Positions 1 through 64,000 of a DNA stretch of 64,000 nt are shown here, one piece after another. The stretch is from Paracoccus wurundjeri (lineage in GTDB: Bacteria; Pseudomonadota; Alphaproteobacteria; Rhodobacterales; Rhodobacteraceae), in contig NZ_JAUUTZ010000004.1 of the NCBI RefSeq assembly GCF_030678915.1, forward strand, positions 1 through 64,000. Direction: 5' to 3'. The translations under genes were made by a program, and so were the position numbers. Each line of letters opens with the position of its first letter. Position 1 is the first letter of the stretch. The notes under the pieces were generated by a model. That model ran no database searches. It was given only the letters and a program-made list of their open reading frames with translations, and had not been told where the DNA came from.

Positions 1-71
1 AGGACGACCAGTTCGTCGTCTTGTATTTCGTCGAGGTCCAATTGCTCATGCCCAAAGGTATCACGCTGGAT

Positions 72-389
72 TCACAAGATGAATCCCGTCAACCTTTTGC
101 GCAACAAAGCCTCGTCATTCCATCCCCCTCGGTATCCGCTGCGATGTCCTCGATCGTCATCATCGTCGTCCCGATTGAAACGGCGATGATGAAGTCCATG
201 ACGCCGGCCATCATCATCATCGTCATGATACCCGCGAGGATAATGACTAAAGCCATATCCGCGATCGAATTGTGAAACCGTATTCAGGATATAGCGCAAG
301 CTTCGTATATCATCATCCGCTACGGCCGGCGCCGCAAGTGTCGCGGCAAGGGCTGCGACCGACATTCCGAAAATGGTTCTTCGTTTCAT
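72..389 (-). CDS. small secreted Asp/His-rich protein
   Basis: The 105-residue product has a clear Sec signal peptide (basic MKRR start, hydrophobic core, cleavage after APAVA near residue 24). The mature part is rich in Asp, His, Arg and Gly, with two poly-Asp runs (YHDDDDDGRRHG near residue 55 and RDDDDDDR near 73). Such tracts could bind Ca2+ or other cations, but that is inference; I do not recognise a family. The start is supported by GGAAAGGAAG about 7 bases upstream. The frame stays open for 23 more codons after the TGA stop, up to the window edge, so the gene may be a shortened form. The subtilase at 2792-4117 has similar Asp runs. Confidence 0.7.
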   Translation of the reverse strand: MKRRTIFGMSVAALAATLAAPAVADDDIRSLRYILNTVSQFDRGYGFSHYPRGYHDDDDDGRRHGLHHRRFNRDDDDDDRGHRSGYRGGWNDEALLRKRLTGFIL

Positions 390-479
390 CCGTTTCTTCC
401 TTTCCCATGCGACCCGCGATTGCGCGCCTCGGAAGGGATACGGTCGAACGCTCTTCTTATTCCCGGTCTGGGGAAAAAA

Positions 480-848
480 TCATCTGCCGAACGGACGACG
501 CCCAAGCAGGTGCAGCAGCAAGCGGCGCCCCTGCCGAAGTATAGGATAGATATGGCCAGCCGTCTGTGGCGAACGGAGCAATCGGGTGGGCAGGTCTGGT
601 TTGCCGGTCAATTCAGCAAGCATCCGCAACGCAGCCGCACCATGATGGATTTGGCCATCACAGCGCAGGATCATGCCTTCGTCCAGATCATAGCCCATGG
701 CGACCAGTTCCTCTATGCGTGGATCGGCTAACCTGGCATCGATCAGTTCTACCGAATCGACACGCAGACGCAGCCGTGACATCCGTACCAGGGACGAGCA
801 AAGAGGGCATTGCCCGTCATAGACGATCTGGACATGCCCGATTCCCAT
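480..848 (-). CDS. DCC family thiol-disulfide oxidoreductase (DUF393)
   Basis: The 122-residue protein starts with the family hallmark YDGQCPLC at residues 10-17, a CxxC motif on a thioredoxin-like fold, and has the usual length for DUF393/DCC proteins. No signal peptide is seen, so a cytoplasmic or membrane-associated redox role is expected; the substrate is unknown. GGAGGGACGG precedes the ATG. The gene is divergent from the HTTM gene starting at 936, with 87 bases between them. HTTM and DCC proteins are often neighbours or fused, so they may act together on a membrane substrate. The family call is firm; the function is not. Confidence 0.85.
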   Translation of the reverse strand: MGIGHVQIVYDGQCPLCSSLVRMSRLRLRVDSVELIDARLADPRIEELVAMGYDLDEGMILRCDGQIHHGAAALRMLAELTGKPDLPTRLLRSPQTAGHIYPILRQGRRLLLHLLGRRPFGR

Positions 849-935
849 CCGTCCCTCCTTTTTTGAACTGTCAAGGAATACGTAGGATGCCCGCCCGTAT
901 TCCGGTAGATCGGGATTGTTGGAAAGATTAAAACC

Positions 936-2327
936 ATGTTGCCTGCAAAGGATACCGCCACGCTCATGCCTCGAATAAGCGCGATACTGTCACGTCCGGT
1001 TTCCGCGCAGTCGTTGGCGATGTTTCGCATCTTTCTGGGGGCACTGCTGGTCTGGGATTGCTGGCGGTTTTTTAAATATGATCGTATCTGGCGCTACTGG
1101 GTCGAGCCGGATTTTCACTTCACCTATACCGGATTCGACTGGGTCGTGCCGTTACCAGAACCCTGGATCCATATTGCATGGGGCATGATGGGGAGTGCTG
1201 CGTTTTGCGTGATGCTGGGGCTGTTCTACCGCGTGTCCGTGATCATGCTGACAATCGGGTTCGGCTATTTCTTCCTTCTCGACAAAGCGGAATATCTGAA
1301 TCATTTTTATCTCGTCCTGCTGTTCCTGATTTTGATGTGTTTTTTACCGGCACAGCGCATGCTGTCGCTGGACACATGGTTGTTTCCGAGCCAGCGTCGC
1401 GAACATATTCCCTATGTCACGGTTTTCCTCATCCGTGCACAGACGGAAATCATGCTGCTTTTCGCGGGGATCGTGAAACTGACGCCGGACTGGCTTGCGG
1501 GCGAGCCGCTTGGGCTTTGGTTGCGCGATCAAGCCGATCTGCATCCGCTGGGCTTTCTCTTTCACTATGATTGGGTAATCATTACCGGGACATGGGGCAC
1601 GGTTGCGCTGCATCTGATCGGCGCGCCGTTGTTACTGTGGAACAAGACGCGACTATGGGTATTTGGCGCCTATGGCATTTTTCACATCGCCAATGCGGGA
1701 TTCTTCAATATTGGCATCTTTCCCTGGCTGACCATAGCCGCAACGACGATCTTCTTTGCCCCGGATTGGCCCCAACGCTTTGCGCGATACCTGCTGAGCC
1801 GTTTCGAGCAGCTGCCAGAGTTGCCGCTTGCGGCTCGGACGGCGGGGCGCCCGATTCCCCGGTTTGCTCTGCTTGCTCTTGCGGGCTGGCTGGTCATCCA
1901 GATCGTTTTGCCCATGCGGGCCTGGTTCATCCCTTCCGAGGTCCGCTGGAGCGGGGATGGCCATCGCTTTTCCTGGCGTATGCGCATTTACGATCGGCAG
2001 GCCACGGGCGTGTTCATCGTCCGCGCCGAGGGGCAGGAATGGGTGGTGGACCCAGCGGGTTATCTGACCGAACGGCAGGCAGGGAAGATGCTTGTGCGTC
2101 CCGACATGATCCTCCAATTCGCACATCATCTCGGAACTGTCTGGCGCGAGGCCGGATATGACGAGCTGTCCGTTCACGCCAAGATCCAAAAATCGCTTAA
2201 CGGCCGCGAGCCACAATATTTCGTCGATCCGGCGGTTGATCTTCTTTCGGCCCCGGTCGCCATGTTCTCGGCCGATCCGTGGATCGTGCCACTTGACGAA
2301 CAGATTCGCGGCGTCTGGGAAAATTGA
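936..2327 (+). CDS. HTTM domain membrane protein (vitamin K carboxylase-like)
   Basis: The 463-residue protein has several hydrophobic helices in its first 320 residues and a soluble C-terminal third. The N-terminal part matches the HTTM family, which is related to vitamin K-dependent gamma-carboxylase: a helix with ALLVWDCWRFF, then a WVEPDFHFTYTGFDWV stretch, which is the conserved first loop of the family. HTTM proteins sit in the inner membrane; their bacterial reaction is mostly unknown. GGAAAG lies about 9 bases before the ATG. The divergent DCC oxidoreductase gene is the natural partner. No frameshift or missing segment is apparent. Confidence 0.82.
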   Translation: MLPAKDTATLMPRISAILSRPVSAQSLAMFRIFLGALLVWDCWRFFKYDRIWRYWVEPDFHFTYTGFDWVVPLPEPWIHIAWGMMGSAAFCVMLGLFYRVSVIMLTIGFGYFFLLDKAEYLNHFYLVLLFLILMCFLPAQRMLSLDTWLFPSQRREHIPYVTVFLIRAQTEIMLLFAGIVKLTPDWLAGEPLGLWLRDQADLHPLGFLFHYDWVIITGTWGTVALHLIGAPLLLWNKTRLWVFGAYGIFHIANAGFFNIGIFPWLTIAATTIFFAPDWPQRFARYLLSRFEQLPELPLAARTAGRPIPRFALLALAGWLVIQIVLPMRAWFIPSEVRWSGDGHRFSWRMRIYDRQATGVFIVRAEGQEWVVDPAGYLTERQAGKMLVRPDMILQFAHHLGTVWREAGYDELSVHAKIQKSLNGREPQYFVDPAVDLLSAPVAMFSADPWIVPLDEQIRGVWEN

Positions 2328-2410
2328 AGCTCCGGGTCTGATGCCGTGGCTTCACGATAGCTGGGCTTTCCGGAGGCATGGTTTTCGGAAAAGGAAATCG
2401 GGCGATCCAT

Positions 2411-2657
2411 TTACGAATGATTGAAATCCTCGATGATCGAACGATCTCCGATCACATACGGACATTGTCTCCGACTTCCCGGGCGGGTTCCTGAATATCC
2501 CTCCAGCTATCGAAACGTGCTCAGTTACTGGGGCTTATCTGATCGTCACCAGGTTCGAAATCGATGATCTGATCGGTCTCGCCAATGAAGGCGAAACGAT
2601 CAATGCCTGCGGTCCGTTGAGGCGATTGGCCGAGTCAGTACCATAGAGTATTGCCAT
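2411..2657 (-). pseudogene. broken RTX-like Ca2+-binding protein gene
   Basis: A start with a ribosome site (AAGGA, ATG at 2657) opens MAILYGTDSANRLNG, the typical beginning of RTX (hemolysin-type calcium-binding) proteins. That frame soon leaves the family and stops at 2535. A second frame then reads FAFIGETDQIIDFEPGDDQI, the characteristic C-terminal RTX module, a stop, and RFDSWRDIQEPAREVGDNV; a third frame finishes with VIGDRSIIEDFNHS and a stop at 2411. At least two frameshifts, one in-frame stop and loss of the central repeats make this a pseudogene. It was found only by reading several frames, so the exact limits are approximate. Confidence 0.65.
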
Positions 2658-2791
2658 TTTTTGCGAATCCTTACGATAAAAGATTTCCTTGCCCGAACAT
2701 TTTCAGCATGGTGTGCTGCCGCATGGTTCAAGGATTCCCGGCACCCATTTGGGGGAATCAGCACAGGTTGACGCCAGAAGGCAGAAGCAGC

Positions 2792-4117
2792 CTATCCGGC
2801 GCCAATTCCGGTCGCAGGAGTCCGGCAGCTATCGGGTGGTGTCAGCAAGCCGTGGCCAAAGATATTGTCATGCCCTTGGCTACCCAGATCACGCGCCCGT
2901 ACCACAAGCTGTTCGCGAACAGCTGCTGCGGTCAGATCCGGCCTGCTTTGCAACAGCAATGCCGCCGCTGCCGTCACGAAAGGCGCCGCATAGGAGGTGC
3001 CGGTCTTGGTGCGCGCACCGCTGATCGAAGCCGCAGTCCACACATTCACACCCGGGGCGGCCAGATCGATATGCTCGCCGCGATTTGCCCGACGATAGAC
3101 CTGCCCACGCCGATCCACAGCGGTCACGGCGATGACAGGATCATACGCGGCGGGATAAGCGGGCTTGGCCGAAGGACCATAATTCCCGGCCGCTGCCACG
3201 AGCACGATATTGTCGGCTGCCATCCGGGTAATCTGAGATCTGAGCGTTGCGTTCGGCGGACCAGCCAGGGACAGATTCACGATTCTCACGTTCTGCCGGG
3301 ACAGATAATCAAGTGCCTGAATCAGCGCGAAAGCATCCGTGCGCTCATCTTCCTGAACTTTCTGGAAGGCATCGACCGCGACAAGCTGTGCTTGCGGGAT
3401 CAATCCCGGCGAGCGGCTGTCGGTATCGCCGACCAGCAAGGACGCTACTGCCGTACCGTGCAACAGCCCGGATGCTTCGGTCGGATCGCTTGCGGCGATT
3501 CGATGTACATGAATATCCGCATCCGAAAGTGCCGGATGTTCGGAATTCAGCCCCGTATCGACCATCCCGATAACGGGCAAGGAACCGCAGCCGGAATGCG
3601 TGGCCGGCCATGCGATGACCTGCCGCGCGAGACAATCGATGCCGTGGCAGGATTCGGCCTGCTCGCTACGGTAGTAATGGTTGAAATCCGCGCTTTCAGA
3701 CGAATCCAGTTCCCGGGCGATCTGCCTTGCCTGCTGCATGGTCATTTCCCTGGGCTTGCGCATACGCATAAGGGACTGGCCGGATGACAGTTCGTGTCGC
3801 GCCAGTAGCGCAAATCCCTGCTGTTCGAGAACATCCAGTTCCTCGTCAGTCAGCCCGCGCACCAGGATCTCTTCAGGCGCGCGCCGAGGCAGTGGGGCGA
3901 TCGCAGGCGCCGGGACCCGGCGGCGAATGACCCGTCCATCGTCGTCGTCATCATCCGTGATCGCGGGACGGCGAGCACGACGGGGGCCGTCATCATCGTC
4001 ATCGTCTTCGTCATCCGCCAGCGCCATTCGGACCAGCCCCGGACCATCTGGACCAAGCTGGGGTTGTACGCAGAATGCCACCATAAAGATGACAGTCATG
4101 TAAAGGATTCGTGACAT
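2792..4117 (-). CDS. secreted S8 family (subtilisin-like) serine protease with poly-Asp N-terminus
   Basis: Using the ATG at 4117 (GAAAGG upstream) rather than the upstream one gives 441 residues with an N-terminal hydrophobic export signal (MSRILYMTVIFMVAF). The catalytic triad is visible: Asp187 in IGMVDTGLN, His220 in HGTAVAS and Ser375 in GTSYAAPFV, with oxyanion Asn312 in AAAGN. Between signal and protease domain lie two acidic runs (DDEDDDDDDG near 35-44 and TDDDDDDGR near 54-62) in an Arg-rich context, followed by a likely inhibitory propeptide to about residue 165. The gene is divergent from the ECF sigma gene at 4214, which suggests it may belong to that sigma factor's regulon; this is inference. 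Confidence 0.9.
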   Translation of the reverse strand: MSRILYMTVIFMVAFCVQPQLGPDGPGLVRMALADDEDDDDDDGPRRARRPAITDDDDDDGRVIRRRVPAPAIAPLPRRAPEEILVRGLTDEELDVLEQQGFALLARHELSSGQSLMRMRKPREMTMQQARQIARELDSSESADFNHYYRSEQAESCHGIDCLARQVIAWPATHSGCGSLPVIGMVDTGLNSEHPALSDADIHVHRIAASDPTEASGLLHGTAVASLLVGDTDSRSPGLIPQAQLVAVDAFQKVQEDERTDAFALIQALDYLSRQNVRIVNLSLAGPPNATLRSQITRMAADNIVLVAAAGNYGPSAKPAYPAAYDPVIAVTAVDRRGQVYRRANRGEHIDLAAPGVNVWTAASISGARTKTGTSYAAPFVTAAAALLLQSRPDLTAAAVREQLVVRARDLGSQGHDNIFGHGLLTPPDSCRTPATGIGAG

Positions 4118-4213
4118 TGCAGCGCCTTTCGAGGTCTCGTTTCTGGACATTTACGGCCGACCCTTCCAATTATTCCGTCAGTTCAGGGAAAATAACAGGG
4201 CAGAGGAGAATCT

Positions 4214-4705
4214 ATGGACGCCGCGTTCGGCGAAACGCTGATCGGATTGCTGCCGAATCTGCGCCGCTACGCCATTTCGCTGTCACGCCGGGCCGATGTC
4301 GCCGATGATCTGGTGCAGATCACGGTCGAACGTGCCCTGGTCAACCATGCCAGCTATGATTCGGGCATGCGGCTCGAACCGTGGCTGTTTCGTATCCTTC
4401 GCAATGCCTATATCGACATGACCCGGCGAAACCGGACGCAAGGCACCCAGCTCGATGTGTTTGAAATGCCCGATATCGTTTCCACCGATGGCGCAGCGAC
4501 GGTGGAAGCGCGCCTGATGCTGCACTCTGCGCTGGACGCGATGGAAACCCTGCCGGTCGAGCAAAGGGATATCCTGCATCTCGTATGCATCGAGGAACTG
4601 AGTTATGCCGAAACAGCGGAAGTATTGGGTATACCCAAGGGAACGGTCATGAGCCGGTTGGCTCGGGCGCGGATGGCCCTTTCAGAAAAGCTGGGAATAA
4701 AATGA
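4214..4705 (+). CDS. ECF-type RNA polymerase sigma factor
   Basis: The 163-residue protein has the two-domain ECF layout. Region 2 includes DDLVQITVERAL and PWLFRILRNAYIDMTRR; region 4 includes the helix-turn-helix LSYAETAEVLGIPKGTVMSRLARAR. An extra C-terminal domain is absent, as is usual for simple ECFs. AGAGGAG lies 5 bases before the ATG. The anti-sigma gene starts 52 bases downstream, and the subtilase gene is divergent across a 96-base gap. ECF factors normally autoregulate, but I could not identify a convincing GGAAC-type promoter by eye. The inducing signal is unknown. Confidence 0.93.
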   Translation: MDAAFGETLIGLLPNLRRYAISLSRRADVADDLVQITVERALVNHASYDSGMRLEPWLFRILRNAYIDMTRRNRTQGTQLDVFEMPDIVSTDGAATVEARLMLHSALDAMETLPVEQRDILHLVCIEELSYAETAEVLGIPKGTVMSRLARARMALSEKLGIK

Positions 4706-4757
4706 CTGTCGGACCGTAAGTTGAAGACGATATCTACTCAAGCTGTTCGAGGCGTGC

Positions 4758-5489
4758 ATGCAGATCGATGACGAAACACTAATGGCCTTTGCCGATGGTG
4801 AACTTGATCCGGCGACAACCACCCGGGTTGCGGCGACAATTGATGCCGATCCGGATTTGCAAGCCCGGCTGCGACTGTTTTCCGAAAGTCGGAACCGCTT
4901 GCAGGCTGAAGCGCAGGATGCGTTTGCACAATCCTCGGCACAGGATGCCCAGCTGATCGCCAGGATTCGGGCGGCATCCGTTGTCCCGGCCAATACCGCC
5001 GCAGCCACGTCCGGCGCCGTCGATATATCTGCTGCGACGCCCGGAAACATCAATCGTCGTCCCCTGGCGGCAATTGCCGCGGCTTTGGCCCTGGCCCTGA
5101 TCGGCGGCGGGTTGTGGTGGCAACTGGGCGATTCCGCCGGCTCCGCTAGACTGGACGCTGCGCAGGTCGCGGCGTTGGACAATCTGCCATCGGGAGAGGC
5201 GCAGGCGCTGGATGAACAGACTACCCTTACCATGGTCGCGTCATATCGGAATGGCAAAGACGAATTGTGCCGGGAATTCGAAACACATAACGCCACTGGT
5301 ATGGAGATCATCGTTGCCTGCCGTGATCGGAATGACTGGTCACCACGCTTCGCAATGGATGTCGAAGCTGCCACCGACGGCTATGTGCCAGCTGCGGGCG
5401 AGCTTGAGGAATTGGACGCCTTTCTTGCCAATACCCAAGCTGGCGCCCCTCTGACGCCGGAAGAAGAGGCTGCGGCCTTAGCCGAATGA
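4758..5489 (+). CDS. membrane-anchored anti-sigma factor
   Basis: The 243-residue protein follows the ECF gene and has the expected architecture: a short cytoplasmic helical domain (DETLMAFADGELD near residue 5, then LQARLRLFSESRNRL), one membrane segment at about 103-122, and a periplasmic domain to the C-terminus. The zinc-binding HxxxCxxC signature of ZAS anti-sigma factors is absent, so this is a non-zinc type. The periplasmic part ends in an acidic Glu/Ala-rich tail and carries two cysteines (in DELCREFE and IIVACRDRND), which could sense redox state; that is speculation. The pair most likely transmits an envelope signal to the sigma factor. Confidence 0.85.
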   Translation: MQIDDETLMAFADGELDPATTTRVAATIDADPDLQARLRLFSESRNRLQAEAQDAFAQSSAQDAQLIARIRAASVVPANTAAATSGAVDISAATPGNINRRPLAAIAAALALALIGGGLWWQLGDSAGSARLDAAQVAALDNLPSGEAQALDEQTTLTMVASYRNGKDELCREFETHNATGMEIIVACRDRNDWSPRFAMDVEAATDGYVPAAGELEELDAFLANTQAGAPLTPEEEAAALAE

Positions 5490-5708
5490 CATTCGGCGTT
5501 CGCGGCATGGCAAGCGCGGATGAATATCTTCCAAACACAACCCGGTCACTCGGGCGGTGAAAACATTCCATATGGATGTTATTCTTGTGGTCTTCCAATA
5601 TATTTATTTAAAGAGATTATTTCTTTGATGTAAGGGAATATCCAATCCGAAGGCCCGTATTCAGATTGCGAGACATAGGCGTTCTTGTAAATGGATATGG
5701 AGATTGAA

Positions 5709-6203
5709 ATGATAATATCTAAGCGGTGGGCAGTAATCCTGTCATTCATCCTGTTTCCCGCGATATCACAAGCAAATACGCAATCCGGATTGCCAAAAAT
5801 AACCCAATTGCTTCTGGATAAATCCGAGCGGACACTTCACCTTCTGAACGGCAAGAAATCCGTCAGGTCATATAAGGTTGACCTTGGCCCGAACCCTTCC
5901 AGACATAAGCAATTTCAGGGGGACGGGCGTACGCCAGAGGGCGTATATTACATTACTCACAAAAATCCGAATTCCCGCTTCTTTTTGTCGCTTGGAATTT
6001 CTTACCCGAATGCACGGGACCGTGCTTTTGCGCGTGCACATGGCAAGAGCCCGGGTGGAGACATATTTATCCATGGGCAAGGGTCCGCTACACGAAACCC
6101 GCCAAAGGACTGGACACGAGGCTGCGCGGCGGTGCGTGACGATGATATGGTGGAAATCTATAATCTCGTCGAACCCGGAACCCTGATTTATATCAAACCA
6201 TGA
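5709..6203 (+). CDS. L,D-transpeptidase (YkuD domain)
   Basis: With the ATG at 5709 (GGAG 6 bases upstream) the product has 164 residues and a signal peptide ending near SQA (residue 22). The YkuD domain fills the rest: DIFIHG around His122 and the catalytic motif WTRGCAAVR with Cys139. These enzymes make 3-3 cross-links in peptidoglycan or attach proteins to it, in the periplasm. It is a single-domain form without LysM or peptidoglycan-binding repeats, close to the ErfK/YafK-like short enzymes. An upstream ATG at 5691 is in frame but has no ribosome site. It stands alone after an AT-rich 200-base spacer. Confidence 0.88.
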   Translation: MIISKRWAVILSFILFPAISQANTQSGLPKITQLLLDKSERTLHLLNGKKSVRSYKVDLGPNPSRHKQFQGDGRTPEGVYYITHKNPNSRFFLSLGISYPNARDRAFARAHGKSPGGDIFIHGQGSATRNPPKDWTRGCAAVRDDDMVEIYNLVEPGTLIYIKP

Positions 6204-6602
6204 AATGCTTTCCGAGCATTGTGTTCCGCCTTATTTTTTTGGGGCGTCGCCCCATACAAATGCTTCAGTTGGAAGAGTCTGCTGATGGAAAATATATGGT
6301 TGTCGAATGCCGAAGTAAATAACCGCAATTCCATGATGGCCCCGGTATATGGAACTACGGATGTTTCTGAGAGCATTTCATTCATTTAAACGCCGCTGCT
6401 TGTAAAAAATAGCCGCCAGTATGGCTCATTGCGGCGGAACTGCTCTATTCCAGAAAAACCGGTTCTGCTTGCGAAACCTGGGTCAAAGGTAACAATCGGT
6501 ACCGCGTCGCTTGATCCGGAGCGAAGAATTCTGCCCATTCTGCTGATTCCGGAATAATGCGTGATTTCAAGCGTAAACCTGTGACTGCAACAGGAGATCG
6601 TC
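6204..6602. other. intergenic region without a supported gene
   Basis: About 400 bases separate the L,D-transpeptidase gene from the SLC13 permease gene. A short perfect hairpin (GGGGCG/CGCCCC at 6241-6253) is present, but its T-run lies upstream rather than downstream, so I do not call a terminator. The end of the region carries AGGAG before the permease ATG. No family could be recognised on either strand. Confidence 0.5.
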
Positions 6603-8069
6603 ATGAATGCGCTACATATTCTTGCCCCAAGCCTTCCGAAAGCCCGCCCGGCAATCCTGATCATAACGGTATTGACAGTGATCTGGACGGGATATGCATT
6701 ACCCGGCCAGTTGTCACCCGATGGCCGTTTGACCCTGGTTGCGATGGCATTGGCAATGCTGGGATGGATCGGTACCCGATTGCCGGAAGCGGTTGTTGCA
6801 CTGACGATAATATTGGGACTGGTATTGTGCGGCGTGCTGACGGAGGAACAACTGTTTGCCGCGCTTGGAAATGAGCTGGTCTGGCTGCTACTTGCCGCAT
6901 TCGTGATCGCAGCGGTTTTGAAGGATGCGGAGCTGACGGAGCGCCTGATCGCTCCGTTGCTGTATCGTCCAATTCGGTTTGATGCTCTGGCTTTTGGCTT
7001 GACCGTCGCGATCGCACTGACTGCCTTTGCGCTTCCCTCGACATCAGGGCGAGCCGCCTTGTTGATGCCGGTTTTTCTGGGTCTGGCGTCAATCATGCCG
7101 AACAGATCACTGATCAGGCCCTTGGCACTCATCTTTCCCACCGTCATCTTGCTGTCGGCGGGCGGATCGCTGATTGGAGCCGGTGCTCATTTACTGGCCG
7201 CCGAAAGTATCCGCGCAACGACCGGCATGCAGATCGGGTATCTGGACTGGGCCTTGATCGGATTACCCTTCTCATTGTTGGCCAGCTTCGTAGGCACCGG
7301 TTTGATCCTGTGGCTGTTTACCCCGGCCGATCTGCGGAAGCTCCGGATCACTGCCGTCCGAGCGCCCTCGATAGCCCCGGAACTTGTGACTCGTCAGCGT
7401 CGCATTAGCATGGTTCTGCTGGTGGTAATGCTGCTATGGCTGACCTCGGGTTGGCACGGAACCAGTATGGCGACAGTTGCCTTGACCGGCGCTCTTATCT
7501 TGCTGACACGCCCATTCACACCGCGAAAAACAAAAGACATGTTCCGGGCCGTCGATGTCGAGTTGCTGCTTTACATGGCTGCCACGGTGCTGCTCGCAAG
7601 ATCGATGAACCTGACAGGGGCGGATCAATGGCTGGCGGATCAGGCGCTTGGACTGCTTCCCGCGCGACTGGCGGGCAGCCTGCCGGTTATCGTGATCATG
7701 CTGTCTATTATCTCTGTATCGGCACATCTGTTCATTACCTCGCGCTCGGCGCGGGCAGCTGTGCTGATTCCGGCGATCGCCCTGCCTCTGGCCGAGTTGG
7801 GGCATGACGCGACCCTGTTGATCCTGGTCGCGGTCATGGGCACGGGATTTTGCCAGACGATGACGGCTTCGGCGAAACCGGTGGCAATATTCGCCAATAC
7901 CGAGATCCCGACCTTCAAGCAGCGCGATCTGTTCAGGCTCGCTCTTCCATTGATGCCGATGATTGTGGCGATGTTGATCGGTTTTGCCCTACTGATCTGG
8001 CCAGCGCAATTGGCGTTATTGCAGGAAGAACAGATTGGCGCGGATATCGCGATGGTCATGCCGGATTGA
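6603..8069 (+). CDS. SLC13/DASS family anion permease
   Basis: The 488-residue polytopic protein has about 12 hydrophobic segments in two repeats, as in divalent anion/Na+ symporters of the SLC13 (DASS/CitT) family. Helix-hairpin signatures are visible as ALPSTSGRAALLMP in the first half and HLFITSRSARAAVLIP in the second, at the expected SNT-like positions, although the canonical SNT is altered to STS and TSR. AGGAG lies 7 bases before the ATG. The glycerate kinase gene follows 126 bases later in the same direction, which suggests uptake of glycerate, tartronate or a related hydroxy-dicarboxylate; the substrate is inferred. Confidence 0.8.
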   Translation: MNALHILAPSLPKARPAILIITVLTVIWTGYALPGQLSPDGRLTLVAMALAMLGWIGTRLPEAVVALTIILGLVLCGVLTEEQLFAALGNELVWLLLAAFVIAAVLKDAELTERLIAPLLYRPIRFDALAFGLTVAIALTAFALPSTSGRAALLMPVFLGLASIMPNRSLIRPLALIFPTVILLSAGGSLIGAGAHLLAAESIRATTGMQIGYLDWALIGLPFSLLASFVGTGLILWLFTPADLRKLRITAVRAPSIAPELVTRQRRISMVLLVVMLLWLTSGWHGTSMATVALTGALILLTRPFTPRKTKDMFRAVDVELLLYMAATVLLARSMNLTGADQWLADQALGLLPARLAGSLPVIVIMLSIISVSAHLFITSRSARAAVLIPAIALPLAELGHDATLLILVAVMGTGFCQTMTASAKPVAIFANTEIPTFKQRDLFRLALPLMPMIVAMLIGFALLIWPAQLALLQEEQIGADIAMVMPD

Positions 8070-8195
8070 AGCAACCGCATTGAAACATGGGGTCGACCGG
8101 GGTCACCATCATGGAAATGAAAAAAATGTCATGAATCAGGAATAACGCCCGCTTTGAAGCGTAGACGGATCAGAAATCAGGAAAGGATTGAAATA

Positions 8196-9356
8196 ATGTC
8201 ACTCTCCGTATTGATCGCACCTTCGGGGTTCAAGGAATCTCTGTCCGTCAATGATGTCGTGTTGGCTATCGCAGATGGCGTGACGCGAGCGATGCCGGAT
8301 GCCACGATCTTGTCTGCCCCAATGGTCGATGGTGGTGAGGGAACCACTGAAGCATTGATCCTGGCAACCGGTGGCAAGTTACACCACACTGTTGTCACCG
8401 GACCTGTAGGCAGGCCGGTCGATAGTTTCTGGGGTGAGCTTGGCGGCAATGGCCCGCGTACCGCGGTGATCGAAATGGCCGCTGCAGCGGGCCTTTCGCT
8501 GGTACCACAAGATCAGCGCAATCCCATGCTCACCACCAGTCGTGGTGTGGGTGAACTGATGCTTGAGGCGCTGGATCACGGGGTCGAGCGTATCCTTATC
8601 GGGTGCGGTGACAGCGGCATCAACGATGGTGGCGCGGGCATGGCCTGCGCCCTCGGCGCGCGATTGCTGGATCGGAATGGATGTGATTTGCCCGATGGCG
8701 GCGGCGCTTTGGGTCAGTTGGCGAGACTGGACATATCCGGCCTGGATCCACGGCTGAAGAGGACGCGGATCGACGCAGCTGTAAACTGGCACAACATGCT
8801 GCTTGGCGCCAAAGGTGTCGCGCGTGTCTTTGGTCCCCAAAAAGGAGCCACGCCCGAGCAGGTTCGGGAATTGGAACGTGGTCTCGTGAATTGGTCAAAA
8901 TATCTGCTAACAACAACAGGTTGCGATGTCGCGACAGCACCGGGCGCCGGGGCTTCCGGAGGTCTCGGAGCCGGATTGATCGCATGTGCGGGCGCCCGCC
9001 TGCATCCCCGGTTCGATATCATGCGGCAATATCTGGATTTCGACCGCTTGCTTGACAAAGCCGATCTCGTCATTACCGCAGAAGGCTCGCTGGACGGGCA
9101 GAGTCCCTATGGCAAGGTTCCCTGCGAAGTTGCACGCCGAGCCGCTGCGAAAGGTATCCCGACCATCGCCTTGGCGGGCACGATCGGGAAAGGGGCGCAA
9201 CATACATTCGACCATGGCATCTCGGCTTTCGCGTCGATCGTCAAGCGCCCCTGCACTCTGGAAGATGCGATCCGCAAAGGTGAAAAATTACTGCGCCGCG
9301 CGGCGGAAGATGCAATCAGAATGTTGCAAGTCGGCCAGAAACTGGCGTTGCGGTAG
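8196..9356 (+). CDS. glycerate kinase (GarK/GlxK family)
   Basis: The 386-residue product begins with the family signature LIAPSGFKESLS and continues with APMVDGGEGTTEAL, CGDSGINDGGAGMACALG and APGAGASGGLGAGLIA, all hallmarks of type I glycerate kinases. The length is typical (about 380). The reaction is ATP-dependent phosphorylation of D-glycerate to 2-phosphoglycerate in the cytoplasm, the last step of glyoxylate/tartronate or galactarate use. The start at 8196 is chosen because AGGAAAGG lies upstream and the homologous N-terminus begins there; a longer in-frame extension starts at 8154. It forms a likely two-gene unit with the preceding permease. Confidence 0.92.
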   Translation: MSLSVLIAPSGFKESLSVNDVVLAIADGVTRAMPDATILSAPMVDGGEGTTEALILATGGKLHHTVVTGPVGRPVDSFWGELGGNGPRTAVIEMAAAAGLSLVPQDQRNPMLTTSRGVGELMLEALDHGVERILIGCGDSGINDGGAGMACALGARLLDRNGCDLPDGGGALGQLARLDISGLDPRLKRTRIDAAVNWHNMLLGAKGVARVFGPQKGATPEQVRELERGLVNWSKYLLTTTGCDVATAPGAGASGGLGAGLIACAGARLHPRFDIMRQYLDFDRLLDKADLVITAEGSLDGQSPYGKVPCEVARRAAAKGIPTIALAGTIGKGAQHTFDHGISAFASIVKRPCTLEDAIRKGEKLLRRAAEDAIRMLQVGQKLALR

Positions 9357-10168
9357 TCCCGATATATGCATGCAATCCGGGCTGATCTGTAAATAGGTCA
9401 TGGAAGTATAATCACTGGGTAAAGCCGCTATTCTGCCTACCAGTTTTTGACAGCCGCAAGCCGGAGTTTTTGGCCTTGGTCACGGCGGCGGGCCGGCGGC
9501 GCCGCCAGGAAAGTGCAGTGCGCTTGGGGCATTGATCCGGGTTTGAATGCCTGATGAGTGACAAGTTTATCCAGTGTTTCGGGTAAGTCATGCGCCTTCA
9601 AATAATCCCGGCTTGCGACAAGCTTTCCCTGGCTCATCCCGAAGCGCTTCTCGATAAGGTTGAAGACCTGAGGGCAGGCCTTCCTGATCGCGCAATCGAA
9701 ACCTCTGACGGTTCTAGGACGAGGGTGCGGAGCTTCACGAACCTTGGCAGTCCTTGTGAGGCCATGATACGATCTCACCGGCTGTGACCGGGCTAGCTTG
9801 TATGCCCATTGCACGATTTTGTACTTACTGCGGCCGGGCGGACGTTGACCGACTGCAGGGGAAGGCTGGCTAGCCGGCGGACTCTCACGTGATGACCGGC
9901 ACCGATATTATGCAGTATGGGGGCGATTTCATTCGATCGCTGCATGTTGTCCTTGATCAACTGGATACTTGACCGAGGACAACGACATCCACCTTGAAAA
10001 ACGGAGTATACCTGTTCCTGACTGGGGCACCTATCGAAACAGGCGGTCCGCACGGCTGACGCACAAAGTTTGCGATCATTTTCCGGCTGACATCCTGCAC
10101 GGACGCGGCAGTGCAGGTTCAATTTTGCGCTTCCGAGGAACGCATTACAGTGGGTATGCAGAAATACT
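9357..10168. other. intergenic region without a recognised gene
   Basis: Some 800 bases lie between the glycerate kinase gene and the operator of the tctCBA operon. A minus-strand open frame at 9437-9814 (125 codons) lacks a convincing ribosome site and matches nothing I know. Codon structure is poor and no inverted repeats of an insertion sequence are evident. It may be decayed DNA. Confidence 0.4.
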
Positions 10169-10192
10169 TGAATTTCTGTATACAAGAATTCA
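10169..10192. promoter_or_regulatory. GntR-type operator upstream of tctCBA
   Basis: A 24-base near-palindrome (20 of 24 positions symmetrical) has outer arms TGAATT and AATTCA and a perfect core TGTATACA at 10177-10184. Cores of the form TTGTATACAA are typical for FCD-type GntR regulators. It lies 54 bases before the tctC start, and the operon ends with such a regulator gene (13274-13984), so autoregulation by substrate-responsive repression is likely. Confidence 0.6.
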
Positions 10193-10245
10193 GAAAAATG
10201 ATACCGCTCATCCCGGAGGAGAATCCAGTCTATGGGAGGAATGTC

Positions 10246-11190
10246 ATGAAACTGTTCCAGCTCGCATTCGCTGCGACCGCAATTTTTGCGCCTTTTGCAG
10301 TACAGGCTGAGGACTATCCCAGCCGCGACACCACTTTAGTCGTGCAAAGCTCTGCCGGCGGCGGTAGCGATATATTTGCCCGCACGATCGCGAGCCAACT
10401 TAGCGAGCTCGACATCGTGGACCGTCAACTGCTCGTCGAAAATCGCCCCGGTGGCTCTGGCAGTGTTGCCTATACCTACACGGCCGGACAGGCGGGCAAT
10501 CCTTATGTGTTGCAGACCATCGCCTCAAGTTTTTTCACCACCCCGCTACTTGGCCAGAGTCCTGTCGGACCGGATGATTTTACGCCAATTGCTGTGATTG
10601 CAATCGATCCCTATGTGCTCGCGGTGGGCGCGAACAGCGAATACGAAACGCTGGAAGAGCTTGTTGCCGCGGGTTCGATCAGTGCTGGCACCACCGGTGT
10701 TGTCAATGATCAGACGATCCTGGCCGCGCTGCTCGATGAGGCAAGCGGGCTCAAAATCCGTTCGGTTCCTTTCGATGGTTCGGGCGAAGAGATGAGTGCC
10801 GTTCTTGGCGGTCATATCGATGCGATCTTTGGCAATCCCTCTGAGATCTTGCAGCAGATCGAAGCAGGTGATCTGCGTGCCCTCGCGGTGTCTACCGATA
10901 AGCGGCTGGATTCTCTTCCCGATGTGCCGAGTTTCACCGAACTTGGATATGATATCGCGCATAGTCAGATCCGGGCTATTGTGATGCCAAAGGATGTACC
11001 TGACGTTGCGGTTTCCTACTGGACTGACGCATTCGAGCAACTCGCCAATTCGGAACTGTGGCACACAAAATATCTAGAGCCCAACAATATAGAGGCAGCG
11101 TTCATCGCTGGTGACGATCTCAAGGCCTTGTTCGATGAGACTACGGTCAGTTTCGAAAGCCAGATGCAGAAAGCCGGGCTTATCCAGTAA
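10246..11190 (+). CDS. TctC/Bug family substrate-binding protein of a tripartite tricarboxylate transporter
   Basis: The 314-residue protein starts at 10246, 5 bases after GGGAGGA, and has a signal peptide (MKLFQLAFAATAIFAPFAVQA). The mature protein has Bug-family marks: an early PSRDTTLVVQSSAGGGSDIFARTI-like segment, a VENRPGGSGSVA loop, and PFDGSGEEMSAVLGGHIDAIFG. It binds a carboxylate in the periplasm and delivers it to TctAB. The gene order tctC-tctB-tctA-gntR followed by an enolase-family enzyme and an RraA-like aldolase points to an aldarate or hydroxy-dicarboxylate ligand. A hairpin directly after the stop may raise its level relative to the membrane genes. Confidence 0.9.
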   Translation: MKLFQLAFAATAIFAPFAVQAEDYPSRDTTLVVQSSAGGGSDIFARTIASQLSELDIVDRQLLVENRPGGSGSVAYTYTAGQAGNPYVLQTIASSFFTTPLLGQSPVGPDDFTPIAVIAIDPYVLAVGANSEYETLEELVAAGSISAGTTGVVNDQTILAALLDEASGLKIRSVPFDGSGEEMSAVLGGHIDAIFGNPSEILQQIEAGDLRALAVSTDKRLDSLPDVPSFTELGYDIAHSQIRAIVMPKDVPDVAVSYWTDAFEQLANSELWHTKYLEPNNIEAAFIAGDDLKALFDETTVSFESQMQKAGLIQ

Positions 11191-11217
11191 CTCGCGCCGC
11201 GAGATTATTGCGCGAGT
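11190..11217 (+). terminator. intra-operon hairpin after tctC
   Basis: Perfect 7-base arms ACTCGCG (11190-11196) and CGCGAGT (11211-11217) enclose a 14-base loop between the tctC stop and tctB start. There is no T-run, so it is more likely an mRNA-stabilising or partial-termination hairpin that favours binding-protein expression than a full terminator. Confidence 0.4.
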
Positions 11218-11250
11218 CCAGAACGCAACTCAACTATATGGGGAAGATCC

Positions 11251-11757
11251 GTGAAAATCGAAATATCGATGCTTGATGTCGTTGCTTCGGCATTAATTTT
11301 GCTTTTCGGTCTCTATGTGCTGGTTCAGGCTTGGCAGTTCGGAATCACCAGCGAGACAGGCCCCGGTTCAGGAACCTTCCCGCTTGTGGCGGGGACCTTC
11401 ATTACCATTTTTTCGGTACTGAACCTGACACGAAGTATTCGAACCCATTCGACAAAAAAGTCTGTGGATCCAACCGATTCAGAGCTTGACGCCCCAGCTA
11501 TACATGCGGGTGAGCTTGGCAAGGTCGTCATTATCGTGACGCTGATCGCTATCTACCTGGCGCTTTTTCCGATACTGGGCGCATTTTTACACCTGCCGCT
11601 CCTCATGATTGCTGTCAGTCTCGTCATTCACTGGCGGACCGATCTGCGGTGGCTTGTCACGATCGCCGCGATTTCGGTGCTTTTCACCATCGCCTGCTAC
11701 TACATCTTCGAAATTTTCCTTCGGGTTCTGCTTCCCGAAGGTCCTTTTGGATTCTGA
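11251..11757 (+). CDS. TctB family small membrane subunit
   Basis: The 168-residue protein has four hydrophobic segments (about 8-28, 42-60, 90-110 and 120-160), the topology of TctB. The N-terminal helix is followed by TSETGPGSGTFPLVAG, which matches the conserved loop of the family. Translation starts at GTG with GGGAAG upstream. It assists the large TctA permease in cation-coupled uptake of the carboxylate bound by TctC. It sits between tctC and tctA, 15 bases before the latter. Confidence 0.88.
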   Translation: MKIEISMLDVVASALILLFGLYVLVQAWQFGITSETGPGSGTFPLVAGTFITIFSVLNLTRSIRTHSTKKSVDPTDSELDAPAIHAGELGKVVIIVTLIAIYLALFPILGAFLHLPLLMIAVSLVIHWRTDLRWLVTIAAISVLFTIACYYIFEIFLRVLLPEGPFGF

Positions 11758-11772
11758 TTCCGCGAGAGCTCA

Positions 11773-13281
11773 ATGGAAATCTTCGATCTTCTCTTGTCCG
11801 GCCTTGGTTCTGCATTAACGATGCAGAACCTTTTGGCGACTTTTGTCGGCGTGCTATTGGGGCTTTTTGTTGGCGCATTGCCGGCGCTTGGTCCGGCAGC
11901 AGGTGTTGCCATCATGTTGCCGGCCATCGTCAATCTTGATCCCACCGTCGCTATAGCGGGCCTTGCCGGAGTTTATTATGGGGCGATGTATGGCGGCGCC
12001 GTCACGTCGATTCTGATCGGTGTGCCGGGTGATTCCGCAGCCATGATGACCACGTTGGACGGTTACCCCATGGCCAAGAAGGGCGAAGCGGGGCGCGCAC
12101 TTGGCATGGCAGTTTACGCAAGTTTCACCGGAGGCATCATCAGCCTGTTGCTGATGACTTTCCTGGCGGCTTGGATTGCGCGTGCGGCACTCGCCTTTGG
12201 TCCCGCAGAGATGACGGCACTGATTGTGCTCGCGCTCTGTCTCGTAACCGTCCTGGGAGGTGAGGATGCCTACAAGGGCTTCATAGGGCTTGGTCTTGGA
12301 TTATGGGTCGGAATGGTTGGTCTTGATCCGATTTCGGGTACGCCACGCTTTACATTTCAGTCGATCCATCTGCTGGAAGGTATAGATTTCACGATCGTGG
12401 TTGTTGGCCTGTACGGGCTGGGCCAGATGTTCGCTGCACTCGGCAATACTGCAAGTTCCCGGCGCGAGAAGGCAGAATATTCCGTGGCGAGTCTTTTCCC
12501 GCACTTTGCGGATTTCCTGCACTGTAAATGGACATTGCTTTCAAGTGCACTGATCGGTTTCTTCGTCGGCATCCTGCCAGGAGCAGGTGCGACAGCGGCA
12601 ACGGTTTTTGCATATGCGACCGCCAAACGTAGCTCCAAATCGCCTGAAAAGTTCGGTAAAGGTGCCATTGAAGGTGTTGCTGCGCCGGAAGCGGCTAACA
12701 ATGCTGCCTCCTATTCGGCGATGATACCGCTATTCACATTGGGTATCCCTGGCTCCGGCACCACAGCGGTGATGCTGGGTGGCCTTCTGATGCTCGGGTT
12801 GGAACCGGGGCCGCGTCTGTTTGCGCAGCAGCCCGAATTCATCTGGACGCTGTTCGGGACCTTTTATGTTGGGAATGTGGTGCTCGTCTTCCTCACACTT
12901 CTGCTGATCCCCCTGCTTGCCGCTTTGGTGTTCGTTCGCATCTCGGTGCTATTCCCGGTCGTGGTCGCAGTGGTGATCTTTGGTATCTACTCGGTCAGCT
13001 ACAACGTTGCGGATGTCATGATCTGCCTCGCTTTCGGCCTTGCGGGTTATCTGTTCCAGAAACTCGAATACCCGGTGCTGCCAATCCTTTTGGGCGTGAT
13101 CCTTGGCCCGCTGCTTGAACGTTCGATCAGACGCAGTCTCATCATCAGCGAGGGTGATCTTTCGGTATTCTGGCACAGTACGATTGCTTCTGTCGTGCTG
13201 GTCGTCGCAGTGTTGCTCATTATCTGGGCTATCGTTGCGCCGCTGATCCGACATAATAAAAAGGTATCCCCGCATGCTTGA
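11773..13281 (+). CDS. TctA family large permease subunit
   Basis: The 502-residue polytopic protein carries the TctA signatures: GALPALGPAAGVAIMLP near the N-terminus, YYGAMYGGAVTSILIGVPGD, and the repeat motif GILPGAGATAATVFAYATAK with GIPGSGTTAVMLGGLLMLG in the second half. It is the transport channel of the tripartite tricarboxylate transporter in the inner membrane. The 3' end overlaps the start of the GntR gene by 8 bases, so regulator and transporter are translationally linked. Confidence 0.93.
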   Translation: MEIFDLLLSGLGSALTMQNLLATFVGVLLGLFVGALPALGPAAGVAIMLPAIVNLDPTVAIAGLAGVYYGAMYGGAVTSILIGVPGDSAAMMTTLDGYPMAKKGEAGRALGMAVYASFTGGIISLLLMTFLAAWIARAALAFGPAEMTALIVLALCLVTVLGGEDAYKGFIGLGLGLWVGMVGLDPISGTPRFTFQSIHLLEGIDFTIVVVGLYGLGQMFAALGNTASSRREKAEYSVASLFPHFADFLHCKWTLLSSALIGFFVGILPGAGATAATVFAYATAKRSSKSPEKFGKGAIEGVAAPEAANNAASYSAMIPLFTLGIPGSGTTAVMLGGLLMLGLEPGPRLFAQQPEFIWTLFGTFYVGNVVLVFLTLLLIPLLAALVFVRISVLFPVVVAVVIFGIYSVSYNVADVMICLAFGLAGYLFQKLEYPVLPILLGVILGPLLERSIRRSLIISEGDLSVFWHSTIASVVLVVAVLLIIWAIVAPLIRHNKKVSPHA

Positions 13282-13984
13282 TCCATCGACCTACACACGT
13301 GCGCGCGGCGGGACTATCGGAGACTCCGTTTCGGCATGGGCTTTCGAAGAGCTTTCTCGCCGCATCGTCGAGGGTGAGCTTGCTCCGTGTGAAAAAATCA
13401 CGGAGGAAAGCCTCGTTCGTGATCTGGGGATCAGCCGGACTCCTCTTCGCGAAGCAATCAAGCAACTCGAGGAGCTTGGGTTGATCGAGCGGCAGCGCAA
13501 TCGCACCCTGCGGGTTGCGCCGTTGCAAAGCACGGAACTGATCGAACTCGTCCGCCTGCGCGAACATATCGAAGGACTCGCCGCGTATGAGGTTGCAAAG
13601 CTGGTCGCCGAAGGCGCCGTGGAAACCGAAAAGCTCTGGGCCGTCATCGAGACAATTGAAAATGCCGAAATCCGGCTGGAGGGATCGGCGCGCATAGATC
13701 GGATCTTCGCTCTTGGGACAGAGTTTCATGCTGAACTGGTCGAACTGTCGGGCATGCGGCGCGTCGTGCGGATTCATGGCGGTCTGCAACTGGCGCTCGC
13801 CCGTTACCGTTTGGTGAATGCTCGCGATCAGCGTCGCCTCAACCATCGGTCTGCCGAACACAGGGCAATTCTCGAGGCAGTAGAAAGCGGCAATCCCGAA
13901 AAGGCCGAGACTGCCATGCGTGCCCATATTCGCGAGGGTCTGCGTGCCTATACTACCAATCCCGACGATGGAACGCACGCGTAG
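13274..13984 (+). CDS. GntR family regulator, FCD subfamily
   Basis: The 236-residue protein has an N-terminal winged helix (about 18-85) with ITEESLVRDLGISRTPLREAIKQLEELGLI, the GntR recognition region, and a helical FCD ligand domain (about 95-220) with metal/ligand residues in FHAEL and the final RSAEHRAILEAVESG block. It overlaps tctA and precedes the dehydratase gene, so it most likely represses the tct operon and releases it when the substrate is present. The TGTATACA dyad at 10177-10184 is the probable binding site. Confidence 0.9.
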   Translation: MLDPSTYTRARGGTIGDSVSAWAFEELSRRIVEGELAPCEKITEESLVRDLGISRTPLREAIKQLEELGLIERQRNRTLRVAPLQSTELIELVRLREHIEGLAAYEVAKLVAEGAVETEKLWAVIETIENAEIRLEGSARIDRIFALGTEFHAELVELSGMRRVVRIHGGLQLALARYRLVNARDQRRLNHRSAEHRAILEAVESGNPEKAETAMRAHIREGLRAYTTNPDDGTHA

Positions 13985-14032
13985 AATTTCAATGTGCTTT
14001 TCAACTAACCTGAAGGAGGCAAAGGCCACCCC

Positions 14033-15193
14033 ATGATGAATCAGACCTACGCGTTCGAAGCGGATTTCGTAGCCAGCAAACAGTATATCACGCGTGCAAC
14101 AATCCATAATATCCGTGGCGTACCAATCCCGCCGCCGCCCTTCCGCGACCGTCCCAAGACCGAGGGCGCTCTGCTTTTGGAACTTGAAACCAATGACGGG
14201 ATCATAGGTTACGCGACCAGCGGCTATGCCCATCACTCGGCGATCCATCTCATCAATGAATTCATGGCGCCCCGTATCATCGAAGCGCGGGTAGATCCGT
14301 TCCGCACGGATTTGATCGCCGGGCTGTTCGATCGCCACACCTGGGAACGCGCGTTGGGACGGATGTTCAATATCGCGCTCGCCATGATCGATATCGCCTG
14401 CTGGGACATCAAGGGCAAGGCGGTCGGCAAGCCTGTGCATCACCTGCTGGGAGGTGCGCGTGACCGCGTGCCGGTCTATGTAACGCATGGAGCTGCCTAT
14501 GAGGGTGCGCCAACCTATTCCCGCGAAGAACTGGCCAAGGAGGCCGCGCATCTGGTCGGGCTGGGCTGCACCCATCTGAAGAACACGGTCGGTCGTCAGC
14601 GTATCCCTGATCCTGTCGATGATTATCATCGCATGGCGGCGATGCGCGAAGCCGTGGGAGCCGACATCAAGCTGTCGATGGATGGTAATCTGCGCATGAC
14701 ATTGCCGCAGGCGATGAAGCTTTGCCAGATGTGCGAGGAGCTCGATATTGCTTTCATCGAGGAACCCATCCATTATAACGATCCGCGCAACCTCCACCAT
14801 CTGCGCATGAAAACCACGATTCCGGTTGCCGCCGCAGAGAATGAACGTTTCTCGACGCTACAGCTTCTTCAGGCTGACGCGGTGGATATCATCCAGCCGA
14901 ATATCAACAATGATGGCGGCATCACTGCGGCGATACGGAACGCGGCGGTTGCCCGTGCCTTTAACGTGCCGCTGGGTCACGGAAACGGAAACGGGCCGCA
15001 CAATATCGCACTGCATGCCGGTTTGCAGCATGGCGGGCTGGTCGAGTACCATTTTCACAAATGGATGGCCTATAATGCGATCTTCAAAGAGGTTCCGCAG
15101 CCCAAAGATGGCTGGCTGGATGTCAGCCAGAAGCCCGGACTGGGACTCGAACCCAAGGACGGGTTGATCGCGGAATACGCCGTCAAGGTCTGA
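14033..15193 (+). CDS. enolase superfamily dehydratase/racemase (mandelate racemase subgroup)
   Basis: The 386-residue protein has the capping domain and TIM barrel of the superfamily. Metal ligands are visible as Asp217 (SMDGN), Glu243 (FIEEP) and Glu269 (AAENE). The acid/base residues are Lys183 (in HLKNTVG, not the usual KxK) and the His316 / Asp294 pair (LGHGNG; QPNINNDGG), placing it in the mandelate racemase subgroup, whose members mostly dehydrate aldonic or aldaric acids. The exact sugar acid cannot be read from sequence. AGGAGG is 13 bases upstream. It follows the tct operon and precedes the RraA-like gene, consistent with a transport-dehydration-cleavage pathway. Confidence 0.85.
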   Translation: MMNQTYAFEADFVASKQYITRATIHNIRGVPIPPPPFRDRPKTEGALLLELETNDGIIGYATSGYAHHSAIHLINEFMAPRIIEARVDPFRTDLIAGLFDRHTWERALGRMFNIALAMIDIACWDIKGKAVGKPVHHLLGGARDRVPVYVTHGAAYEGAPTYSREELAKEAAHLVGLGCTHLKNTVGRQRIPDPVDDYHRMAAMREAVGADIKLSMDGNLRMTLPQAMKLCQMCEELDIAFIEEPIHYNDPRNLHHLRMKTTIPVAAAENERFSTLQLLQADAVDIIQPNINNDGGITAAIRNAAVARAFNVPLGHGNGNGPHNIALHAGLQHGGLVEYHFHKWMAYNAIFKEVPQPKDGWLDVSQKPGLGLEPKDGLIAEYAVKV

Positions 15194-15204
15194 ACCCGCC
15201 AACC

Positions 15205-15229
15205 TTCCGGGAAACGATCTGTCCCGGAA
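15205..15229 (+). terminator. probable terminator after the dehydratase gene
   Basis: Perfect arms TTCCGGG (15205-15211) and CCCGGAA (15223-15229) enclose an 11-base loop, followed by the weak T-rich TTGTTG. It sits 11 bases after the dehydratase stop codon. Confidence 0.5.
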
Positions 15230-15278
15230 TTGTTGCCAGATCAGCCCTATTTCACGGCATGGCGCGGGGTCGGGCAAA

Positions 15279-15442
15279 GGCATAACTGCTAATATCGTCC
15301 TGCCCGGGCGCGTGGCCACGCGGCGCATTATGGTTTGTTCGCTGAATATGCCGATATGATGAGTTTTCTGGCCAGGACTTGCGCTTCCTATGTCACCGGC
15401 AGCACGATCCGCGTCGATGGCGGCTATATCTCGAATATCTGA
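15279..15442 (+). pseudogene. C-terminal remnant of a short-chain dehydrogenase/reductase gene
   Basis: Two pieces in different frames match the end of classical SDR proteins. First GITANIVLPGRVATRR (15279-15326), equivalent to the GIxVNxVxPG segment; then, shifted by two bases, FAEYADMMSFLARTCASY followed by VTGSTIRVDGGYISNI and a stop at 15442, equivalent to the universal SYVTGxxIxVDGG end. The N-terminal Rossmann half is missing. The remnant ends 16 bases before the RraA-like gene, suggesting the intact cluster once encoded a hydroxy-acid dehydrogenase here. Confidence 0.7.
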
Positions 15443-15458
15443 ACAAGGGAATCACGAC

Positions 15459-16175
15459 ATGACGCTGACGCAAGAAGCCCGAACGATACTTATGAATGTG
15501 ACCACTGCGACGCTGACGACAATTCTGCTCAAGAAAGGATTGCGCAATGTCTGGATCCGTGGTGCGGCGCCGCTGCATTCCGGTCAGACGCGGCTGGTGG
15601 GCGAAGCCTTTACCCTGCGCTTCGTTCCCGCGCGCGAAGATCTGGCGACCCCGGCATCCTGGGGAAGTCCGATTTCGACCCGGGCGGCGATCGAGGATAT
15701 GCCTGAAGGCTGCATCGCCGTCATCGATGCAATGGGTGTCAGCGATGCCGGCGTTTTTGGCGATATCCTTTGCGCCCGCATGATGAAGCGCAAGGTAACT
15801 GCGATGATAACCGACGGTATGGTGCGCGATCTTGGCGGCGTGCTTGCCACCGGCCTGCCAGTCTGGTGCCGCGGTGCTTCAGCCCCGCCATCGGTGGCCG
15901 GGCTGACCTTTGTCGGTTGGAACGAGACGATCGGATGCGGGGGTGTTGCGGTGATCCCCGGGGATATCATCGTCGCCGACAGCGATGGGCCGGTGGTCAT
16001 TCCGAAAGATCTTCTGGAGGATGTTCTTATCGAAGCGCCTGCACAAGAAAAGATGGAAGGCTGGATCATCGACGAGGTCGAAAAAGGCGCAAGGCTGCCC
16101 GGTCTCTACCCGATGAACGCCGAGACAAAGGCGCGTTACGACGCATGGCTGACAAGCCAAGGCGGAACAGGATAA
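15459..16175 (+). CDS. RraA family aldolase / demethylmenaquinone methyltransferase-like protein
   Basis: With the ATG at 15459 the product has 238 residues, the usual size of RraA-like proteins. Family motifs include VGEAFTLRF, AVIDAMGVSDAGVFGDILCARMMKRKV, ITDGMVRDLGG and GGVAVIPGDIIVADSDGPVVIP; the G-D-x-x-x-A and R-D pairs match the metal/pyruvate site of HMG/CHA-type class II aldolases. It probably cleaves a 4-hydroxy-2-oxo acid or decarboxylates oxaloacetate after the upstream dehydratase has acted; the specificity is inferred. It overlaps nothing, and follows the SDR remnant by 16 bases. Confidence 0.85.
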   Translation: MTLTQEARTILMNVTTATLTTILLKKGLRNVWIRGAAPLHSGQTRLVGEAFTLRFVPAREDLATPASWGSPISTRAAIEDMPEGCIAVIDAMGVSDAGVFGDILCARMMKRKVTAMITDGMVRDLGGVLATGLPVWCRGASAPPSVAGLTFVGWNETIGCGGVAVIPGDIIVADSDGPVVIPKDLLEDVLIEAPAQEKMEGWIIDEVEKGARLPGLYPMNAETKARYDAWLTSQGGTG

Positions 16176-16472
16176 GCTTTCGCCCAAGTGCAAGGGCGTA
16201 CATGTCATGCCCTGGCAGCTTTCCAATGACTGGCCGTCCTGACCAATTGTCACCCGCCTGCGTCGCAAAGCCGTTGCGGGCGGTGTTTCATCTTCGGGTT
16301 TGGCCGCAGAGCCCGATCAATCCCAGACTACATTGCGCGCGGATCGCTGACAGCTTGCGATGTCTGTCGGCGAGCATTTGTTACCCGACACGCATCCTGC
16401 GCAGAAGTTAGCTATCCGATCTGCGCGACAGCGAAAGCGGAAAGAGATCCGCCCTGATCAATTGCGTCGCAG

Positions 16473-17192
16473 TCAACGTCGCCTGAGTGACATCCGATAG
16501 CTGAAACGGTCACCGGGATGCTGTGAGATCGAGATATAAATTGCGTTTCCCGCAGACTGATAGCGCCTTATGATCTCGAGCGCGGGGCTGCTGGGAATAG
16601 CTTGCAGGGTTTCTGCCGTTCTGTGGTCAAGCAGAACAGGGCGTATCGTCTGGATGACTTTATCGACAATTACGCCGAACCGCTCTGCGATCAGGTCGGC
16701 GATCAGGCCGCGCTGACCGGGCAACGATTTCGCGACCTCGGTATATTCGGGCGATATGTAATTGTCAGTCCAGCAGATTGGCGGCGCGTCAGAATTCGGC
16801 TCGATCCGCATGACACTGACCAGATACCATCGTTTGCCGGGTGCGCAGCCCATCCGTCGCGCCAGTTCCTCATCGGCGACGATCTCTTTCTGATCAATAT
16901 GCACCCGCTCGGTTGCGGCGCCGAAATGGGCCAGTTCTTCGAGCGATGCCGTAGAGGCGTTATATCCGCCCGGATTCGCGGCGATGACCCGCGTTCCCAC
17001 GCCCTTCTGCCGCGTGATGAACCCCATCGCTTCGAGGCGGTCAAGTGCTGCGCGGACTGTGGCGCGGCTGACGCCGCGTTGCGCGGCGATTTCGAGTTCG
17101 GTCGGCATCAGCGAGCCGACGGCATAATCGCCGCTCTTGATCGCCCGAACCAGATACTCGGACAATTCTGCGTAAATGGGCTGATTGCGCAT
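16473..17192 (-). CDS. GntR family regulator, HutC/UTRA subfamily
   Basis: The 239-residue protein has an N-terminal winged helix (residues about 5-72, with GSLMPTELEIAAQRGVSRATVRAALDRLEAMGFI) and a C-terminal UTRA ligand domain (about 95-235, ending with ISISQHPGDRFSYRMSLRR). GGGAGGG lies 7 bases before the start. It is divergent from the truncated TRAP permease, with only about 30 bases between them, so its natural promoter region may have been altered by the deletion that removed the permease N-terminus. It is a candidate regulator of the tartrate genes. Confidence 0.88.
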   Translation of the reverse strand: MRNQPIYAELSEYLVRAIKSGDYAVGSLMPTELEIAAQRGVSRATVRAALDRLEAMGFITRQKGVGTRVIAANPGGYNASTASLEELAHFGAATERVHIDQKEIVADEELARRMGCAPGKRWYLVSVMRIEPNSDAPPICWTDNYISPEYTEVAKSLPGQRGLIADLIAERFGVIVDKVIQTIRPVLLDHRTAETLQAIPSSPALEIIRRYQSAGNAIYISISQHPGDRFSYRMSLRRR

Positions 17193-17222
17193 TCAGACAC
17201 CCTCCCGTGGGTTTTTATCCCT

Positions 17223-18736
17223 AGCAACGTCGTGGTCATCGAGTTCACCCGCCGTACCTCGGGGCTTGTGCTGCCGATCCTTGCAGGAATTTTCATCCTG
17301 TACGGTTTTATCGGGCCGTGGCTGCCGGGTGTTCTTTTCCATCGCGGATACGGTTTTGGCGAATTCACGACTTTCGTTTATTCGATGGAGGGCATTTTCG
17401 GGATCACGACCGCAGCGGCGGCGCTGTATATCGTTCTGTTCGTTCTGTTCGCCGCGTTTCTTCAGGTGTCCAAGGTTGGTGACTTCTTCATGAACCTGGC
17501 ATTCGGCGCCTTTTGGGGGCTGCGGGGCGGCCCGGCCAAGGTGTCGCTGTTTGGTTCCATTCTCTTCGGGATAATCTCGGGCTCGGGTGTGGCCAATGTC
17601 GTCGCCTCGGGCACCTTTACTATCCCGGTCATGAAGCGGGTGGGATACCGGCCGTCGAGTGCGGGCGCGATCGAGGCAGCGGCTTCGACGGGCGGGCAAC
17701 TCACGCCGCCGATCATGGGGGCGGGCGCGTTCATTATGGCCGAGGTTACGGGCATCCCATACACCACGATCATTGTCGCGGCGCTAATTCCCTGCATTCT
17801 CTATTACTTTGCGGTTTATGTGCATATCGATCTCGAGGCGCGGAAAGAAGGTATCGAGGGCTTGCCCCGTGCCGATCTGCCGCCGCTGAGACCGATGATG
17901 CGCGATGCCTTCGTTCTTGCACCTCTGGCCGTGCTGCTCATCTTCCTGTTTGCCGGGTTTTCGATCATCTCGGCAGGCTCATGGGGAATTGCGGTTTCCG
18001 TGCTTGTCATGCTGCAGCAGCGGATCGGTATCGACACGCGCATACATGCCGCTCCGATCCTGTCGGCACTGGCGACTGTCCTGCTGTTGCCGGGGTTGTC
18101 TGCTAATAGTCACGGCGGCATTGCCTTTGCGGTTGGCCTCTTTGCCATTCTCACGCTTGTGATCGTCGGACAGCGCGGGACACTCGCTGCGGCTGTCAAG
18201 GGAACGGGGCTCGATATTCTCGAGGCCCTGTCCATCGGGACGCGTCAATCACTTCAGCTGGCAGCGGTCTGTGCCTGCGCGGGTATCGTTGTCGGTGTCA
18301 TTGGCCTGACGGGTCTTGGCGGCCGCTTTTCGGCGCTGCTGCTTGGGGTGGCGGGACAAAGCGAGCTGCTGGCACTGATCTTTGCCATGATCATCGCACT
18401 GATCCTTGGCATGGGGATGCCGACCACAGCCGCTTATGCCATCGCGGCCAGTGTGGTTGCGCCTGCCTTGCAGCGCATGGGATTGCCGGTGCTGCCGGTG
18501 CATCTGTTCATCTTCTATTATGCGGTGATCTCTACGATCACCCCGCCCATCGCGCTTTCCGCTTTTGCGGGCGCGGCGCTTGCCGGGGCCGATCCGTGGA
18601 GAACGGCATTCAAGTCGGTACGCTATGGCATTGCCGCCTTCATCGTCCCGTTCCTGTTTATCCACAATCAGGGCGTTCTTCTTGAAGGCAGCGTCATCGA
18701 GATTGTCAGAACCACCCTGACCGCGCTTATCGGGGG
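17223..18736 (+). pseudogene. TRAP transporter fused permease, truncated at both ends
   Basis: The sequence encodes the core of a fused (TAXI-type) TRAP permease: FTRRTSGLVLPILAG, then LFGIISGSGVANVVASGTF, GAIEAAASTGGQLTPPIMG and the second-half motif LGMGMPTTAAYAIAASVVAP. About 130 residues normally found before the FTRR segment are missing, with no ATG or ribosome site at the new edge (a GTG at 17232 is the first candidate). The 3' end breaks off after TLTALIGG and runs into the remnant of a lyase gene in another frame; the open frame continues to 18818 with unrelated residues. No TRAP binding-protein gene is present. It is almost certainly non-functional. Confidence 0.75.
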
Positions 18737-18874
18737 CTGGCCGAGCGCGAAAATCTCACATTGCGCGAGGCTTGTGTCCGTTCGGGGCTGGTTTCGATGC
18801 AGGAATACGATGCCCTGATCGATCCACTGCGCATGGCGAATGGTGGGCGCATGAAGAAAGGAAATACGGAATGA
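18734..18874 (+). pseudogene. 3' remnant of a class II fumarase/aspartase-like lyase gene
   Basis: In the frame one base off from the permease, the sequence reads LAERENLTLREACVRSGL, then VSMQEYDALIDPLRMANG and a stop at 18874. This is the C-terminal domain of fumarase C / aspartase proteins (compare the family pattern of x-T-L-x-x-A followed by G-x-(V/L)-S-x-x-E-(F/Y)-D-x-x-(V/I)-x-P-x-x-M). About 420 upstream residues are absent. Its stop overlaps the tarD start as ATGA, showing the intact lyase gene was once directly coupled to tarD. Confidence 0.7.
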
Positions 18875-20037
18875 AAATCCTTCGCATCCTGGAGAAGGAC
18901 CTGCCGATAACTTCCCCGGGTGCCAATGCCGTAGTCGATTTTGCTGGCCTGACGACATCGGCTGTCGCAATCGTGACCGATGCCTATCGGGACGGAAAGC
19001 CGCTTGTCGGCTATGGCTTCGGTTCGATCGGCCGGTGGTCGGTTGGCGGCATGTTGCGCGAGCGTTTCATCCCCCGGATCGTGGCCGCCGAGCCGGAAAG
19101 CCTTAGGGATGAGGCGGGTGGTATCGATCCGTTCGCTTGCTGGAACGCCGCGATGCGGAACGAAAAACCCGGTGGTCACGGTGACCGCGCCGCCGCGCTT
19201 GGGGCGCTCGACATGGCGCTGTGGGATCTGCGGGCCAAGGCCGAGCACGTACCGCTTTACCGTCTTTTGGCGGACCGATATCGAGATGGGCAAGCCAATG
19301 AGGAGGTCGCGGTCTATGCCACCGGCGGTTATTATCAGCAGGGTGGCGATTACCGTGCGCTCAAGGATGAACTCAAAGGTTACATCGACCTCGGCTATAA
19401 CGAGGTAAAGATCAAGATCGGAGGCGCGCCGCTTGCCGAGGATATGAAGCGGATCGAAGCCGCAATTGCCGTCTTGGGTGACGGTTCGCGCCTTGCAGTC
19501 GATGCCAACGGACGGTTCGGTCTGGAGACCGCGCTCGCCTATGGCCGCGCCATGAGCGACTACGGTCTTCGCTGGTACGAGGAACCGGGCGATCCACTCG
19601 ATTTCCAGTTGATGGCGGTTGTCGCCGAGCATTATGATGGTCCGCTTGCTACGGGCGAGAATATTTTTTCGTCACAGGACGCGCGCAATCTTCTGCGTTA
19701 TGGCGGGATGCGGTCCGAACGCGATTTCGTACAATTCGATTGCGGTCTTGCATACGGGCTGCCCGATTATCTCAGGGTGCTGGATATCATGCGCCGGCAT
19801 GGCTGGTCTCCAAGACGCCTGCATCCCCATGGAGGGCATCAGATGTCGCTGCACCTTGCGGCCGGTCTCGGTCTTGGCGGTAACGAAAGTTACCCCAGCG
19901 TCTTTCAGCCTCTCGGCAGTTTTGCGGATTGCTCGAAGGTTGAAAATGGTCGAATCCGATTGCCCGATGCGCCCGGTGTCGGGCTTGAACTGAAATCCGG
20001 GCTGAAGACCTGGCTAGATAACGCCTTCAGGCTTTAG
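18871..20037 (+). CDS. tarD: D(-)-tartrate dehydratase
   Basis: The 388-residue enolase-superfamily protein has metal ligands Asp211 (VDANG), Glu237 (YEEPG) and Glu263 (TGEN), acid/base Lys182 in EVKIKIGG, and the His320 / Asp290 pair (PHGGHQ; QFDCGL). As I recall, characterised TarD of Bradyrhizobium uses Lys184, Asp213, Glu239, Glu265, Asp292 and His322, a constant offset of two, and the flanking segments (NEKPGGHG, YATGGYY, LRYGGMR, GLGLGGNESYP) agree closely. It dehydrates D-tartrate to oxaloacetate. The start overlaps the stop of the lyase remnant (ATGA), with GAAAGG upstream. It appears intact although its transporter is broken. Confidence 0.85.
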   Translation: MKILRILEKDLPITSPGANAVVDFAGLTTSAVAIVTDAYRDGKPLVGYGFGSIGRWSVGGMLRERFIPRIVAAEPESLRDEAGGIDPFACWNAAMRNEKPGGHGDRAAALGALDMALWDLRAKAEHVPLYRLLADRYRDGQANEEVAVYATGGYYQQGGDYRALKDELKGYIDLGYNEVKIKIGGAPLAEDMKRIEAAIAVLGDGSRLAVDANGRFGLETALAYGRAMSDYGLRWYEEPGDPLDFQLMAVVAEHYDGPLATGENIFSSQDARNLLRYGGMRSERDFVQFDCGLAYGLPDYLRVLDIMRRHGWSPRRLHPHGGHQMSLHLAAGLGLGGNESYPSVFQPLGSFADCSKVENGRIRLPDAPGVGLELKSGLKTWLDNAFRL

Positions 20038-20169
20038 TCGACGGACATGAGGAGGGTCTTATTGAAGTGATCCCCGCGCAGCGTGCAGAATGAAACGACA
20101 GGCAGGAATACCTCGCGGTAGAGAACCCGCGCTTTAGAAGATGATGAAGCATGGTGAAGGGGCCATCCC

Positions 20170-20515
20170 GGCGCCTGACGCGATATACTTCAGCGGGGGC
20201 ATGGCGTGATGTGGGATTTCCCTGACAGTGCCGGCTTGTAGGCGATTACCCGGCAGCTGCGGAAACGGGGTGTCATCGTCTCGGCGGTCTGCCATGGCTA
20301 TTGCGGGTTTCTGAGCATTCGGCGCTACGAGGCCGGTTGCTGGTCGGGGGACACCGAGTGACCGGCTTTTTCCGGATCGAGGAAATTGGCGCCGTTCTTG
20401 GCGAGCTTCCTGACGTTGAACCGCCGCGGAATTGCCGAAGAGTGAAGCACTCAAAGGATGAACCCTATAACGAAGAGACTGTTCTCCCTCGTCTGTCCTG
20501 CTGAACTTCGCGAAC
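20170..20515 (+). pseudogene. remnant of a DJ-1/PfpI family gene
   Basis: Reading across frames gives APDAIYFSGG, then MWDFPDSAGL, a TAG stop, AITRQLRKRGVIVSAVCHGY with CGFL directly after, then after another shift RLLVGGHRVTGF and EEIGAVLGELPD. These match, in order, the central part of DJ-1/PfpI/Hsp31-like proteins: the GGHG-x-MWDFPD loop, the nucleophile elbow AVCHG and the HRVTGF strand. One base appears to be missing in the GGHG codon run. At least two frameshifts and one stop make it non-functional. Confidence 0.7.
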
Positions 20516-20529
20516 GCCGTGTTCGGTGT

Positions 20530-20850
20530 TTCGTAAGAACCATGCCGATTACAGCAGCGGCCCCCAGATACACGGAATGGCTGGCCAAAGCCGGGATCGA
20601 GATCTCGGTCGGCAGTGTCGGGGATGCCCATGACAATGGGCTGGCCGAAAGCATCATCGGTCTGAAGGCCGACGTCATCAACGTCCTGGAGCCTTGTCCA
20701 TTGCTAAAGTCGAACGGGAGACGCTGAAATGGGTCGACCGGCACAATACCGAATGCCTGCACAGCGCCATCGGATATGTCAGGCCACACGGCGCAGAGGA
20801 GGCTTTTTACGACAACTTGAAAAGTAGCTTAACTATTGAACCAACCCCTT
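20530..20850 (+). mobile_element. remnant of an IS3 family transposase (OrfB C-terminus)
   Basis: PRYTEWLAKAGIEISVGSVG followed by DAHDNGLAESIIGL matches the catalytic end of IS3 OrfB integrases, including the last acidic residue of the DDE triad in LAES. After a frameshift near 20695 the match resumes with VERETLKWVDRHNTECLHSA and IGYVRPHGAEEAFYDN. The first two-thirds of the transposase, OrfA and both terminal repeats are not found. It is an inactive fragment directly after the DJ-1 remnant. Confidence 0.75.
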
Positions 20851-21251
20851 ACGGTAAACCCAAGGCGGTTCAAAGTGACGATCTCTATTTTATAAGCTGA
20901 TACAACCAAAGGTTGCTGGCCTTCTGGGCTGCGAGCCCCCCGCGACCATCCCATACTTTATTGTATTTTATAACAGCCGAAACTACGATTTCCGACACCG
21001 GAGCACTACGAAGGTACGATTGCCCAGCTTCGGGCTCGGCGGCGGGAACATCAATATTTTAAGGTAATGAAATAGTTTTGCAGGAAATACGGCTTACGTT
21101 GGATTTCAATGTCCGGGAATAATCGCTGCCTTTTTGTTACGACCGTATCCCGAGAGTATCTGTGTGGTGGTCGGATAACATTGGAGGATCGGTTTGGCGG
21201 GTAATTCGATCGGTACAGAATCATCTGCCAGAAACTTACGTTCGATCTCTT
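20851..21251. other. intergenic region without a recognised gene
   Basis: About 400 comparatively AT-rich bases follow the transposase fragment up to the convergent end of parA. No inverted repeat of the IS, no target duplication and no coding pattern could be recognised. It is probably decayed DNA. Confidence 0.4.
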
Positions 21252-22001
21252 TTATCCGTTCACTCGTTCTTTGATTTCTTCGAACAGGGCCTGATAGGCT
21301 TTGCCGGCTCTGCTACCCGGTGCGGTGACCAAAACCGGGGCACGGGCGAGACCCATGCGCTCGATCTCGGAGGTGAAGGGGATTTTCGTTTGTGCAAAAC
21401 GTTCAGGATACGCATCCGTCATCTCGGCAATCATTTCGCTATGCAGGCTCTTGATGCCCTGCACCATCGAAAAGAAGGCGTGGATCCTTTTCCTGGGCAG
21501 GCCGGAATCGCGGAAAAATTCCAGCAACTGCCTGAAGGTGCGTTGGGACAGCGTGGTGGGGATCACCGGCACGATTACTGCATCTGCCGCGTGAAAGACA
21601 TTTTCAGACAGCATCGAGATGTTCGGCGGACAGTCCAGCAAAATGATGTCGTAATCGGATTTGACGGCCTTCAGGGCCTTTTTCAGTCGCGACTGGCCGT
21701 TCTTCATCTGTGACAGGAACAGCTCGAAATCGCGAAAGTTCATATTCGCGGGCAGGATGTCGAGATTGTCGTAGTCGCTGCCCCGGATCGCCTTGGCGAA
21801 GCGTTCGATATCCTCGAAAAAACGTGCCCCGGTCAGCTTCTTGGACGGCTTTACGCGGAAATAAAACCCCGAGGCGCCCTGAGGATCGAGATCGCATAGT
21901 AATGTCCGGTGACCCGATGCCGCAAAGGCATAGGCGAGGTTTACAGCGGTCGCCGTCTTGCCGACGCCTCCCTTGTTGGAATAGCAGGCAATGATTTGCA
22001 T
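21252..22001 (-). CDS. ParA family ATPase of the CHAD operon
   Basis: The 249-residue protein has the deviant Walker A box NKGGVGKTAT with signature Lys10 and Lys15, Walker A' DLDPQG and Walker B IILLDCPP, the marks of ParA/MinD-type dimerising ATPases. There is no N-terminal helix-turn-helix, as in small Ia-less ParAs used for cargo positioning. Its start overlaps the stop of the CHAD gene by one base (TGATG), and the RHH-like gene lies upstream, so all three are translationally coupled. No ParB or parS is present. A role in placing a polyphosphate-associated cargo on the nucleoid is a hypothesis from the CHAD partner. Confidence 0.88.
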   Translation of the reverse strand: MQIIACYSNKGGVGKTATAVNLAYAFAASGHRTLLCDLDPQGASGFYFRVKPSKKLTGARFFEDIERFAKAIRGSDYDNLDILPANMNFRDFELFLSQMKNGQSRLKKALKAVKSDYDIILLDCPPNISMLSENVFHAADAVIVPVIPTTLSQRTFRQLLEFFRDSGLPRKRIHAFFSMVQGIKSLHSEMIAEMTDAYPERFAQTKIPFTSEIERMGLARAPVLVTAPGSRAGKAYQALFEEIKERVNG

Positions 22002-23518
22002 CAGAATCCCTTTCTGTCGTGGAACAGTTTGCGGATGGTCCGCTGCATCTTGTTGCTGTTGAAGCGCGCGAAGGCGGCGATGATCTTCTCTCGCTCTGCG
22101 ACTTGTTTCTGGTGCAGCACGATGACCAGTGCGCCGATGCTCTGGGCGATTTCGAGTTTGTTCGGATCATTGGCCAGATCATCGGCAAAGGTCAGCAGCT
22201 TGGTCTGCTGCACTGCGTAATCATTGAACCAGCCCAAGGAATCCTGTAGCCTCTTCAGTGGCTTGAGGGAAGCGGTGAAGTCATCTCGCGGAAAGATCGG
22301 GCCAAAGAATTCCATCAGGTAGCGCAGCTTCTTGCATTCGATGCGCAATTCGTGAACCTGTTCGTCAGGTGTTCCGGCATTCAGATCCGCTGCGATGCGG
22401 CGGATCCGGCGATAGCGTTTCCAGATCAGTTCGCGGGCCAGACCGTAGGAGGCGCGGCTGGCATTCGGGCCGGGCAGAAGTTTGCGCTGCTTGGCAAACA
22501 TCCTGGCCAGCGCCTTGATGTCCTGCTGATAGCCCTTGCTGTGTAGATGTGCGGTAAGCGTAACCTGTTCCGTGGCGCGCATGCGGCGAAGCCGCGCGAA
22601 CATCTTGTCCAGCCCGGAATGCATCCTTTCCGGCACGAGATCGTAGAAGCTCTGTTGTTCCAGCAGATAGACGTCCAGATCGCGCAGTGGCCCGGTCAGC
22701 GCCATCAGCTCAGAAAACTGCGTTCTTAGTTCAGCCGTCTGTTGTGAGTCGTAGACACCCTTGAACAGACTCAGGACCGAGCGGATCTTGCGCAACGCGA
22801 TACGGTAATCATGCAAAAATTCGGTGTCGAGGTCGGCAATGATACCTTGTTCATTCGCGCGGGCGACAGGCAGATAACTGTTGATCAGATTGCTTGCCGC
22901 GTCGAAGGCGGTTTCCTCGCGTCCGATCTTTATGCTCGGCTTGGCAAGATACCCGGTGCAGGCAGGCTGGATCGTTCGATAGAGATTGCCGGTCGCAAGT
23001 GGCGTAGCCCCGCAGTCACGTATGCGTGCGACCAGATCGTGCAGGGCCCGATCGTAGCCGCGCAGGCCCTGCGGCGTCAGCAAGATCACAGCATTGCCAT
23101 TGGTCGCTTCCAATTCACGCAATTCGGCGCGCGCCCGGATTTTGCCCTCGTCATCGACCAGCGCCAGCCGGCCGGACCGGGTCATCCCCGAGGCGATGTG
23201 CAGCAGTGCGCGCAGCGAAGACAAATCCGCAAGCGCTGCCTTGACCGGCCCTTCGACGAACTCAGTGACAAAGCGGGCATCGGGTGTGGCGGGTTGGCAA
23301 TGTGTCGCACCGGAGGCTGACAGCAACTCCATCCGGTTGCCATCTTCCCAAAGCAGCCGACGGGAACGTCGCAGGCGCTGATCGAAACAATCACGGATCG
23401 CGAAGGGACGGCTGCCTTCTGCCCAGTCCAAAACCGGCATCAGGTTCTGCGCATTGCATTCGGCCAGCTTGGTCAGCCACGCGGCCGGCATGTAATATGT
23501 TTCACCCGTGGCGATCAT
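22001..23518 (-). CDS. CHAD domain protein with degenerate CYTH-like N-terminus
   Basis: The 505-residue protein has a C-terminal CHAD domain (about 205-500) rich in conserved His, Arg and Lys: FLHDYRIALRKIRSVLSLF, LTGPLRDLDVYL and VHELRIECKKLRYLMEFF. CHAD domains bind inorganic polyphosphate. The first 200 residues contain short segments like a CYTH domain (RARAELRELE) but lack the N-terminal ExExK catalytic motif, so triphosphatase activity is unlikely. The start codon overlaps the stop of the small upstream gene (ATGA) and the stop overlaps the parA start. It may be the adaptor linking the ParA ATPase to polyphosphate granules; this is inference. Confidence 0.85.
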   Translation of the reverse strand: MIATGETYYMPAAWLTKLAECNAQNLMPVLDWAEGSRPFAIRDCFDQRLRRSRRLLWEDGNRMELLSASGATHCQPATPDARFVTEFVEGPVKAALADLSSLRALLHIASGMTRSGRLALVDDEGKIRARAELRELEATNGNAVILLTPQGLRGYDRALHDLVARIRDCGATPLATGNLYRTIQPACTGYLAKPSIKIGREETAFDAASNLINSYLPVARANEQGIIADLDTEFLHDYRIALRKIRSVLSLFKGVYDSQQTAELRTQFSELMALTGPLRDLDVYLLEQQSFYDLVPERMHSGLDKMFARLRRMRATEQVTLTAHLHSKGYQQDIKALARMFAKQRKLLPGPNASRASYGLARELIWKRYRRIRRIAADLNAGTPDEQVHELRIECKKLRYLMEFFGPIFPRDDFTASLKPLKRLQDSLGWFNDYAVQQTKLLTFADDLANDPNKLEIAQSIGALVIVLHQKQVAEREKIIAAFARFNSNKMQRTIRKLFHDRKGF

Positions 23519-23694
23519 GCCTTCGGCTTTCGTGGCCGCCCAAGATAATCCTCGATCAGTTTTTCGATAATCTTCTGCGCACTCGTCTCTTCTTCGATTG
23601 CGCGGAGTTTGAGAGCCTTCAATGTCTTGCCGGAAAGGCGTAAAGAGGTGTTCTTCTTGTCACCTTCGTCTTTCGATCTCTTTGCTTTGGCCAT
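23515..23694 (-). CDS. small ribbon-helix-helix-like protein
   Basis: Starting at the ATG at 23694, the 59-residue protein is highly charged: a Lys-rich tail, then NTSLRLSGKTLKALKLRAIE and EETSAQKIIEKLIEDYLG. A short strand followed by two helices is the ribbon-helix-helix (CopG/Arc/ParD-like) pattern. In-frame ATGs exist at 23721 and 23763, but a 16-base palindrome at 23713-23728 lies just upstream of 23694 and would otherwise fall inside the gene, so the shorter start is preferred. It overlaps the CHAD start (ATGA). It could be the operon's autorepressor or the DNA/ATPase-contacting partner of ParA, as RHH proteins are for small ParAs. Confidence 0.7.
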   Translation of the reverse strand: MAKAKRSKDEGDKKNTSLRLSGKTLKALKLRAIEEETSAQKIIEKLIEDYLGRPRKPKA

Positions 23695-23712
23695 GATCTG
23701 ATTCTGTTTTTG

Positions 23713-23728
23713 TGACGTCATGATGTCA
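23713..23728 (-). promoter_or_regulatory. palindrome before the RHH-CHAD-parA operon
   Basis: TGACGTCATGATGTCA is symmetrical at 14 of 16 positions and ends 18 bases before the chosen start codon. It is composed of two TGACnTCA-like half sites, a layout suited to an RHH dimer-of-dimers. It is a likely autoregulatory operator. Confidence 0.5.
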
Positions 23729-24023
23729 TATGTTGTAGAATACGACAAACAGATAGCCGGCACGAGTGAGGAAACCGGCCGGAGGGGCCTGGTATCATCG
23801 ATTTACCGTATTGGATTTATCGCATAACTGGAGAGTTGGCAGGGACATTGGCATCGCGGCTCATGTCCTGTCTTGATTCCGCCAATCGCCATGATGATGA
23901 CTAAGAATGCAGCGAATAAAAATTATATCGCTGCCTGAATGAGCGCAGACCCATACAGAGGCCGCTGATCGACGCGATACCTGATATGCCGAGAAGATCG
24001 GCGCTGATCCAAAACGGGAAAAT

Positions 24024-25442
24024 TCACTGTAGGCTCTCGCCCTGCTGTGCGCTATCGACTGAAGCGGCTGCCTTGACCACGGCTTCCACGAGGATCTGTG
24101 GTTTATAACCAAGCTTTGCCGGGGTCAGGCCCATGCGCAGGATAACAAGGTCGCGCGAGGGAATGATCGTCATGGTCTGTCCATCGTGACCAAGCAGCCA
24201 ATAGGCGTCGTCCGGGATATCGTAATCCGCATCTGGTTTTTTATCCCGAGACTGACCGGTACGCGGGCCATGCAGCCAGACATGCCGGCCATATTCGCCG
24301 TCCGACGCCACCGTCGGCGTCCGCATCCAGTCGACCCAGCCCGCCGGCAGGGTGCGCTTACCCTCCCATACACCATCATTGAGCAGGAACTGCCCGAACC
24401 GGGCCCAGTCCCGCGCCGACGCGTAAAGATAGGATGAGCCCGCGAAAGTCCCCCTGGCATCCGTTTCCAGAACAGCGGTCGACATGCCAAGCGGGCCAAA
24501 CAGGACCTTGCCCGGCCAATCGAGGGCGTCCCGGGGGTTCTCGAACGCGTTTTGCCAGATCCGTGACAGAAGCACGCTCGTGCCGCTCGAATAGCTGAAC
24601 ATTTCTCCCGGCGCCGCGATCAGGGGCTTGCCGGCGGGGACGGACGCCATATCCGGCTCGAGGTAAAGCATGCGGGTGACGTCGGTGACGGATCCGTAAT
24701 TCTCATTGAATGCCAATCCGCTTTCCATCCCGAGAAGATCGGCAATGGTGATCTTTGCTCGGTCGTCCTTCCTCCATTGCGGTAGCAGTGCATCATCCGC
24801 GACGGACAGCATATCCTCGCGGACCAACGTGCCGATGAGAGCGGCGGTCACCGTCTTGGTCATCGACCAGCCGAGCAAGGGTTGATCGACATTGCCCTCC
24901 GCGCCGTAACGCTCGCCGATGATGCGTCCGTCCCGGAGCACCACGACGGCACGCATATCCGGCCCGGTGAGTTTCGGGTCGTCCAGCGCGGCCGCTAGCG
25001 CCGGATGCTCCGAGGTGATCATTACCGGCCTGTCTGGCTGATCGCTTTCAGCTGCCGCCGACGAGCGCGCCGCGGCCGCGAGATCGTCATCGGGGACCAC
25101 AGCACAACCGGTTCCCTGACGATGCACCGCGAGTCCGTTGCCAAACAGGCCGAGCAGGCCCGCATGCACGGTGCCCTCGGATGCGTCGACCTGCACCCGC
25201 ATCAGTCGCAGCAGGGGATGACCCGGCGCCTGGACATCCTTTGCCAGCACTGCCTCGGGATCTCGCCCTGCAATGAACATGTTGGAGCAGACGATCTTGG
25301 CAGCATAGCCCGATCCGACACGAATGAGGTCAGGGGGCGCGACGTAGAGCCAAACGGACAACCCGGCCATGAGGGTCACAAGTATGCCGATAAACCATTT
25401 CAGAATGATCCAGATCTTCCGCAAGTGAGCTTCCCCGGGCAT
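24024..25442 (-). CDS. membrane-anchored serine hydrolase (beta-lactamase class C-like)
   Basis: The 472-residue protein has one N-terminal membrane segment (about 13-34) followed by a periplasmic region of about 100 residues and a beta-lactamase/transpeptidase-like domain. The nucleophile motif is SMTK (Ser193-Lys196), the second motif YSSG (Tyr284), and the third appears as HDGQ near the C-terminus, in place of KTG. This is typical of the large family of esterases, peptidases and amidases related to class C enzymes, so antibiotic hydrolysis should not be assumed. It lies downstream on the same strand relative to nothing obvious; its operon context gives no substrate. Confidence 0.85.
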   Translation of the reverse strand: MPGEAHLRKIWIILKWFIGILVTLMAGLSVWLYVAPPDLIRVGSGYAAKIVCSNMFIAGRDPEAVLAKDVQAPGHPLLRLMRVQVDASEGTVHAGLLGLFGNGLAVHRQGTGCAVVPDDDLAAAARSSAAAESDQPDRPVMITSEHPALAAALDDPKLTGPDMRAVVVLRDGRIIGERYGAEGNVDQPLLGWSMTKTVTAALIGTLVREDMLSVADDALLPQWRKDDRAKITIADLLGMESGLAFNENYGSVTDVTRMLYLEPDMASVPAGKPLIAAPGEMFSYSSGTSVLLSRIWQNAFENPRDALDWPGKVLFGPLGMSTAVLETDARGTFAGSSYLYASARDWARFGQFLLNDGVWEGKRTLPAGWVDWMRTPTVASDGEYGRHVWLHGPRTGQSRDKKPDADYDIPDDAYWLLGHDGQTMTIIPSRDLVILRMGLTPAKLGYKPQILVEAVVKAAASVDSAQQGESLQ

Positions 25443-25844
25443 TTTGACAAGCTTCCGGCGATGTCATGCCGGGAGTCTTCGATTTCGAACGCGTGCTTTC
25501 CCCTATCGCGGTTTTACTTAGCGTGGAAAAGGCGGCAGAGTCATGCGTGAAATTCTGGCGGTTCACGCCCTTGTCCTGAAAAGACCTTCGCCCTGATTCT
25601 AGGATAGAGGATATTGCTTGACGATGTGGGTTCTCGGTCGTCCACAATCGCGTTTGTGACGGTGGGAAGCTTAAAAGCTTTTATATCTTATTTCTGGAAC
25701 TCTATTGCTCGATTTGGGCATGTCATCGTGCAACGGGCGGTCACAACATCGCCGGCAGCTCAAATCCGGGCTCCGATCCTGTCTCTTGTGACCGGGGAGG
25801 CGATGTGACAAACATATGCGGCTTCCATTTTCCAGAATACCGCC
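25443..25844. other. divergent intergenic region, no gene seen
   Basis: These 400 bases separate the minus-strand serine hydrolase gene from the plus-strand Fsr-like gene and must hold both promoters. I could not pick out a convincing operator or small gene. Confidence 0.4.
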
Positions 25845-27056
25845 ATGACATCGACCACTGCCGCCCTGTCTGTCACGCGTCCAAGAACCCATCTGGCCGT
25901 TTTGGTCATATTGGGTATGACGCATCTTCTGAACGATCTGATGCAATCGCTGATTCCGGCCGTTTATCCTTTGCTGAAGGATAGTTATGCGCTGGATTTC
26001 ATACAGATTGGCATGATCACGATGACTTTCCAGATCGCCGGATCACTACTGCAGCCGGTGATCGGCATGGTCGCGGACCGCCATCCTGCGCCTTATTCGC
26101 CGGTGGTCGGTATGATGTTTACCCTATCGGGACTCGTCAGTCTGGCCTTTGCGCATAGCTATGCGGTGATCCTCGTCTCGGTCGCGCTGATCGGCATCGG
26201 CTCATCGATCTTCCATCCCGAGGCCACGCGGATGGCGCGCTACGCTGCCGGAGGCCGCCAGGGGCTGGCTCAGGGTATCTTTCAGATAGGCGGGCAGGCG
26301 GGCGGTGCGCTTGGTCCGGTCTTCGCCGCGCTGATCATCGTTCCCTGGGGCCAGCCCAGCCTTGCCTGGTTTGCCGTCGTCGCTCTGCTAGCCATGCTGC
26401 TGCTGGGCTGGATCGGTAGTCAGCAGCGTCGGGTCTTCGCTGAATTCGCCGCCATGCGGGCAAAAGGCAGGGGCGACGGCCATCATGTTTTGCACGCGCC
26501 TCTGACCATTGGGATCGGTCTCGTCGTCCTGACGCTGCTGATGTTTTCGAAAAACGCATACAGCGAAAGCTTTCGGTCCTTCTATATATTCTATCTGATG
26601 GAAAGGTTCGGTCTTTCGGTCCCCTCGGCGCAGATGATGCTGTTCATCTTCCTGCTCGCCTCGGCGGCGGGGGCACTGATTGGCGGCATCGTCGGTGACC
26701 GGATCGGACGCCAGAGAGTCATCTGGATCTCGGTGCTGGGGCCGCTGCCGCTGACGTTGATCCTGCCTTATATGGATCTGGTCTGGACCGGTGTGCTGAC
26801 GGTAGCGATCAATCTGATCATGGCCAGCGCTTTCGCCTCGATTCTAATCTATGCGATGGAGCTTCTGCCTAATCGCATTGGTCTTATCGGCGGGTTGTTC
26901 TATGGCCTGAATTTTGGCCTTGGCGGTATCGCCGCTGCGATTTTGGGTGGATTAGCCGACGGCTACGGTGTCGAGACCGTCTATCGCATTTGTTCTTTCA
27001 TGCCGCTTGCCGGATTGCTGGCATGGTTCCTGCCGAAGATTGACGAAAGTGGCTAG
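25845..27056 (+). CDS. fsr: MFS transporter, fosmidomycin resistance (Fsr) type
   Basis: The 403-residue protein has 12 hydrophobic segments and the Fsr-like beginning LGMTHLLNDLMQSLIPAVYP, followed by GMVADRHPAP in the place of the MFS A-motif and a second-half RIGRQR loop. GSSIFHPEATRMARYAAGGR is the characteristic stretch of this subfamily. These are proton-driven inner-membrane exporters; E. coli Fsr confers fosmidomycin resistance, but natural substrates vary. It stands alone, convergent with the isochorismatase-type gene. Confidence 0.85.
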   Translation: MTSTTAALSVTRPRTHLAVLVILGMTHLLNDLMQSLIPAVYPLLKDSYALDFIQIGMITMTFQIAGSLLQPVIGMVADRHPAPYSPVVGMMFTLSGLVSLAFAHSYAVILVSVALIGIGSSIFHPEATRMARYAAGGRQGLAQGIFQIGGQAGGALGPVFAALIIVPWGQPSLAWFAVVALLAMLLLGWIGSQQRRVFAEFAAMRAKGRGDGHHVLHAPLTIGIGLVVLTLLMFSKNAYSESFRSFYIFYLMERFGLSVPSAQMMLFIFLLASAAGALIGGIVGDRIGRQRVIWISVLGPLPLTLILPYMDLVWTGVLTVAINLIMASAFASILIYAMELLPNRIGLIGGLFYGLNFGLGGIAAAILGGLADGYGVETVYRICSFMPLAGLLAWFLPKIDESG

Positions 27057-27206
27057 CATTAGCGACGGGCATATCGGGCCGCCGATCAAGGGATGAGGAA
27101 GCCGTGGCTGCGTAGCATCCAACTGCCTCGGATCCTGCCTGCAATGCGTCGAAGAAGCGGCATCTGACGGACAGCGAAGAACCGGGGGCATGTCAGAGCA
27201 GGTCTG

Positions 27207-27229
27207 GGCGGAAGAACGGTTATTCCGCC
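27207..27229. terminator. hairpin between convergent genes
   Basis: Perfect arms GGCGGAA (27207-27213) and TTCCGCC (27223-27229) enclose 9 bases and overlap the 3' end of the minus-strand amidase gene. There is no clear T-run; a bidirectional terminator is possible. Confidence 0.35.
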
Positions 27230-27969
27230 GCCCTGAGCGCAGGACCTTTCGGCAGATCGAACATCCCGCGGGGTCTTTCCTGCATGAAGGCCAGAACCTC
27301 TTCGCTTCCGATTACATCGGCATATTTGGCGTTCAGATCGCAAAGCGCTATCGCGTGGCTTGCCTCTGACCGTTCGAAACAGGCGTCCTCGACCATCGTA
27401 ACGCGGTAGTTGTAGCTAAAGGCATCCACGACAGTGGCGCGGACGCAGCCGCTTGTGGCGGTGCCGGTTACGATGACGCTGTCGCAGCCCAGAAGCGTCA
27501 GATAACTCAGCAGATTGGTGCCGTGAAAGCCGCTGGGCTTCTGCTTGTGGATGACGATATCCTGTTCAGAGGGCGCGATCTGCGGCATGATCTCATTGCC
27601 GTCGATAGCAGAGGCCGCTTTCGGCTTTTCTCCGCTGCGGGCGTTTTTCCACGCCCAGCCGCCGGCATCCCAATTGTCCGCGCGTCTGATTCCGGTGGTG
27701 TAGATGACCGGCAGTTCACGGTCATGCGCGACATCGATCAGTTTGCGGATAACGGGCAGGGCGTCCCATGCCGCCTCTCCGCCCGATTGCCGCCAGCGTT
27801 TGACCGATTCGAGCAACGGTTCACGGCGGTCACCGCAGAACGCATAATTGACGTCGATAACCAGCAGTGCCGGCCGCGTTCCAAATCCCTGCCGAACGCC
27901 GTAGCCCGCAAGTTTGAAGACCTGCTTATCGCGTTCCGTCAGGAACTTATCCCAAACGCGTTCAGTCAT
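27220..27969 (-). CDS. isochorismatase family amidohydrolase (N-carbamoylsarcosine amidase-like)
   Basis: The start at 27969 is supported by GGAGGAAGGAAA and gives 249 residues. The catalytic triad of cysteine hydrolases of this family is visible: Asp39 (LLVIDVNYAF), Lys144 (HKQKPSGF) and Cys175 (TATSGCVRATV, with the preceding non-proline cis-type turn). Members hydrolyse amides such as N-carbamoylsarcosine, maleamate or nicotinamide. It is divergent from an NMT1-type binding-protein gene in an island with an alpha/beta hydrolase and a molybdenum hydroxylase, a set that resembles the late steps of N-heterocycle breakdown (deformylase plus maleamate amidase). The substrate is not proved. Confidence 0.85.
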   Translation of the reverse strand: MTERVWDKFLTERDKQVFKLAGYGVRQGFGTRPALLVIDVNYAFCGDRREPLLESVKRWRQSGGEAAWDALPVIRKLIDVAHDRELPVIYTTGIRRADNWDAGGWAWKNARSGEKPKAASAIDGNEIMPQIAPSEQDIVIHKQKPSGFHGTNLLSYLTLLGCDSVIVTGTATSGCVRATVVDAFSYNYRVTMVEDACFERSEASHAIALCDLNAKYADVIGSEEVLAFMQERPRGMFDLPKGPALRAAE

Positions 27970-28056
27970 TTTCCTTCCTCCTATCTTTTTCAAGCGATAG
28001 CCCGGCGGATCGTGGATCCTTCTTATCGGCGATTGACTTATGGCGATAATATGTTT

Positions 28057-28071
28057 GTATGGCAAGCATAC
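28057..28071. promoter_or_regulatory. inverted repeat in the amidase/binding-protein promoter region
   Basis: GTATG (28057-28061) and CATAC (28067-28071) form a 5-5-5 dyad between the divergent amidase and binding-protein genes. It resembles a short GntR-type half-site pair. It does not match the dyad shared by the other two promoters of the island. Confidence 0.35.
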
Positions 28072-28164
28072 GTTATTACTAAAATACACTATTCCACTTC
28101 ATATCATCGGCACCATTTCGGGGAAAAAGCCGAAACATCTGAAGATTTCAGGGAGGGGAAGCGC

Positions 28165-29148
28165 ATGTTTTCGAGATTGGGAATCAACTGTGTTCTGATT
28201 GCGGCGACAGGTATCGCCGCGATTGCAGGCGCGGCGCAGGCGCAGGAGGTCTGGAGGCATGGTATTGTTGAAGCGAAAGGCGATTCCGGATTTCTGTTTC
28301 AGGCTGCAGAAGGCGGTTTCGGAGAGAAACGTGGCCTTGATATCGAGATGGTGGAGTTCACCGGCGGGCCGACCGCGTTGAAGGCGCTGCTTGCGGGGGA
28401 ACTGGACAGTTTCGAAGCCAGTCCCGTCGTCGCGCTGCCCGCGCTTCACCAGAATGCCGATATCAAGATCATCGGCTGCAACTGGCCGGGAATGACCTAT
28501 ACCGTATTCTCGTCGCCGGACGTGGCTTCCACAGAAGATCTCAAGGGGCAGTCGATCGGCGTTTCTGCGCCTGGTTCGCTTCCGATGCTCTTCACCCAGC
28601 TTGCGCTCGAGGCGTCTGGGTTGTCCGCGTCGGATGTTACCTATGTGAATGCGGGTGGAAGCGCGGATCGTGTCCGTGCGGTGGGCGCGGGGCTTGTGAC
28701 CGCCGCCGCAAGTTCCAGCGAATTCGCGGTCGGTGCGGAAACATATAATGTGAAGCCGCTTCTCGCGGGGGCAGAGGTCACGCCCCAATTCGTCAAGGTC
28801 TGCGTTATGACGACAGGCGCAAAGATTGCCGAACGGCGCGCGGATATGGTGAATTTCCTTGGCGCCGAGATGGAGGGGCTGGCTTACGGAATCGGCAACA
28901 AGGACGCGATGATCGCTCTTGCCCATAAGGTCGCCCGGCTGCCCGAGGACGACAAGACGGCGGAATTCATTTATGACGAAGCTATAAAATACGACGCGAT
29001 CGCCATCGATCTTGCGGTTCCGATGGAAAACCTGCAATGGACCGATGATCAGATGGTTCGTCTTGGCGCGCTTCCCGAAAATGCCGATGTCAGGGATTTC
29101 GTGGATGAAAGCGTTCGGGAAGAGGCTCTGGCAACCGTCGGGAAGTAA
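28165..29148 (+). CDS. NMT1/SsuA-like ABC transporter substrate-binding protein (copy 1)
   Basis: The 327-residue protein starts after GGGAGGGG and has a signal peptide ending in AQAQ. The mature protein begins VWRHGIVEAKGDSGFLFQAA and carries ALLAGELDSFEASPVVALP, IIGCNWPGMTYTVFSS and SIGVSAPGS, typical of the NMT1/THI5-like binding fold. It is closely related to the protein at 31701-32666 (shared VWRHG-(I/V)-VEAKGD and GCNWPGMTY blocks), so the two arose by duplication. It has no adjacent permease gene of its own and may share the ABC transporter at 32697-34363. Confidence 0.88.
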   Translation: MFSRLGINCVLIAATGIAAIAGAAQAQEVWRHGIVEAKGDSGFLFQAAEGGFGEKRGLDIEMVEFTGGPTALKALLAGELDSFEASPVVALPALHQNADIKIIGCNWPGMTYTVFSSPDVASTEDLKGQSIGVSAPGSLPMLFTQLALEASGLSASDVTYVNAGGSADRVRAVGAGLVTAAASSSEFAVGAETYNVKPLLAGAEVTPQFVKVCVMTTGAKIAERRADMVNFLGAEMEGLAYGIGNKDAMIALAHKVARLPEDDKTAEFIYDEAIKYDAIAIDLAVPMENLQWTDDQMVRLGALPENADVRDFVDESVREEALATVGK

Positions 29149-29157
29149 TGCGGCCTC

Positions 29158-29183
29158 ATTCCGTTTTTCGGCGGGACCGGAAT
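29158..29183. terminator. hairpin between convergent genes
   Basis: ATTCCG (29158-29163) and CGGAAT (29178-29183) are inverted in the 36-base gap between the binding-protein gene and the convergent DUF2390 gene. It may act as a weak bidirectional terminator. Confidence 0.35.
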
Positions 29184-29184
29184 T

Positions 29185-29709
29185 TCAGGAAAGATGCGGA
29201 GAATGCCGTGCCGAGCCGCCGGATTTACGGGTTGCGGCAATTGTGGCTGACAGTCCGATCCGCTTCAGGCCGTAAAAGGCGCACAGACTGTCTATCAGTT
29301 TTCGCAAGGCGTCGTCCTGCTCCAGATTAGCGCGTTCATCTATTGACGCGGCTTCCAGCCGGGCGAGGCGGGTCTGCTCCATAGTCAATTCACGCTTCAG
29401 CAGCGCTTTGCGCAAGCGCCCCGTCCGGCCATCGCGGGACAGGCGCTTTCTGACATAACGCGTCAGGAACAGATGCAACCGCGCCTGCCACGGCACGGAA
29501 TATTTCAATCTCCGAAGGGTGTCCGGCCCGATACTGCACCCCCCGGATGCAAGGAACAGGGCAGCCAGAAGCAGGCAGACATCGCCTTTCTGCCGGTCCT
29601 GGAAATACAGGCATTCCTCCTTGACGCCCGGTTCGGCATAGACGGCAAGCGCGAACCGCCAGAGTGCATTCTTGTCGGACGTCCGGGGAATTCGCGCTTG
29701 CTGCCGCAT
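29185..29709 (-). CDS. DUF2390 / TIGR02444 family protein
   Basis: The 174-residue protein matches a conserved proteobacterial family of unknown function: WRFALAVYAEPGVKEECLYF is its typical beginning and DVCLLLAALFLA follows at the usual place. The C-terminal half is helical and charged (LRKALLKRELTMEQTRLARL). No signal peptide or membrane segment is seen. It is the last gene of a LysR-hydrolase-DUF2390 unit, 3 bases after the hydrolase stop. Confidence 0.75.
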   Translation of the reverse strand: MRQQARIPRTSDKNALWRFALAVYAEPGVKEECLYFQDRQKGDVCLLLAALFLASGGCSIGPDTLRRLKYSVPWQARLHLFLTRYVRKRLSRDGRTGRLRKALLKRELTMEQTRLARLEAASIDERANLEQDDALRKLIDSLCAFYGLKRIGLSATIAATRKSGGSARHSPHLS

Positions 29710-29712
29710 CGC

Positions 29713-30537
29713 TTAGATTCGCTGTCCGAGTCCGGTCAGTGCGTCAGCGATCACTTCGGGAGCCTCGAGCGGGGTGAAATGGCGCATGTCGGGCAGAATT
29801 TCCATCGTCGCGCCCGGGATCGCATCGGCCATCGCCTGCGCCATTGCGGGCGGTGTCGCGTAATCGTGCTCGCCCACCAGGATCAGGGTGGGGAAATCGA
29901 ATTGTGGCATTCCCTCGCGCAGGTCGGCTGCCCCCAGCATCCGGCAGGTGGCCAGATAGCTTGGCACGTCATTGGCCATGAAAACCGCGACGGCGCTGTC
30001 CACGATATCGGGATGGCTTTCAAGGAAAGCCGGACTGAACCAGCGGCTTTTCTGGAAGCCGACCAATGCGGCCAATCCTTCGTTCACGGCTTTCATGCCC
30101 CGTTCCTCCCACGCTTCCGGTGCGCCTTCACCATACCATGCGGTCGTGTCTAACAATCCCAGCGCCGACACCCGGTCAGCATGATGTGTCGCGAAGGCAA
30201 GCGCAACGCAACCGCCCATCGAGGCACCGGCCACAATCGCGTCCTGCCAGCTGAGATGGGCCATGACATCGGCAAGATCGTCGGCGAATTGCTCGACGGT
30301 GAAGGGTCCCTCCGATTTCGTGGACCGGCCATGTCCGCGGCAATCGATGGTCAGTACTGCGGCATCCGCTGGCAGGCAGGCGATCACCCGATCCCAGAAT
30401 GCGCCATTCATGGCCAGCGAATGGATCAGGGCGATCCGCGTCGTACCTGCCGGATTGGCGATGCGCCATGCGATTTCGGCGCCATCACGGGTCTGTGCCA
30501 TTCCCTCATGCGGAGTTTCATTGATGGTGGTGTCCAT
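29713..30537 (-). CDS. alpha/beta hydrolase (PcaD/NicD-like)
   Basis: The 274-residue cytoplasmic protein has the catalytic triad Ser106 (AGASMGG), Asp225 (GEHDYATP) and His253 (MRHFTPLEAP), an oxyanion HSLAMNGAFWD loop, and a lid segment rich in aromatic residues. The closest well-known groups are 3-oxoadipate enol-lactonases and N-formylmaleamate deformylases, which are hard to separate by eye. Together with an isochorismatase-type amidase 2 kb away, the deformylase reading is attractive. The start lies 1 base after the LysR stop with AGGAAAG upstream, so the two are cotranscribed. Confidence 0.85.
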   Translation of the reverse strand: MDTTINETPHEGMAQTRDGAEIAWRIANPAGTTRIALIHSLAMNGAFWDRVIACLPADAAVLTIDCRGHGRSTKSEGPFTVEQFADDLADVMAHLSWQDAIVAGASMGGCVALAFATHHADRVSALGLLDTTAWYGEGAPEAWEERGMKAVNEGLAALVGFQKSRWFSPAFLESHPDIVDSAVAVFMANDVPSYLATCRMLGAADLREGMPQFDFPTLILVGEHDYATPPAMAQAMADAIPGATMEILPDMRHFTPLEAPEVIADALTGLGQRI

Positions 30538-30538
30538 A

Positions 30539-31510
30539 TTATCTTTCCTTCATCGTCTCGAAAGCTGTTGGTGGTGGACGGTGAAACCCATCCGGCGGAT
30601 CCTGTTGCAGGGTTCGGGCGGCCGCGTGGATTTTGCGGATCATCCATTTATGCGAGGGCAGCGAGGAACGTGGCTGGCTCCAGACCAGATCCGTGCGCAC
30701 CTCAAGTCCATCGACCGGGACATCGGTAATGTGCAGTTCCGATGTGTCGAACATTGACAACATGCGTTCCAGCATCAGCGACAACAGATTCGTTTTGGTC
30801 ACGATGGCGGGGGCCGCGACGAACTGATGTACGGTGGCGAATATATTCCGCTGGATGCCGTGTTCGGCCAGTAGAACATCGGCCCGGCTGGAATCTCCGG
30901 GGCCGGGTTTTACGGCAAGATGTTCCGCCTGAACGAATAACTGCCGCGTCAGGGGCTGTCGCGCCAATTGGTGATCGCGGCGCATGATGCAGACATAGCG
31001 GTCATGAAAAAGCGATGTGCGCGAAAAGCGGCGCGGCAGATTGGGGATCACTCCGATCGCGAAATCGACGGCATTGCGATCCAGCAGATCGACGAGCTGT
31101 TCGTTGCTGTGCGATTCCGCGAGAACGCGGATATTCGGCGCAACCTTTGCCAGATGGGCCATGAGCGCGGGTAGCAGGACAACCGAGGCATTTTCTGATA
31201 CCGCTAATGTGAACACCCAGGGCGTATCCTGCGGTTGGAAGTCCTGCGGCACCAGAATGTTCTCGATCTGGCGCAATGCGTCATTCAGAGGTACGGCCAG
31301 TTCCTGCGACCGCGCGGTTGGCTGCATCTCGCCGCCGACACGGACGAAAAGCGGGTCGTTGAACAATTGTCGCAAGCGATTCAGGGCGTTACTGGTCGCC
31401 GGTTGTGACATGCCCAGCCGCGCAGCGGCCTTGCTGACCGAATGTTCGGCAAGCAGTGCATCCATGACGACCAGCAGTCGCATCTCGATAGAAGCCAAAT
31501 TCACCGTCAT
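30539..31510 (-). CDS. LysR family transcriptional regulator
   Basis: Starting at 31510, the 323-residue protein has a winged helix (about 8-65) with HSVSKAAARLGMSQPATSNALNRLRQLFNDPLFVR and a PBP2-like effector domain ending near residue 300. DPLFVR and MQPTA place it near the NodD/NahR-like group of LysR proteins that recognise aromatic compounds. It is divergent from the binding-protein gene at 31701 and leads the hydrolase operon. The dyad at 31558-31580 (TACTGT-N11-ACAGTA, a T-N11-A layout typical of LysR boxes) is its likely target. Confidence 0.9.
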   Translation of the reverse strand: MTVNLASIEMRLLVVMDALLAEHSVSKAAARLGMSQPATSNALNRLRQLFNDPLFVRVGGEMQPTARSQELAVPLNDALRQIENILVPQDFQPQDTPWVFTLAVSENASVVLLPALMAHLAKVAPNIRVLAESHSNEQLVDLLDRNAVDFAIGVIPNLPRRFSRTSLFHDRYVCIMRRDHQLARQPLTRQLFVQAEHLAVKPGPGDSSRADVLLAEHGIQRNIFATVHQFVAAPAIVTKTNLLSLMLERMLSMFDTSELHITDVPVDGLEVRTDLVWSQPRSSLPSHKWMIRKIHAAARTLQQDPPDGFHRPPPTAFETMKER

Positions 31511-31557
31511 GATAGTGTTCTCTCGGATTTGAATTTGCCAGTTTCTGTTCTTTGCAA

Positions 31558-31601
31558 TACTGTCATACATACATACAGTAGTATAGCAATGCAATATTGC
31601 A
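31558..31601. promoter_or_regulatory. shared dyad (site A) and adjacent palindrome in the LysR/binding-protein promoter
   Basis: The dyad TACTGT-N11-ACAGTA spans 31558-31580, with left sequence TACTGTCATACAT. The same 13 bases, spacing and right arm recur at 38928-38950 in the UbiD/hydroxylase promoter region. Ten bases further, TGCAATATTGCA (31590-31601) is a perfect 12-base palindrome. Both lie between the LysR start (31510) and the binding-protein start (31701). Confidence 0.65.
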
Positions 31602-31700
31602 GCCGATGGAAGGAGTATGCGAGTGTCCCGCGCGGAAGTGGGGCGAATCTCGCCATCGGCCGTAATCTAGAAATGGGTCTCGAAATTTGGGGAGGAGAAT

Positions 31701-32666
31701 ATGAAAGGTAGGATGTGCACCGTGATCGCGGCGGCAGCGGTGGCAATAAGCGGCCCCGCATTCGCGGATGTCTGGCGGCATGGTGTCGTGGAGGCCAAAG
31801 GCGACGCGGGCATAATCTTCATGGCCGAGCGTTTTGCCGAGAAATACGGCATCGATCTGGAGATGGTGGAGTTCGTTAGCAGCACGGTGCCGGTCAAGGC
31901 GCTGCTGGCCGGCGAGATCGACAGCTATGCAACCTCGCCTCTGGTCGGTCTTGCGGCCATGGCCGAGAAGGCGCCACTGCGCTTTGTCGGCTGCAACTGG
32001 CCGGGAATGACTTACAACATCTATGCGAAATCCGAGATTACCTCGGTCGAGGACCTCAGGGGAAAATCCATCGGCGTCTCTGGGCCGGGATCATCACCGG
32101 ATTTGTTCGCGCGTGAAGTGCTGTACGCGCATGATATCGATCCGGGTGAGGTCAAGTTCGTCAGCGCCGGCGGGGGCGGAGACCGTTTCCGCGCAGTCGT
32201 CGCAGGCATCGTTGATGCCACCGCAACCTCAAGTGAATATGAAGAGGAAGCGGAACGTCAGAATGTGAATGTGATCGCTCGTGCGCCGGACGTCACCCCG
32301 AATCTGCTGCGGAATTGCATCGTGACCACACAGGACGCCATCGACAACAGGAGCGATGAGCTGGTGCGGTTTCTTGCCACGCAGATGGAAGGACATGCCT
32401 ATGCGTTGGAGCATCCCGAGGAAACCTATCCATTGGCACGCGAAATCACCAATATGGCCGAGGACGACAAGAGTCCCGAGTTCATTTTCGACGAGGTCGT
32501 CAAATATTCCGCTGTGACTCCCGATCTGGAGATGGATGCCGAGAAGCTTCAGTGGAACGTGGATATGATGCAGCGCAATGCCCGCATTCAGAACGTATTC
32601 GATGTCACTGAATTCATCGATGATGGCCCGCGGCAGCAGGCTCTTGAGCTTGTGAAACAGCAGTAA
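31701..32666 (+). CDS. NMT1/SsuA-like ABC transporter substrate-binding protein (copy 2)
   Basis: The 321-residue protein follows GGGGAGGAG and has a signal peptide ending AFA (about residue 22). The mature part opens VWRHGVVEAKGDAGIIFMAE and has ALLAGEIDSYATSPLVGLA and FVGCNWPGMTYNIY, paralogous to copy 1. It is the first gene of an operon with the ATPase (30 bases downstream) and permease, so it is the dedicated periplasmic receptor. Family members bind thiamine precursors, sulfonates, nitriles or aromatic acids; the surrounding enzymes favour an aromatic or N-heterocyclic acid. Confidence 0.9.
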   Translation: MKGRMCTVIAAAAVAISGPAFADVWRHGVVEAKGDAGIIFMAERFAEKYGIDLEMVEFVSSTVPVKALLAGEIDSYATSPLVGLAAMAEKAPLRFVGCNWPGMTYNIYAKSEITSVEDLRGKSIGVSGPGSSPDLFAREVLYAHDIDPGEVKFVSAGGGGDRFRAVVAGIVDATATSSEYEEEAERQNVNVIARAPDVTPNLLRNCIVTTQDAIDNRSDELVRFLATQMEGHAYALEHPEETYPLAREITNMAEDDKSPEFIFDEVVKYSAVTPDLEMDAEKLQWNVDMMQRNARIQNVFDVTEFIDDGPRQQALELVKQQ

Positions 32667-32696
32667 CGCTCCCACGCAAAAACTGGAGACGGCTAT

Positions 32697-33530
32697 ATGT
32701 CCCATGTAGAACTGAAAAACGTATCCAAAACCTTCAATTTGCGCTCGGGTGGTGCAAACATCAAAACCCGCGCGCTTGACAATCTGTCCCTGAATATCGA
32801 ACGCGGCGAGATCGTCGCGCTGACCGGTCCCAGCGGCTGCGGCAAGACGACGGCGCTGCGCATCATCATGGGCCTGGAAGAAGCCTCGGGCGGGATGATC
32901 CGCGTCGCCGGGAAAGAGATCAATGGCTGCGGTCTGGATCGCGGCATGGTCTTTCAACATGCCGAATTGCTTCCGTGGCGCTCGGCGGTCGATAATATCC
33001 GCTTCGCGCTGGAGGCGAACGGGGTTGCTGCCTCCGAGATTGCCGAGCGTGCCGAACGGTTCATAGATCTTGTTGGGCTGAGACATGCCATGCACCACCG
33101 CCCTCACCAGCTGTCGGGTGGCATGAAGCAAAGGGTCGGCATCGCCCGCGCGCTGGCCATCGATCCTGAAGTGCTTCTGATGGACGAGCCTTTCGGCGCA
33201 CTGGATTCGCAGACCCGTGAAGTATTGCAGATGGAACTGCTGGACATCCATCAGCGGACCGGCAAGACGATTATTTTCGTCACGCATGATCTGGACGAAG
33301 CCGTGTTGCTGGCAGACCGGATCGCGGTCATGGTCAAGGGCCGGCTTCGCGAGATCATCGATGTGAATATCGAGCGCCCGCGCAACGATATGCGGGCAAT
33401 CCGTGGTTCCGAGGAATTCGCACGCAAGCGGCATCTGGCCTGGGACGCGCTGCATAGTCATCCCGAGGACGCCGTTGCGGCGCACGGGTCCGAAACATCC
33501 GACACTACGCCCCTTCGGGCCACGGCCTGA
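32697..33530 (+). CDS. ABC transporter ATP-binding protein (SsuB/TauB family)
   Basis: The 277-residue protein shows Walker A GPSGCGKTT (about residues 44-52), the Q-loop, signature LSGGMKQR, Walker B LLMDEPFGALD and the switch His in VTHDLDEAV. It is the nitrate/sulfonate/taurine-type ATPase and energises uptake with the permease that follows 11 bases later. The C-terminus carries a short extra tail after the usual end, without a known domain. Confidence 0.95.
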   Translation: MSHVELKNVSKTFNLRSGGANIKTRALDNLSLNIERGEIVALTGPSGCGKTTALRIIMGLEEASGGMIRVAGKEINGCGLDRGMVFQHAELLPWRSAVDNIRFALEANGVAASEIAERAERFIDLVGLRHAMHHRPHQLSGGMKQRVGIARALAIDPEVLLMDEPFGALDSQTREVLQMELLDIHQRTGKTIIFVTHDLDEAVLLADRIAVMVKGRLREIIDVNIERPRNDMRAIRGSEEFARKRHLAWDALHSHPEDAVAAHGSETSDTTPLRATA

Positions 33531-33541
33531 GAGGTGCCTGA

Positions 33542-34363
33542 ATGACCATTTCAAACTATCACGAATCCATCGCTGTCAAGAAACCACGTTTTTCGGTCAA
33601 AGACATGCCGAGCTGGTCGATTACGCTGATCTCCGTCGCGACCCTGATGATCGTGTGGGAATTGTGCGGGCCCTGGATAAACCCGCTTTTCGGCTCCTAT
33701 CCTTCGCAGATCATCCGATCTTTCCTGGATATGATGAGTGACGGCATGCTGGTGCGCGCCTTTGTGCAGAGCATCCAGCCATTCGTCGTGGGCTATGCGC
33801 TTGCTGCCCTCGCAGGGATTCCGATCGGGTTGTTGCTGGGCCGTTACCGGGTCTTCGATGCCGCGTTCGGTATCTATATCACGGCGGGTTATGCGACCCC
33901 AAGCATCGCGCTGGTGCCGCTGCTGATGATCTGGTTCGGGCTTGGCTTCAGCGTCAAGGTGGTGATCGTATTCCTGATGGCCTTCTTCCCGATCTGTATC
34001 AATACCACCGCCGGCGTGAAGGCAGTTCCGAAGACGCTGATCGAAGTGGGCACGGCATTCTGCGCATCGCAAACCAAGATCATGCGACAGATCGTTCTGC
34101 CGGCGACGCTGCCCTATATCATGGCGGGCCTCAGGCTGGCCGTCGGCAAGGCCGTGATCGGGATGATCCTTGCGGAATTCCTGACCGCGCTGTCGGGGCT
34201 GGGCGGGATCATCATCAACGCCGCGAACAGCTTCCGCACCGCCGAGATGTTCGTGCCGATCATTCTGGTGATGATATTGGCGGTCGTGCTGGAAAAACTG
34301 CTGGCCCTACTTGAACATGTCGTGGCGCCCTGGCAGCGGGAGATCTCGGGCGACGGTCACTGA
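33542..34363 (+). CDS. ABC transporter permease (SsuC/TauC family)
   Basis: The 273-residue inner-membrane protein has six hydrophobic segments and the EAA-type cytoplasmic loop (TLIEVGTAFCASQTKIMRQI followed by VLPATLPYIMAGLRLAVGKA), which docks to the ATPase. PFVVGYALAALAGIPIGLLLG is the typical first signature of BPD_transp_1 permeases. A homodimer is expected. It closes the three-gene ABC operon and is followed after about 100 bases by the AbrB-type gene. Confidence 0.94.
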   Translation: MTISNYHESIAVKKPRFSVKDMPSWSITLISVATLMIVWELCGPWINPLFGSYPSQIIRSFLDMMSDGMLVRAFVQSIQPFVVGYALAALAGIPIGLLLGRYRVFDAAFGIYITAGYATPSIALVPLLMIWFGLGFSVKVVIVFLMAFFPICINTTAGVKAVPKTLIEVGTAFCASQTKIMRQIVLPATLPYIMAGLRLAVGKAVIGMILAEFLTALSGLGGIIINAANSFRTAEMFVPIILVMILAVVLEKLLALLEHVVAPWQREISGDGH

Positions 34364-34467
34364 TAACGCCCGCCCCCAAGACGCACCTGCCAGACTTCGC
34401 CGGTCCCGGAACAATCCGGGCCGGCAATTCCGTTCCATCGTCAGAAACAGGCCGACCGAATACCGAT

Positions 34468-35565
34468 ATGGAGAGAAACAACCGACAATCGCCCGATCCT
34501 TCGGCTATGCGGCCGTTCAATATGCTTCTTGCGATGACATTGGGGATTTGCGGCGGCGCCACTTTCTTCTACCTGCATTTGCCGCTGGCATGGATGATCG
34601 GCTCGCTGGCGTTCTGCCTGTGCGGCAGCCTTGCGGGGCTGCCGCTTCACATGCCGCGCAAACTGCGCCCGATGATGCTGGCGCTGATCGGGGTGCTTCT
34701 GGGATCGAATTTCGATCCCTCGTTATTTGCGCATCTCGATGCATGGTTCGTCAGCCTGTCCTTTCTGGGGCTTTTCATCGTGGCCAGCGGGTCGCTATGC
34801 TATCTGTTCCTGCGCCATGTCGCAAGGTTGCCCGTGCCGACCGCCTTTTTCAGTGCTTTGCCTGGTGGTCTTGCCGAGATGTCGGCTTTTGGCGAAAGCA
34901 TGGGGGGCGATCTTCAGCGGATCATTCTGTTGCAGTCGTTCCGGATCCTGATCGTCGTGTTGACCTTGCCGCTGGTGTTATGGGTGGTGCTGGGCGTCTG
35001 GCCCGCGCCGCTGGTCGGTGCAGGAGGCAATACCGCGTGGTGGCCTGGCCTGAGTGAAAGCCTCTGGCTGCTTGTGACGGCGGCGGTTGGCTGGAAACTG
35101 GCGGTGTTGGCGCGGCTGCATTCGCCCGCGCTTATCGGACCGCTTGTGCTGAGCGGTGTGATTCATCTCACCGGGATCAGTTCATTCCATCCGCCATTGC
35201 TGTTCATCGCCGGAGCTCAACTGGTGATGGGCACCTCGCTTGGTACGGGCTTTGCCAATATGCGCAAGCGCGATTTCGGCACCAGTATCCTTTGCGCCGC
35301 CGCCACGACATCGATCCTTATTCTTTCGGGTCTGGCTTTCGCGTGGGTGCTGATGCATTTGACCGGCTTGCCGCTGGTTGACCTGATGCTGGCCTTTGCG
35401 CCGGGGGGATTGTCCGAGACCAGCCTTGTCGCGCTGTCATTGCAGGCGACGGTTTCCTTTATCGCAGTGCATCATGTGGTGCGCGTCTTCTTGATTACCC
35501 TGCTTGGGCCGGTTTTCTACCTGAGAATGAATCGCGGCCTTAACCAACCTCGAAGGAGCAACTGA
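34468..35565 (+). CDS. AbrB-type membrane protein (ammonia monooxygenase-like, PF05145)
   Basis: The 365-residue protein has about ten hydrophobic segments arranged as two repeats. Each repeat has the family marks: PLAWMIGSLAF and LPGGLAEMSAFGE in the first, HSPALIGPLVLSGVIHLTG and FAPGGLSETSLVALS in the second. Members are called putative ammonia monooxygenase or AbrB but probably transport or regulate; the function is unknown. It lies between the ABC operon and ubiX, 1 base before the latter, so it is likely a membrane component of the same pathway. Confidence 0.8.
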   Translation: MERNNRQSPDPSAMRPFNMLLAMTLGICGGATFFYLHLPLAWMIGSLAFCLCGSLAGLPLHMPRKLRPMMLALIGVLLGSNFDPSLFAHLDAWFVSLSFLGLFIVASGSLCYLFLRHVARLPVPTAFFSALPGGLAEMSAFGESMGGDLQRIILLQSFRILIVVLTLPLVLWVVLGVWPAPLVGAGGNTAWWPGLSESLWLLVTAAVGWKLAVLARLHSPALIGPLVLSGVIHLTGISSFHPPLLFIAGAQLVMGTSLGTGFANMRKRDFGTSILCAAATTSILILSGLAFAWVLMHLTGLPLVDLMLAFAPGGLSETSLVALSLQATVSFIAVHHVVRVFLITLLGPVFYLRMNRGLNQPRRSN

Positions 35566-35566
35566 C

Positions 35567-36142
35567 ATGCGAAGACTGATCGTCGCGATCACGGGTGCCT
35601 CCGGGGTGATCTATGGCGTCCGGGCGCTGGAGCTTTTGCGCGCCGTTCCGGATATCGAGACCCATCTGGTCATGTCGTCTTCCGCGGTCAGGACCATCCG
35701 CGAAGAGATCGAGCAGGAGCCGGATGATATCCGCGCGCTTGCAGACCGGACCTACAGCTACAAGGATATCGGTGCGGCGATCTCGTCGGGGTCGTTTCGG
35801 ACCATGGGAATGCTGATCGCCCCGGCGTCGATCAAGACGCTGAGCGGCATTGCCAACTGCTATAACGATGAACTGATCGTGCGGGCCGCCGATGTGTGTC
35901 TGAAGGAAAGGCGGCGCGTGGTGCTGATGCTGCGCGAGACGCCCCTGCATGCGGGTCATATCGCCCTGATGCAGCAGGCCACGCTTAACGGCGCAATCAT
36001 CATGCCGCCGACGCCCGCCTTCTATACCCGGCCCCGGACGATAGACGATATCGTGACCCAAAGCGTGGCGCGGGCGCTGGATCTTTTCGATATCGATCTT
36101 GCCGTTACGCGCCGCTGGGGTGAGCCTTCATCGGGTGATTGA
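35567..36142 (+). CDS. ubiX: UbiX-type flavin prenyltransferase
   Basis: The 191-residue protein starts with the flavoprotein motif IVAITGASGVIYG and has the family segments VMSSSA, SGSFRTMGMLIAPASIKTLSGIANCYNDELIVRAADVCLKE split across the FMN and dimethylallyl sites, LRETPLHAGHI and PPTPAFYTRPRTIDDIV. UbiX makes prenylated FMN, the cofactor of UbiD decarboxylases, and a ubiD gene lies 1 kb downstream on the other strand. AAGGAG precedes the start by 8 bases. This copy is more likely dedicated to the pathway than to ubiquinone synthesis. Confidence 0.93.
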   Translation: MRRLIVAITGASGVIYGVRALELLRAVPDIETHLVMSSSAVRTIREEIEQEPDDIRALADRTYSYKDIGAAISSGSFRTMGMLIAPASIKTLSGIANCYNDELIVRAADVCLKERRRVVLMLRETPLHAGHIALMQQATLNGAIIMPPTPAFYTRPRTIDDIVTQSVARALDLFDIDLAVTRRWGEPSSGD

Positions 36143-36168
36143 TGTATTGCGGTTCCGGCTGGCGCTTT

Positions 36169-37146
36169 TCAGCGGGAATGCAGCGCCAGCACTTCGGCGA
36201 GAACCGAGATCGCCAGCAGCCGGGCGTCGCGGGCCGAGGCGATAACGCCGATCGGACCGCGCAGCCTGCCAAGCGCGGCTTCATCGACACCCTCGGCGCG
36301 TAACGCGGCGATGCGGGCGCTTTGCGCACGGCGGCTGCCCTGTGCGCCGATATAGAACCCATTGCTGGAAAGCAGTTCCTGAAGGATCGCCGTTTCATGG
36401 CGATGTTCATGATAGAACAGGACCGCGGCGGTGTCGTGATCCACATCGACATCCCCGAGCGCGCCGCCTTTGCCGATCCTTCGGGCTGTCACGCCGATGG
36501 CCGCCGCCTGTGCAAGAGTCTCGTCATCGTGGCTAAGCACCATGCCCGGAAGCAGCGCCGCCTGAACCAGACCGGCGAAGACGGGGACCTCTGGTCCCTT
36601 GCCGAAAATCAGGAAACGCGGATCGGGGCGAAGCCGGGCATGGAAAATACCCTCTCCATCCTTCCCGGTTGTGCGGTCCGGCCCGATGGAAATGCCGCCA
36701 TCCGCAAGATTGAATGCCAATGCGAAGGGCTTTCGCGCGGCGCGCAGCTGGGCAACGCGGTGCAGCAAAGATGACCGGGGGCGGGGGAGAAGCAGGATTT
36801 CCAGACCGCCCCCGCATGGCAATTGTAGATCGAAGAAAGGCGAACCGGCACCGTAGCGCAGCAGCATGGAGGAGCCATGCGCCATCACTTCCCTCGCGTG
36901 AAGATGCAGATCGGTCTCTATGCAGCCCGAGGACAAGTTTCCGATGCGCTGCCCGTCAGGCAGAAACGCCATCATCGCGCCGGTGGGGCGATACGACGCG
37001 CCCTCTACCGTCGTGATGACCGCCAGCGCGCCCCTGCCGCCGGTGCGAGTCAACGCGCCCAGCGCATCATGAGCTTCGCGCGTCACGGCGCGGGGGTCGA
37101 AGGGCAGAAACTCGACATTGGAAAGATCAGCGGCTTGCGATCGCAT
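36169..37146 (-). CDS. XdhC family molybdenum cofactor maturation protein
   Basis: With the ATG at 37146 the protein has 325 residues. The N-terminal XdhC/CoxI domain has TVEGASYRPTGAMMAFLPDG, NLSSGCIETDLHLHA with the family Cys, and LPCGGGLEILL; the C-terminal Rossmann-like domain covers about 180-310 and ends ISVLAEVLALH. XdhC proteins deliver sulfurated molybdenum cofactor to enzymes of the xanthine dehydrogenase family. It is downstream of ubiD in the same operon and serves the hydroxylase encoded divergently at 39020-44211. The region upstream of 37146 is open much further, but has no family similarity. Confidence 0.88.
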   Translation of the reverse strand: MRSQAADLSNVEFLPFDPRAVTREAHDALGALTRTGGRGALAVITTVEGASYRPTGAMMAFLPDGQRIGNLSSGCIETDLHLHAREVMAHGSSMLLRYGAGSPFFDLQLPCGGGLEILLLPRPRSSLLHRVAQLRAARKPFALAFNLADGGISIGPDRTTGKDGEGIFHARLRPDPRFLIFGKGPEVPVFAGLVQAALLPGMVLSHDDETLAQAAAIGVTARRIGKGGALGDVDVDHDTAAVLFYHEHRHETAILQELLSSNGFYIGAQGSRRAQSARIAALRAEGVDEAALGRLRGPIGVIASARDARLLAISVLAEVLALHSR

Positions 37147-37207
37147 TCGTCTGCTTATCCATTTTGTTCGCGCTTTTCGCCCGGCATCGCCCCCTGCGGG
37201 CCGGGCG

Positions 37208-38851
37208 CTATTTCCGCTCCGGTTGCGTTTCCACATTGCGCACCGGTGTTTCCGGCTTGATGCTTCCGCGCCGACGCGCCAGCGTCTGCTGGCCCGTGTC
37301 GCGCCAGTCACCCTTGATGGCGGCCTCGGCGAAGCCGCTCCAGCTGTCGTCCCAATCCCCAAGCGAATAACCATGCCAGGGCGGCTGCGGCGACAGGGCG
37401 GGAAGTTGAAGTTCCTCCCAGATCTCGCGGGCGCGGGTCATATAGGGTTCCGCCGGCAGCGCCAGCGGCGGCATCGGCGCCTTCAGCGTCGCGTCGATCA
37501 TCAACGTGCCCTCGGCCGATTTCGACGCCGATTTCGGCCCATGCCCGCCCGAGCGGTAAGGGGTGACGTGCAGATCTTCGAGGATATTCGCGCGATAGGC
37601 AATGGACCAGAAGACCGCATCCGCGTTGCGGGCGTCGATATCATCCGAGACGGCGATGACGACCTTGCCGCATTGCGCCTGAAGCGTCGCCGCGCCCTGC
37701 ATCCCCCGCCAGATTTCCGACTGGGGCGTTCCCTTCTCGAATTCCAGAAAGATCACTTTGCGGATATTGGTCAGCGGCTCGTGCATGACGACGCGTCGGA
37801 TCCCCTTCACATTCATATGGTGGCGCAGATGTTCAAGGAATAACGGCTCATAGGCCACGCGTTTCAGGACGCTGGATTCGCTTGGCGTCACCTGAGACAC
37901 GATGGACACCAGAACCGGTTTGCGCTTGCGCGTGATCGCCGTCACCTGCATCGACATGTTGAAATCTTCAAGCGCGACATGGCCGTGGCTTTCGCCAAAG
38001 GGACCTTCGGGTTCCAGAAGATCGGGATCGATCAGCCCTTCGATCACCAACTCGGCATCCGCAGGCACCATCAGATCGATGGTCTTGCATTTGACCGTAC
38101 GGACAGGGGCGCCGATCAATCCCCCGGCCACTGCCATCTCGTCGGTGTCGATGGGCAATTTCTGCGGGCCGGTGAACAGTACCGCGGGCGCGCAGCCGAT
38201 GACGATGGCGCAAGGCATCGGCTGATTCAGCTTCTTGTATTTGAGCCAGTGCTGATAGCCTCCGGCTCCGCTGAGACGGCTGGCCATGCGCACCCCTAGA
38301 CGGTCTTCCGCTTTCAGGGCGGCACGATAGGTGCCCATGTTCTGAATGCCGTTCTCGGGGTCTTTCGTCACGCAGAGCGTGGCGGTGAAATAGGGCGCGC
38401 TGTCGAAGCCCGGGGTAGAAACCGGCACCGGCAGGCTGCCTAAGCCCCGGCCGTGCTGGCGCAGCTCTTCGCCGGTGATGACCATTTCCTGGCAGGGGGC
38501 GGTCTCGACCTCGACGGGCGGGATGGGATTGGCCATGGCCTTGACCCAGACATCGCCGATCTGATCTTCGCTGACCCCCAGACCGATCGCATAAATAGCC
38601 GGTGTGGCAGCCAGAACGCCTACCGCAACGGGAATGTCGTATTCCACACCCTTGCTGTCGCGGACATCGGTGAACAGGAAGCCGCGCCGCTGATCTTCCT
38701 GCAAACCGCCCTGAAACTGCCAGCGGGCAAGGGGATGCAGTTCCGCGTCCTTGTCTATCGGCGTCTGTATCCGGGTCAGAAGCCCGGCCTTTTCAAGCCG
38801 TTCGATATGTTCTTGCAGGTCCAGTGGCGCCTTGCTGTCTTCCTGACCCAT
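37208..38851 (-). CDS. UbiD family decarboxylase
   Basis: The 547-residue protein starts at 38851 after GAGGGAG. It has the UbiD core: the prMFN-binding NMGTYR segment, WLKYKKLNQPMPCAIVIGCAP, and EGPFGESHGHVAL with the conserved acidic residues of the catalytic E-R-E network. UbiD enzymes decarboxylate (or carboxylate) aromatic, heteroaromatic or unsaturated acids using prenylated FMN. The length exceeds E. coli UbiD (497), within the range of catabolic members. It is divergent from the hydroxylase operon and followed by xdhC; ubiX is nearby. The substrate is unknown. Confidence 0.92.
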   Translation of the reverse strand: MGQEDSKAPLDLQEHIERLEKAGLLTRIQTPIDKDAELHPLARWQFQGGLQEDQRRGFLFTDVRDSKGVEYDIPVAVGVLAATPAIYAIGLGVSEDQIGDVWVKAMANPIPPVEVETAPCQEMVITGEELRQHGRGLGSLPVPVSTPGFDSAPYFTATLCVTKDPENGIQNMGTYRAALKAEDRLGVRMASRLSGAGGYQHWLKYKKLNQPMPCAIVIGCAPAVLFTGPQKLPIDTDEMAVAGGLIGAPVRTVKCKTIDLMVPADAELVIEGLIDPDLLEPEGPFGESHGHVALEDFNMSMQVTAITRKRKPVLVSIVSQVTPSESSVLKRVAYEPLFLEHLRHHMNVKGIRRVVMHEPLTNIRKVIFLEFEKGTPQSEIWRGMQGAATLQAQCGKVVIAVSDDIDARNADAVFWSIAYRANILEDLHVTPYRSGGHGPKSASKSAEGTLMIDATLKAPMPPLALPAEPYMTRAREIWEELQLPALSPQPPWHGYSLGDWDDSWSGFAEAAIKGDWRDTGQQTLARRRGSIKPETPVRNVETQPERK

Positions 38852-38921
38852 AGGGTGCTCCCTCTCATCATTGCGTCCTCTGGCCCGGGCAAACGGGGTG
38901 GTGTCGAGGCGATTCAATTGC

Positions 38922-38957
38922 TTGACATACTGTCATACATTGTGACAGTAATGTCAA
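38922..38957. promoter_or_regulatory. shared dyad (site B) between ubiD and the hydroxylase operon
   Basis: TACTGTCA (38928-38935) and TGACAGTA (38943-38950) form a perfect 8-base inverted repeat with a 7-base spacer. It is flanked by mirrored TTGACA boxes at 38922-38927 (plus strand) and 38952-38957 (minus strand), which could serve as -35 elements of overlapping divergent promoters. The first 13 bases of the dyad and the TACTGT-N11-ACAGTA spacing are identical to site A at 31558-31580. Confidence 0.75.
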
Positions 38958-39019
38958 ATGACAAATGTAAGGTTCCTGCCCTAGTGGACAGTCATGAAAT
39001 CGGGAGGAAAAGGCAGAAA

Positions 39020-41470
39020 ATGAACAAGAATGCGCTGCCGCGCCGAGCGGTCCCCGCGCCAACAGCCAGCCGCGAGGTCAGTTACCGGCATGGTGAACCA
39101 AGTCCCGAGCTGAAGCTTGTGACGGATGCGCTGTTCCGCCATATCGGAAAGCCCGTCCCCCGGAAGGAAGATGAGCGGCTTATCACCGGAAAGGGTCGTT
39201 TCACGGATGATTTCAACCTGCCGGGGCAGGTTTACGCTGCGATGGTCCGTTCGCCGCATCCGCATGCGGTGATCGGCCGGACCGACGCCTCTGCCGCTTT
39301 GGCGCTGCCCGGCGTTCTGGCCGTTCTGACGCCCGAGGACATGCTCGCGGACGATTTGCAGCCGATTCCCCATAATCCGGTTCCCTCGACGAATTACGAC
39401 GTAAAGCTGCGCGCCAGTGACGGCAGTTTCCCGTTCGTTGGCCCTCATTATCCGCTGCCGCTGAAGAAGGTGCGGCATGTGGGCGAGGTCGTCGCGCTGG
39501 TCGTGGCTGAAACACCGGCGCTGGCGGAAGAGGCGTCCGAACTGGTCGATGTCGAATATGATGTGCTGCCGCATGTGACCGCCACCGCCGAGGCATTCCA
39601 GGAGGGTGCCCCCGCTGTCTGGGACGAGGTGCCGGACAATGTTTTGGTCGACAGCCGCTTCGGTGACGAAGAGGGCACGGATGCCGCCTTCAGACGCGCC
39701 GCCCATGTGGTGAAGCGCCGTTTCCATATAGATCGCGTCACCGCGGTCACTATCGAGCCGCGCGCCGCCTTGGGGCATTTCGATGCGGAAACTGGCCGCT
39801 ATACGCTTTATGCAGGTTCGGGTGGTGCCGTCCGGCAGAAAGGCGAGATTTCAAAGGTGCTGGGCGTCGATCGCGAGCGTCTTCGCGTCCTCTCCTTTGA
39901 TGTCGGCGGGAATTTCGGCGCCCGCAACCGGGTCTATGTAGAGTTTCCACTGATCCTCTGGGCTTCGCGCAGGGTCGGACGGCCGGTGAAATTCACCGCT
40001 ACGCGGTCGGAATCCTTTCTGACCGAATATCAGGGCCGCGACCTGATCACGACGGTCGAATTGGCCTTCGACGAAGCAGGCTATATCCTTGCCATGCGCG
40101 CCGACAATATCTCGAATGTGGGTGCGCGCTGCGTTTCGCTGTCTCCGCTGTCCAAGGGATCGGGGTTGATCTCGGGATCGTATCATATCCCCTGCGCCAC
40201 ATTGCGCGCCCGCGCGATTTTCACCAACACGATGTGTACACAGGCTTATCGCAGTTCGGGCCGCCCGGAAGTCACCTTTGCCATCGAGCGGATGATGGAT
40301 CTGGCGGCGGAAGAGCTGGGTATGGACCGGGTGGAATTGCGGCGTCGGAACCTCGTGCCGCCTGATGCCATGCCCTACACCAATCCGGTCGGGCAGCATT
40401 ATGACAGCGGCGAATACGAAAAGAACATGGACCGCGCCATCGAGCTGTCCGACTGGGACGGGTTCGAGGCCCGCAAGGCCGAGGCGCGTGCGCGAGGCAA
40501 ACTGCTGGGCCGTGGCTTTGCCAATTATGTCGAGTCTTCGATCGGTACCCCGAGGGAGCGCGCCGAGATTACCGTGACCGAGGATGGCCGTGTCGAGGTG
40601 ATCATCGGCACTCAGCCCAGCGGGCAGGGTCACGAAACCAGTTTCGCGCAGGTTGTCGCCGATATGCTGGGCGTCCCGGTAGAGCGGGTACAGATCATCC
40701 TGGGCGATACGGATATCGTGAAAGAGGGCGGGGGATCGCATTCCGGGCGGTCCATGCGACATGCGGGAACGGTCATGGCCATCGCTTCGGCCGAACTGCT
40801 TGCTGACGCGAAATCGCGTTTCGCCGATCTGCACGGGATCAATTCGTCGGATATCGATTTTCATGACGGGGTTTTCTCGGCTGCCGGGGTCAGCACGGAT
40901 ATCTTTGCGCTGGCGCAGGCGACCGCGGCCGACAAGGGGGCGCTGCATGCGGCCCATACGAACGAGATGCACACGCCGGTCTTTCCGAACGGCACCGCGA
41001 TCTGCGAGATCGAGGTCTGTATGCATACCGGCGCCCCGGTGATCACCCGCTATGTCACTGTCGACGATGTCGGGCGCTGCATCAACCCGCTGATCGTGCA
41101 CGGGCAGACTCATGGCGGCATCGCGCAGGGCGTCGGCCAGGCCATGTGGGAGCTTTGCGCCATCGATGAAGAGACGGGGCAGCCGTCGGCCGGCTCATTC
41201 ATGGATTACGGCATGCCGCGATCCGACAATATGCCGTCCTTCACCTGTGAAATCGCCGAAGTTCATTCGCCGACCAATCCGCTGGGCATCAAGGCCGGCG
41301 GAGAGGGCGGAACGACCCCGGCTTTGGCGGTGATCGTCAGCGCCATTGTCGACGCGCTTTCGGAATTCGGCGTCCGCGACATTTCCATGCCGGTGACCCC
41401 GCAGCGGATTTGGCAGGCGATGAGATCCGCACAGCGCAATCAGGATAATCTTGACAGGAGCAACAGATGA
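39020..41470 (+). CDS. molybdenum hydroxylase large subunit (xanthine dehydrogenase/CoxL family)
   Basis: The 816-residue protein begins at 39020 after GGGAGGAAAAGG. It has the aldehyde oxidase/xanthine dehydrogenase hammerhead domain (GKPVPRKEDERLITGKGRF onward) and the molybdopterin-binding domain with GGNFGAR, TQPSGQGHETSFAQVVADML and the base Glu in AGGEGGTTPALAV near residue 762. The active-site loop is AYRSSGRPE near residue 409; form I CO dehydrogenase would have a CSFR loop, so CO oxidation is unlikely and hydroxylation of an organic ring is expected. The stop overlaps the next start (ATGA). Confidence 0.92.
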   Translation: MNKNALPRRAVPAPTASREVSYRHGEPSPELKLVTDALFRHIGKPVPRKEDERLITGKGRFTDDFNLPGQVYAAMVRSPHPHAVIGRTDASAALALPGVLAVLTPEDMLADDLQPIPHNPVPSTNYDVKLRASDGSFPFVGPHYPLPLKKVRHVGEVVALVVAETPALAEEASELVDVEYDVLPHVTATAEAFQEGAPAVWDEVPDNVLVDSRFGDEEGTDAAFRRAAHVVKRRFHIDRVTAVTIEPRAALGHFDAETGRYTLYAGSGGAVRQKGEISKVLGVDRERLRVLSFDVGGNFGARNRVYVEFPLILWASRRVGRPVKFTATRSESFLTEYQGRDLITTVELAFDEAGYILAMRADNISNVGARCVSLSPLSKGSGLISGSYHIPCATLRARAIFTNTMCTQAYRSSGRPEVTFAIERMMDLAAEELGMDRVELRRRNLVPPDAMPYTNPVGQHYDSGEYEKNMDRAIELSDWDGFEARKAEARARGKLLGRGFANYVESSIGTPRERAEITVTEDGRVEVIIGTQPSGQGHETSFAQVVADMLGVPVERVQIILGDTDIVKEGGGSHSGRSMRHAGTVMAIASAELLADAKSRFADLHGINSSDIDFHDGVFSAAGVSTDIFALAQATAADKGALHAAHTNEMHTPVFPNGTAICEIEVCMHTGAPVITRYVTVDDVGRCINPLIVHGQTHGGIAQGVGQAMWELCAIDEETGQPSAGSFMDYGMPRSDNMPSFTCEIAEVHSPTNPLGIKAGGEGGTTPALAVIVSAIVDALSEFGVRDISMPVTPQRIWQAMRSAQRNQDNLDRSNR

Positions 41471-42408
41471 CCGAATTGAACACCGTCCGGGTCATTGCCT
41501 TTCCCGGCGCCCCGAACCTGCCCGTTTTTGCGGCGATGCGGAACGGGGATTTCGCCGAAATTGGGCTTGATGTCACGCTTGAGCTGACAGCCAGTTCCAT
41601 CGAGCAGGCAGAGCGCACGGCGCGGGATGAGTTCGATATTATTTTCACCGCCTTCGATAATGTCGTCGCCTATAATGAAGGGCAGGGCGCGGCAGCCGAG
41701 GGTGTGGATCCTGGCTATGTCGCCATTGCCGGCGCCACCCGGCTGGATCTGGCGGTGGTGACCGGTAAGGAGATCGTGGATTTCGCGGCCCTTGCCGGAC
41801 GCAAGGTCGCGCTGGATGCGCCGACGACCGGCTTCGCTTTCGCTTTTTACGATATGTGCGCCCGCAATGGCATCACGCGCGATGCCTATTCGGTCGATGC
41901 CGTGGGCGCCGCTCCACAGCGTTGGGAAGCGTTGAAAGCCGGTCTTTGCGACGCCACCTTGCTGATCGAGCCCTTTACCTCGATCGCGAAGAATGCGGGC
42001 TTCAATGTGCTGCAACGCTCGACCGAAGCCTATGCGCATTATCAGGGCGGCGTCATCGCAGCGCGGCGCGGGTTTCTTGAGCGGCATCCCGATCTGGTCG
42101 CGCGGTTCCTGCGGGGATACATGGCCGGGCTGCGCTGGAGCCTGCGTCCGGAGAACCGGCAAGCCGCACAGGATCTTCTGGCAAGCAAGATGCCTCAGAT
42201 CCAGCCCGCCGCGATGAATTTCGTGATGAACAGCCTGTTGTCGCCCGATACCGGGCTGACGCCGGAAGCACGGTTCCTGGATCAGGGCGCGCAGCAGGTT
42301 CTGGCTCTTCGCAATGCTTATGGAAATGCGGCACCTGTGAACAGCTATGCCCGCTATGTCGATCTGTCCCATCTCAATGCTGTTCTGACCGGGGAGAATG
42401 TAGAATGA
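41467..42408 (+). CDS. NMT1/THI5-like binding-fold protein without signal peptide
   Basis: The 313-residue protein has the periplasmic-binding-like fold of NMT1 proteins (VRVIAFPGAPNLPVFAAMRN, LDVTLELTASSIEQ, LAGRKVALDAPTTGFAFAFY, LKAGLCDATLLIEPF). Unlike the two other copies in the window it starts directly with the first strand, so it should stay in the cytoplasm. It overlaps the hydroxylase large-subunit gene and the coxG-like gene by 4 bases each (ATGA), making secretion from a cryptic upstream start impossible. It may bind the substrate or product near the hydroxylase, or be an enzyme; the role is unknown. Confidence 0.8.
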   Translation: MTELNTVRVIAFPGAPNLPVFAAMRNGDFAEIGLDVTLELTASSIEQAERTARDEFDIIFTAFDNVVAYNEGQGAAAEGVDPGYVAIAGATRLDLAVVTGKEIVDFAALAGRKVALDAPTTGFAFAFYDMCARNGITRDAYSVDAVGAAPQRWEALKAGLCDATLLIEPFTSIAKNAGFNVLQRSTEAYAHYQGGVIAARRGFLERHPDLVARFLRGYMAGLRWSLRPENRQAAQDLLASKMPQIQPAAMNFVMNSLLSPDTGLTPEARFLDQGAQQVLALRNAYGNAAPVNSYARYVDLSHLNAVLTGENVE

Positions 42409-42860
42409 AACTTGTCGGTGAACGTCTTCTTGAAACGTCGCGCCATGTGGTCTGGCGGCTGCTGAACGATGGCGAGGTCTTGCAGCGCTGTATCCCGGGC
42501 TGTGAAAGTCTCTCCGGCAATCTGGATGACGGATACGACGCCAGGGTGGTCCTGAAGATCGGCCCGATCAAGGCCCGTTTCACAGGCGCGGTCACCTTCA
42601 GCGAGGTGCGCCCCGATGAGGGTTACCGTATTTCGGGAAAGGGGCAGGGCGGGGTCGCGGGCTTTGCCAGCGGAGGCGCGCTTGTCGAATTGCATGACGA
42701 CGGTGGCGGCACCCGACTGGTTTACAACGCCGAGGCGCAAGTGGGCGGTAAGATCGCGCAGCTGGGTGCGCGGCTGATCGATTCCACTGCCCGCAAGCTG
42801 ACCGAAGCGTTCTTCACCAAATTCGCTGAAGAGGTTGCGGCTTATGAAGCCCATGCCTGA
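42405..42860 (+). CDS. CoxG-like SRPBCC protein
   Basis: The 151-residue protein matches the CoxG (carbon monoxide dehydrogenase subunit G) family: VWRLLNDGEVLQRCIPGCES near residue 15, then VVLKIGPIKARFTG and GKGQGGVAGFASGGALVEL, finishing with a helix (LTEAFFTKFAEEV). The START-like fold has a hydrophobic pocket; CoxG proteins are reported to link molybdenum hydroxylases to membrane quinone. It lacks the long C-terminal membrane anchor seen in some CoxG proteins. It lies between the NMT1-like and 2Fe-2S subunit genes, so it probably belongs to the hydroxylase complex. Confidence 0.88.
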   Translation: MKLVGERLLETSRHVVWRLLNDGEVLQRCIPGCESLSGNLDDGYDARVVLKIGPIKARFTGAVTFSEVRPDEGYRISGKGQGGVAGFASGGALVELHDDGGGTRLVYNAEAQVGGKIAQLGARLIDSTARKLTEAFFTKFAEEVAAYEAHA

Positions 42861-42884
42861 CATGTTCAGAGAGAGGATGTTTCC

Positions 42885-43382
42885 ATGACATTGGTCAATC
42901 TCACGGTGAACGGGCAGGAGCGTGAATGCGACGTTCCGGACGGAACCCTGCTTGTTCACCTTCTGCGCGATCATCTGGGCATGACGGGGACACATGTCGG
43001 CTGCGACACGTCGCAATGCGGAGCCTGTACGGTTATCCTTAACGGCGAGGCGGTCAAGTCGTGCACGATACTTGCGGCCTCGGTCGGGAATGCCGAACTG
43101 CAAACCGTCGAGGGATTGGCGGAGGGCGATAGCCTTCATGACGTGCAGACGGCGTTCCGGACCCATCACGGCCTGCAATGCGGCTTCTGCACGCCGGGCA
43201 TGATCATGGCGGCGGTGAATATGATCGACCGGCACAAGGGGCAGCTGGACGAGACGCTGGTGCGGCATGATCTGGAAGGCAATCTCTGCCGTTGCACGGG
43301 CTACCACAATATCGTCAAGGCGATCCTGTCGGCGGCCGAGACGTATCGCGCGCGGCATCAGGCCGCGATGGCACAGGGCTGA
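42885..43382 (+). CDS. molybdenum hydroxylase 2Fe-2S subunit (CoxS family)
   Basis: The 165-residue protein has the plant-type ferredoxin cluster motif [12 protein letters not shown] with a fourth Cys in VKSC, and the second cluster motif CGFCTPGMI plus CRCTGYHNI. This is the complete set for the two [2Fe-2S] clusters that carry electrons from the molybdenum centre to FAD. Length and order are standard. GAGAGGA precedes the ATG by 6 bases, and the FAD subunit gene follows after 10 bases. Confidence 0.95.
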
Positions 43383-43392
43383 GAGAGGATTC

Positions 43393-44211
43393 ATGTATCT
43401 TTACGACACCACCTATCTGCGGCCGGGCTCCATCGATGAGGCAAAGGCGCTGTATGACGCAGGTGAATCGCCCGCCTTTCTGTCGGGTGGCCACACGCTG
43501 CTGCCTGCGATGAAGGGGCATCTGGCGCGCCATGACCGCCTGATCGACATTCGCCGGATTCCGGAACTTCAGGGCATTGCCGAGGATGAAAGCTATCTGA
43601 CCATCGGCGCTGCCACCCGTCACTGTGATGTGGCGGCCGCGCCTGTCGTGCGAAACTGTATCCCCGCGTTGGCGGGCATGGTCGGCACCATTGGCGATGT
43701 TCAGGTCCGCCATGTCGGCACCATTGGCGGATCGCTGGCGAATAACGATCCCGCTGCCGATTATCCTTCCGCCGCTCTGGCGCTTGACGCGATATTCCGT
43801 ACCGACCAACGGACGCTGACGGCCGAGGAATATTTTCAGGGGCTTTACACGACTGCGCTGGAGCCCGGAGAGCTGCTTGTTTCGGTTTCTTTCCGGAAGC
43901 CGGAACATGCCGGTTATGCGAAGTTCCGGAACCCCGCCTCTCGCTATGCGCTTGCCGCAGCCTTTGTTGCGGTTCATGCGGATGGCGTCAGGGTCGCGAT
44001 CACCGGGGCGGGCAATGACGGCGTTTATCGCTGGCACGAGGCCGAATCGGCGCTTGGTCACAAATTTGAGAGTGAAAGTCTTGACCCTCTTCGGGCGGAC
44101 ATGGAAAATATGTCGTCTGACATGCATGCAAATGCGGAGTATCGCGCGGAACTGGTCAAATTCTGTACCCAAAAGGCTGTAACCAACCAGAATTGCATTA
44201 CGCTGCTATAG
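43393..44211 (+). CDS. molybdenum hydroxylase FAD subunit (CoxM family)
   Basis: The 272-residue protein has the FAD-binding motifs of the family: LSGGHTLLPAMKG near residue 33 and TIGGSLANNDPAADYPSA near residue 110, followed by the C-terminal CoxM domain. It is slightly short at the C-terminus compared with typical 280-300 residues, but has no frameshift. It completes the hydroxylase, taking electrons from the 2Fe-2S subunit and passing them to quinone or another acceptor. It ends the L-NMT1-CoxG-S-M operon. Confidence 0.92.
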   Translation: MYLYDTTYLRPGSIDEAKALYDAGESPAFLSGGHTLLPAMKGHLARHDRLIDIRRIPELQGIAEDESYLTIGAATRHCDVAAAPVVRNCIPALAGMVGTIGDVQVRHVGTIGGSLANNDPAADYPSAALALDAIFRTDQRTLTAEEYFQGLYTTALEPGELLVSVSFRKPEHAGYAKFRNPASRYALAAAFVAVHADGVRVAITGAGNDGVYRWHEAESALGHKFESESLDPLRADMENMSSDMHANAEYRAELVKFCTQKAVTNQNCITLL

Positions 44212-44335
44212 CCACGCCACCCCGGTCCGGCGGGTTAATGGACAGCGGAGCTTCTGTTGGATATGTACACACGGAAACAACGAACGCGCGGAAATACGCA
44301 TCCTGCAAGGCGCATCCAAACCCTGGAGTTCATGA

Positions 44336-45025
44336 GTGACAAGCAAGGCAGAAGGATTGACCGCTCTTGTCGCAGAGGCAGCCCCTTTGCGGCAGAAAAT
44401 CATGCGCTCGCTGCGCCGCGCGATCGAGACGGGAGTGCTGGAGCCCGGAACCCGGCTGATCGAGAAGGATCTCTGCCAGCAGCTTAATGTCAGCCGCACG
44501 TCGCTGCGTGAGGCGCTGCGGCAATTGCATGCGGAAGGCATCCTGACCGAGGTTGGCAATCGCGGCCTGACCGTTGCGGCGGTGACGATCGAGGATGCCC
44601 GCAATATCTATCGGCTTCGTGGGGCCATCGAAAGCCTGCTGGTCCGGCAGTTCATGGAGAATGCGACCGAACTGGAGTTCGATCAGCTCAAGGTGATGCG
44701 GGACCGGCTGATCGAAGCTTATCAGAATGGCGGGGCAGAAGAGATCGTCGGCACCAAGCGTGAATTCTATGACCTGATCTCTGCCGGGGCGCGAAATCCG
44801 CTTGGTCATGACATTCTGAATAAATTGACCTTGCTCACCTCGCCCTTGCGGCGCAAATCGGTCGTGCGCCCCGAGCGCCGCAAATCCAGCACCAAGGAGA
44901 TCAAGGATCTGGTCAGAGCGATTCTGAACGGTGACATGGAAGCGGCGTCAGAGGCCGCTCAGGTGCATATCGCGCATTCCGCCGAATCGGTCATCCACGC
45001 GCTTCGGGAGGCCAACGGCAGCTAG
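44336..45025 (+). CDS. GntR family regulator, FCD subfamily
   Basis: The 229-residue protein starts at GTG 44336 (CTGGAG upstream). The winged helix (about 15-80) has LIEKDLCQQLNVSRTSLREALRQLHAEGIL; the FCD domain follows, with the Arg-rich stretch LRRKSVVRPERRKSSTKEI near residue 175. It follows the hydroxylase operon by 124 bases and is the second candidate, besides the LysR protein, for control of the catabolic island. Confidence 0.88.
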   Translation: MTSKAEGLTALVAEAAPLRQKIMRSLRRAIETGVLEPGTRLIEKDLCQQLNVSRTSLREALRQLHAEGILTEVGNRGLTVAAVTIEDARNIYRLRGAIESLLVRQFMENATELEFDQLKVMRDRLIEAYQNGGAEEIVGTKREFYDLISAGARNPLGHDILNKLTLLTSPLRRKSVVRPERRKSSTKEIKDLVRAILNGDMEAASEAAQVHIAHSAESVIHALREANGS

Positions 45026-45097
45026 ACGCGATTGAGCCGGAAGATGCCTGGCATCGGGCGGGCCTGTCGTTTCACTGATTGCGACGGTCTTTCGACC

Positions 45098-45139
45098 TGC
45101 GGCTGCAAAGCTTCAGACGTCAGGCGTTTTGCAGCCGCA
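45098..45139. terminator. strong hairpin between convergent genes
   Basis: TGCGGCTGCAAA (45098-45109) and TTTGCAGCCGCA (45128-45139) form a perfect 12-base inverted repeat with an 18-base loop, between the GntR gene and the convergent membrane-protein gene. It has no long T-run, but its position and strength suit a bidirectional terminator. Confidence 0.55.
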
Positions 45140-45156
45140 CATATCGATTCATACAG

Positions 45157-45618
45157 TCACTGGCTGGAATGAAGCTTCAGCCAATTCACATATGGTGTCA
45201 TGAACTTTCCGAAACCGTTCGTACTTGTGTCCAGAACTGACATGGCCATTGGAACGAATACCAGCATAGCTACCAGTGCGAATATCCTCGGGATCCATTT
45301 CAGAATTGCTTTTTTCCCGCTGGAAAGCATCTGACGCTCATGAGTGCCCGCCATTGCCGCCGTAAAGGCGGCGCAAGTCAGCAAAAGCGCAAACAGGGAA
45401 ATTCCTGTGAAAAAAGCGGCAACACCCCACATGGCGCTGGCGAGTTCCGGAAAATCTTTGGCGCGAAGCAGGAAATCGAACACAAAACCGATTCCGATGA
45501 ATGGTGCGACCGCAAGGGCCAGTAACTGGGACTTCCACTCTGCGAGATAAGTTAGAATCGGGTTTGAATCCTGTTTTTCAGGAAGTGCCGTTGTCTGGTC
45601 CGGGTGATTATCTGTCAT
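45157..45618 (-). CDS. small membrane protein of unknown function
   Basis: The 153-residue protein has a charged N-terminal 25 residues and three hydrophobic segments (about 30-50, 62-90 and 108-128). The loop between segments two and three is HERQMLSSGKKA. No family is recognised. The start at 45618 is the first ATG of the frame; there is GAGTATTTAC upstream but no strong ribosome site. It stands alone. Confidence 0.6.
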   Translation of the reverse strand: MTDNHPDQTTALPEKQDSNPILTYLAEWKSQLLALAVAPFIGIGFVFDFLLRAKDFPELASAMWGVAAFFTGISLFALLLTCAAFTAAMAGTHERQMLSSGKKAILKWIPRIFALVAMLVFVPMAMSVLDTSTNGFGKFMTPYVNWLKLHSSQ

Positions 45619-46056
45619 GTAAATACTCCATCGTTAACAAATTTGAATCCGTGCATATCGTCAAAATCCGTGAATGCGCGTATAAGATATTCACGAAGAT
45701 GCGTGATACCCTGCCGGGATCACCTGAATCGGTGTGTTTTGATCTGTCTATGATTATCAATATGTGTCAATTGCCTGACTGGAACTTATTACTATACTTC
45801 CCTCATCCTGCATAAAGCGGACGACAAGGCAATATCGGATGCGGAGCGGGGCGCTCTGATCAGCTAACACAGATATATTGCTTTCTAGGTCCGCTGATAG
45901 TTGCCTTCGCTGAAATGATGAAGGCGGGCCATCCCCCGGTATCGGTCAGGTAATGTGCCGGCCAATAGCTGTTCCGGAAAGCGCACCAGAAGGCCGGTAT
46001 TAAGGCCGATGAATCATCTGGTGGTTCTCGCCGCCGACAGAGCGTTTGAACGGCCG
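45619..46056. other. intergenic region, possible minus-strand coding remnant
   Basis: About 440 bases without a supported gene. On the minus strand between about 45990 and 45885 the reading GLLVRFPEQLLAGTLPDRYR continues to a TAG stop and has coding-like composition, but I do not recognise it and see no start. The left half is AT-rich and probably contains the promoter of the membrane-protein gene. Confidence 0.35.
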
Positions 46057-46890
46057 TTACGCGCCGTCCTTTTTTCCCGCCACCAGCGTTCGTACCAGAT
46101 CGCCGGCAGCGTGCATGATTTCTGCGACAGCATCGACGTGGTCAGCGTCAGGGTTCCAGTTGGCGATAATACAATAGCTGCAGGCATTCCTTCCCATAAC
46201 GAGGCCGGCATCCGCGCGCACACCTCTATCTGAGCCCGTCTTGTTATAAATGCCGAAAGCGCCAGGAGCCGAACCATGTATCAGGGGGTCGAGGTTCAGC
46301 GCGGAGGCAACCATGGAATGATCAGTGCCTGTTCCAAGCCAGTACTCGACCTGTGCATCGACATGTTTGGAAACCAGATGCCGGCGGTGCATACGCGCGA
46401 ACAGATCGACCCAGTCCGATGCCCGCCCCTTGCTGACGGTCGGCGGGTGCGCCGGCCCCCGATCGTCCCTGATATAGTCAGCCAGCACAGTTTCAGGATA
46501 TCCCAGTCTTTCACTTCGGACTTGTACAGCGTCGAGACCAACGCGATGCAACAGTGCATTGGTTGCCCAATTGTCACTGACAGCCGCCACGAGCGTCGCA
46601 GCATCGGCAAGAGGAAGGATATCGGTTTTCAGATACCGCCAAAGACCGGAATCCTGCACCTTCGGAACGTTGCGGCGATCAATGGGCTCATCCGCCGCAA
46701 GTGTCCTCTCGCTCAGCCGTGCAGCCACTTCAATAAGCAGGAATATTTTTGCCAGGCTCGCTGTTTTCAGGACCTGCGTCGCACCCAGCGAAAAGGCTGT
46801 CGTGTTGGTTGAAAGGTCATGAATCTCGATACTCCAACTGATATCCGGAGTGCGCGCGATCAGACTTTCCAAAGAAAAATTCTTATTCAA
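46057..46890 (-). CDS. class A beta-lactamase-like serine hydrolase without signal peptide
   Basis: The 277-residue protein has the three class A motifs at normal spacing: SLAK (Ser45-Lys48), SDN (105-107) and KTG (217-219). The omega-loop region (near 130-150) does not show the usual ExxLN, so beta-lactam hydrolysis is uncertain. The only in-frame start before the domain is TTG at 46890, and no signal peptide is present, although class A enzymes act in the periplasm. Either the export signal was lost or this is a cytoplasmic hydrolase. Upstream DNA has an in-frame TAA, excluding a longer form. Confidence 0.78.
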   Translation of the reverse strand: MNKNFSLESLIARTPDISWSIEIHDLSTNTTAFSLGATQVLKTASLAKIFLLIEVAARLSERTLAADEPIDRRNVPKVQDSGLWRYLKTDILPLADAATLVAAVSDNWATNALLHRVGLDAVQVRSERLGYPETVLADYIRDDRGPAHPPTVSKGRASDWVDLFARMHRRHLVSKHVDAQVEYWLGTGTDHSMVASALNLDPLIHGSAPGAFGIYNKTGSDRGVRADAGLVMGRNACSYCIIANWNPDADHVDAVAEIMHAAGDLVRTLVAGKKDGA

Positions 46891-47184
46891 CTTCCATCCA
46901 TCTGTTTGTCTCGATTATGGCGGGCCTTGTTGATGGCGTAAATGGATTTATCGTCATCGCCTCGTTGATGACGTTCCGCGATAAAGAAAAGCTGTTGCTT
47001 GACAGTGGCCTTTTGTCGCGCTTATCGGCCGCGACCCGTAAGTCGGCTTTACGCGTTGTTTCGGGCAGGATGCGGGGCCAACCCAATCCGGCCCTGTCGC
47101 TGGAACGGCAACTCGCGATGTTCAGCCGTTGTTTGTCCTGATATGGTCTTTCGTCAGGTCTGCAATTCGGTTCGGGATTAAAAT

Positions 47185-48144
47185 ATGTCTCTTCAGAGAT
47201 CACCCCTTTCAGAGAATTTGAAGCGCCGCCTGAACGCCGTGCTCAGCGACATCGAGGCAGAATTAAGGGAAAGCACCGAGCGCGGCGAGGTTGCGGGCTA
47301 TATCCCACCTCTGGCAGGTATCGATCCCGCTAAATTCGGAATCGCGGTTGTTCTGCCCGATGATACGACGCTGCTGGCAGGGGACGCCGATGAAAAATTC
47401 TCGGTCCAAAGTATTTCCAAGGTTTTTGCGTTAACTCTGGCTCTTGGCAATAGGGGCGATAGTATCTGGCAGCGGGTTGGCCGCGAACCGTCCGGCGATC
47501 CCTTCAATTCCAGCGTCCTGCTTGAACTGGAAAAGGGTATCCCGCGTAATCCATTTATCAATGCCGGAGCAATCGTCGTCGCGGATATTCTGCTTGGTGC
47601 TTATCAGCCCCGAGAGACGATTGGTGAGTTCTTGCGTTTCATGCGGTTTGTCACTGCCGATGATGATATTTATATCGATCATCATGTTGCCCAAGCTGAA
47701 AATGATTCCGGCTTCAACAACGCAGCTTTAGCCAATCTGCTGAAAGCCAATGGTAATCTTGACGGTGCGCCCGCGCATGTTCTTGGCGTCTATCACCATT
47801 ATTGCGCCCTTGCCATGTCGTGCCGGCAACTTGCGCGTGCCGGGCTGTTTCTTACATCATCTGGACGCAATCCGATTACCGATACGCGGATCGTGGCCGC
47901 TCAACGCGTGCGCCGAATAAATGCGTTGATGATGACTTGTGGTCATTATGATGGTTCGGGCGATTTTGCGTTTCGGGTCGGCATACCAGCAAAAAGCGGC
48001 GTTGGGGGCGGTATTCTGGCGATTGTACCTGGGATCGCATCAATCGCTGTCTGGTCTCCGGGGCTGAATCGGCACGGTAACTCTCTTCTTGGGACGCAAG
48101 CGTTGGAGATGCTATGCCAGCAGATGAACTGGTCGGTTTTCTAA
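47185..48144 (+). CDS. glsA: glutaminase A
   Basis: The 319-residue protein matches the serine-dependent beta-lactamase-fold glutaminases: SVQSISKVF with Ser76 and Lys79, [25 protein letters not shown], and [14 protein letters not shown] at the KTG-equivalent position. It hydrolyses L-glutamine to glutamate and ammonia in the cytoplasm. Length (about 310) is typical. The ribosome site is weak (GGGA). It stands alone next to the class A-like hydrolase gene, divergent from it. Confidence 0.93.
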
Positions 48145-48935
48145 GCTTATGCTGATGTCTGAATAAAGTTCCGGTATTCGTCGGGATCAAACACTCACAT
48201 CTGGTGACCCATTCTGTCAGATCGATCGATCTGCCCGGGTTTGGCAAGATTTGTGCAGGGCGCGGAAATCGTGAGTATATATTTAGTCATAAAAAGCCCC
48301 GCGCGGGGAGGAGGGAGCGCGGGGCCTCTTATTGCGCCCGCAGGGAGGAGGAGGGCGGGCATAGGCTTCCTGTTGAACTTCGGCCTGTCTTGATTGTTAC
48401 CTCTTTTCTCCGCAGCACCAATCTTTGGCGTGGAAAATCTGTGGCAAAAGCATCGGATGCTGCTTATTCCGGCAGGACTCATGCTGCGATGCAGAAATAT
48501 CGGGCATGAAGAAGCCCGCACCACGGAATCGGGTTTCCCGGAAGAGATTTCGGAACGCCGATCATGCAGGCGCTTTTCTGGCTGCTCTGCGAAACAGGAG
48601 ATATATGAGGGTAGGTCCATCGGTCGTGAAGACTGTCAAAACCGTTCTCTATATTTGGCGAGCGAACGTGATATCCGAGTTGAAAAAAAAGTAATTACCA
48701 TGCTTCCGGACGAATCGGCATGCTGAGGGCTGAGCGCGACGATCATGGTGGAGCATGAATTCATATCCCATACAGCGCCCAGCATATTGCGGTTCCGAAA
48801 ATATACCAATCCATTTCAGATGGATGCATGTTATAGAAAAACGTTCCACAATCACTTTCCCGAGCTGGTTCCTGGCCTGTTAAATTCGTGCGATGCCTGT
48901 GAGACAGTCGCGTATATCCGCAAGAGAGGTATTCC
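48145..48935. other. gene-poor region with an attenuator-like leader
   Basis: Nearly 800 bases lie between glsA and the next serine hydrolase gene. Apart from the tandem hairpins described separately, neither strand shows a recognisable gene. Confidence 0.45.
48291..48362 (-). promoter_or_regulatory. orphan attenuator-like leader with terminator hairpin
   Basis: On the minus strand an ATG at 48362, preceded by AGGAAG, opens a short reading frame beginning MPALLLPAG (three CTC Leu codons). A 6-base hairpin (48336-48360) is followed by a perfect 9-base GC stem (GCCCCGCGC / GCGCGGGGC, 48296-48325) and five Ts (48295-48291), a classic intrinsic terminator. A leader peptide with consecutive Leu codons, a hairpin and a terminator is the layout of branched-chain amino acid attenuators, but no ilv or leu gene follows; glsA runs in the opposite direction. 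The attenuator reading is inference; the terminator is well supported. Confidence 0.5.
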
Positions 48936-49922
48936 ATGTTGAACCGCCGCGCCTTCTCGGCTGCTCTTCTGTCGGCGGTTGCCGCCCCCGTTGTCATCCG
49001 GGCACATGCCCAGACCATAAGCGATCTTCGCTTGGAGGCGATGGAACTATCCCAGCTTCACGCGATCATTGTGCAGCGCGGTAGCGATATCCTCGTTGCA
49101 GAAGCCCCGCGTGGCCCCGGCCTCGACCGTGCCGCGAATATCAAATCCTGTTCGAAAAGCATCGTGGCGTTGCTGACTGGTGCCGCGATCTCGCAAGGGG
49201 CCATTGCCGGGGTCAGCACGACGCTGGGATCAGTCGCGCCCGGGATCATTCCTGCGGATGCAACGGCCGGCGTCGCGGACTTGACGATCGAGGATCTGAT
49301 TACGCTGCGTGCCGGCCTCGAAGGCACTTCGGGCGGCAATTATGGAAGCTGGGTAAATTCGGGCAACTGGGTTGCGTTCGCTTTGCGCAGGCCGATGATC
49401 GCCCGGCCCGGCCAACGCATGATCTATTCGACCGGCAGCACGCATATTCTTGGTGCCGCGCTTGCGACGGCGACCGGCGAAAACCTGCTTGAACAGGCGC
49501 GGACCGTTCTTGGGCAGCCGCTCGGGATTGAAATTCCAGCCTGGACCCGCGATCCGCAGGGCTTCTATATGGGCGGTAACGAAATGGCACTGACGCCGCG
49601 TGCCATGTTGCGGATTGCCGTTCTCATGCGCGACGGCGGGCGGTTCGAGGGCCAGCAGGTCATTTCGCCCGACTGGATTCGGGCCTCGGTCCAGCCCCGT
49701 ACGCGCTCACCCTATTCGGGCCTCAGCTACGGCTATGGATGGTTCCTCAGCGATAGCGGTTTCATCATTGCCCGTGGTTATGGCGGGCAGATAATCGCTG
49801 CCCATCCCGAACATGCGCTGGCGGTTGCCATCACGTCGGACCCGAATGCCCCGGCGAGATCGGATGGGCATTTCGGACAATTGATGGACTTGCTTGATGG
49901 CGCTGTGCGTGCTTTGACTTGA
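48936..49922 (+). CDS. exported serine hydrolase (beta-lactamase class C-like)
   Basis: The 328-residue protein has a signal peptide starting NRRAFSAALLSAV (a twin-arginine pair, possibly Tat) with cleavage after AHA near 25. The hydrolase domain has SCSK (Ser71-Lys74), YSTG at Tyr164 and a late HxG-like position replaced by GYGG, so the third motif is atypical. AAGAGAGG precedes the ATG. Members include esterases and D-amino peptidases. No neighbouring gene suggests a substrate. Confidence 0.83.
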   Translation: MLNRRAFSAALLSAVAAPVVIRAHAQTISDLRLEAMELSQLHAIIVQRGSDILVAEAPRGPGLDRAANIKSCSKSIVALLTGAAISQGAIAGVSTTLGSVAPGIIPADATAGVADLTIEDLITLRAGLEGTSGGNYGSWVNSGNWVAFALRRPMIARPGQRMIYSTGSTHILGAALATATGENLLEQARTVLGQPLGIEIPAWTRDPQGFYMGGNEMALTPRAMLRIAVLMRDGGRFEGQQVISPDWIRASVQPRTRSPYSGLSYGYGWFLSDSGFIIARGYGGQIIAAHPEHALAVAITSDPNAPARSDGHFGQLMDLLDGAVRALT

Positions 49923-50015
49923 CGCACATGCCGCGCCGGTCCTGCGCCGCATCTGGGCCGATGGCATGACCTTCCGGCTGAGGGGCCGCGGGCGAATTGG
50001 CTTGTCGCCCGTGCC

Positions 50016-50059
50016 TGCCTGATCGCGGGACCCGCCCGGTGGGGAGGATCAATCAGGCA
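50016..50059. terminator. hairpin between convergent genes
   Basis: TGCCTGAT (50016-50023) and ATCAGGCA (50052-50059) are perfect inverted arms, enclosing an inner GCGGGACCCGC stem. The element lies between the serine hydrolase gene and the convergent AraC-type gene and may terminate both. Confidence 0.4.
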
Positions 50060-50089
50060 TCGGTCAATATTCGGGGCATCCCGTAGCTC

Positions 50090-51094
50090 TTACTTGCCGA
50101 TCAGCAGGCTGGGGGTAACCGCGAAACGCTTGCGGAACGCCGTGGTGAAATTCGCCGGATGAGAATAACCGGCGATCATTGCCGCCTCACTGATGCCGAA
50201 CTCGCCGCGCGTCAGCCCCTCTTTGGCGCGTTCAAGCCGAATGCGGCGGACATATTCGAAAACGCCGCAACCCTCATCCTGACGGAACAGCGATTGCAGG
50301 CCGCTGACACTGACGGCGGCCTCTTTCGCGATACGGGTAACGGAGATGTCATTGCAGGCTTCCACGGCAATGAACTCTTTGGCCCGCCGCAGTGCTGCGG
50401 CCCTTCTTTTAGATGATCCGTTCAGCCCTTCGGTGATCGATGTCCCGCGCTCTGTCGCGCAGCATATGGATTCCGCGACGATCTGAATCGTCAGGGCCTC
50501 GGTATATAAACTTTGAAGCGGTGCCCTGTCGGTGGATGCGGCCATCACGGCCCGAACAAGTTCCAGTAACCGCCGCGGCACAAGCCAGCGGTGATCGATC
50601 AGGTTCTCGGCGAACAAGGTCTGCGTTGCGCCTTTGTCCCGAGCCGTATCATGACCGTGAATTTCCAACCATTCCCGCGATGCATCAATGACCAGGTGAG
50701 TGACTTTCTGCCGGGACAAGGTGCGGCGCGAGAATGTCTCGGCGCGAGCATTCATCATCGTTACCGCGTGGACCGGCTGTCTGTCGAACGCTTGAAACCC
50801 AAAGCGGCGGTCGCCAATGCGGGTGTCCACCGTACCGTTCAGGAAGAAGATGCAGGACAACCCCTCTTCGATCGACGAGTGAACGTTGAATGCCCGTTCT
50901 TCGATGAAATCGCCGCCATGCAGGGTCAGGCCGTTTCCCAGTTTTCTTTTCAGGAACCGGCCAGACATCAGTGCCGTGTCCTCGTCGGCATCCGAAGGGA
51001 TATCCAGGCGGATATCACGGCTTGCGCAAAGATCCGAAACAGTCACCCGCTCGGCAGGAGCCGATATGCTGTCCACTGATCCGCGCTCGTACAT
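50090..51094 (-). CDS. AraC family regulator of siderophore uptake
   Basis: The 334-residue protein ends with the double helix-turn-helix of AraC regulators (ISVTRIAKEAAVSVSGLQSL and EFGISEAAMIAGYSHPANFT with TAFRKRFAVTP). The N-terminal 220 residues form an effector domain like that of PchR-type regulators, which sense ferric siderophores. It is divergent from the TonB receptor gene and most probably activates that operon when the siderophore is present. The dyad at 51137-51154 in the shared promoter region is a candidate site. Confidence 0.88.
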   Translation of the reverse strand: MYERGSVDSISAPAERVTVSDLCASRDIRLDIPSDADEDTALMSGRFLKRKLGNGLTLHGGDFIEERAFNVHSSIEEGLSCIFFLNGTVDTRIGDRRFGFQAFDRQPVHAVTMMNARAETFSRRTLSRQKVTHLVIDASREWLEIHGHDTARDKGATQTLFAENLIDHRWLVPRRLLELVRAVMAASTDRAPLQSLYTEALTIQIVAESICCATERGTSITEGLNGSSKRRAAALRRAKEFIAVEACNDISVTRIAKEAAVSVSGLQSLFRQDEGCGVFEYVRRIRLERAKEGLTRGEFGISEAAMIAGYSHPANFTTAFRKRFAVTPSLLIGK

Positions 51095-51136
51095 TCGCCC
51101 TGCCTTATCTTCAGTATTTGTCGTTTCGCATAAATC

Positions 51137-51154
51137 TTTTGCACATGCGCAAAA
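51137..51154. promoter_or_regulatory. dyad in the araC-type/TonB receptor promoter region
   Basis: TTTTGC (51137-51142) and GCAAAA (51149-51154) flank 6 bases that include GCGC/ATGC. It lies between the divergent starts at 51094 and 51239. It may bind the AraC-type protein or an iron regulator; no classical Fur box was found by eye. Confidence 0.4.
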
Positions 51155-51238
51155 CCCTTTGGCTTGGCGGAAGATTAGCAGGCGGCTACAGACTAGGCAA
51201 TCTTGACTGTTCCTATCAGATTAATCACGGAGCCAGCG

Positions 51239-53467
51239 ATGCGTAACGGAAATTGCAGGTCAGTTGGCAGACGCGTCTTGCGGAATGGCGCGGCCATCTT
51301 GTCGATTACCGTATCGATGGCGAGTTTCGCCGCTGCACAGGATGCCCGCGACGCAAGCAGGCAGCCCACGGTTCTGGACGAAATAACGCTGAACGCGCAA
51401 AATGACGCGACCGGTGGCGACATGCTGATACCGCAAGACAGCCGCTCGGCGACCAAGACGGATATCCCGCTGACACGAACGCCTCAGACCGTGAGCGTGG
51501 TGCCACGCGCACAGTTCGAAGCCCAGTCCGCCGATCTGATCACGGAAGCGCTGCGCTATACGCCCGGCGTTATGGCCGAATCCAATGGCTACGACATCCG
51601 ATATGACTGGCTGTGGATCCGCGGCTTCGACGCTTATGGCTATACGTGGCAGGACGGTCTTCTGCTTCCGGGTGAAGCGGCGAATTACGCCACTCCGGCG
51701 ATTGATCCGTTCACACTGGAGCGTGTAGAGGTGATCAAGGGGCCGGCATCGGCGCTTTACGGGCAGAATATGCCGGGCGGCATGATCAATCTGGTCAGCA
51801 AGCGCCCTCAACCCGAAGTCAGCCGCGAGGTTTTTGCTAAGACCAGCAGTCTGGGTGGCTATCAAATCGGCGGGGATTTTACAGGGCCGCTGAACCGGGA
51901 CGGCTCGTTGAGCTATCGCCTGATCGGCACTGCCAAGAATATGGGCAGCCAGATCGACCGGGAACGTAATCGCAAGTTGACCTTCGCGCCCAGCCTGACA
52001 TGGGAGCCGGACGACAGCACCCGCCTGACCGCATTCGCCTATTACCAGAAGGACAAGGACACGTTCAGTCCGCGCTTCTATCCGGCCCACGGGACATTGC
52101 TGCCGAACCCGGCCGATGAAATCCCGCGCGACCTGTATCTGGGCGATCCGGCAGCGGATGAGTTCAACCGCGAATATGCTGCGATCGGGTATGAGCTGGA
52201 ACATGACCTTACGGCCAATTGGACGCTGCGCCAGAACCTGCGTTATGCGCGTTCCAGGCAGGACATGTTCCTTGTGCTGGTTAACCCCGCCTTTTCGTGG
52301 CCCGGCTGGCCGGGAACCCCCGGCCCGGTCATGAACCGCGTAACCGCTGCCTCGGATGACGAATTGCGCAGCCTGGCAATGGATCTCAGCGTCGAGGGCA
52401 GGTTCGCAACGGGTGCCGTCGAACACACGGCACTGATCGGTGTGGATTACAGTTGGGTCCGATCCTCGACCAATTTCGGCAACTCGGCCATGGATGTTCC
52501 TGTTCCGGGACTCGACTTCACCGACCCGGAATATGGCGGCTTCCCGGTGGAGCGGCCGCCCTTTACCCGCTCGGCCATGCAGAACCGGCGCCAGCTTGGG
52601 GTCTATGTTCAGGATCAGTTAAGTTGGGGCTCGTGGATTGCGACTGCTGCGCTGCGCTATGATAGATCTGAAATCGATACATTCGATCGTATCGCGGACA
52701 CGCGCCAACCCGACAATAATGACGACGCCGTTACGGGGCGTCTTGGGATTAGTTACCAGTTTGCGAATGGGGTATCACCCTATGCCGCCTATTCCAGCTC
52801 GTTCGTTCCGCAGTTGGGTGTCGGAGACGATGGCAAGCCCTTCGAGGCAAGCGAAACCGAAATGTACGAGATCGGTTTGAAATATACGCCGCCGGGCACC
52901 AGCAACATGTTCACCGCGTCATTATTCCAACTGACCGAGGACAACACCCTGATCCCCAATCCGCTGGATGGCTGGGCGACGATACAGGGCGGAGAACAGC
53001 GCGTACGCGGGCTTGAGCTCGAGGCGAAATTCGCCATGACGCCCCGTCTGGACGTGATCGCGGGCTATGCCTATTCCGACTCGGAAGTGCTCAGTTCGGT
53101 TTACGAAAGCGCTGTTGGCAATGAGGTTCTGCGCCTGCCGCGCCATCAGGCATCGCTGTGGATGCAATATAAGGATGCTGGCTTGCCGGGCCTGGATATC
53201 AGTGCGGGAATCCGCGGCGTCTCGGACTATCAGTCCAGCCCGCAGCATATCGAGGAACTGCGCATCCCCGGCTATGGGCTGGTTGATCTGGGCGTCACCT
53301 ATGATCTGGCCGAATCTCCCTGGAAGGTGGAAGGGGCGACGGTACAACTGCATGCCAGCAACATCTTCGACAGACGGTTCGTCGCGCAATGTCTTAACCT
53401 GACGGGTGGAAGCTGTAATTATGGCGAAGGCCGCACGGTTGAGGCGAAAATCGGTTACAAATGGTAA
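51239..53467 (+). CDS. TonB-dependent siderophore receptor
   Basis: With the ATG at 51239 (GGAG upstream) the receptor has 742 residues including a long signal peptide ending near AAAQ. A TonB box-like VLDEITLNAQ follows, then the plug (TPQTVSVVPRAQFEAQ, LRYTPGV, WIRGFDAYGYTWQDGLLLPG, VEVIKGPASALYGQNMPGG) and the 22-strand barrel ending in an aromatic residue (IGYKW). The pattern is that of hydroxamate receptors such as FhuA/FoxA. It imports ferric siderophore across the outer membrane and is the first gene of a five-gene operon; the next start overlaps its stop. Confidence 0.95.
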   Translation: MRNGNCRSVGRRVLRNGAAILSITVSMASFAAAQDARDASRQPTVLDEITLNAQNDATGGDMLIPQDSRSATKTDIPLTRTPQTVSVVPRAQFEAQSADLITEALRYTPGVMAESNGYDIRYDWLWIRGFDAYGYTWQDGLLLPGEAANYATPAIDPFTLERVEVIKGPASALYGQNMPGGMINLVSKRPQPEVSREVFAKTSSLGGYQIGGDFTGPLNRDGSLSYRLIGTAKNMGSQIDRERNRKLTFAPSLTWEPDDSTRLTAFAYYQKDKDTFSPRFYPAHGTLLPNPADEIPRDLYLGDPAADEFNREYAAIGYELEHDLTANWTLRQNLRYARSRQDMFLVLVNPAFSWPGWPGTPGPVMNRVTAASDDELRSLAMDLSVEGRFATGAVEHTALIGVDYSWVRSSTNFGNSAMDVPVPGLDFTDPEYGGFPVERPPFTRSAMQNRRQLGVYVQDQLSWGSWIATAALRYDRSEIDTFDRIADTRQPDNNDDAVTGRLGISYQFANGVSPYAAYSSSFVPQLGVGDDGKPFEASETEMYEIGLKYTPPGTSNMFTASLFQLTEDNTLIPNPLDGWATIQGGEQRVRGLELEAKFAMTPRLDVIAGYAYSDSEVLSSVYESAVGNEVLRLPRHQASLWMQYKDAGLPGLDISAGIRGVSDYQSSPQHIEELRIPGYGLVDLGVTYDLAESPWKVEGATVQLHASNIFDRRFVAQCLNLTGGSCNYGEGRTVEAKIGYKW

Positions 53468-54603
53468 TACGCACGCAAAAGAACGGCGCTTGGCGGGCAG
53501 GCGGCATCATTTTCATCGCCGCATTGGCGTTCACGCTGTTATTGGCGGCGACAGCGCGTGCCGAGATCACGTTGACGGATGCGACGGGGCGCAAAGTCGT
53601 TCTGGATCAGCCAGCCAGTCATATCGGGATCAACGAAGCCGACCTGATCCTGTCGCTGATGCTGTTGACCGACGATCCGGTCGCGCCAATCGCCGTATGG
53701 GGCAGCGCGCAGCGGCTGGATCCCGGCATCAAGGCTGCCTTGCGGGCGAAATTTCCGCAGATAGACCAAATCCCCGAAGCAGGCTCGGCTACGCCGTCGG
53801 ATTTTTCAGTGGAAGGTGTCGTTGCGCAGGCGCCGGATCTTTATGTCATTCGCATCTTCGATCCCATGTGGGAGCCAGTTCGCAAGCGTCTGGAGGCAGC
53901 GGGAATTCCGGTGATCTATCTGGACAGTCCCGATCTGCAGGTGGCCGCGCCCGAGGATCGCGTAATCTTTTCGCTGACGCTTCTGGGCGACGCCATCGGT
54001 CAGGGACAGCGCGCGCGGGAATATGCGGAATTCATTGCGCCGCGCTATGCGCAGGTTGCCCGTCTTGTCGCCGATGCCCCGGCCCGCCCACCGGTGCTGG
54101 TCGATGGTCATGCGACGCCGGATTGCTGCTGGGTGCCGGGTGCAGGAAATCGGCTGGGCGATCTCGTAGATTTCGCGGGAGGACAGATTGTCGGCTCCGA
54201 ACTGGTTTCGGATTATGCCGGCCAGATCGCCGCCGAACATATCCTTGCCGCCGATCCACAAGTCCTGATCGCGACAGGTGGCCCGCATCTTCAGGTGTCG
54301 CATGGGCTGGTGCTGGGCGTGGGGCGCGATGAAGACTCGGCGCAAGCCTCGCTCGATTCGGTGCTTGCGACTGGCATTCGCCCGGAATTATCCGCCGTGC
54401 GAGAGGGCCGTGCACATGGCATCCTGCACCTTCTGACGATCTCTCCCTTCGAGGTTCTTGCCGTCGAGACCTTTGCTCGCTGGATACATCCCGAAGCAGC
54501 AGACGATATCGATCCCGCCGAAACATTGGCAGAGATGAACCAGCGCTTCCTGCCGGTGCCATTGGAAGGTACATTCTGGGTCGATCAGCAGGCGGCGCCG
54601 TGA
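53461..54603 (+). CDS. ferric siderophore ABC transporter substrate-binding protein
   Basis: The 380-residue protein has an N-terminal signal segment (GGIIFIAALAFTLLLAATARA) and a class III binding fold: ITLTDATGRKVVLDQPASHI at the start, then PDLYVIRIFDP, the long inter-lobe helix and AAEHILAADPQVLIATGG. It has the type seen in FhuD/FecB-like proteins that receive ferric siderophores in the periplasm. It overlaps the receptor gene by 7 bases and the permease gene by 4 (GTGA), so expression is tightly coupled. Confidence 0.9.
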   Translation: MVIRTQKNGAWRAGGIIFIAALAFTLLLAATARAEITLTDATGRKVVLDQPASHIGINEADLILSLMLLTDDPVAPIAVWGSAQRLDPGIKAALRAKFPQIDQIPEAGSATPSDFSVEGVVAQAPDLYVIRIFDPMWEPVRKRLEAAGIPVIYLDSPDLQVAAPEDRVIFSLTLLGDAIGQGQRAREYAEFIAPRYAQVARLVADAPARPPVLVDGHATPDCCWVPGAGNRLGDLVDFAGGQIVGSELVSDYAGQIAAEHILAADPQVLIATGGPHLQVSHGLVLGVGRDEDSAQASLDSVLATGIRPELSAVREGRAHGILHLLTISPFEVLAVETFARWIHPEAADDIDPAETLAEMNQRFLPVPLEGTFWVDQQAAP

Positions 54604-55634
54604 CATCCGCCGCCGAACAGATTGCTCTCTACAGGCGCAGTCACCGACGGCGCAGGATATTTGTTGTATTCTTGGCAATAGGCTGCCTGCTGTCGTTTCT
54701 GGCTTCGCTCATCGTGGGACCATCGGGAGTATCGCCGGGACAAATTATTGCCGCGTTGTTCGGTCAGAGCGATCGGACAACCGGCGTGATTCTGTGGCAA
54801 TTGCGGCTGCCGATGGCGCTGCTGGCCCTGTTGGCCGGCGCGGGGCTTGGGCTGGCCGGGGCCGAGATGCAGACTGTTCTGGATAACCCATTGGCCGAAC
54901 CCTACACGCTGGGGGTTTCATCTTCGGCTGCATTGGGCGCGGCACTGGCCATCGTATTGGGTATCTCGGTTCCAGGTTTTGGCCTCTGGGGCGTACCGTT
55001 GAACGCGTTCCTTTTTGCTTTTGGGGCACTTTCCCTTGTGCAATTGCTTATCCGCCTGCGCGGCGCGGGCACCGATATGCTGGTCCTGTTCGGGGTGGGC
55101 GTCGGGTTGACGGCCTCGGCCCTGTTGTCGCTGATCCAATATGTCGCCAGCGCAGACACGCTGCAATCTCTGGTGTTCTGGATGATGGGCAGCCTGACGC
55201 GGGCAGATGCGCCGTCGCTGGCCGTTCTGGCCGTGGTTCAACTGGCTGTCATTCCCTGGTCTCTGATGTCGGCGAATGACCTGATGGCGCTGCGGCTGGG
55301 CGAAGATCGCGCCCGCGCCATGGGTGTCGCGGTCGAGCGCGTGCGGCTTTTCTCGCTGATCCGTATCAGTCTGCTGGCTGGAACCGCGGTGGCTTTTGTC
55401 GGCATCATCGGGTTCATCGGTCTGATCGCTCCACATATCGCACGGCTTTGTATAGGCGAAAATCATCGCCTGCTCTTGCCTGCGAGTTGTCTGACAGGGG
55501 CGCTTATCCTGTCGCTTGCGGGCATCGCCAGCGCAGTGATCGTGCCGGGCGTGATCATCCCGGTCGGGATCGTGACAGCATTGGTCGGGTTGCCGGTCTT
55601 TTTCGCAGTCATCCTTCGCCCGGGACGCAGATGA
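54600..55634 (+). CDS. FecCD family ferric siderophore permease
   Basis: The 344-residue polytopic protein starts at GTG and has the FecCD marks: LRLPMALLALLAGAGLGLAG, NPLAEPYTLGVSSSAALGAAL, LGVAVERVR and GFIGLIAPHIARLCIGENHR. A homodimer in the inner membrane is expected. The 3' end overlaps the ATPase start (ATGA). It is the only permease gene, as in FhuB-less systems of single FecCD type. Confidence 0.94.
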   Translation: MTSAAEQIALYRRSHRRRRIFVVFLAIGCLLSFLASLIVGPSGVSPGQIIAALFGQSDRTTGVILWQLRLPMALLALLAGAGLGLAGAEMQTVLDNPLAEPYTLGVSSSAALGAALAIVLGISVPGFGLWGVPLNAFLFAFGALSLVQLLIRLRGAGTDMLVLFGVGVGLTASALLSLIQYVASADTLQSLVFWMMGSLTRADAPSLAVLAVVQLAVIPWSLMSANDLMALRLGEDRARAMGVAVERVRLFSLIRISLLAGTAVAFVGIIGFIGLIAPHIARLCIGENHRLLLPASCLTGALILSLAGIASAVIVPGVIIPVGIVTALVGLPVFFAVILRPGRR

Positions 55635-56425
55635 CAGCGGATTTCCGGATCAAGAAGCTAAGCTGCGGCTACCGCAACCGGGCAGTGATCCACGATATCA
55701 CGCTGCCATCGTTACAGCCTGGGACCATCGTGGCGTTGATCGGCCCGAATGGCGCGGGTAAATCCACGCTGCTGCGGGGACTTGCGGGATTGCTGCCTGT
55801 TACCGGCTCAGTGACGCTGGACGGGCAGGAACTGACACATTTGCCCCCGCCACACCGTGCCGATCTGATCGGCTTCATGCCGCAAGGGGTGATCGGACGG
55901 GTCGGGCTAAGCGTACTCGAATGCGTCATGACCGCGCTGCCACGCCATTCGCCCGATGGCATGGAAGCAGATGTGGCCGCCCTTACCGTCCTTGCGCGAC
56001 TTGGTGCCGACGATCTGGCCAATCGCGCCGTCGGGCAATTGTCGGGAGGCCAACGGCAGGCTGTCGGTCTGGCCGTCGCGATCGCGCGCGATCCAAAGCT
56101 GCTGTTGCTGGATGAACCGACAAGCGCACTGGATCTTGCCCGCCGTCACATGATCATGCAGCATGTCCGTGATCTTACGCATGAGGGGCGCATCGCCGTC
56201 GTCGTGCTGCACGATCTCGCTTATGCGGCGCAATGGGCCGACCGGATCGCCATTCTTCACGAGGGCCGGTTATTCGCTTTCGGGACGCCGGACGAGGTCC
56301 TGACCCCCGATATGCTGCGCCATGTCTATCGGATCGACGCACGGGTTGAGCGTTGCTCGGCCGGTCGATTGCAAATCATGACCGACGGCGCCGCCCCACT
56401 TACCCAACAGGAAGCCAGAGGATGA
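55631..56425 (+). CDS. ferric siderophore ABC transporter ATPase
   Basis: The 264-residue protein has Walker A GPNGAGKST, Q-loop FMPQG, signature LSGGQRQ, Walker B LLLLDEPTSALD and the switch His in VLHDLAYA. It matches the FepC/FhuC group by order and length. It powers the FecCD permease and overlaps both neighbours by 4 bases. Confidence 0.95.
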   Translation: MTADFRIKKLSCGYRNRAVIHDITLPSLQPGTIVALIGPNGAGKSTLLRGLAGLLPVTGSVTLDGQELTHLPPPHRADLIGFMPQGVIGRVGLSVLECVMTALPRHSPDGMEADVAALTVLARLGADDLANRAVGQLSGGQRQAVGLAVAIARDPKLLLLDEPTSALDLARRHMIMQHVRDLTHEGRIAVVVLHDLAYAAQWADRIAILHEGRLFAFGTPDEVLTPDMLRHVYRIDARVERCSAGRLQIMTDGAAPLTQQEARG

Positions 56426-57474
56426 GCCATTTGCTGACCGCACGGGCGGATATCGCAATCCGCGAACCCGCAGCGATGCTGAAACAACTATGCGAACATA
56501 TTGCCGAGCATGGAGCGGTCTACAACCGATCCGAAAGCCGCCATGATCTGCGTTTTCCGTTCGGCACGGCCGTCCTGCATGAAGACGCCGGGCATGTGCA
56601 GGTCGAAGTCGTGGGCGGAACGTTTCCGGCATTGTTCAATCTGCGCAGCATCATCGCGGGCCACATGCAGGAATTCGCGCCGCAGCCCTTGTCCATTCAC
56701 TGGACGGGTGACGGCGCCCGCATGACACGGCCTCCCAATTACCGGGTGCTGCGCGTCATCGAAATGCTGGATCTGACCCCGCGCATGCGCCGCATCCGTT
56801 TCGCTTCCGACGATCTGTCGCTTTTCGCGGGGTTGGACAATATCCATGTCCGGCTTGTCTTTTCCTCTGATGGGCATGGGCTGGCAGAACCCCGCATCAG
56901 CCCGGACGGGTTGGAGAGATGGCCGGACGGCCCCGACAAGCCGGAATTCCGCCGCTATACCATCCGCGAAATCGACGTTACCGCCGGTGTGCTGGATATC
57001 GACTTCGTGCTTCACGCCGAGGCGGCAGGTCCGGGCAGCCGGTTCGCGGAAACAGCCCGCACAGGTGATCGTATCGGGATGATCGGGCCGGGCGGCGGCA
57101 GCTTGCCGATGGATCGCGACTGGTATCTGATCGCGGGGGACGAAACGGCTTTGCCCGCCATCGCGCGCTTTCTGGAACTGTTGCCCGCTGCGGCGCGGGG
57201 GCATGTGATCATCGAGATCGCGAATGAGGCAGAGCGCCAACCCCTGGCGTATCGCCGCAACATGAAAGTCGAGTGGGTTCTGCGCACAGACGGTCTCGTA
57301 TCGGCGTTGCAGCGCCATGCCCCACCCAAAGACGCGCAGTCCCCATTCATCTGGGTCGGATGCGAAGATGGCGCCTTTCGCGAATTGCGCAGATATGTCC
57401 GAAACGACCTGGCACTGAAAAAGGGCTATCACAGTATCGTCGCCTATTGGCGTGAAGGCCATGCGGCGGATTAA
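56422..57474 (+). CDS. siderophore-interacting protein with DUF2218 domain
   Basis: The 350-residue protein has an N-terminal DUF2218 domain (about 1-90, with HLLTARADIAIREPAAML and RFPFGTAVL) and a C-terminal ViuB/SIP ferric reductase domain (RVIEMLDLTPRMRRIRF, then RRYTIREID, FVLHAEAAGPGSRFAE and the NAD(P)-side YLIAGDETALPAIARFLE). It reduces ferric siderophore in the cytoplasm with flavin and NAD(P)H to release iron. It is the last gene of the uptake operon (ATGA overlap). Confidence 0.93.
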   Translation: MSHLLTARADIAIREPAAMLKQLCEHIAEHGAVYNRSESRHDLRFPFGTAVLHEDAGHVQVEVVGGTFPALFNLRSIIAGHMQEFAPQPLSIHWTGDGARMTRPPNYRVLRVIEMLDLTPRMRRIRFASDDLSLFAGLDNIHVRLVFSSDGHGLAEPRISPDGLERWPDGPDKPEFRRYTIREIDVTAGVLDIDFVLHAEAAGPGSRFAETARTGDRIGMIGPGGGSLPMDRDWYLIAGDETALPAIARFLELLPAAARGHVIIEIANEAERQPLAYRRNMKVEWVLRTDGLVSALQRHAPPKDAQSPFIWVGCEDGAFRELRRYVRNDLALKKGYHSIVAYWREGHAAD

Positions 57475-57582
57475 ACAGACGGTACCGTCACGGAAATTCG
57501 TCAATGTGGGACATATGCGATGAGTGATCCTGACCAGCCTCATCTGAATGGTGCGGCCTGATTGTTCGTCAGGCGGAGATAA

Positions 57583-57630
57583 GCGATGCGGCGGCATCTT
57601 CCTCGATGTTATCATCCGCGCCGCTATCGC
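57583..57630. terminator. large hairpin between convergent operons
   Basis: GCGATGCGGCG (57583-57593) pairs with CGCCGCTATCGC (57619-57630) with one unpaired base. It lies between the siderophore operon and the convergent MFS gene and may end both transcripts. Confidence 0.45.
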
Positions 57631-57661
57631 CATTTTCCGAAACTGAAGCCTATAGCTTTTC

Positions 57662-59287
57662 CTAGCCCTGGAAGGATGTACTGCGAGAAATGGCATCAGG
57701 CAACGGCCGTAAAAGATGTTGCACGACCGGAGGCCGATCCCCCAGATGGAAGGCGTTGAGGGTCGTCTGGTCCAGCTGATCGGCATGGGTGACGCGCGCG
57801 TGCTGGCGCTGATGCTCTATCCAGCTTTCGACGACGAAAGCCTCGATCACCCGGCCAGGTTCAGCCATATCTTCCCAGACGTCCCAGCGGATTGCTCCGT
57901 CGCGATAACGGGTCGACCGGAACTTGCGCAGGGCGGCGATAAATTCGCCCAGCCGATCAGGATCGACACGATATTCGATCTCGATCAGCACCGGACCACG
58001 ATCATTTTCGGGTGGAACGGCGACCACGGGTTCGGCCCAGTGATTGGAAGGAGCCAGATCGGTGGTGGAATCATTTGGCAGGTGCCAGAACCGCGCCAGT
58101 GCCGACGACAGAACCAATCCGACCGCAGCGACAATTAATGCTGTATGCACATGGGCTTTCGTTGCGATCACCCCCCAGACGATGCTGCCGCCGGTCATCG
58201 CGCCCTGGAACACCACCAGATAGACCGCCAATGCCCGGGCCTTCACCCATCCTGGCGAGGCCATCTGTGCCGCGACATTGAGCGAGGTAAGCATTCCGAT
58301 CCAGGAGAGCCCTGCCAGAAACAGCACGGCACCTGCGATCCAGACATTGGGAACCAAGGCAAGGGCAAATGTCGCAAGCGCGAAGAGCAGCGTTGCCCAG
58401 ACGGAAATCGTATTGCTCGGCACTTGGCCGCGCAACCGCTTTAGCAACAGCGCGCCCAGCACCGCTCCTGCGCCCATGCAGCCCAGCAATGCCCCGTAGC
58501 CAGCTGCCTCCAGCCCCAACGCGCGCCGCCCGATCAGAGGCAGCATCGCCCAAAGGGCGCTGGCAAACAGGAAGAAACCCGCTGAACGCAGCAATACCAG
58601 CCGCAATGCCGGGGAATGCCGAGTGTAGCGGTATCCCGCACGCAGGGCGCCGAAGAAATGTTCGGGCGGCAAGCTATGCGCTGTCTCCGGGCGCTTCCAG
58701 AAGAACAGCACACCCAGAACGGCCAGAACAGAGAGTGCGTTCAGGGCAAAGACGGCAGGTATCCCTGCAGCCGCGACAATGATGCCACCGAGCGCAGGGC
58801 CGATGGCGCGTGAGATATTCACGCCGAGCGAGTTCAGCGCCACCGCGTCGGGCAGAGCCTGCTTGTCGACGAGTTCTGGTACGATGGCCTGAAAAACGGG
58901 TGCGCTGAGTGCGGCCGAGACACCAAGCAGGAAGGTTACACCCAGAAGCATCCACGGGGTCGTGAATCCCAGCAATGTCAGAATCGACAAGGCCGCCGCC
59001 GCGGCAAGGCCGAGCGATTGAGCTGCGAGCAGCATCTTGCGGCGGTCGATGATATCCGCCATTGCCCCGGCGGGAAGGGCCAGCAGGAACATGGGCAGCG
59101 TCGTTGCCGCCTGTACCAGCGCGACCAGCAGCGGGCTTGGCGAGAGCGAGGTCATCAACCATGCGGAGCCGACATCGTTCATCCAGGTGCCGACATTCGA
59201 GATGATCGTGGCAATCCAGAGTGCGCGGAACACCGGGAAGCTCAGGGGGGCGGAGGTTGCGGCTGGTTTCACACTTGGTTCAGTCAT
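57662..59287 (-). CDS. MFS_3 family exporter with C-terminal NIPSNAP/ABM-like domain
   Basis: Using the ATG at 59287 (AAGGAACC upstream) gives 541 residues: 12 membrane segments (LSFPVFRALWIATIISNVGT, MADIIDRRKMLLAAQSLG at the A-motif) and a soluble tail from about 430 with VLIEIEYRVDPDRLGEFIAAL and HVARVTHADQ-like residues, a ferredoxin-like fold typical of the complete MFS_3 (PF05977) proteins. Related EntS proteins export enterobactin. Here the gene is the last of the quinone-detoxification-like operon and convergent with siderophore uptake genes, so either role is possible. Confidence 0.87.
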   Translation of the reverse strand: MTEPSVKPAATSAPLSFPVFRALWIATIISNVGTWMNDVGSAWLMTSLSPSPLLVALVQAATTLPMFLLALPAGAMADIIDRRKMLLAAQSLGLAAAAALSILTLLGFTTPWMLLGVTFLLGVSAALSAPVFQAIVPELVDKQALPDAVALNSLGVNISRAIGPALGGIIVAAAGIPAVFALNALSVLAVLGVLFFWKRPETAHSLPPEHFFGALRAGYRYTRHSPALRLVLLRSAGFFLFASALWAMLPLIGRRALGLEAAGYGALLGCMGAGAVLGALLLKRLRGQVPSNTISVWATLLFALATFALALVPNVWIAGAVLFLAGLSWIGMLTSLNVAAQMASPGWVKARALAVYLVVFQGAMTGGSIVWGVIATKAHVHTALIVAAVGLVLSSALARFWHLPNDSTTDLAPSNHWAEPVVAVPPENDRGPVLIEIEYRVDPDRLGEFIAALRKFRSTRYRDGAIRWDVWEDMAEPGRVIEAFVVESWIEHQRQHARVTHADQLDQTTLNAFHLGDRPPVVQHLLRPLPDAISRSTSFQG

Positions 59288-59396
59288 ATCGGTTCCTTGT
59301 CGGCGGCCAGCTGGAATTTGCGTTTCAGCCGTATCGGGGAAGACGGCAGTGCGCGTTTGCGGTGCGCGCAGGACAGGTTTCGTTGGCAGGGACGGT

Positions 59397-61247
59397 TCAG
59401 ACCGCCCAGCAACCGCAACCGAAGGCGCCCCAGAAGGTGCGGGCATCGGCGGCGGGTACATTGGCGCCAAGCGCGGCCGCGTGGTTGTGACCATGTACCG
59501 CGCAATCATTGGCGCAGCCGCAATGAACCGCCAGTTTTGCCTGTGCCTCGGATGTCTTGTAGTAGCCGCCGAAAGCCGCAACCGGCGACCAGTCAGGCAT
59601 CGGTGCGGGCAGGGCGGGCGCAAGCGGGCCAAAATCACCATCGGCATGTACAACATTGCCGCCCAGCACGGTCAGAACCGAGCGCAAGTGAACGATCTCA
59701 TCCTCGGGAACAGAGAAATAGTCGTCGGAGAGCAGAGCAAGATCCGCCAATTGACCGGGCTTGATCTGCCCCTTTTTACCCTCTTCGTTTGAAAACCATG
59801 TATTGGTCTCGGTCCAGAGCCGCAGTGCCGTCTCGCGATCAACCCGGTTCGCGGCGGGATAGAGCCGGGTGCCACCCAATGTCTGTGAAGTTACCAGCCA
59901 CGAGAGTGAAACCCAGGGGTTATAGCTGGCGACCCGCGTCGCGTCCGTGCCTGCGCCGAGTGGCACGCCAGCTTCCATGATCCGCTTGATTGGCGGGGTG
60001 TTCTCTGCTGCTTTCGCGCCATAACGCTCAATGAAATATTCGCCCTGATACATCATCCGATGCTGCACGGCGATGCCGCCGCCCAGCGCCGCGATCCGGT
60101 CGATACTCTTCTCGCTGATCGTCTCGGCATGGTCGAAGAACCAATTGATCCCCTGAAGCGGAATATCCCGGTTAACCTTCTCGTACACATCGAGCGCACG
60201 GGAAATCGTTTCGTCATAGGTCGCATGCAGGCGCCATGGCCAGCGATGCTCGGCCAGCAGGCGGATGACCGGTTCGAGATCGGTCTCCATGTTCGGTGGC
60301 ATCTCGGGACGCTCAACCCGGAAGTCCTCGAAATCGGCGGCCGAATAGACCAGCATCTCACCCGCCCCGTTGTGGCGGTAGGTATCGTCACCCTGACCGG
60401 GGCTGACCTGTTTCACCCAGGACGAGAAATCGGACAGTTCTTCTTTCGGCTTCTGGGTAAAGAGGTTGTAGCTGATCCGAACCGTCATCTGGCCGTCGGC
60501 ATGTAGCTTCTCGATGATTTCGTAATCATCGGGATAGTTCTGGAAACCGCCGCCGGCGTCGATCACTGAGGTGACGCCGAGACCGTTCAGCTCACGCATG
60601 AAATGGCGTGAGGAGTTGATGGCGTAATCAGGATCCAGCTTCGGCCCCTTGGCCAGTGTCGAGTAAAGAATCGTCGCATTGGGCTGTGCCAGCAGCAGAC
60701 CGGTCGGGTTACCCTTCGCATCGCGAACGATCTCGCCCCCCGGAGGGTTTGGTGTATCCTTCGTATAACCCACTACCCGCAATGCGGCGGCATTCAGCAG
60801 TGCCCGGTCATAAAGATGCAGGATGAAGACCGGCGTGTCGGGCGCCACGGCGTTGAGTTCGTCAAGGGTCGGCAGGCGCTTCTCGGTGAATTGATGCTCG
60901 GTGAAACCACCCACCACACGTACCCATTGCGGCGCGGGTGTGCGATCGATCTGGGCTCTGAGCATTGCCATCGCCTCGGAAAGGCTCGGCACCCCGTCCC
61001 AACGCAGTTCCATGTTGTAGTTCAGACCGCCCCGGATCACATGGGTATGGCTGTCGATAAGACCGGGAATAAGGCGACGGCCGCCGGCATCGATGATGGT
61101 GGCGGTGGGTGCGGCCGCCCGCGCCTCGCCTTCGGAGCCAACCGCCAGAAATTTTCCGTTCTGGATCGCGACCGCCTCCGCGGCAGGTTTTTGCTTATCG
61201 AGTGTGGTGACTTTGGCATTGACGATGATCAGAGCGTTGTCGGTCAT
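59397..61247 (-). CDS. YtcJ-like metal-dependent amidohydrolase with Cys/His-rich tail
   Basis: The 616-residue protein starts at 61247 after AAGGAG. It has the amidohydrolase metal site: IPGLIDSHTHV near residue 65, LHATYDE, FDHAE and late GTDATR, with the amidohydrolase_3 fold of YtcJ/LAF-like enzymes that hydrolyse N-acyl bonds. About 50 residues longer than usual, it ends with a tail containing HCGCANDC, HGHNHA and FGCGC, which suggests an added metal site. It is in line with the YcaC-like gene upstream and the MFS gene downstream. Confidence 0.85.
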   Translation of the reverse strand: MTDNALIIVNAKVTTLDKQKPAAEAVAIQNGKFLAVGSEGEARAAAPTATIIDAGGRRLIPGLIDSHTHVIRGGLNYNMELRWDGVPSLSEAMAMLRAQIDRTPAPQWVRVVGGFTEHQFTEKRLPTLDELNAVAPDTPVFILHLYDRALLNAAALRVVGYTKDTPNPPGGEIVRDAKGNPTGLLLAQPNATILYSTLAKGPKLDPDYAINSSRHFMRELNGLGVTSVIDAGGGFQNYPDDYEIIEKLHADGQMTVRISYNLFTQKPKEELSDFSSWVKQVSPGQGDDTYRHNGAGEMLVYSAADFEDFRVERPEMPPNMETDLEPVIRLLAEHRWPWRLHATYDETISRALDVYEKVNRDIPLQGINWFFDHAETISEKSIDRIAALGGGIAVQHRMMYQGEYFIERYGAKAAENTPPIKRIMEAGVPLGAGTDATRVASYNPWVSLSWLVTSQTLGGTRLYPAANRVDRETALRLWTETNTWFSNEEGKKGQIKPGQLADLALLSDDYFSVPEDEIVHLRSVLTVLGGNVVHADGDFGPLAPALPAPMPDWSPVAAFGGYYKTSEAQAKLAVHCGCANDCAVHGHNHAAALGANVPAADARTFWGAFGCGCWAV

Positions 61248-61324
61248 CGGGATCTCCTTCACAGGTCTGGTTGGTGAAGCGTGCTGCGGGAAGCGCATCC
61301 CGCGACTGGCGGAGGCGGAAACCT

Positions 61325-61504
61325 TTAGATGATCTGTGAACTGTCATGCGCAAATATCTCGCTGAGCGTCACGAAGGTTCCGGTTACATCCGCGATAAAC
61401 CGGCCCATCGGCGCGGAGGCTGCACCGCTTCCTTCCTTTACGCCGGCCACCGAAATGCCGCTGATGATCAGAACATCAGATGAGATGCCTGGTTCACACT
61501 CCAT
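61325..61504 (-). CDS. unrecognised short ORF in the amidohydrolase/YcaC gap
   Basis: A 59-codon frame from ATG 61504 to TAA 61325 has coding-like sequence (ECEPGISSDVLIISGISVAG, APMGRFIADVTGTFVTLSEI), and the frame stays open upstream for at least 60 more codons (IKIFCEDHETKDRYATHGDG just before the ATG). It fills the otherwise empty 393-base gap in a tight operon. The ribosome site is poor, so it may be the 3' remnant of a larger lost gene rather than a real small protein. I do not recognise a family. Confidence 0.35.
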   Translation of the reverse strand: MECEPGISSDVLIISGISVAGVKEGSGAASAPMGRFIADVTGTFVTLSEIFAHDSSQII

Positions 61505-61640
61505 TCCGTCGCCATGTGTGGCATAGCGGTCTTTGGTTTCGTGATCTTCGCAAAAAATCTTGATGGTTTTTCGGATATCGGGGCCGGCCTTTCTGCAAAG
61601 GGTAGGCCCGGCCGCGCGGGACAGCCGGGTCGTTGCCGTG

Positions 61641-62330
61641 TCACGCCGGTTGGGGATCGAGGCGCGGAGCGGAGTGCTTGGTGCGGGCAGGCGCGTTGTG
61701 AACCATGGTATAGGCGTAATCGACGCCCATGCCGTAGGCCCCCGAATGTTCCTTCACAATATCAAGGGTCGCGTCATAGGTCTCTTTGCGGGCCCAGTCG
61801 CGTTGCCATTCGAGGAGAACCTGTTGCCAGGTCACAGGCACGACGCCGACCTGAACCATACGGTCCATGGCGTATTTGTGGGCATCGGCGGAGGTGCCGC
61901 CCGAAGCGTCCGCGACCATGTAGACCTCGTAATCGGTATCCTTCAGGCAGGAGAGAGCAAAGGTCAGGTTGCAGACCTCGGTCCAGAGGCCCGACACGAC
62001 GATCTTCTTGCGGCCTTCATCGGCACCCTTGGCAAGCGCATCACGGACCTTCCGGTCGTCCCAGGAATTCATCGAGCTTCGTTCCAGAAGCGGTGTCTCG
62101 GGATAGACGTCAAGGAGTTCCGGATAGGTCGGCCCCGAAAAGCCGTCGGTCTCGACTGTGGTGATCGTTACCGGTACGCCGAAGACCTTGGCCGCCTTGG
62201 CCAGCGCCACCGTATTGTTCTTCAGCACCTGCCGATCGATCGATTGTACGCCAAAGGCCATCTGAGGCTGGTGGTCGATGAAGATGACCTGGCTGTTCTG
62301 TGGGGTGAGGACGTCGAGTTTGCTGGACAT
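61641..62330 (-). CDS. YcaC-like isochorismatase family hydrolase
   Basis: The 229-residue protein resembles E. coli YcaC: VIFIDHQPQMAFGV with Asp19, TTVETDGFSGPTYPELLDV, NSWDD and the nucleophile Cys120 in SGLWTEVCNL. The substrate of YcaC is unknown; members are often induced by electrophile stress. It lies between the XapX-domain gene and the amidohydrolase gene on the same strand. GAGACC upstream is a weak ribosome site. Confidence 0.88.
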   Translation of the reverse strand: MSSKLDVLTPQNSQVIFIDHQPQMAFGVQSIDRQVLKNNTVALAKAAKVFGVPVTITTVETDGFSGPTYPELLDVYPETPLLERSSMNSWDDRKVRDALAKGADEGRKKIVVSGLWTEVCNLTFALSCLKDTDYEVYMVADASGGTSADAHKYAMDRMVQVGVVPVTWQQVLLEWQRDWARKETYDATLDIVKEHSGAYGMGVDYAYTMVHNAPARTKHSAPRLDPQPA

Positions 62331-62372
62331 GAATGGTCTCCTGGAAACGGGGGTGAATAAATGGGATGCGCC

Positions 62373-62624
62373 TCAGGCGGCGTCACGATCCTTCGCCACT
62401 TCCTTGGAAGTTTTGAGCGCGAAGGATTTTTCATGCAGGCAGGCCTGCACGAAACTCGTATGACCCTTCAGCCATTGGATTCCGGCTTCACCGGCGAGCA
62501 TGCCAAGAAGGCCAAGCAGGGCGATAATCGGAGGGGCAGGGGATCTCACCGACAAAAGGCCGTAGATCACACCGATCCCAAGACCCACGGCGAGGGAAAT
62601 GAAATAAGGCTGTACTTGGCTCAT
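62373..62624 (-). CDS. XapX domain membrane protein
   Basis: The 83-residue protein has two hydrophobic segments and the XapX (DUF1427) signature GLGIGVIYGLLSVRSPAPPI followed by ALLGLLGMLAGE. It was named after the xanthosine permease region in E. coli; its function is unknown. A charged tail of about 30 residues, with one Cys, follows the membrane part. It overlaps the esterase stop by 4 bases (ATGA). Confidence 0.85.
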   Translation of the reverse strand: MSQVQPYFISLAVGLGIGVIYGLLSVRSPAPPIIALLGLLGMLAGEAGIQWLKGHTSFVQACLHEKSFALKTSKEVAKDRDAA

Positions 62625-63250
62625 TGGATGAACTCCTGTCCAACGGGTGTCCGCATGAACTGCGCGAGCGCGTTAAGTTCTGCAGGGCGGATTTCATGGC
62701 CGCCCGCTTCGATCACGCTTTCCACTTGGGCTTCCTGCTTCGAAAACCAGTCGATCAGTGCCAGCGACTGCGGCAGCGGACAAATCGGGTCTTGTCGTCC
62801 TGCACTGATGAAGACGGGTCGCCCCTTGAGGTCGGGTTGCGGATCGGGGGTCCAGGGGATCAGCGGGTGCAGCAGCGCTGCCCGGTCGAAAAGCCTGGGT
62901 TGTCTGAACAGCATTGCGGCAAGGATGTTGGCGCCGTTGGAATAGCCGAGCGCATAAAACCGTCTGCCCGCGTATTGACGCCGGATACCGTCCACGAAGC
63001 CCAGCATCCTGCCGGTGCGGACGGACAGGTCTTTCATGTCGTAGATACCCTCGCCGGTGCGACGGAAAAACCGGTTCGCACCGGATTCAGAGACATCCCC
63101 ACGCGGCGCGATGAGTCCCGCATCAGGAAGAATCTGCCGCATAATATCGGTGAACTGATGCTCGTCACCGCCGGTTCCGTGCAGGGCGAGGACGACTGGT
63201 GCATCCGCCGCGCCGTCGTGACGATAATGGATATAAGCCGCGTCTTTCAT
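62621..63250 (-). CDS. carboxylesterase of the phospholipase/MhqD type
   Basis: The 209-residue alpha/beta hydrolase has Ser104 (LGYSNGANI), Asp154 (GRQDPICP) and His185 (AGGHEIRP), with LHGTGGDEHQF as the oxyanion segment. Length and motifs match MhqD/YodD-like esterases, which in Bacillus are induced by quinones together with VOC dioxygenases. Here a VOC gene lies directly upstream and a XapX gene directly downstream. It probably removes an ester or lactone formed during quinone breakdown. Confidence 0.87.
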   Translation of the reverse strand: MKDAAYIHYRHDGAADAPVVLALHGTGGDEHQFTDIMRQILPDAGLIAPRGDVSESGANRFFRRTGEGIYDMKDLSVRTGRMLGFVDGIRRQYAGRRFYALGYSNGANILAAMLFRQPRLFDRAALLHPLIPWTPDPQPDLKGRPVFISAGRQDPICPLPQSLALIDWFSKQEAQVESVIEAGGHEIRPAELNALAQFMRTPVGQEFIQ

Positions 63251-63297
63251 GACAGTTCTCCTTGATCTGGCTTCGTTTTCGCGAGGAAAACGAGTCT

Positions 63298-64000
63298 TCA
63301 GCCGGACAGCGGAACAAGCCCTGCCTCGATGCGCTTGCGAATAGGCTCGTAGCGGGTCGGCAGTTTGAGGGCTTCGCCCAGATGTGCTGTATCCTCATCC
63401 CGATCAAACCCGGGTTCGTTGGTGGCTACCTCGAACAGAACTCCGCCAGGGGTACGGAAATAGATTGCCTGGAAATAATCCCGGTCAATCACCGGCGTGA
63501 CCTGGTAACCGGTATCCATCAATGCCCCGCGTATCTCGAGCTGTGCCGCATGATCGGGGACGGCGAAGGCGATGTGATGAACCGATCCCGCTCCCTGGCG
63601 GGCGAAATGTGACCGGGGCAGCGACTCAAGATCGATCGTATCCGCGCCATTCCCGCCGGGAATGACAAAACGGGTGACGTTACCTTCTGTCTCGGAGAGC
63701 CGATAGCCCATGAATGCCAGAAGTTCCTCTGTTGCAGCGGTATCCTGCAAGCGCAGTCTTGCACCGCTGAAGCCGCGGATTGCCGCGTCATCGGGGATCC
63801 CTGCGCCGGTCCAGCCCGCGCGCCCGTCATCGCCTAGTTCAATCAGCGAAAACCCGTCACCGTCCGGTCCCTGGAACCTCAGCCTGCTGGTCCCGAACGT
63901 CGTGTCCTCTTCGAGACCTGCGACACCCTTTGCCGCAAACCGCTTCCTCCAGAAGGACAGCGATCCCTTCGGCACCGAAAACTGGGTTTCCCCGACTTCG
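63298..64000 (-). CDS. ring-cleaving dioxygenase-like VOC protein (MhqO type), partial
   Basis: The frame enters from the right edge already within the gene (EVGETQFSVPKGS precedes the first in-window GTG), so the 5' part is missing. The visible part has the second VOC module: VHHIAFAVPD, then GYQVTPVIDRDYFQAIYFRT and PGGVLFEVATNEPGF, with metal-ligand His and Glu as in hydroquinone-specific MhqO/MhqE dioxygenases. It is the first gene of the esterase-XapX-YcaC-amidohydrolase-MFS operon within the window. Confidence 0.85.
   Translation of the reverse strand, partial: EVGETQFSVPKGSLSFWRKRFAAKGVAGLEEDTTFGTSRLRFQGPDGDGFSLIELGDDGRAGWTGAGIPDDAAIRGFSGARLRLQDTAATEELLAFMGYRLSETEGNVTRFVIPGGNGADTIDLESLPRSHFARQGAGSVHHIAFAVPDHAAQLEIRGALMDTGYQVTPVIDRDYFQAIYFRTPGGVLFEVATNEPGFDRDEDTAHLGEALKLPTRYEPIRKRIEAGLVPLSG

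Follow-up and report, generated by a model that had tools for sequence, protein, structure and literature searches.

In the McdA-McdB system of carboxysomes and the PpfA/ParC system of chemotaxis clusters, a ParA-type ATPase works on the nucleoid together with a cargo-specific partner (PMC13052382, PMC10241942). For polyphosphate (polyP) granules, the relevant part of a 2025 review states that an energy need for localization remains to be seen and that the proteins behind granule placement in Caulobacter are still to be identified (PMC13052382). In Pseudomonas aeruginosa, AlgP places polyP granules through its DNA-binding part (PMC13052382, PMC9239181). A folD-ppk-parA-CHAD neighborhood in Acidithiobacillus is also in print (PMC10892726 section 3.3; PMC6416229), and the passages that deal with it discuss copper resistance and cAMP and make no positioning proposal. 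Among the matches listed in a search of CC-licensed PubMed Central papers, with subscription papers and bioRxiv outside its scope, none of the retrieved text proposed a ParA-CHAD positioning system.

We analyzed a 64,000-nucleotide stretch of DNA from Paracoccus wurundjeri (the window) in which genes for a ribbon-helix-helix (RHH) protein, a CHAD protein and a ParA-type ATPase overlap on the minus strand (23694-21252). The RHH and CHAD genes share 4 bases and the CHAD and ParA genes 1 base, in agreement with the overlaps of 1-4 bases given by an earlier, sequence-only reading. We propose, with a probability of roughly 0.55, that this is a polyP operon built round the ATPase, in which ParA would position CHAD-coated polyP bodies, the RHH protein would act as repressor, and CYTH and NUDIX enzymes would carry out processing.

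Table 1. Features of the operon and its flanks, in window coordinates.
Feature	Position	Strand	Basis or remark
Transposase-like fragments (presumed) beside the broken CYTH gene	20458..20900	+	one of two ORFs: weak rve_3, E 0.0011, below cut-off
CYTH gene remnant, about 53 codons in two frames	21098..21255	-	tblastn with the CYTH of L033, E 1.4e-8
ParA-type ATPase, 249 aa	21252..22001	-	KGGVGKT; AAA_31 E 3.8e-41
CHAD protein, 505 aa	22001..23518	-	long CHAD domain (about 195-500), preceded by a CYTH/TTM-like domain (about 1-170) that lacks ExExK
RHH protein, 59 aa	23515..23694	-	basic tail (1-14) and ribbon-helix-helix domain
Tandem 8-bp boxes TGACATCA/TGACGTCA, 16 bp, proposed RHH operator	23713..23728	-	overlaps -10-like CATCAT (23720-23725)
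-35-like element TTGTCG	23743..23748	-	TTG 28 bases before the TGACGTCA box; putative promoter role

To run the synteny check, we fetched loci out of 183 relatives found, selecting them by the CHAD protein alone. ParA lay directly downstream of CHAD on the same strand in 73 of the 80 loci, or 73 of the 77 with room once three contig-end loci are omitted (in L091 the downstream ParA is a 127-aa fragment), and the RHH-CHAD-ParA set was found far beyond this strain, contrary to the lack of synteny that the sequence-only reading had named as refuting it. These counts overstate independence because the loci are unevenly related, with many from Ruegeria and Paracoccus, and include three pairs (L014/L065, L017/L081 and L020/L064) that are probably the same contigs, to judge from their equal lengths. 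Of the seven loci without a downstream ParA, three were the contig ends, and the other four were CHAD operons with room for the gene (L072, L095, L102 and L104), of which L072 keeps both CHAD and CYTH. The distant plasmid CHAD loci L008, L009 and L010 also had no ParA within their 6-kb flanks. CYTH was downstream in 56 of the 80 loci, and six Paracoccus plasmid loci had the same order plus CYTH and NUDIX, one of them adjoining pst-phoU-phoB. The three-gene unit described earlier is thus a real gene set, but the unit is larger, since it takes in CYTH and, at some loci, NUDIX; its 3' end is damaged in the window.

The loci span several classes and phyla, and the named records that contain the operon come from Paracoccus (among them P. 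denitrificans DSM 413, locus L033, where the RHH, CHAD, ParA and CYTH frames are all open), Ruegeria and Nitrosomonas. CHAD and ParA distances were correlated over 60 loci (Spearman 0.69, with 0 of 2000 permutations as high), a value that drops to 0.49 without Geobacteraceae. In the host family, a full-length parA accompanied 13 of 14 full-length CHAD genes of the window's type and a parA fragment accompanied the 14th, and parA was seen at none of the 6 weaker CHAD loci of the canonical type, whose flanks reached only about 0.8-1.5 kb. The spread there is patchy, the CHAD profile having matched at all in 21 of 149 family genomes.

Sequence and structure models make the link of the operon to polyP strong, and here the sequence-only reading was borne out. 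The 505-aa protein matched Pfam CHAD with an E value of 4.6e-58, and the best Foldseek match of its structure model (pLDDT 93.7) was 6qva, a Chlorobium CHAD protein with polyP (rmsd 1.7, TM 0.94 by target). The weaker matches included TTM folds, the CYTH part scoring modestly, and the earlier label "CYTH-like/CHAD" holds at the level of the fold. In a HMMER alignment using the residue numbers in an excerpt of PMC6537752, 11 of the 12 positions mutated in CtCHAD were identical or basic in the window protein: polyP-site residues H236, R239, R243, R279, R399, Y400, K367 and K422 were identical, K419, R370 and R371 were basic, and W366 was the sole change. This pattern suggests that the window CHAD protein binds polyP. 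ExExK was found in 0 of 83 CHAD proteins within the first 80 residues, whereas the strict motif was present in 68 of 71 CYTH ORFs; with K or R accepted as the last letter, the counts were 70 of 71 CYTH ORFs and, for the CHAD proteins, 1 of 83 over the first 80 residues and 6 of 83 over the first 180. Besides the downstream CYTH, and NUDIX in some loci, genes for PPK1, PhoU or Pst lie near a few copies. PPK1 was present in 4 of the 80 loci, adjoining CHAD in L092, L094 and L097 and 2.5 kb off in L107, and PhoU in L107 and in the plasmid locus L003. The host genome has one PPK1 and one CHAD.

We also observed a broken CYTH gene after parA, which the sequence-only reading did not contain. Its codons 1-31 lie at 21163-21255 and its codons 32-53 at 21098-21163, in different frames. 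Of the two neighboring ORFs, the one without the rve_3 match had no match in a Pfam profile search, and beyond that one match the transposase-like label is presumptive. Because the CYTH stump is frameshifted and lies beside this debris, the window operon is truncated, and with its CYTH broken the operon may be decaying in the host strain. PF01928 (CYTH) had no match genome-wide, which is a weak test because the model cut-off lies just above the score of the intact sister CYTH.

The window RHH protein scored below the RHH_1 cut-off (E 0.0025, 18.2 bits against 20.5), and its ortholog in L108 scored above it (21.2 bits). Its model has helices at 22-34 and 39-52 with a mean pLDDT of 78 and a low-confidence tail; an RHH profile sequence search of solved structures returned 0 matches up to E 1. 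Upstream of the gene lies a 16-bp tandem box site that had not been noted before. The box motifs TGACGTCA and GTATATAC were spotted by eye before counting, and a comparison with all other palindromes covers TGACGTCA. With dereplication at 70%, an upstream TGACGTCA was present in 27 of the 28 loci that carry an RHH and in 2 of the 43 that do not (at 90%, in 34 of 38 with RHH and 3 of 50 without), and the best of the other 255 palindromes reached 2 of the 28. The 5.08-Mb genome contains a single copy of the exact 16-mer, the next best site having 2 mismatches, so the idea of an RHH regulon was set aside. Most of the 34 aligned sites hold two boxes and a few hold more (e.g. L103 and L108), and 30 of the 34 upstream regions aligned, after removal of near-duplicates, have a conserved TTG at positions -27 to -29 relative to the box. 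In L033 and L034 one base separates the second box from TGACGTCA.

The best reading of this arrangement is that the RHH protein is probably an autorepressor of its own operon. The sequence-only reading had called it "partner or repressor"; the box over the -10-like element and its co-occurrence with RHH support the repressor, and the evidence for the partner is circumstantial and consists of basic N-terminal tails. Three types fill the RHH slot (RHH_1, RHH_9-like and Arc-like), and since all have basic N-terminal stretches, including 27 of 27 type-1 rows, we keep a second role as ParA partner in play. No RHH was recognized in 44 of 91 loci, 40 of which keep ParA. ParA is retained in each of the 47 loci that have an RHH and enough room, and the four ParA-less loci have no RHH (Fisher p 0.051, uncorrected for relatedness), a tally that omits four loci without room (L062, L083, L101 and L103).

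The window ParA matches AAA_31 and has the signature lysine claimed for it, K10, in a deviant Walker A motif, along with a Walker B aspartate. K10, K15, D39 and D123 are kept in 60 of 60 rows of our ParA alignment (A5). The best solved chain was a ParA family protein (8ray), with Soj among the next matches. In a profile search of the genome contigs, ParB_N was absent from the window's contig and matched on contigs C4, C12 and C23 (three matches), so that, as stated earlier, no ParB lies beside ParA. A phylum survey of related ParAs, excluding the window's own, found 62 of 68 fetched loci without a window-type CHAD within up to 8 kb, some contigs being short. Across 398 Pseudomonadota genomes the co-occurrence of related ParA with CHAD was suggestive, though confounded by relatedness (57/68 versus 136/330). 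In the ParA tree, a supported branch (100/99, bootstrap not settled) set 62 CHAD-linked rows together, and four more (L162, L163, L167 and L172) lay outside it.

We hypothesize that the CHAD protein coats polyP bodies and that ParA-ATP, bound to the nucleoid and presumably in contact with CHAD, would hold or draw the coated bodies. ATP hydrolysis would free ParA, leading the bodies to spread along the nucleoid and to be shared at division. The CYTH enzyme of the same operon, and in some relatives NUDIX too, may handle short polyP or other products; the CYTH gene is broken in the host strain. The RHH protein would repress its own operon by binding the tandem TGACATCA-TGACGTCA boxes, which overlap the -10-like element, and might in addition contact ParA through its basic tail. 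We hold a more elaborate version only tentatively and think it somewhat doubtful: a dedicated, horizontally moving system in which ParA gradients on the nucleoid would move CHAD-coated granules, the CYTH-like domain of CHAD would be a non-catalytic docking part, an exchangeable RHH would both repress the operon and stimulate ParA, and CYTH and NUDIX would trim the granule. If true, a dedicated ParA-CHAD system would be, to our knowledge, the first ATPase-driven placement system for the polyP body.

In ParF-ParG and delta-omega, a small ParA works with an RHH protein whose binding sites are tandem boxes ahead of the operon that encodes it. The make-up of RHH plus ParA without ParB, the basic tails of all type-1 RHH proteins beside a small ParA, and the six full-length relatives on plasmid records would fit such a type Ib DNA partition module, with the RHH protein as centromere-binding partner, the boxes as centromere and CHAD as passenger. 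We nevertheless consider this improbable. Plasmid partition ranks low as the main reading because the exact site occurs once, mostly with two boxes per site and no array, no ParB adjoins ParA, and ParA follows CHAD in the 40 loci without a recognized RHH. Moreover, the box site sits over a -10-like element, relatives on a 4.15-Mb contig (L018) and on contigs of more than 1 Mb (L045, L049 and L082) mean that the operon is not confined to plasmids, and the linkage of CHAD, CYTH, PPK1 and PhoU would go unexplained. RepC (plasmid origin) had no match in the genome, and the RepC model matched in just 1 of 14 control genomes, so this search says little about whether contig C34 is chromosome or plasmid.

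Less remote, if still unlikely, is that ParA's true partner is the RHH protein, which would join ParA to the CHAD-coated granules, autorepression being a by-product as in ParG and omega. The three basic RHH types in one slot and the presence of ParA in every RHH-bearing locus with room would agree with this, but the 40 loci keep ParA without a recognized RHH, and basic tails are common among DNA-binding RHH proteins. ParA/MinD partner proteins do use positively charged disordered N-termini, according to the pertinent section of PMC10241942. That section also describes ParA/MinD ATPases as placing cargos via a partner protein, which counts, together with the Walker residues kept in every row of the operon ParA alignment, against a phosphate-stress or polyP-handling operon whose ParA would serve as an ATPase that regulates CHAD/CYTH (assembly, enzyme control or signaling) and would position nothing. 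We give this role a similarly low chance, although the neighbors CYTH, NUDIX, PPK1, PhoU and Pst are metabolic, most related ParAs were fetched without an adjoining CHAD, and CHAD is kept in the four ParA-less operons, once also with CYTH. A chance neighborhood or annotation artefact would suit the patchy spread of the operon but is scarcely credible, being refuted by synteny in 73 of 80 loci from several classes and phyla, with overlapping genes and a conserved operator.

ParA-driven positioning of CHAD-coated polyP bodies is the reading we prefer, and the gene set makes a good candidate for machinery behind the placement or division of polyP granules. It offers a specific ATPase, a candidate granule adaptor and a candidate repressor for granule localization. 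Because these are specific proteins in named records, the question of polyP placement can be tested by deletions and microscopy, and the tandem-box cis-site gives a handle for locating and controlling the system.

Among the known systems, AlgP is a histone-H1-like protein and not an ATPase. Acidithiobacillus likewise has parA beside a CHAD gene and PPK1, a likeness in which the ParAs are compared by gene neighborhood alone; its CHAD protein has an annotated CYTH domain and is described as an adenylate cyclase, and the published passages mention no RHH. Type Ib modules share an RHH protein with a basic tail beside a small ParA, but operons of the window's type have the RHH gene first (not always recognized), one site, and CHAD and CYTH included, and they differ from ParABS in having no ParB beside the window ParA. 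Phosins (Chlorobium CtCHAD 6QVA, the Ralstonia CHAD proteins and E. coli YgiF) share the CHAD fold, of the long type as in CtCHAD, and the polyP-site residues; the window CHAD protein differs in its N-terminal CYTH-like domain without ExExK, which also separates it from the YgiF-type CYTH-CHAD triphosphatase, and in being encoded with ParA and a separate CYTH. With McdA-McdB and PpfA-ParC the proposed likeness is a ParA-type ATPase with a cargo partner on the nucleoid, and the difference from McdA-McdB lies in the candidate cargo protein, here a CHAD protein of a polyP-binding type.

The RHH, CHAD and ParA genes leave no gaps across all three, overlapping by 4 bases at RHH/CHAD and by 1 base at CHAD/ParA; with these overlaps and Pfam CHAD and AAA_31 matches, the trio claimed in the sequence-only reading was borne out. 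Unlike the window's 59-mer, its ortholog in L108, a locus from another genome, was above the RHH_1 cut-off (Pfam). The genome (5.08 Mb in 74 contigs, of which C34, 243,772 bases long, begins with the window) carries one CHAD gene and one PPK1. The window's operon is broken, and relatives carry a longer version. The first 53 codons of a CYTH gene were recovered in two frames, adjoining transposase-like fragments. PF01928, a weak test, found no other CYTH in the genome.

Features of the operon and other genes in the window
Feature	Length	Position	Strand	Evidence or remark
RHH protein	59 aa	23694-23515	minus	RHH_1 just below Pfam cut-off
CHAD protein	505 aa	23518-22001	minus	Pfam CHAD, E 4.6e-58
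ParA-type ATPase	249 aa	22001-21252	minus	Pfam AAA_31, E 3.8e-41
Broken CYTH		21255-21098		tblastn, query CYTH of P. denitrificans DSM 413 (L033), E 1.4e-8
Beta-lactamase-family protein		24027-25442	minus	upstream of operon
Subtilase-family protein		2795-4150	minus

The model of the CHAD protein (pLDDT 93.7) best matched 6qva, the Chlorobium CHAD-polyphosphate complex (TM 0.94 by target, rmsd 1.7, 32% identity). An excerpt of PMC6537752 reports the CtCHAD-polyP crystal structure, describes CHAD domains as without enzymatic activity and gives the CtCHAD residues that lower polyP binding when changed. By HMMER alignment to that list, identical residues (CtCHAD/window) were H253/H236, R256/R239, R260/R243, R296/R279, R418/R399, Y419/Y400, K386/K367 and K441/K422, those basic in both were R438/K419, K389/R370 and K390/R371, and one site had changed, R385 to W366. 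These residues suggest that the window's CHAD protein would bind polyP, and fold and site together uphold the proposed polyP link. Weaker fold matches were TTM/CYTH proteins (mouse thiamine triphosphatase, E 3.6e-4; 2gfg, E 1.5e-3; full-length YgiF) and, judged by the strands there, probably fall on the N-terminal half. Because ExExK occurred in the first 80 residues of 0/83 CHAD proteins (1/83 if R is allowed as last letter) and in 68 of 71 separate CYTH ORFs, the fused CYTH-like domain looks non-catalytic, with the enzyme in a separate gene.

With the CHAD alignment as query, we scanned a collection of species genomes and examined the best 80 of 183 relatives. A same-strand ParA gene lay directly downstream of CHAD in 73 of these 80 loci, and synteny thus extends beyond the strain, as the earlier reading had asked to be checked. 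The other seven reflect a contig edge (L083, L101, L103) or real absence (L072, L095, L102, L104), and the L091 parA is a 127-aa fragment. CYTH followed in 56 of the 80, RHH of the window's type was present in 35, and 42 had an RHH when all three types are counted. Among the sources of these loci are Paracoccus, Ruegeria, Shinella, Nitrosomonas, Alcaligenaceae, Desulfobulbaceae, Geobacteraceae, Neiella and Pontiella; PPK1 was found in L092, L094, L097 and L107, and PhoU in L107 and in the plasmid locus L003. Six Paracoccus plasmid loci have the order RHH-CHAD-ParA-CYTH-NUDIX, with a second CYTH in four and pstCAB-phoU-phoB adjoining one; not all are intact (L004 parA in two frames, ambiguous bases in L006 and L007). 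At three plasmid CHAD loci that are more distant (L008-L010), no ParA lay within 6 kb.

None of the ParA-less operons L072, L095, L102 and L104 has the RHH, and the CYTH motif is EIERR, not ExExK, in L072 and L091. A second CYTH-like ORF lies upstream of CHAD in the opposite direction (minus strand) in L033, L034, L054, L061 and L087; that of L033 is short and that of L034 is split in two.

Of 149 genomes in the host family, 21 had CHAD matches, one a contig-end fragment (L025). Full-length parA accompanied 13 of the 14 full-length CHAD genes of the window's type, the fourteenth (L015) having a parA fragment, and 0/6 weaker, canonical-type CHAD loci (flanks about 0.8-1.5 kb). The two other sampled genomes of the window's genus lacked CHAD. 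CHAD and ParA distances across 60 loci were correlated (Spearman 0.69, 0/2000 permutations as high; 0.49 without Geobacteraceae), as expected if both genes travel together.

The reverse test, from ParA to CHAD, was weaker for the link and less flattering. A ParA profile matched 68 of 398 Pseudomonadota genomes; with the window's own left out, 6 of 68 fetched ParA loci had CHAD of the window's type nearby, and 62 (within L164-L227) did not (8 kb or less, shorter on short contigs). Related ParAs with CHAD not nearby are widespread, and several of 20 inspected loci lie near genes we take to be cysM-like, RnfH-like and truA-like. In a tree of 128 ParAs, 62 CHAD-linked rows fell on one side of a branch (support 100/99), with four outside. 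CHAD occurred anywhere in 57 of 68 genomes with such a ParA versus 136 of 330 others, which relatedness may explain.

TGACGTCA, the 8-bp box of a tandem 16-bp site proposed as RHH operator, lay upstream in 27/28 RHH-bearing versus 2/43 RHH-less loci at 70% dereplication (34/38 versus 3/50 at 90%); the best of 255 other eight-base palindromes reached 2/28. One of the two RHH-less exceptions in the 70% set, L036, has a decayed RHH. In 30/34 aligned sites the box is preceded, at 27-29 bases, by a TTG, placing a -10-like hexamer over the first box at usual spacing, which we interpret as a putative promoter. Matched exactly, the 16-bp site has a single copy in the genome. RHH/box co-occurrence over this element suggests that RHH is a putative autorepressor of its operon. 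Apparent RHH remnants precede CHAD in L036 (Nitrosomonas europaea) and L037 (Shinella; judged by eye), both with open CHAD, ParA and CYTH frames.

A second RHH type with an alanine-rich C-terminal tail (RHH_9-like in one scanned, below cut-off) replaces the first upstream of CHAD in L018, L059, L079, L080, L087 and L160, where another box, GTATATAC, was upstream in 6/6 loci versus 3/88 others. An Arc-like third type with a 72-76-residue lysine-rich tail fills the same slot in three of five Geobacteraceae loci (L107, L109, L111; Arc above cut-off in L111, one scanned), and no RHH was recognised in L106 or L110. A basic stretch precedes the RHH domain in all three types (27/27, 6/6, 3/3), matching an excerpt of PMC10241942, by which the partners of ParA/MinD ATPases work through disordered N-termini of positive charge; RHH could thus possibly be a ParA partner. 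ParA is kept in 40 loci without recognised RHH, which speaks against this. Of "partner or repressor", then, repressor gained support and partner is possible only.

The polyP link of the operon is strong, and ParA-driven positioning is the leading candidate for its function. CHAD would bind polyP bodies, which nucleoid-bound ParA-ATP would hold or draw; CHAD or the RHH tail might set off hydrolysis and release ParA, leaving the bodies spaced and shared, while RHH would hold expression low and CYTH and NUDIX would work on polyP ends or products. Every step is inferred, polyP binding by CHAD from its residues. The main rival is that ParA controls polyP enzymes and places nothing.

In the parts of the literature available to us, a conserved folD-ppk-parA-CHAD group is described in Acidithiobacillus (PMC10892726 section 3.3; PMC6416229), in papers that deal with resistance to copper and with second messengers. 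CHAD proteins occur at polyP granules (PMC9239181, citing Tumlirsch and Jendrossek), AlgP spaces polyP granules in Pseudomonas (PMC13052382, PMC9239181), and the RHH protein CdbA is important in nucleoid organisation (PMC7156744). The excerpts searched in CC-licensed PubMed Central contained no proposal of ParA-driven polyP placement; since the ppk-parA-CHAD group, CHAD on granules and AlgP are known, the operon is a variant on known themes.
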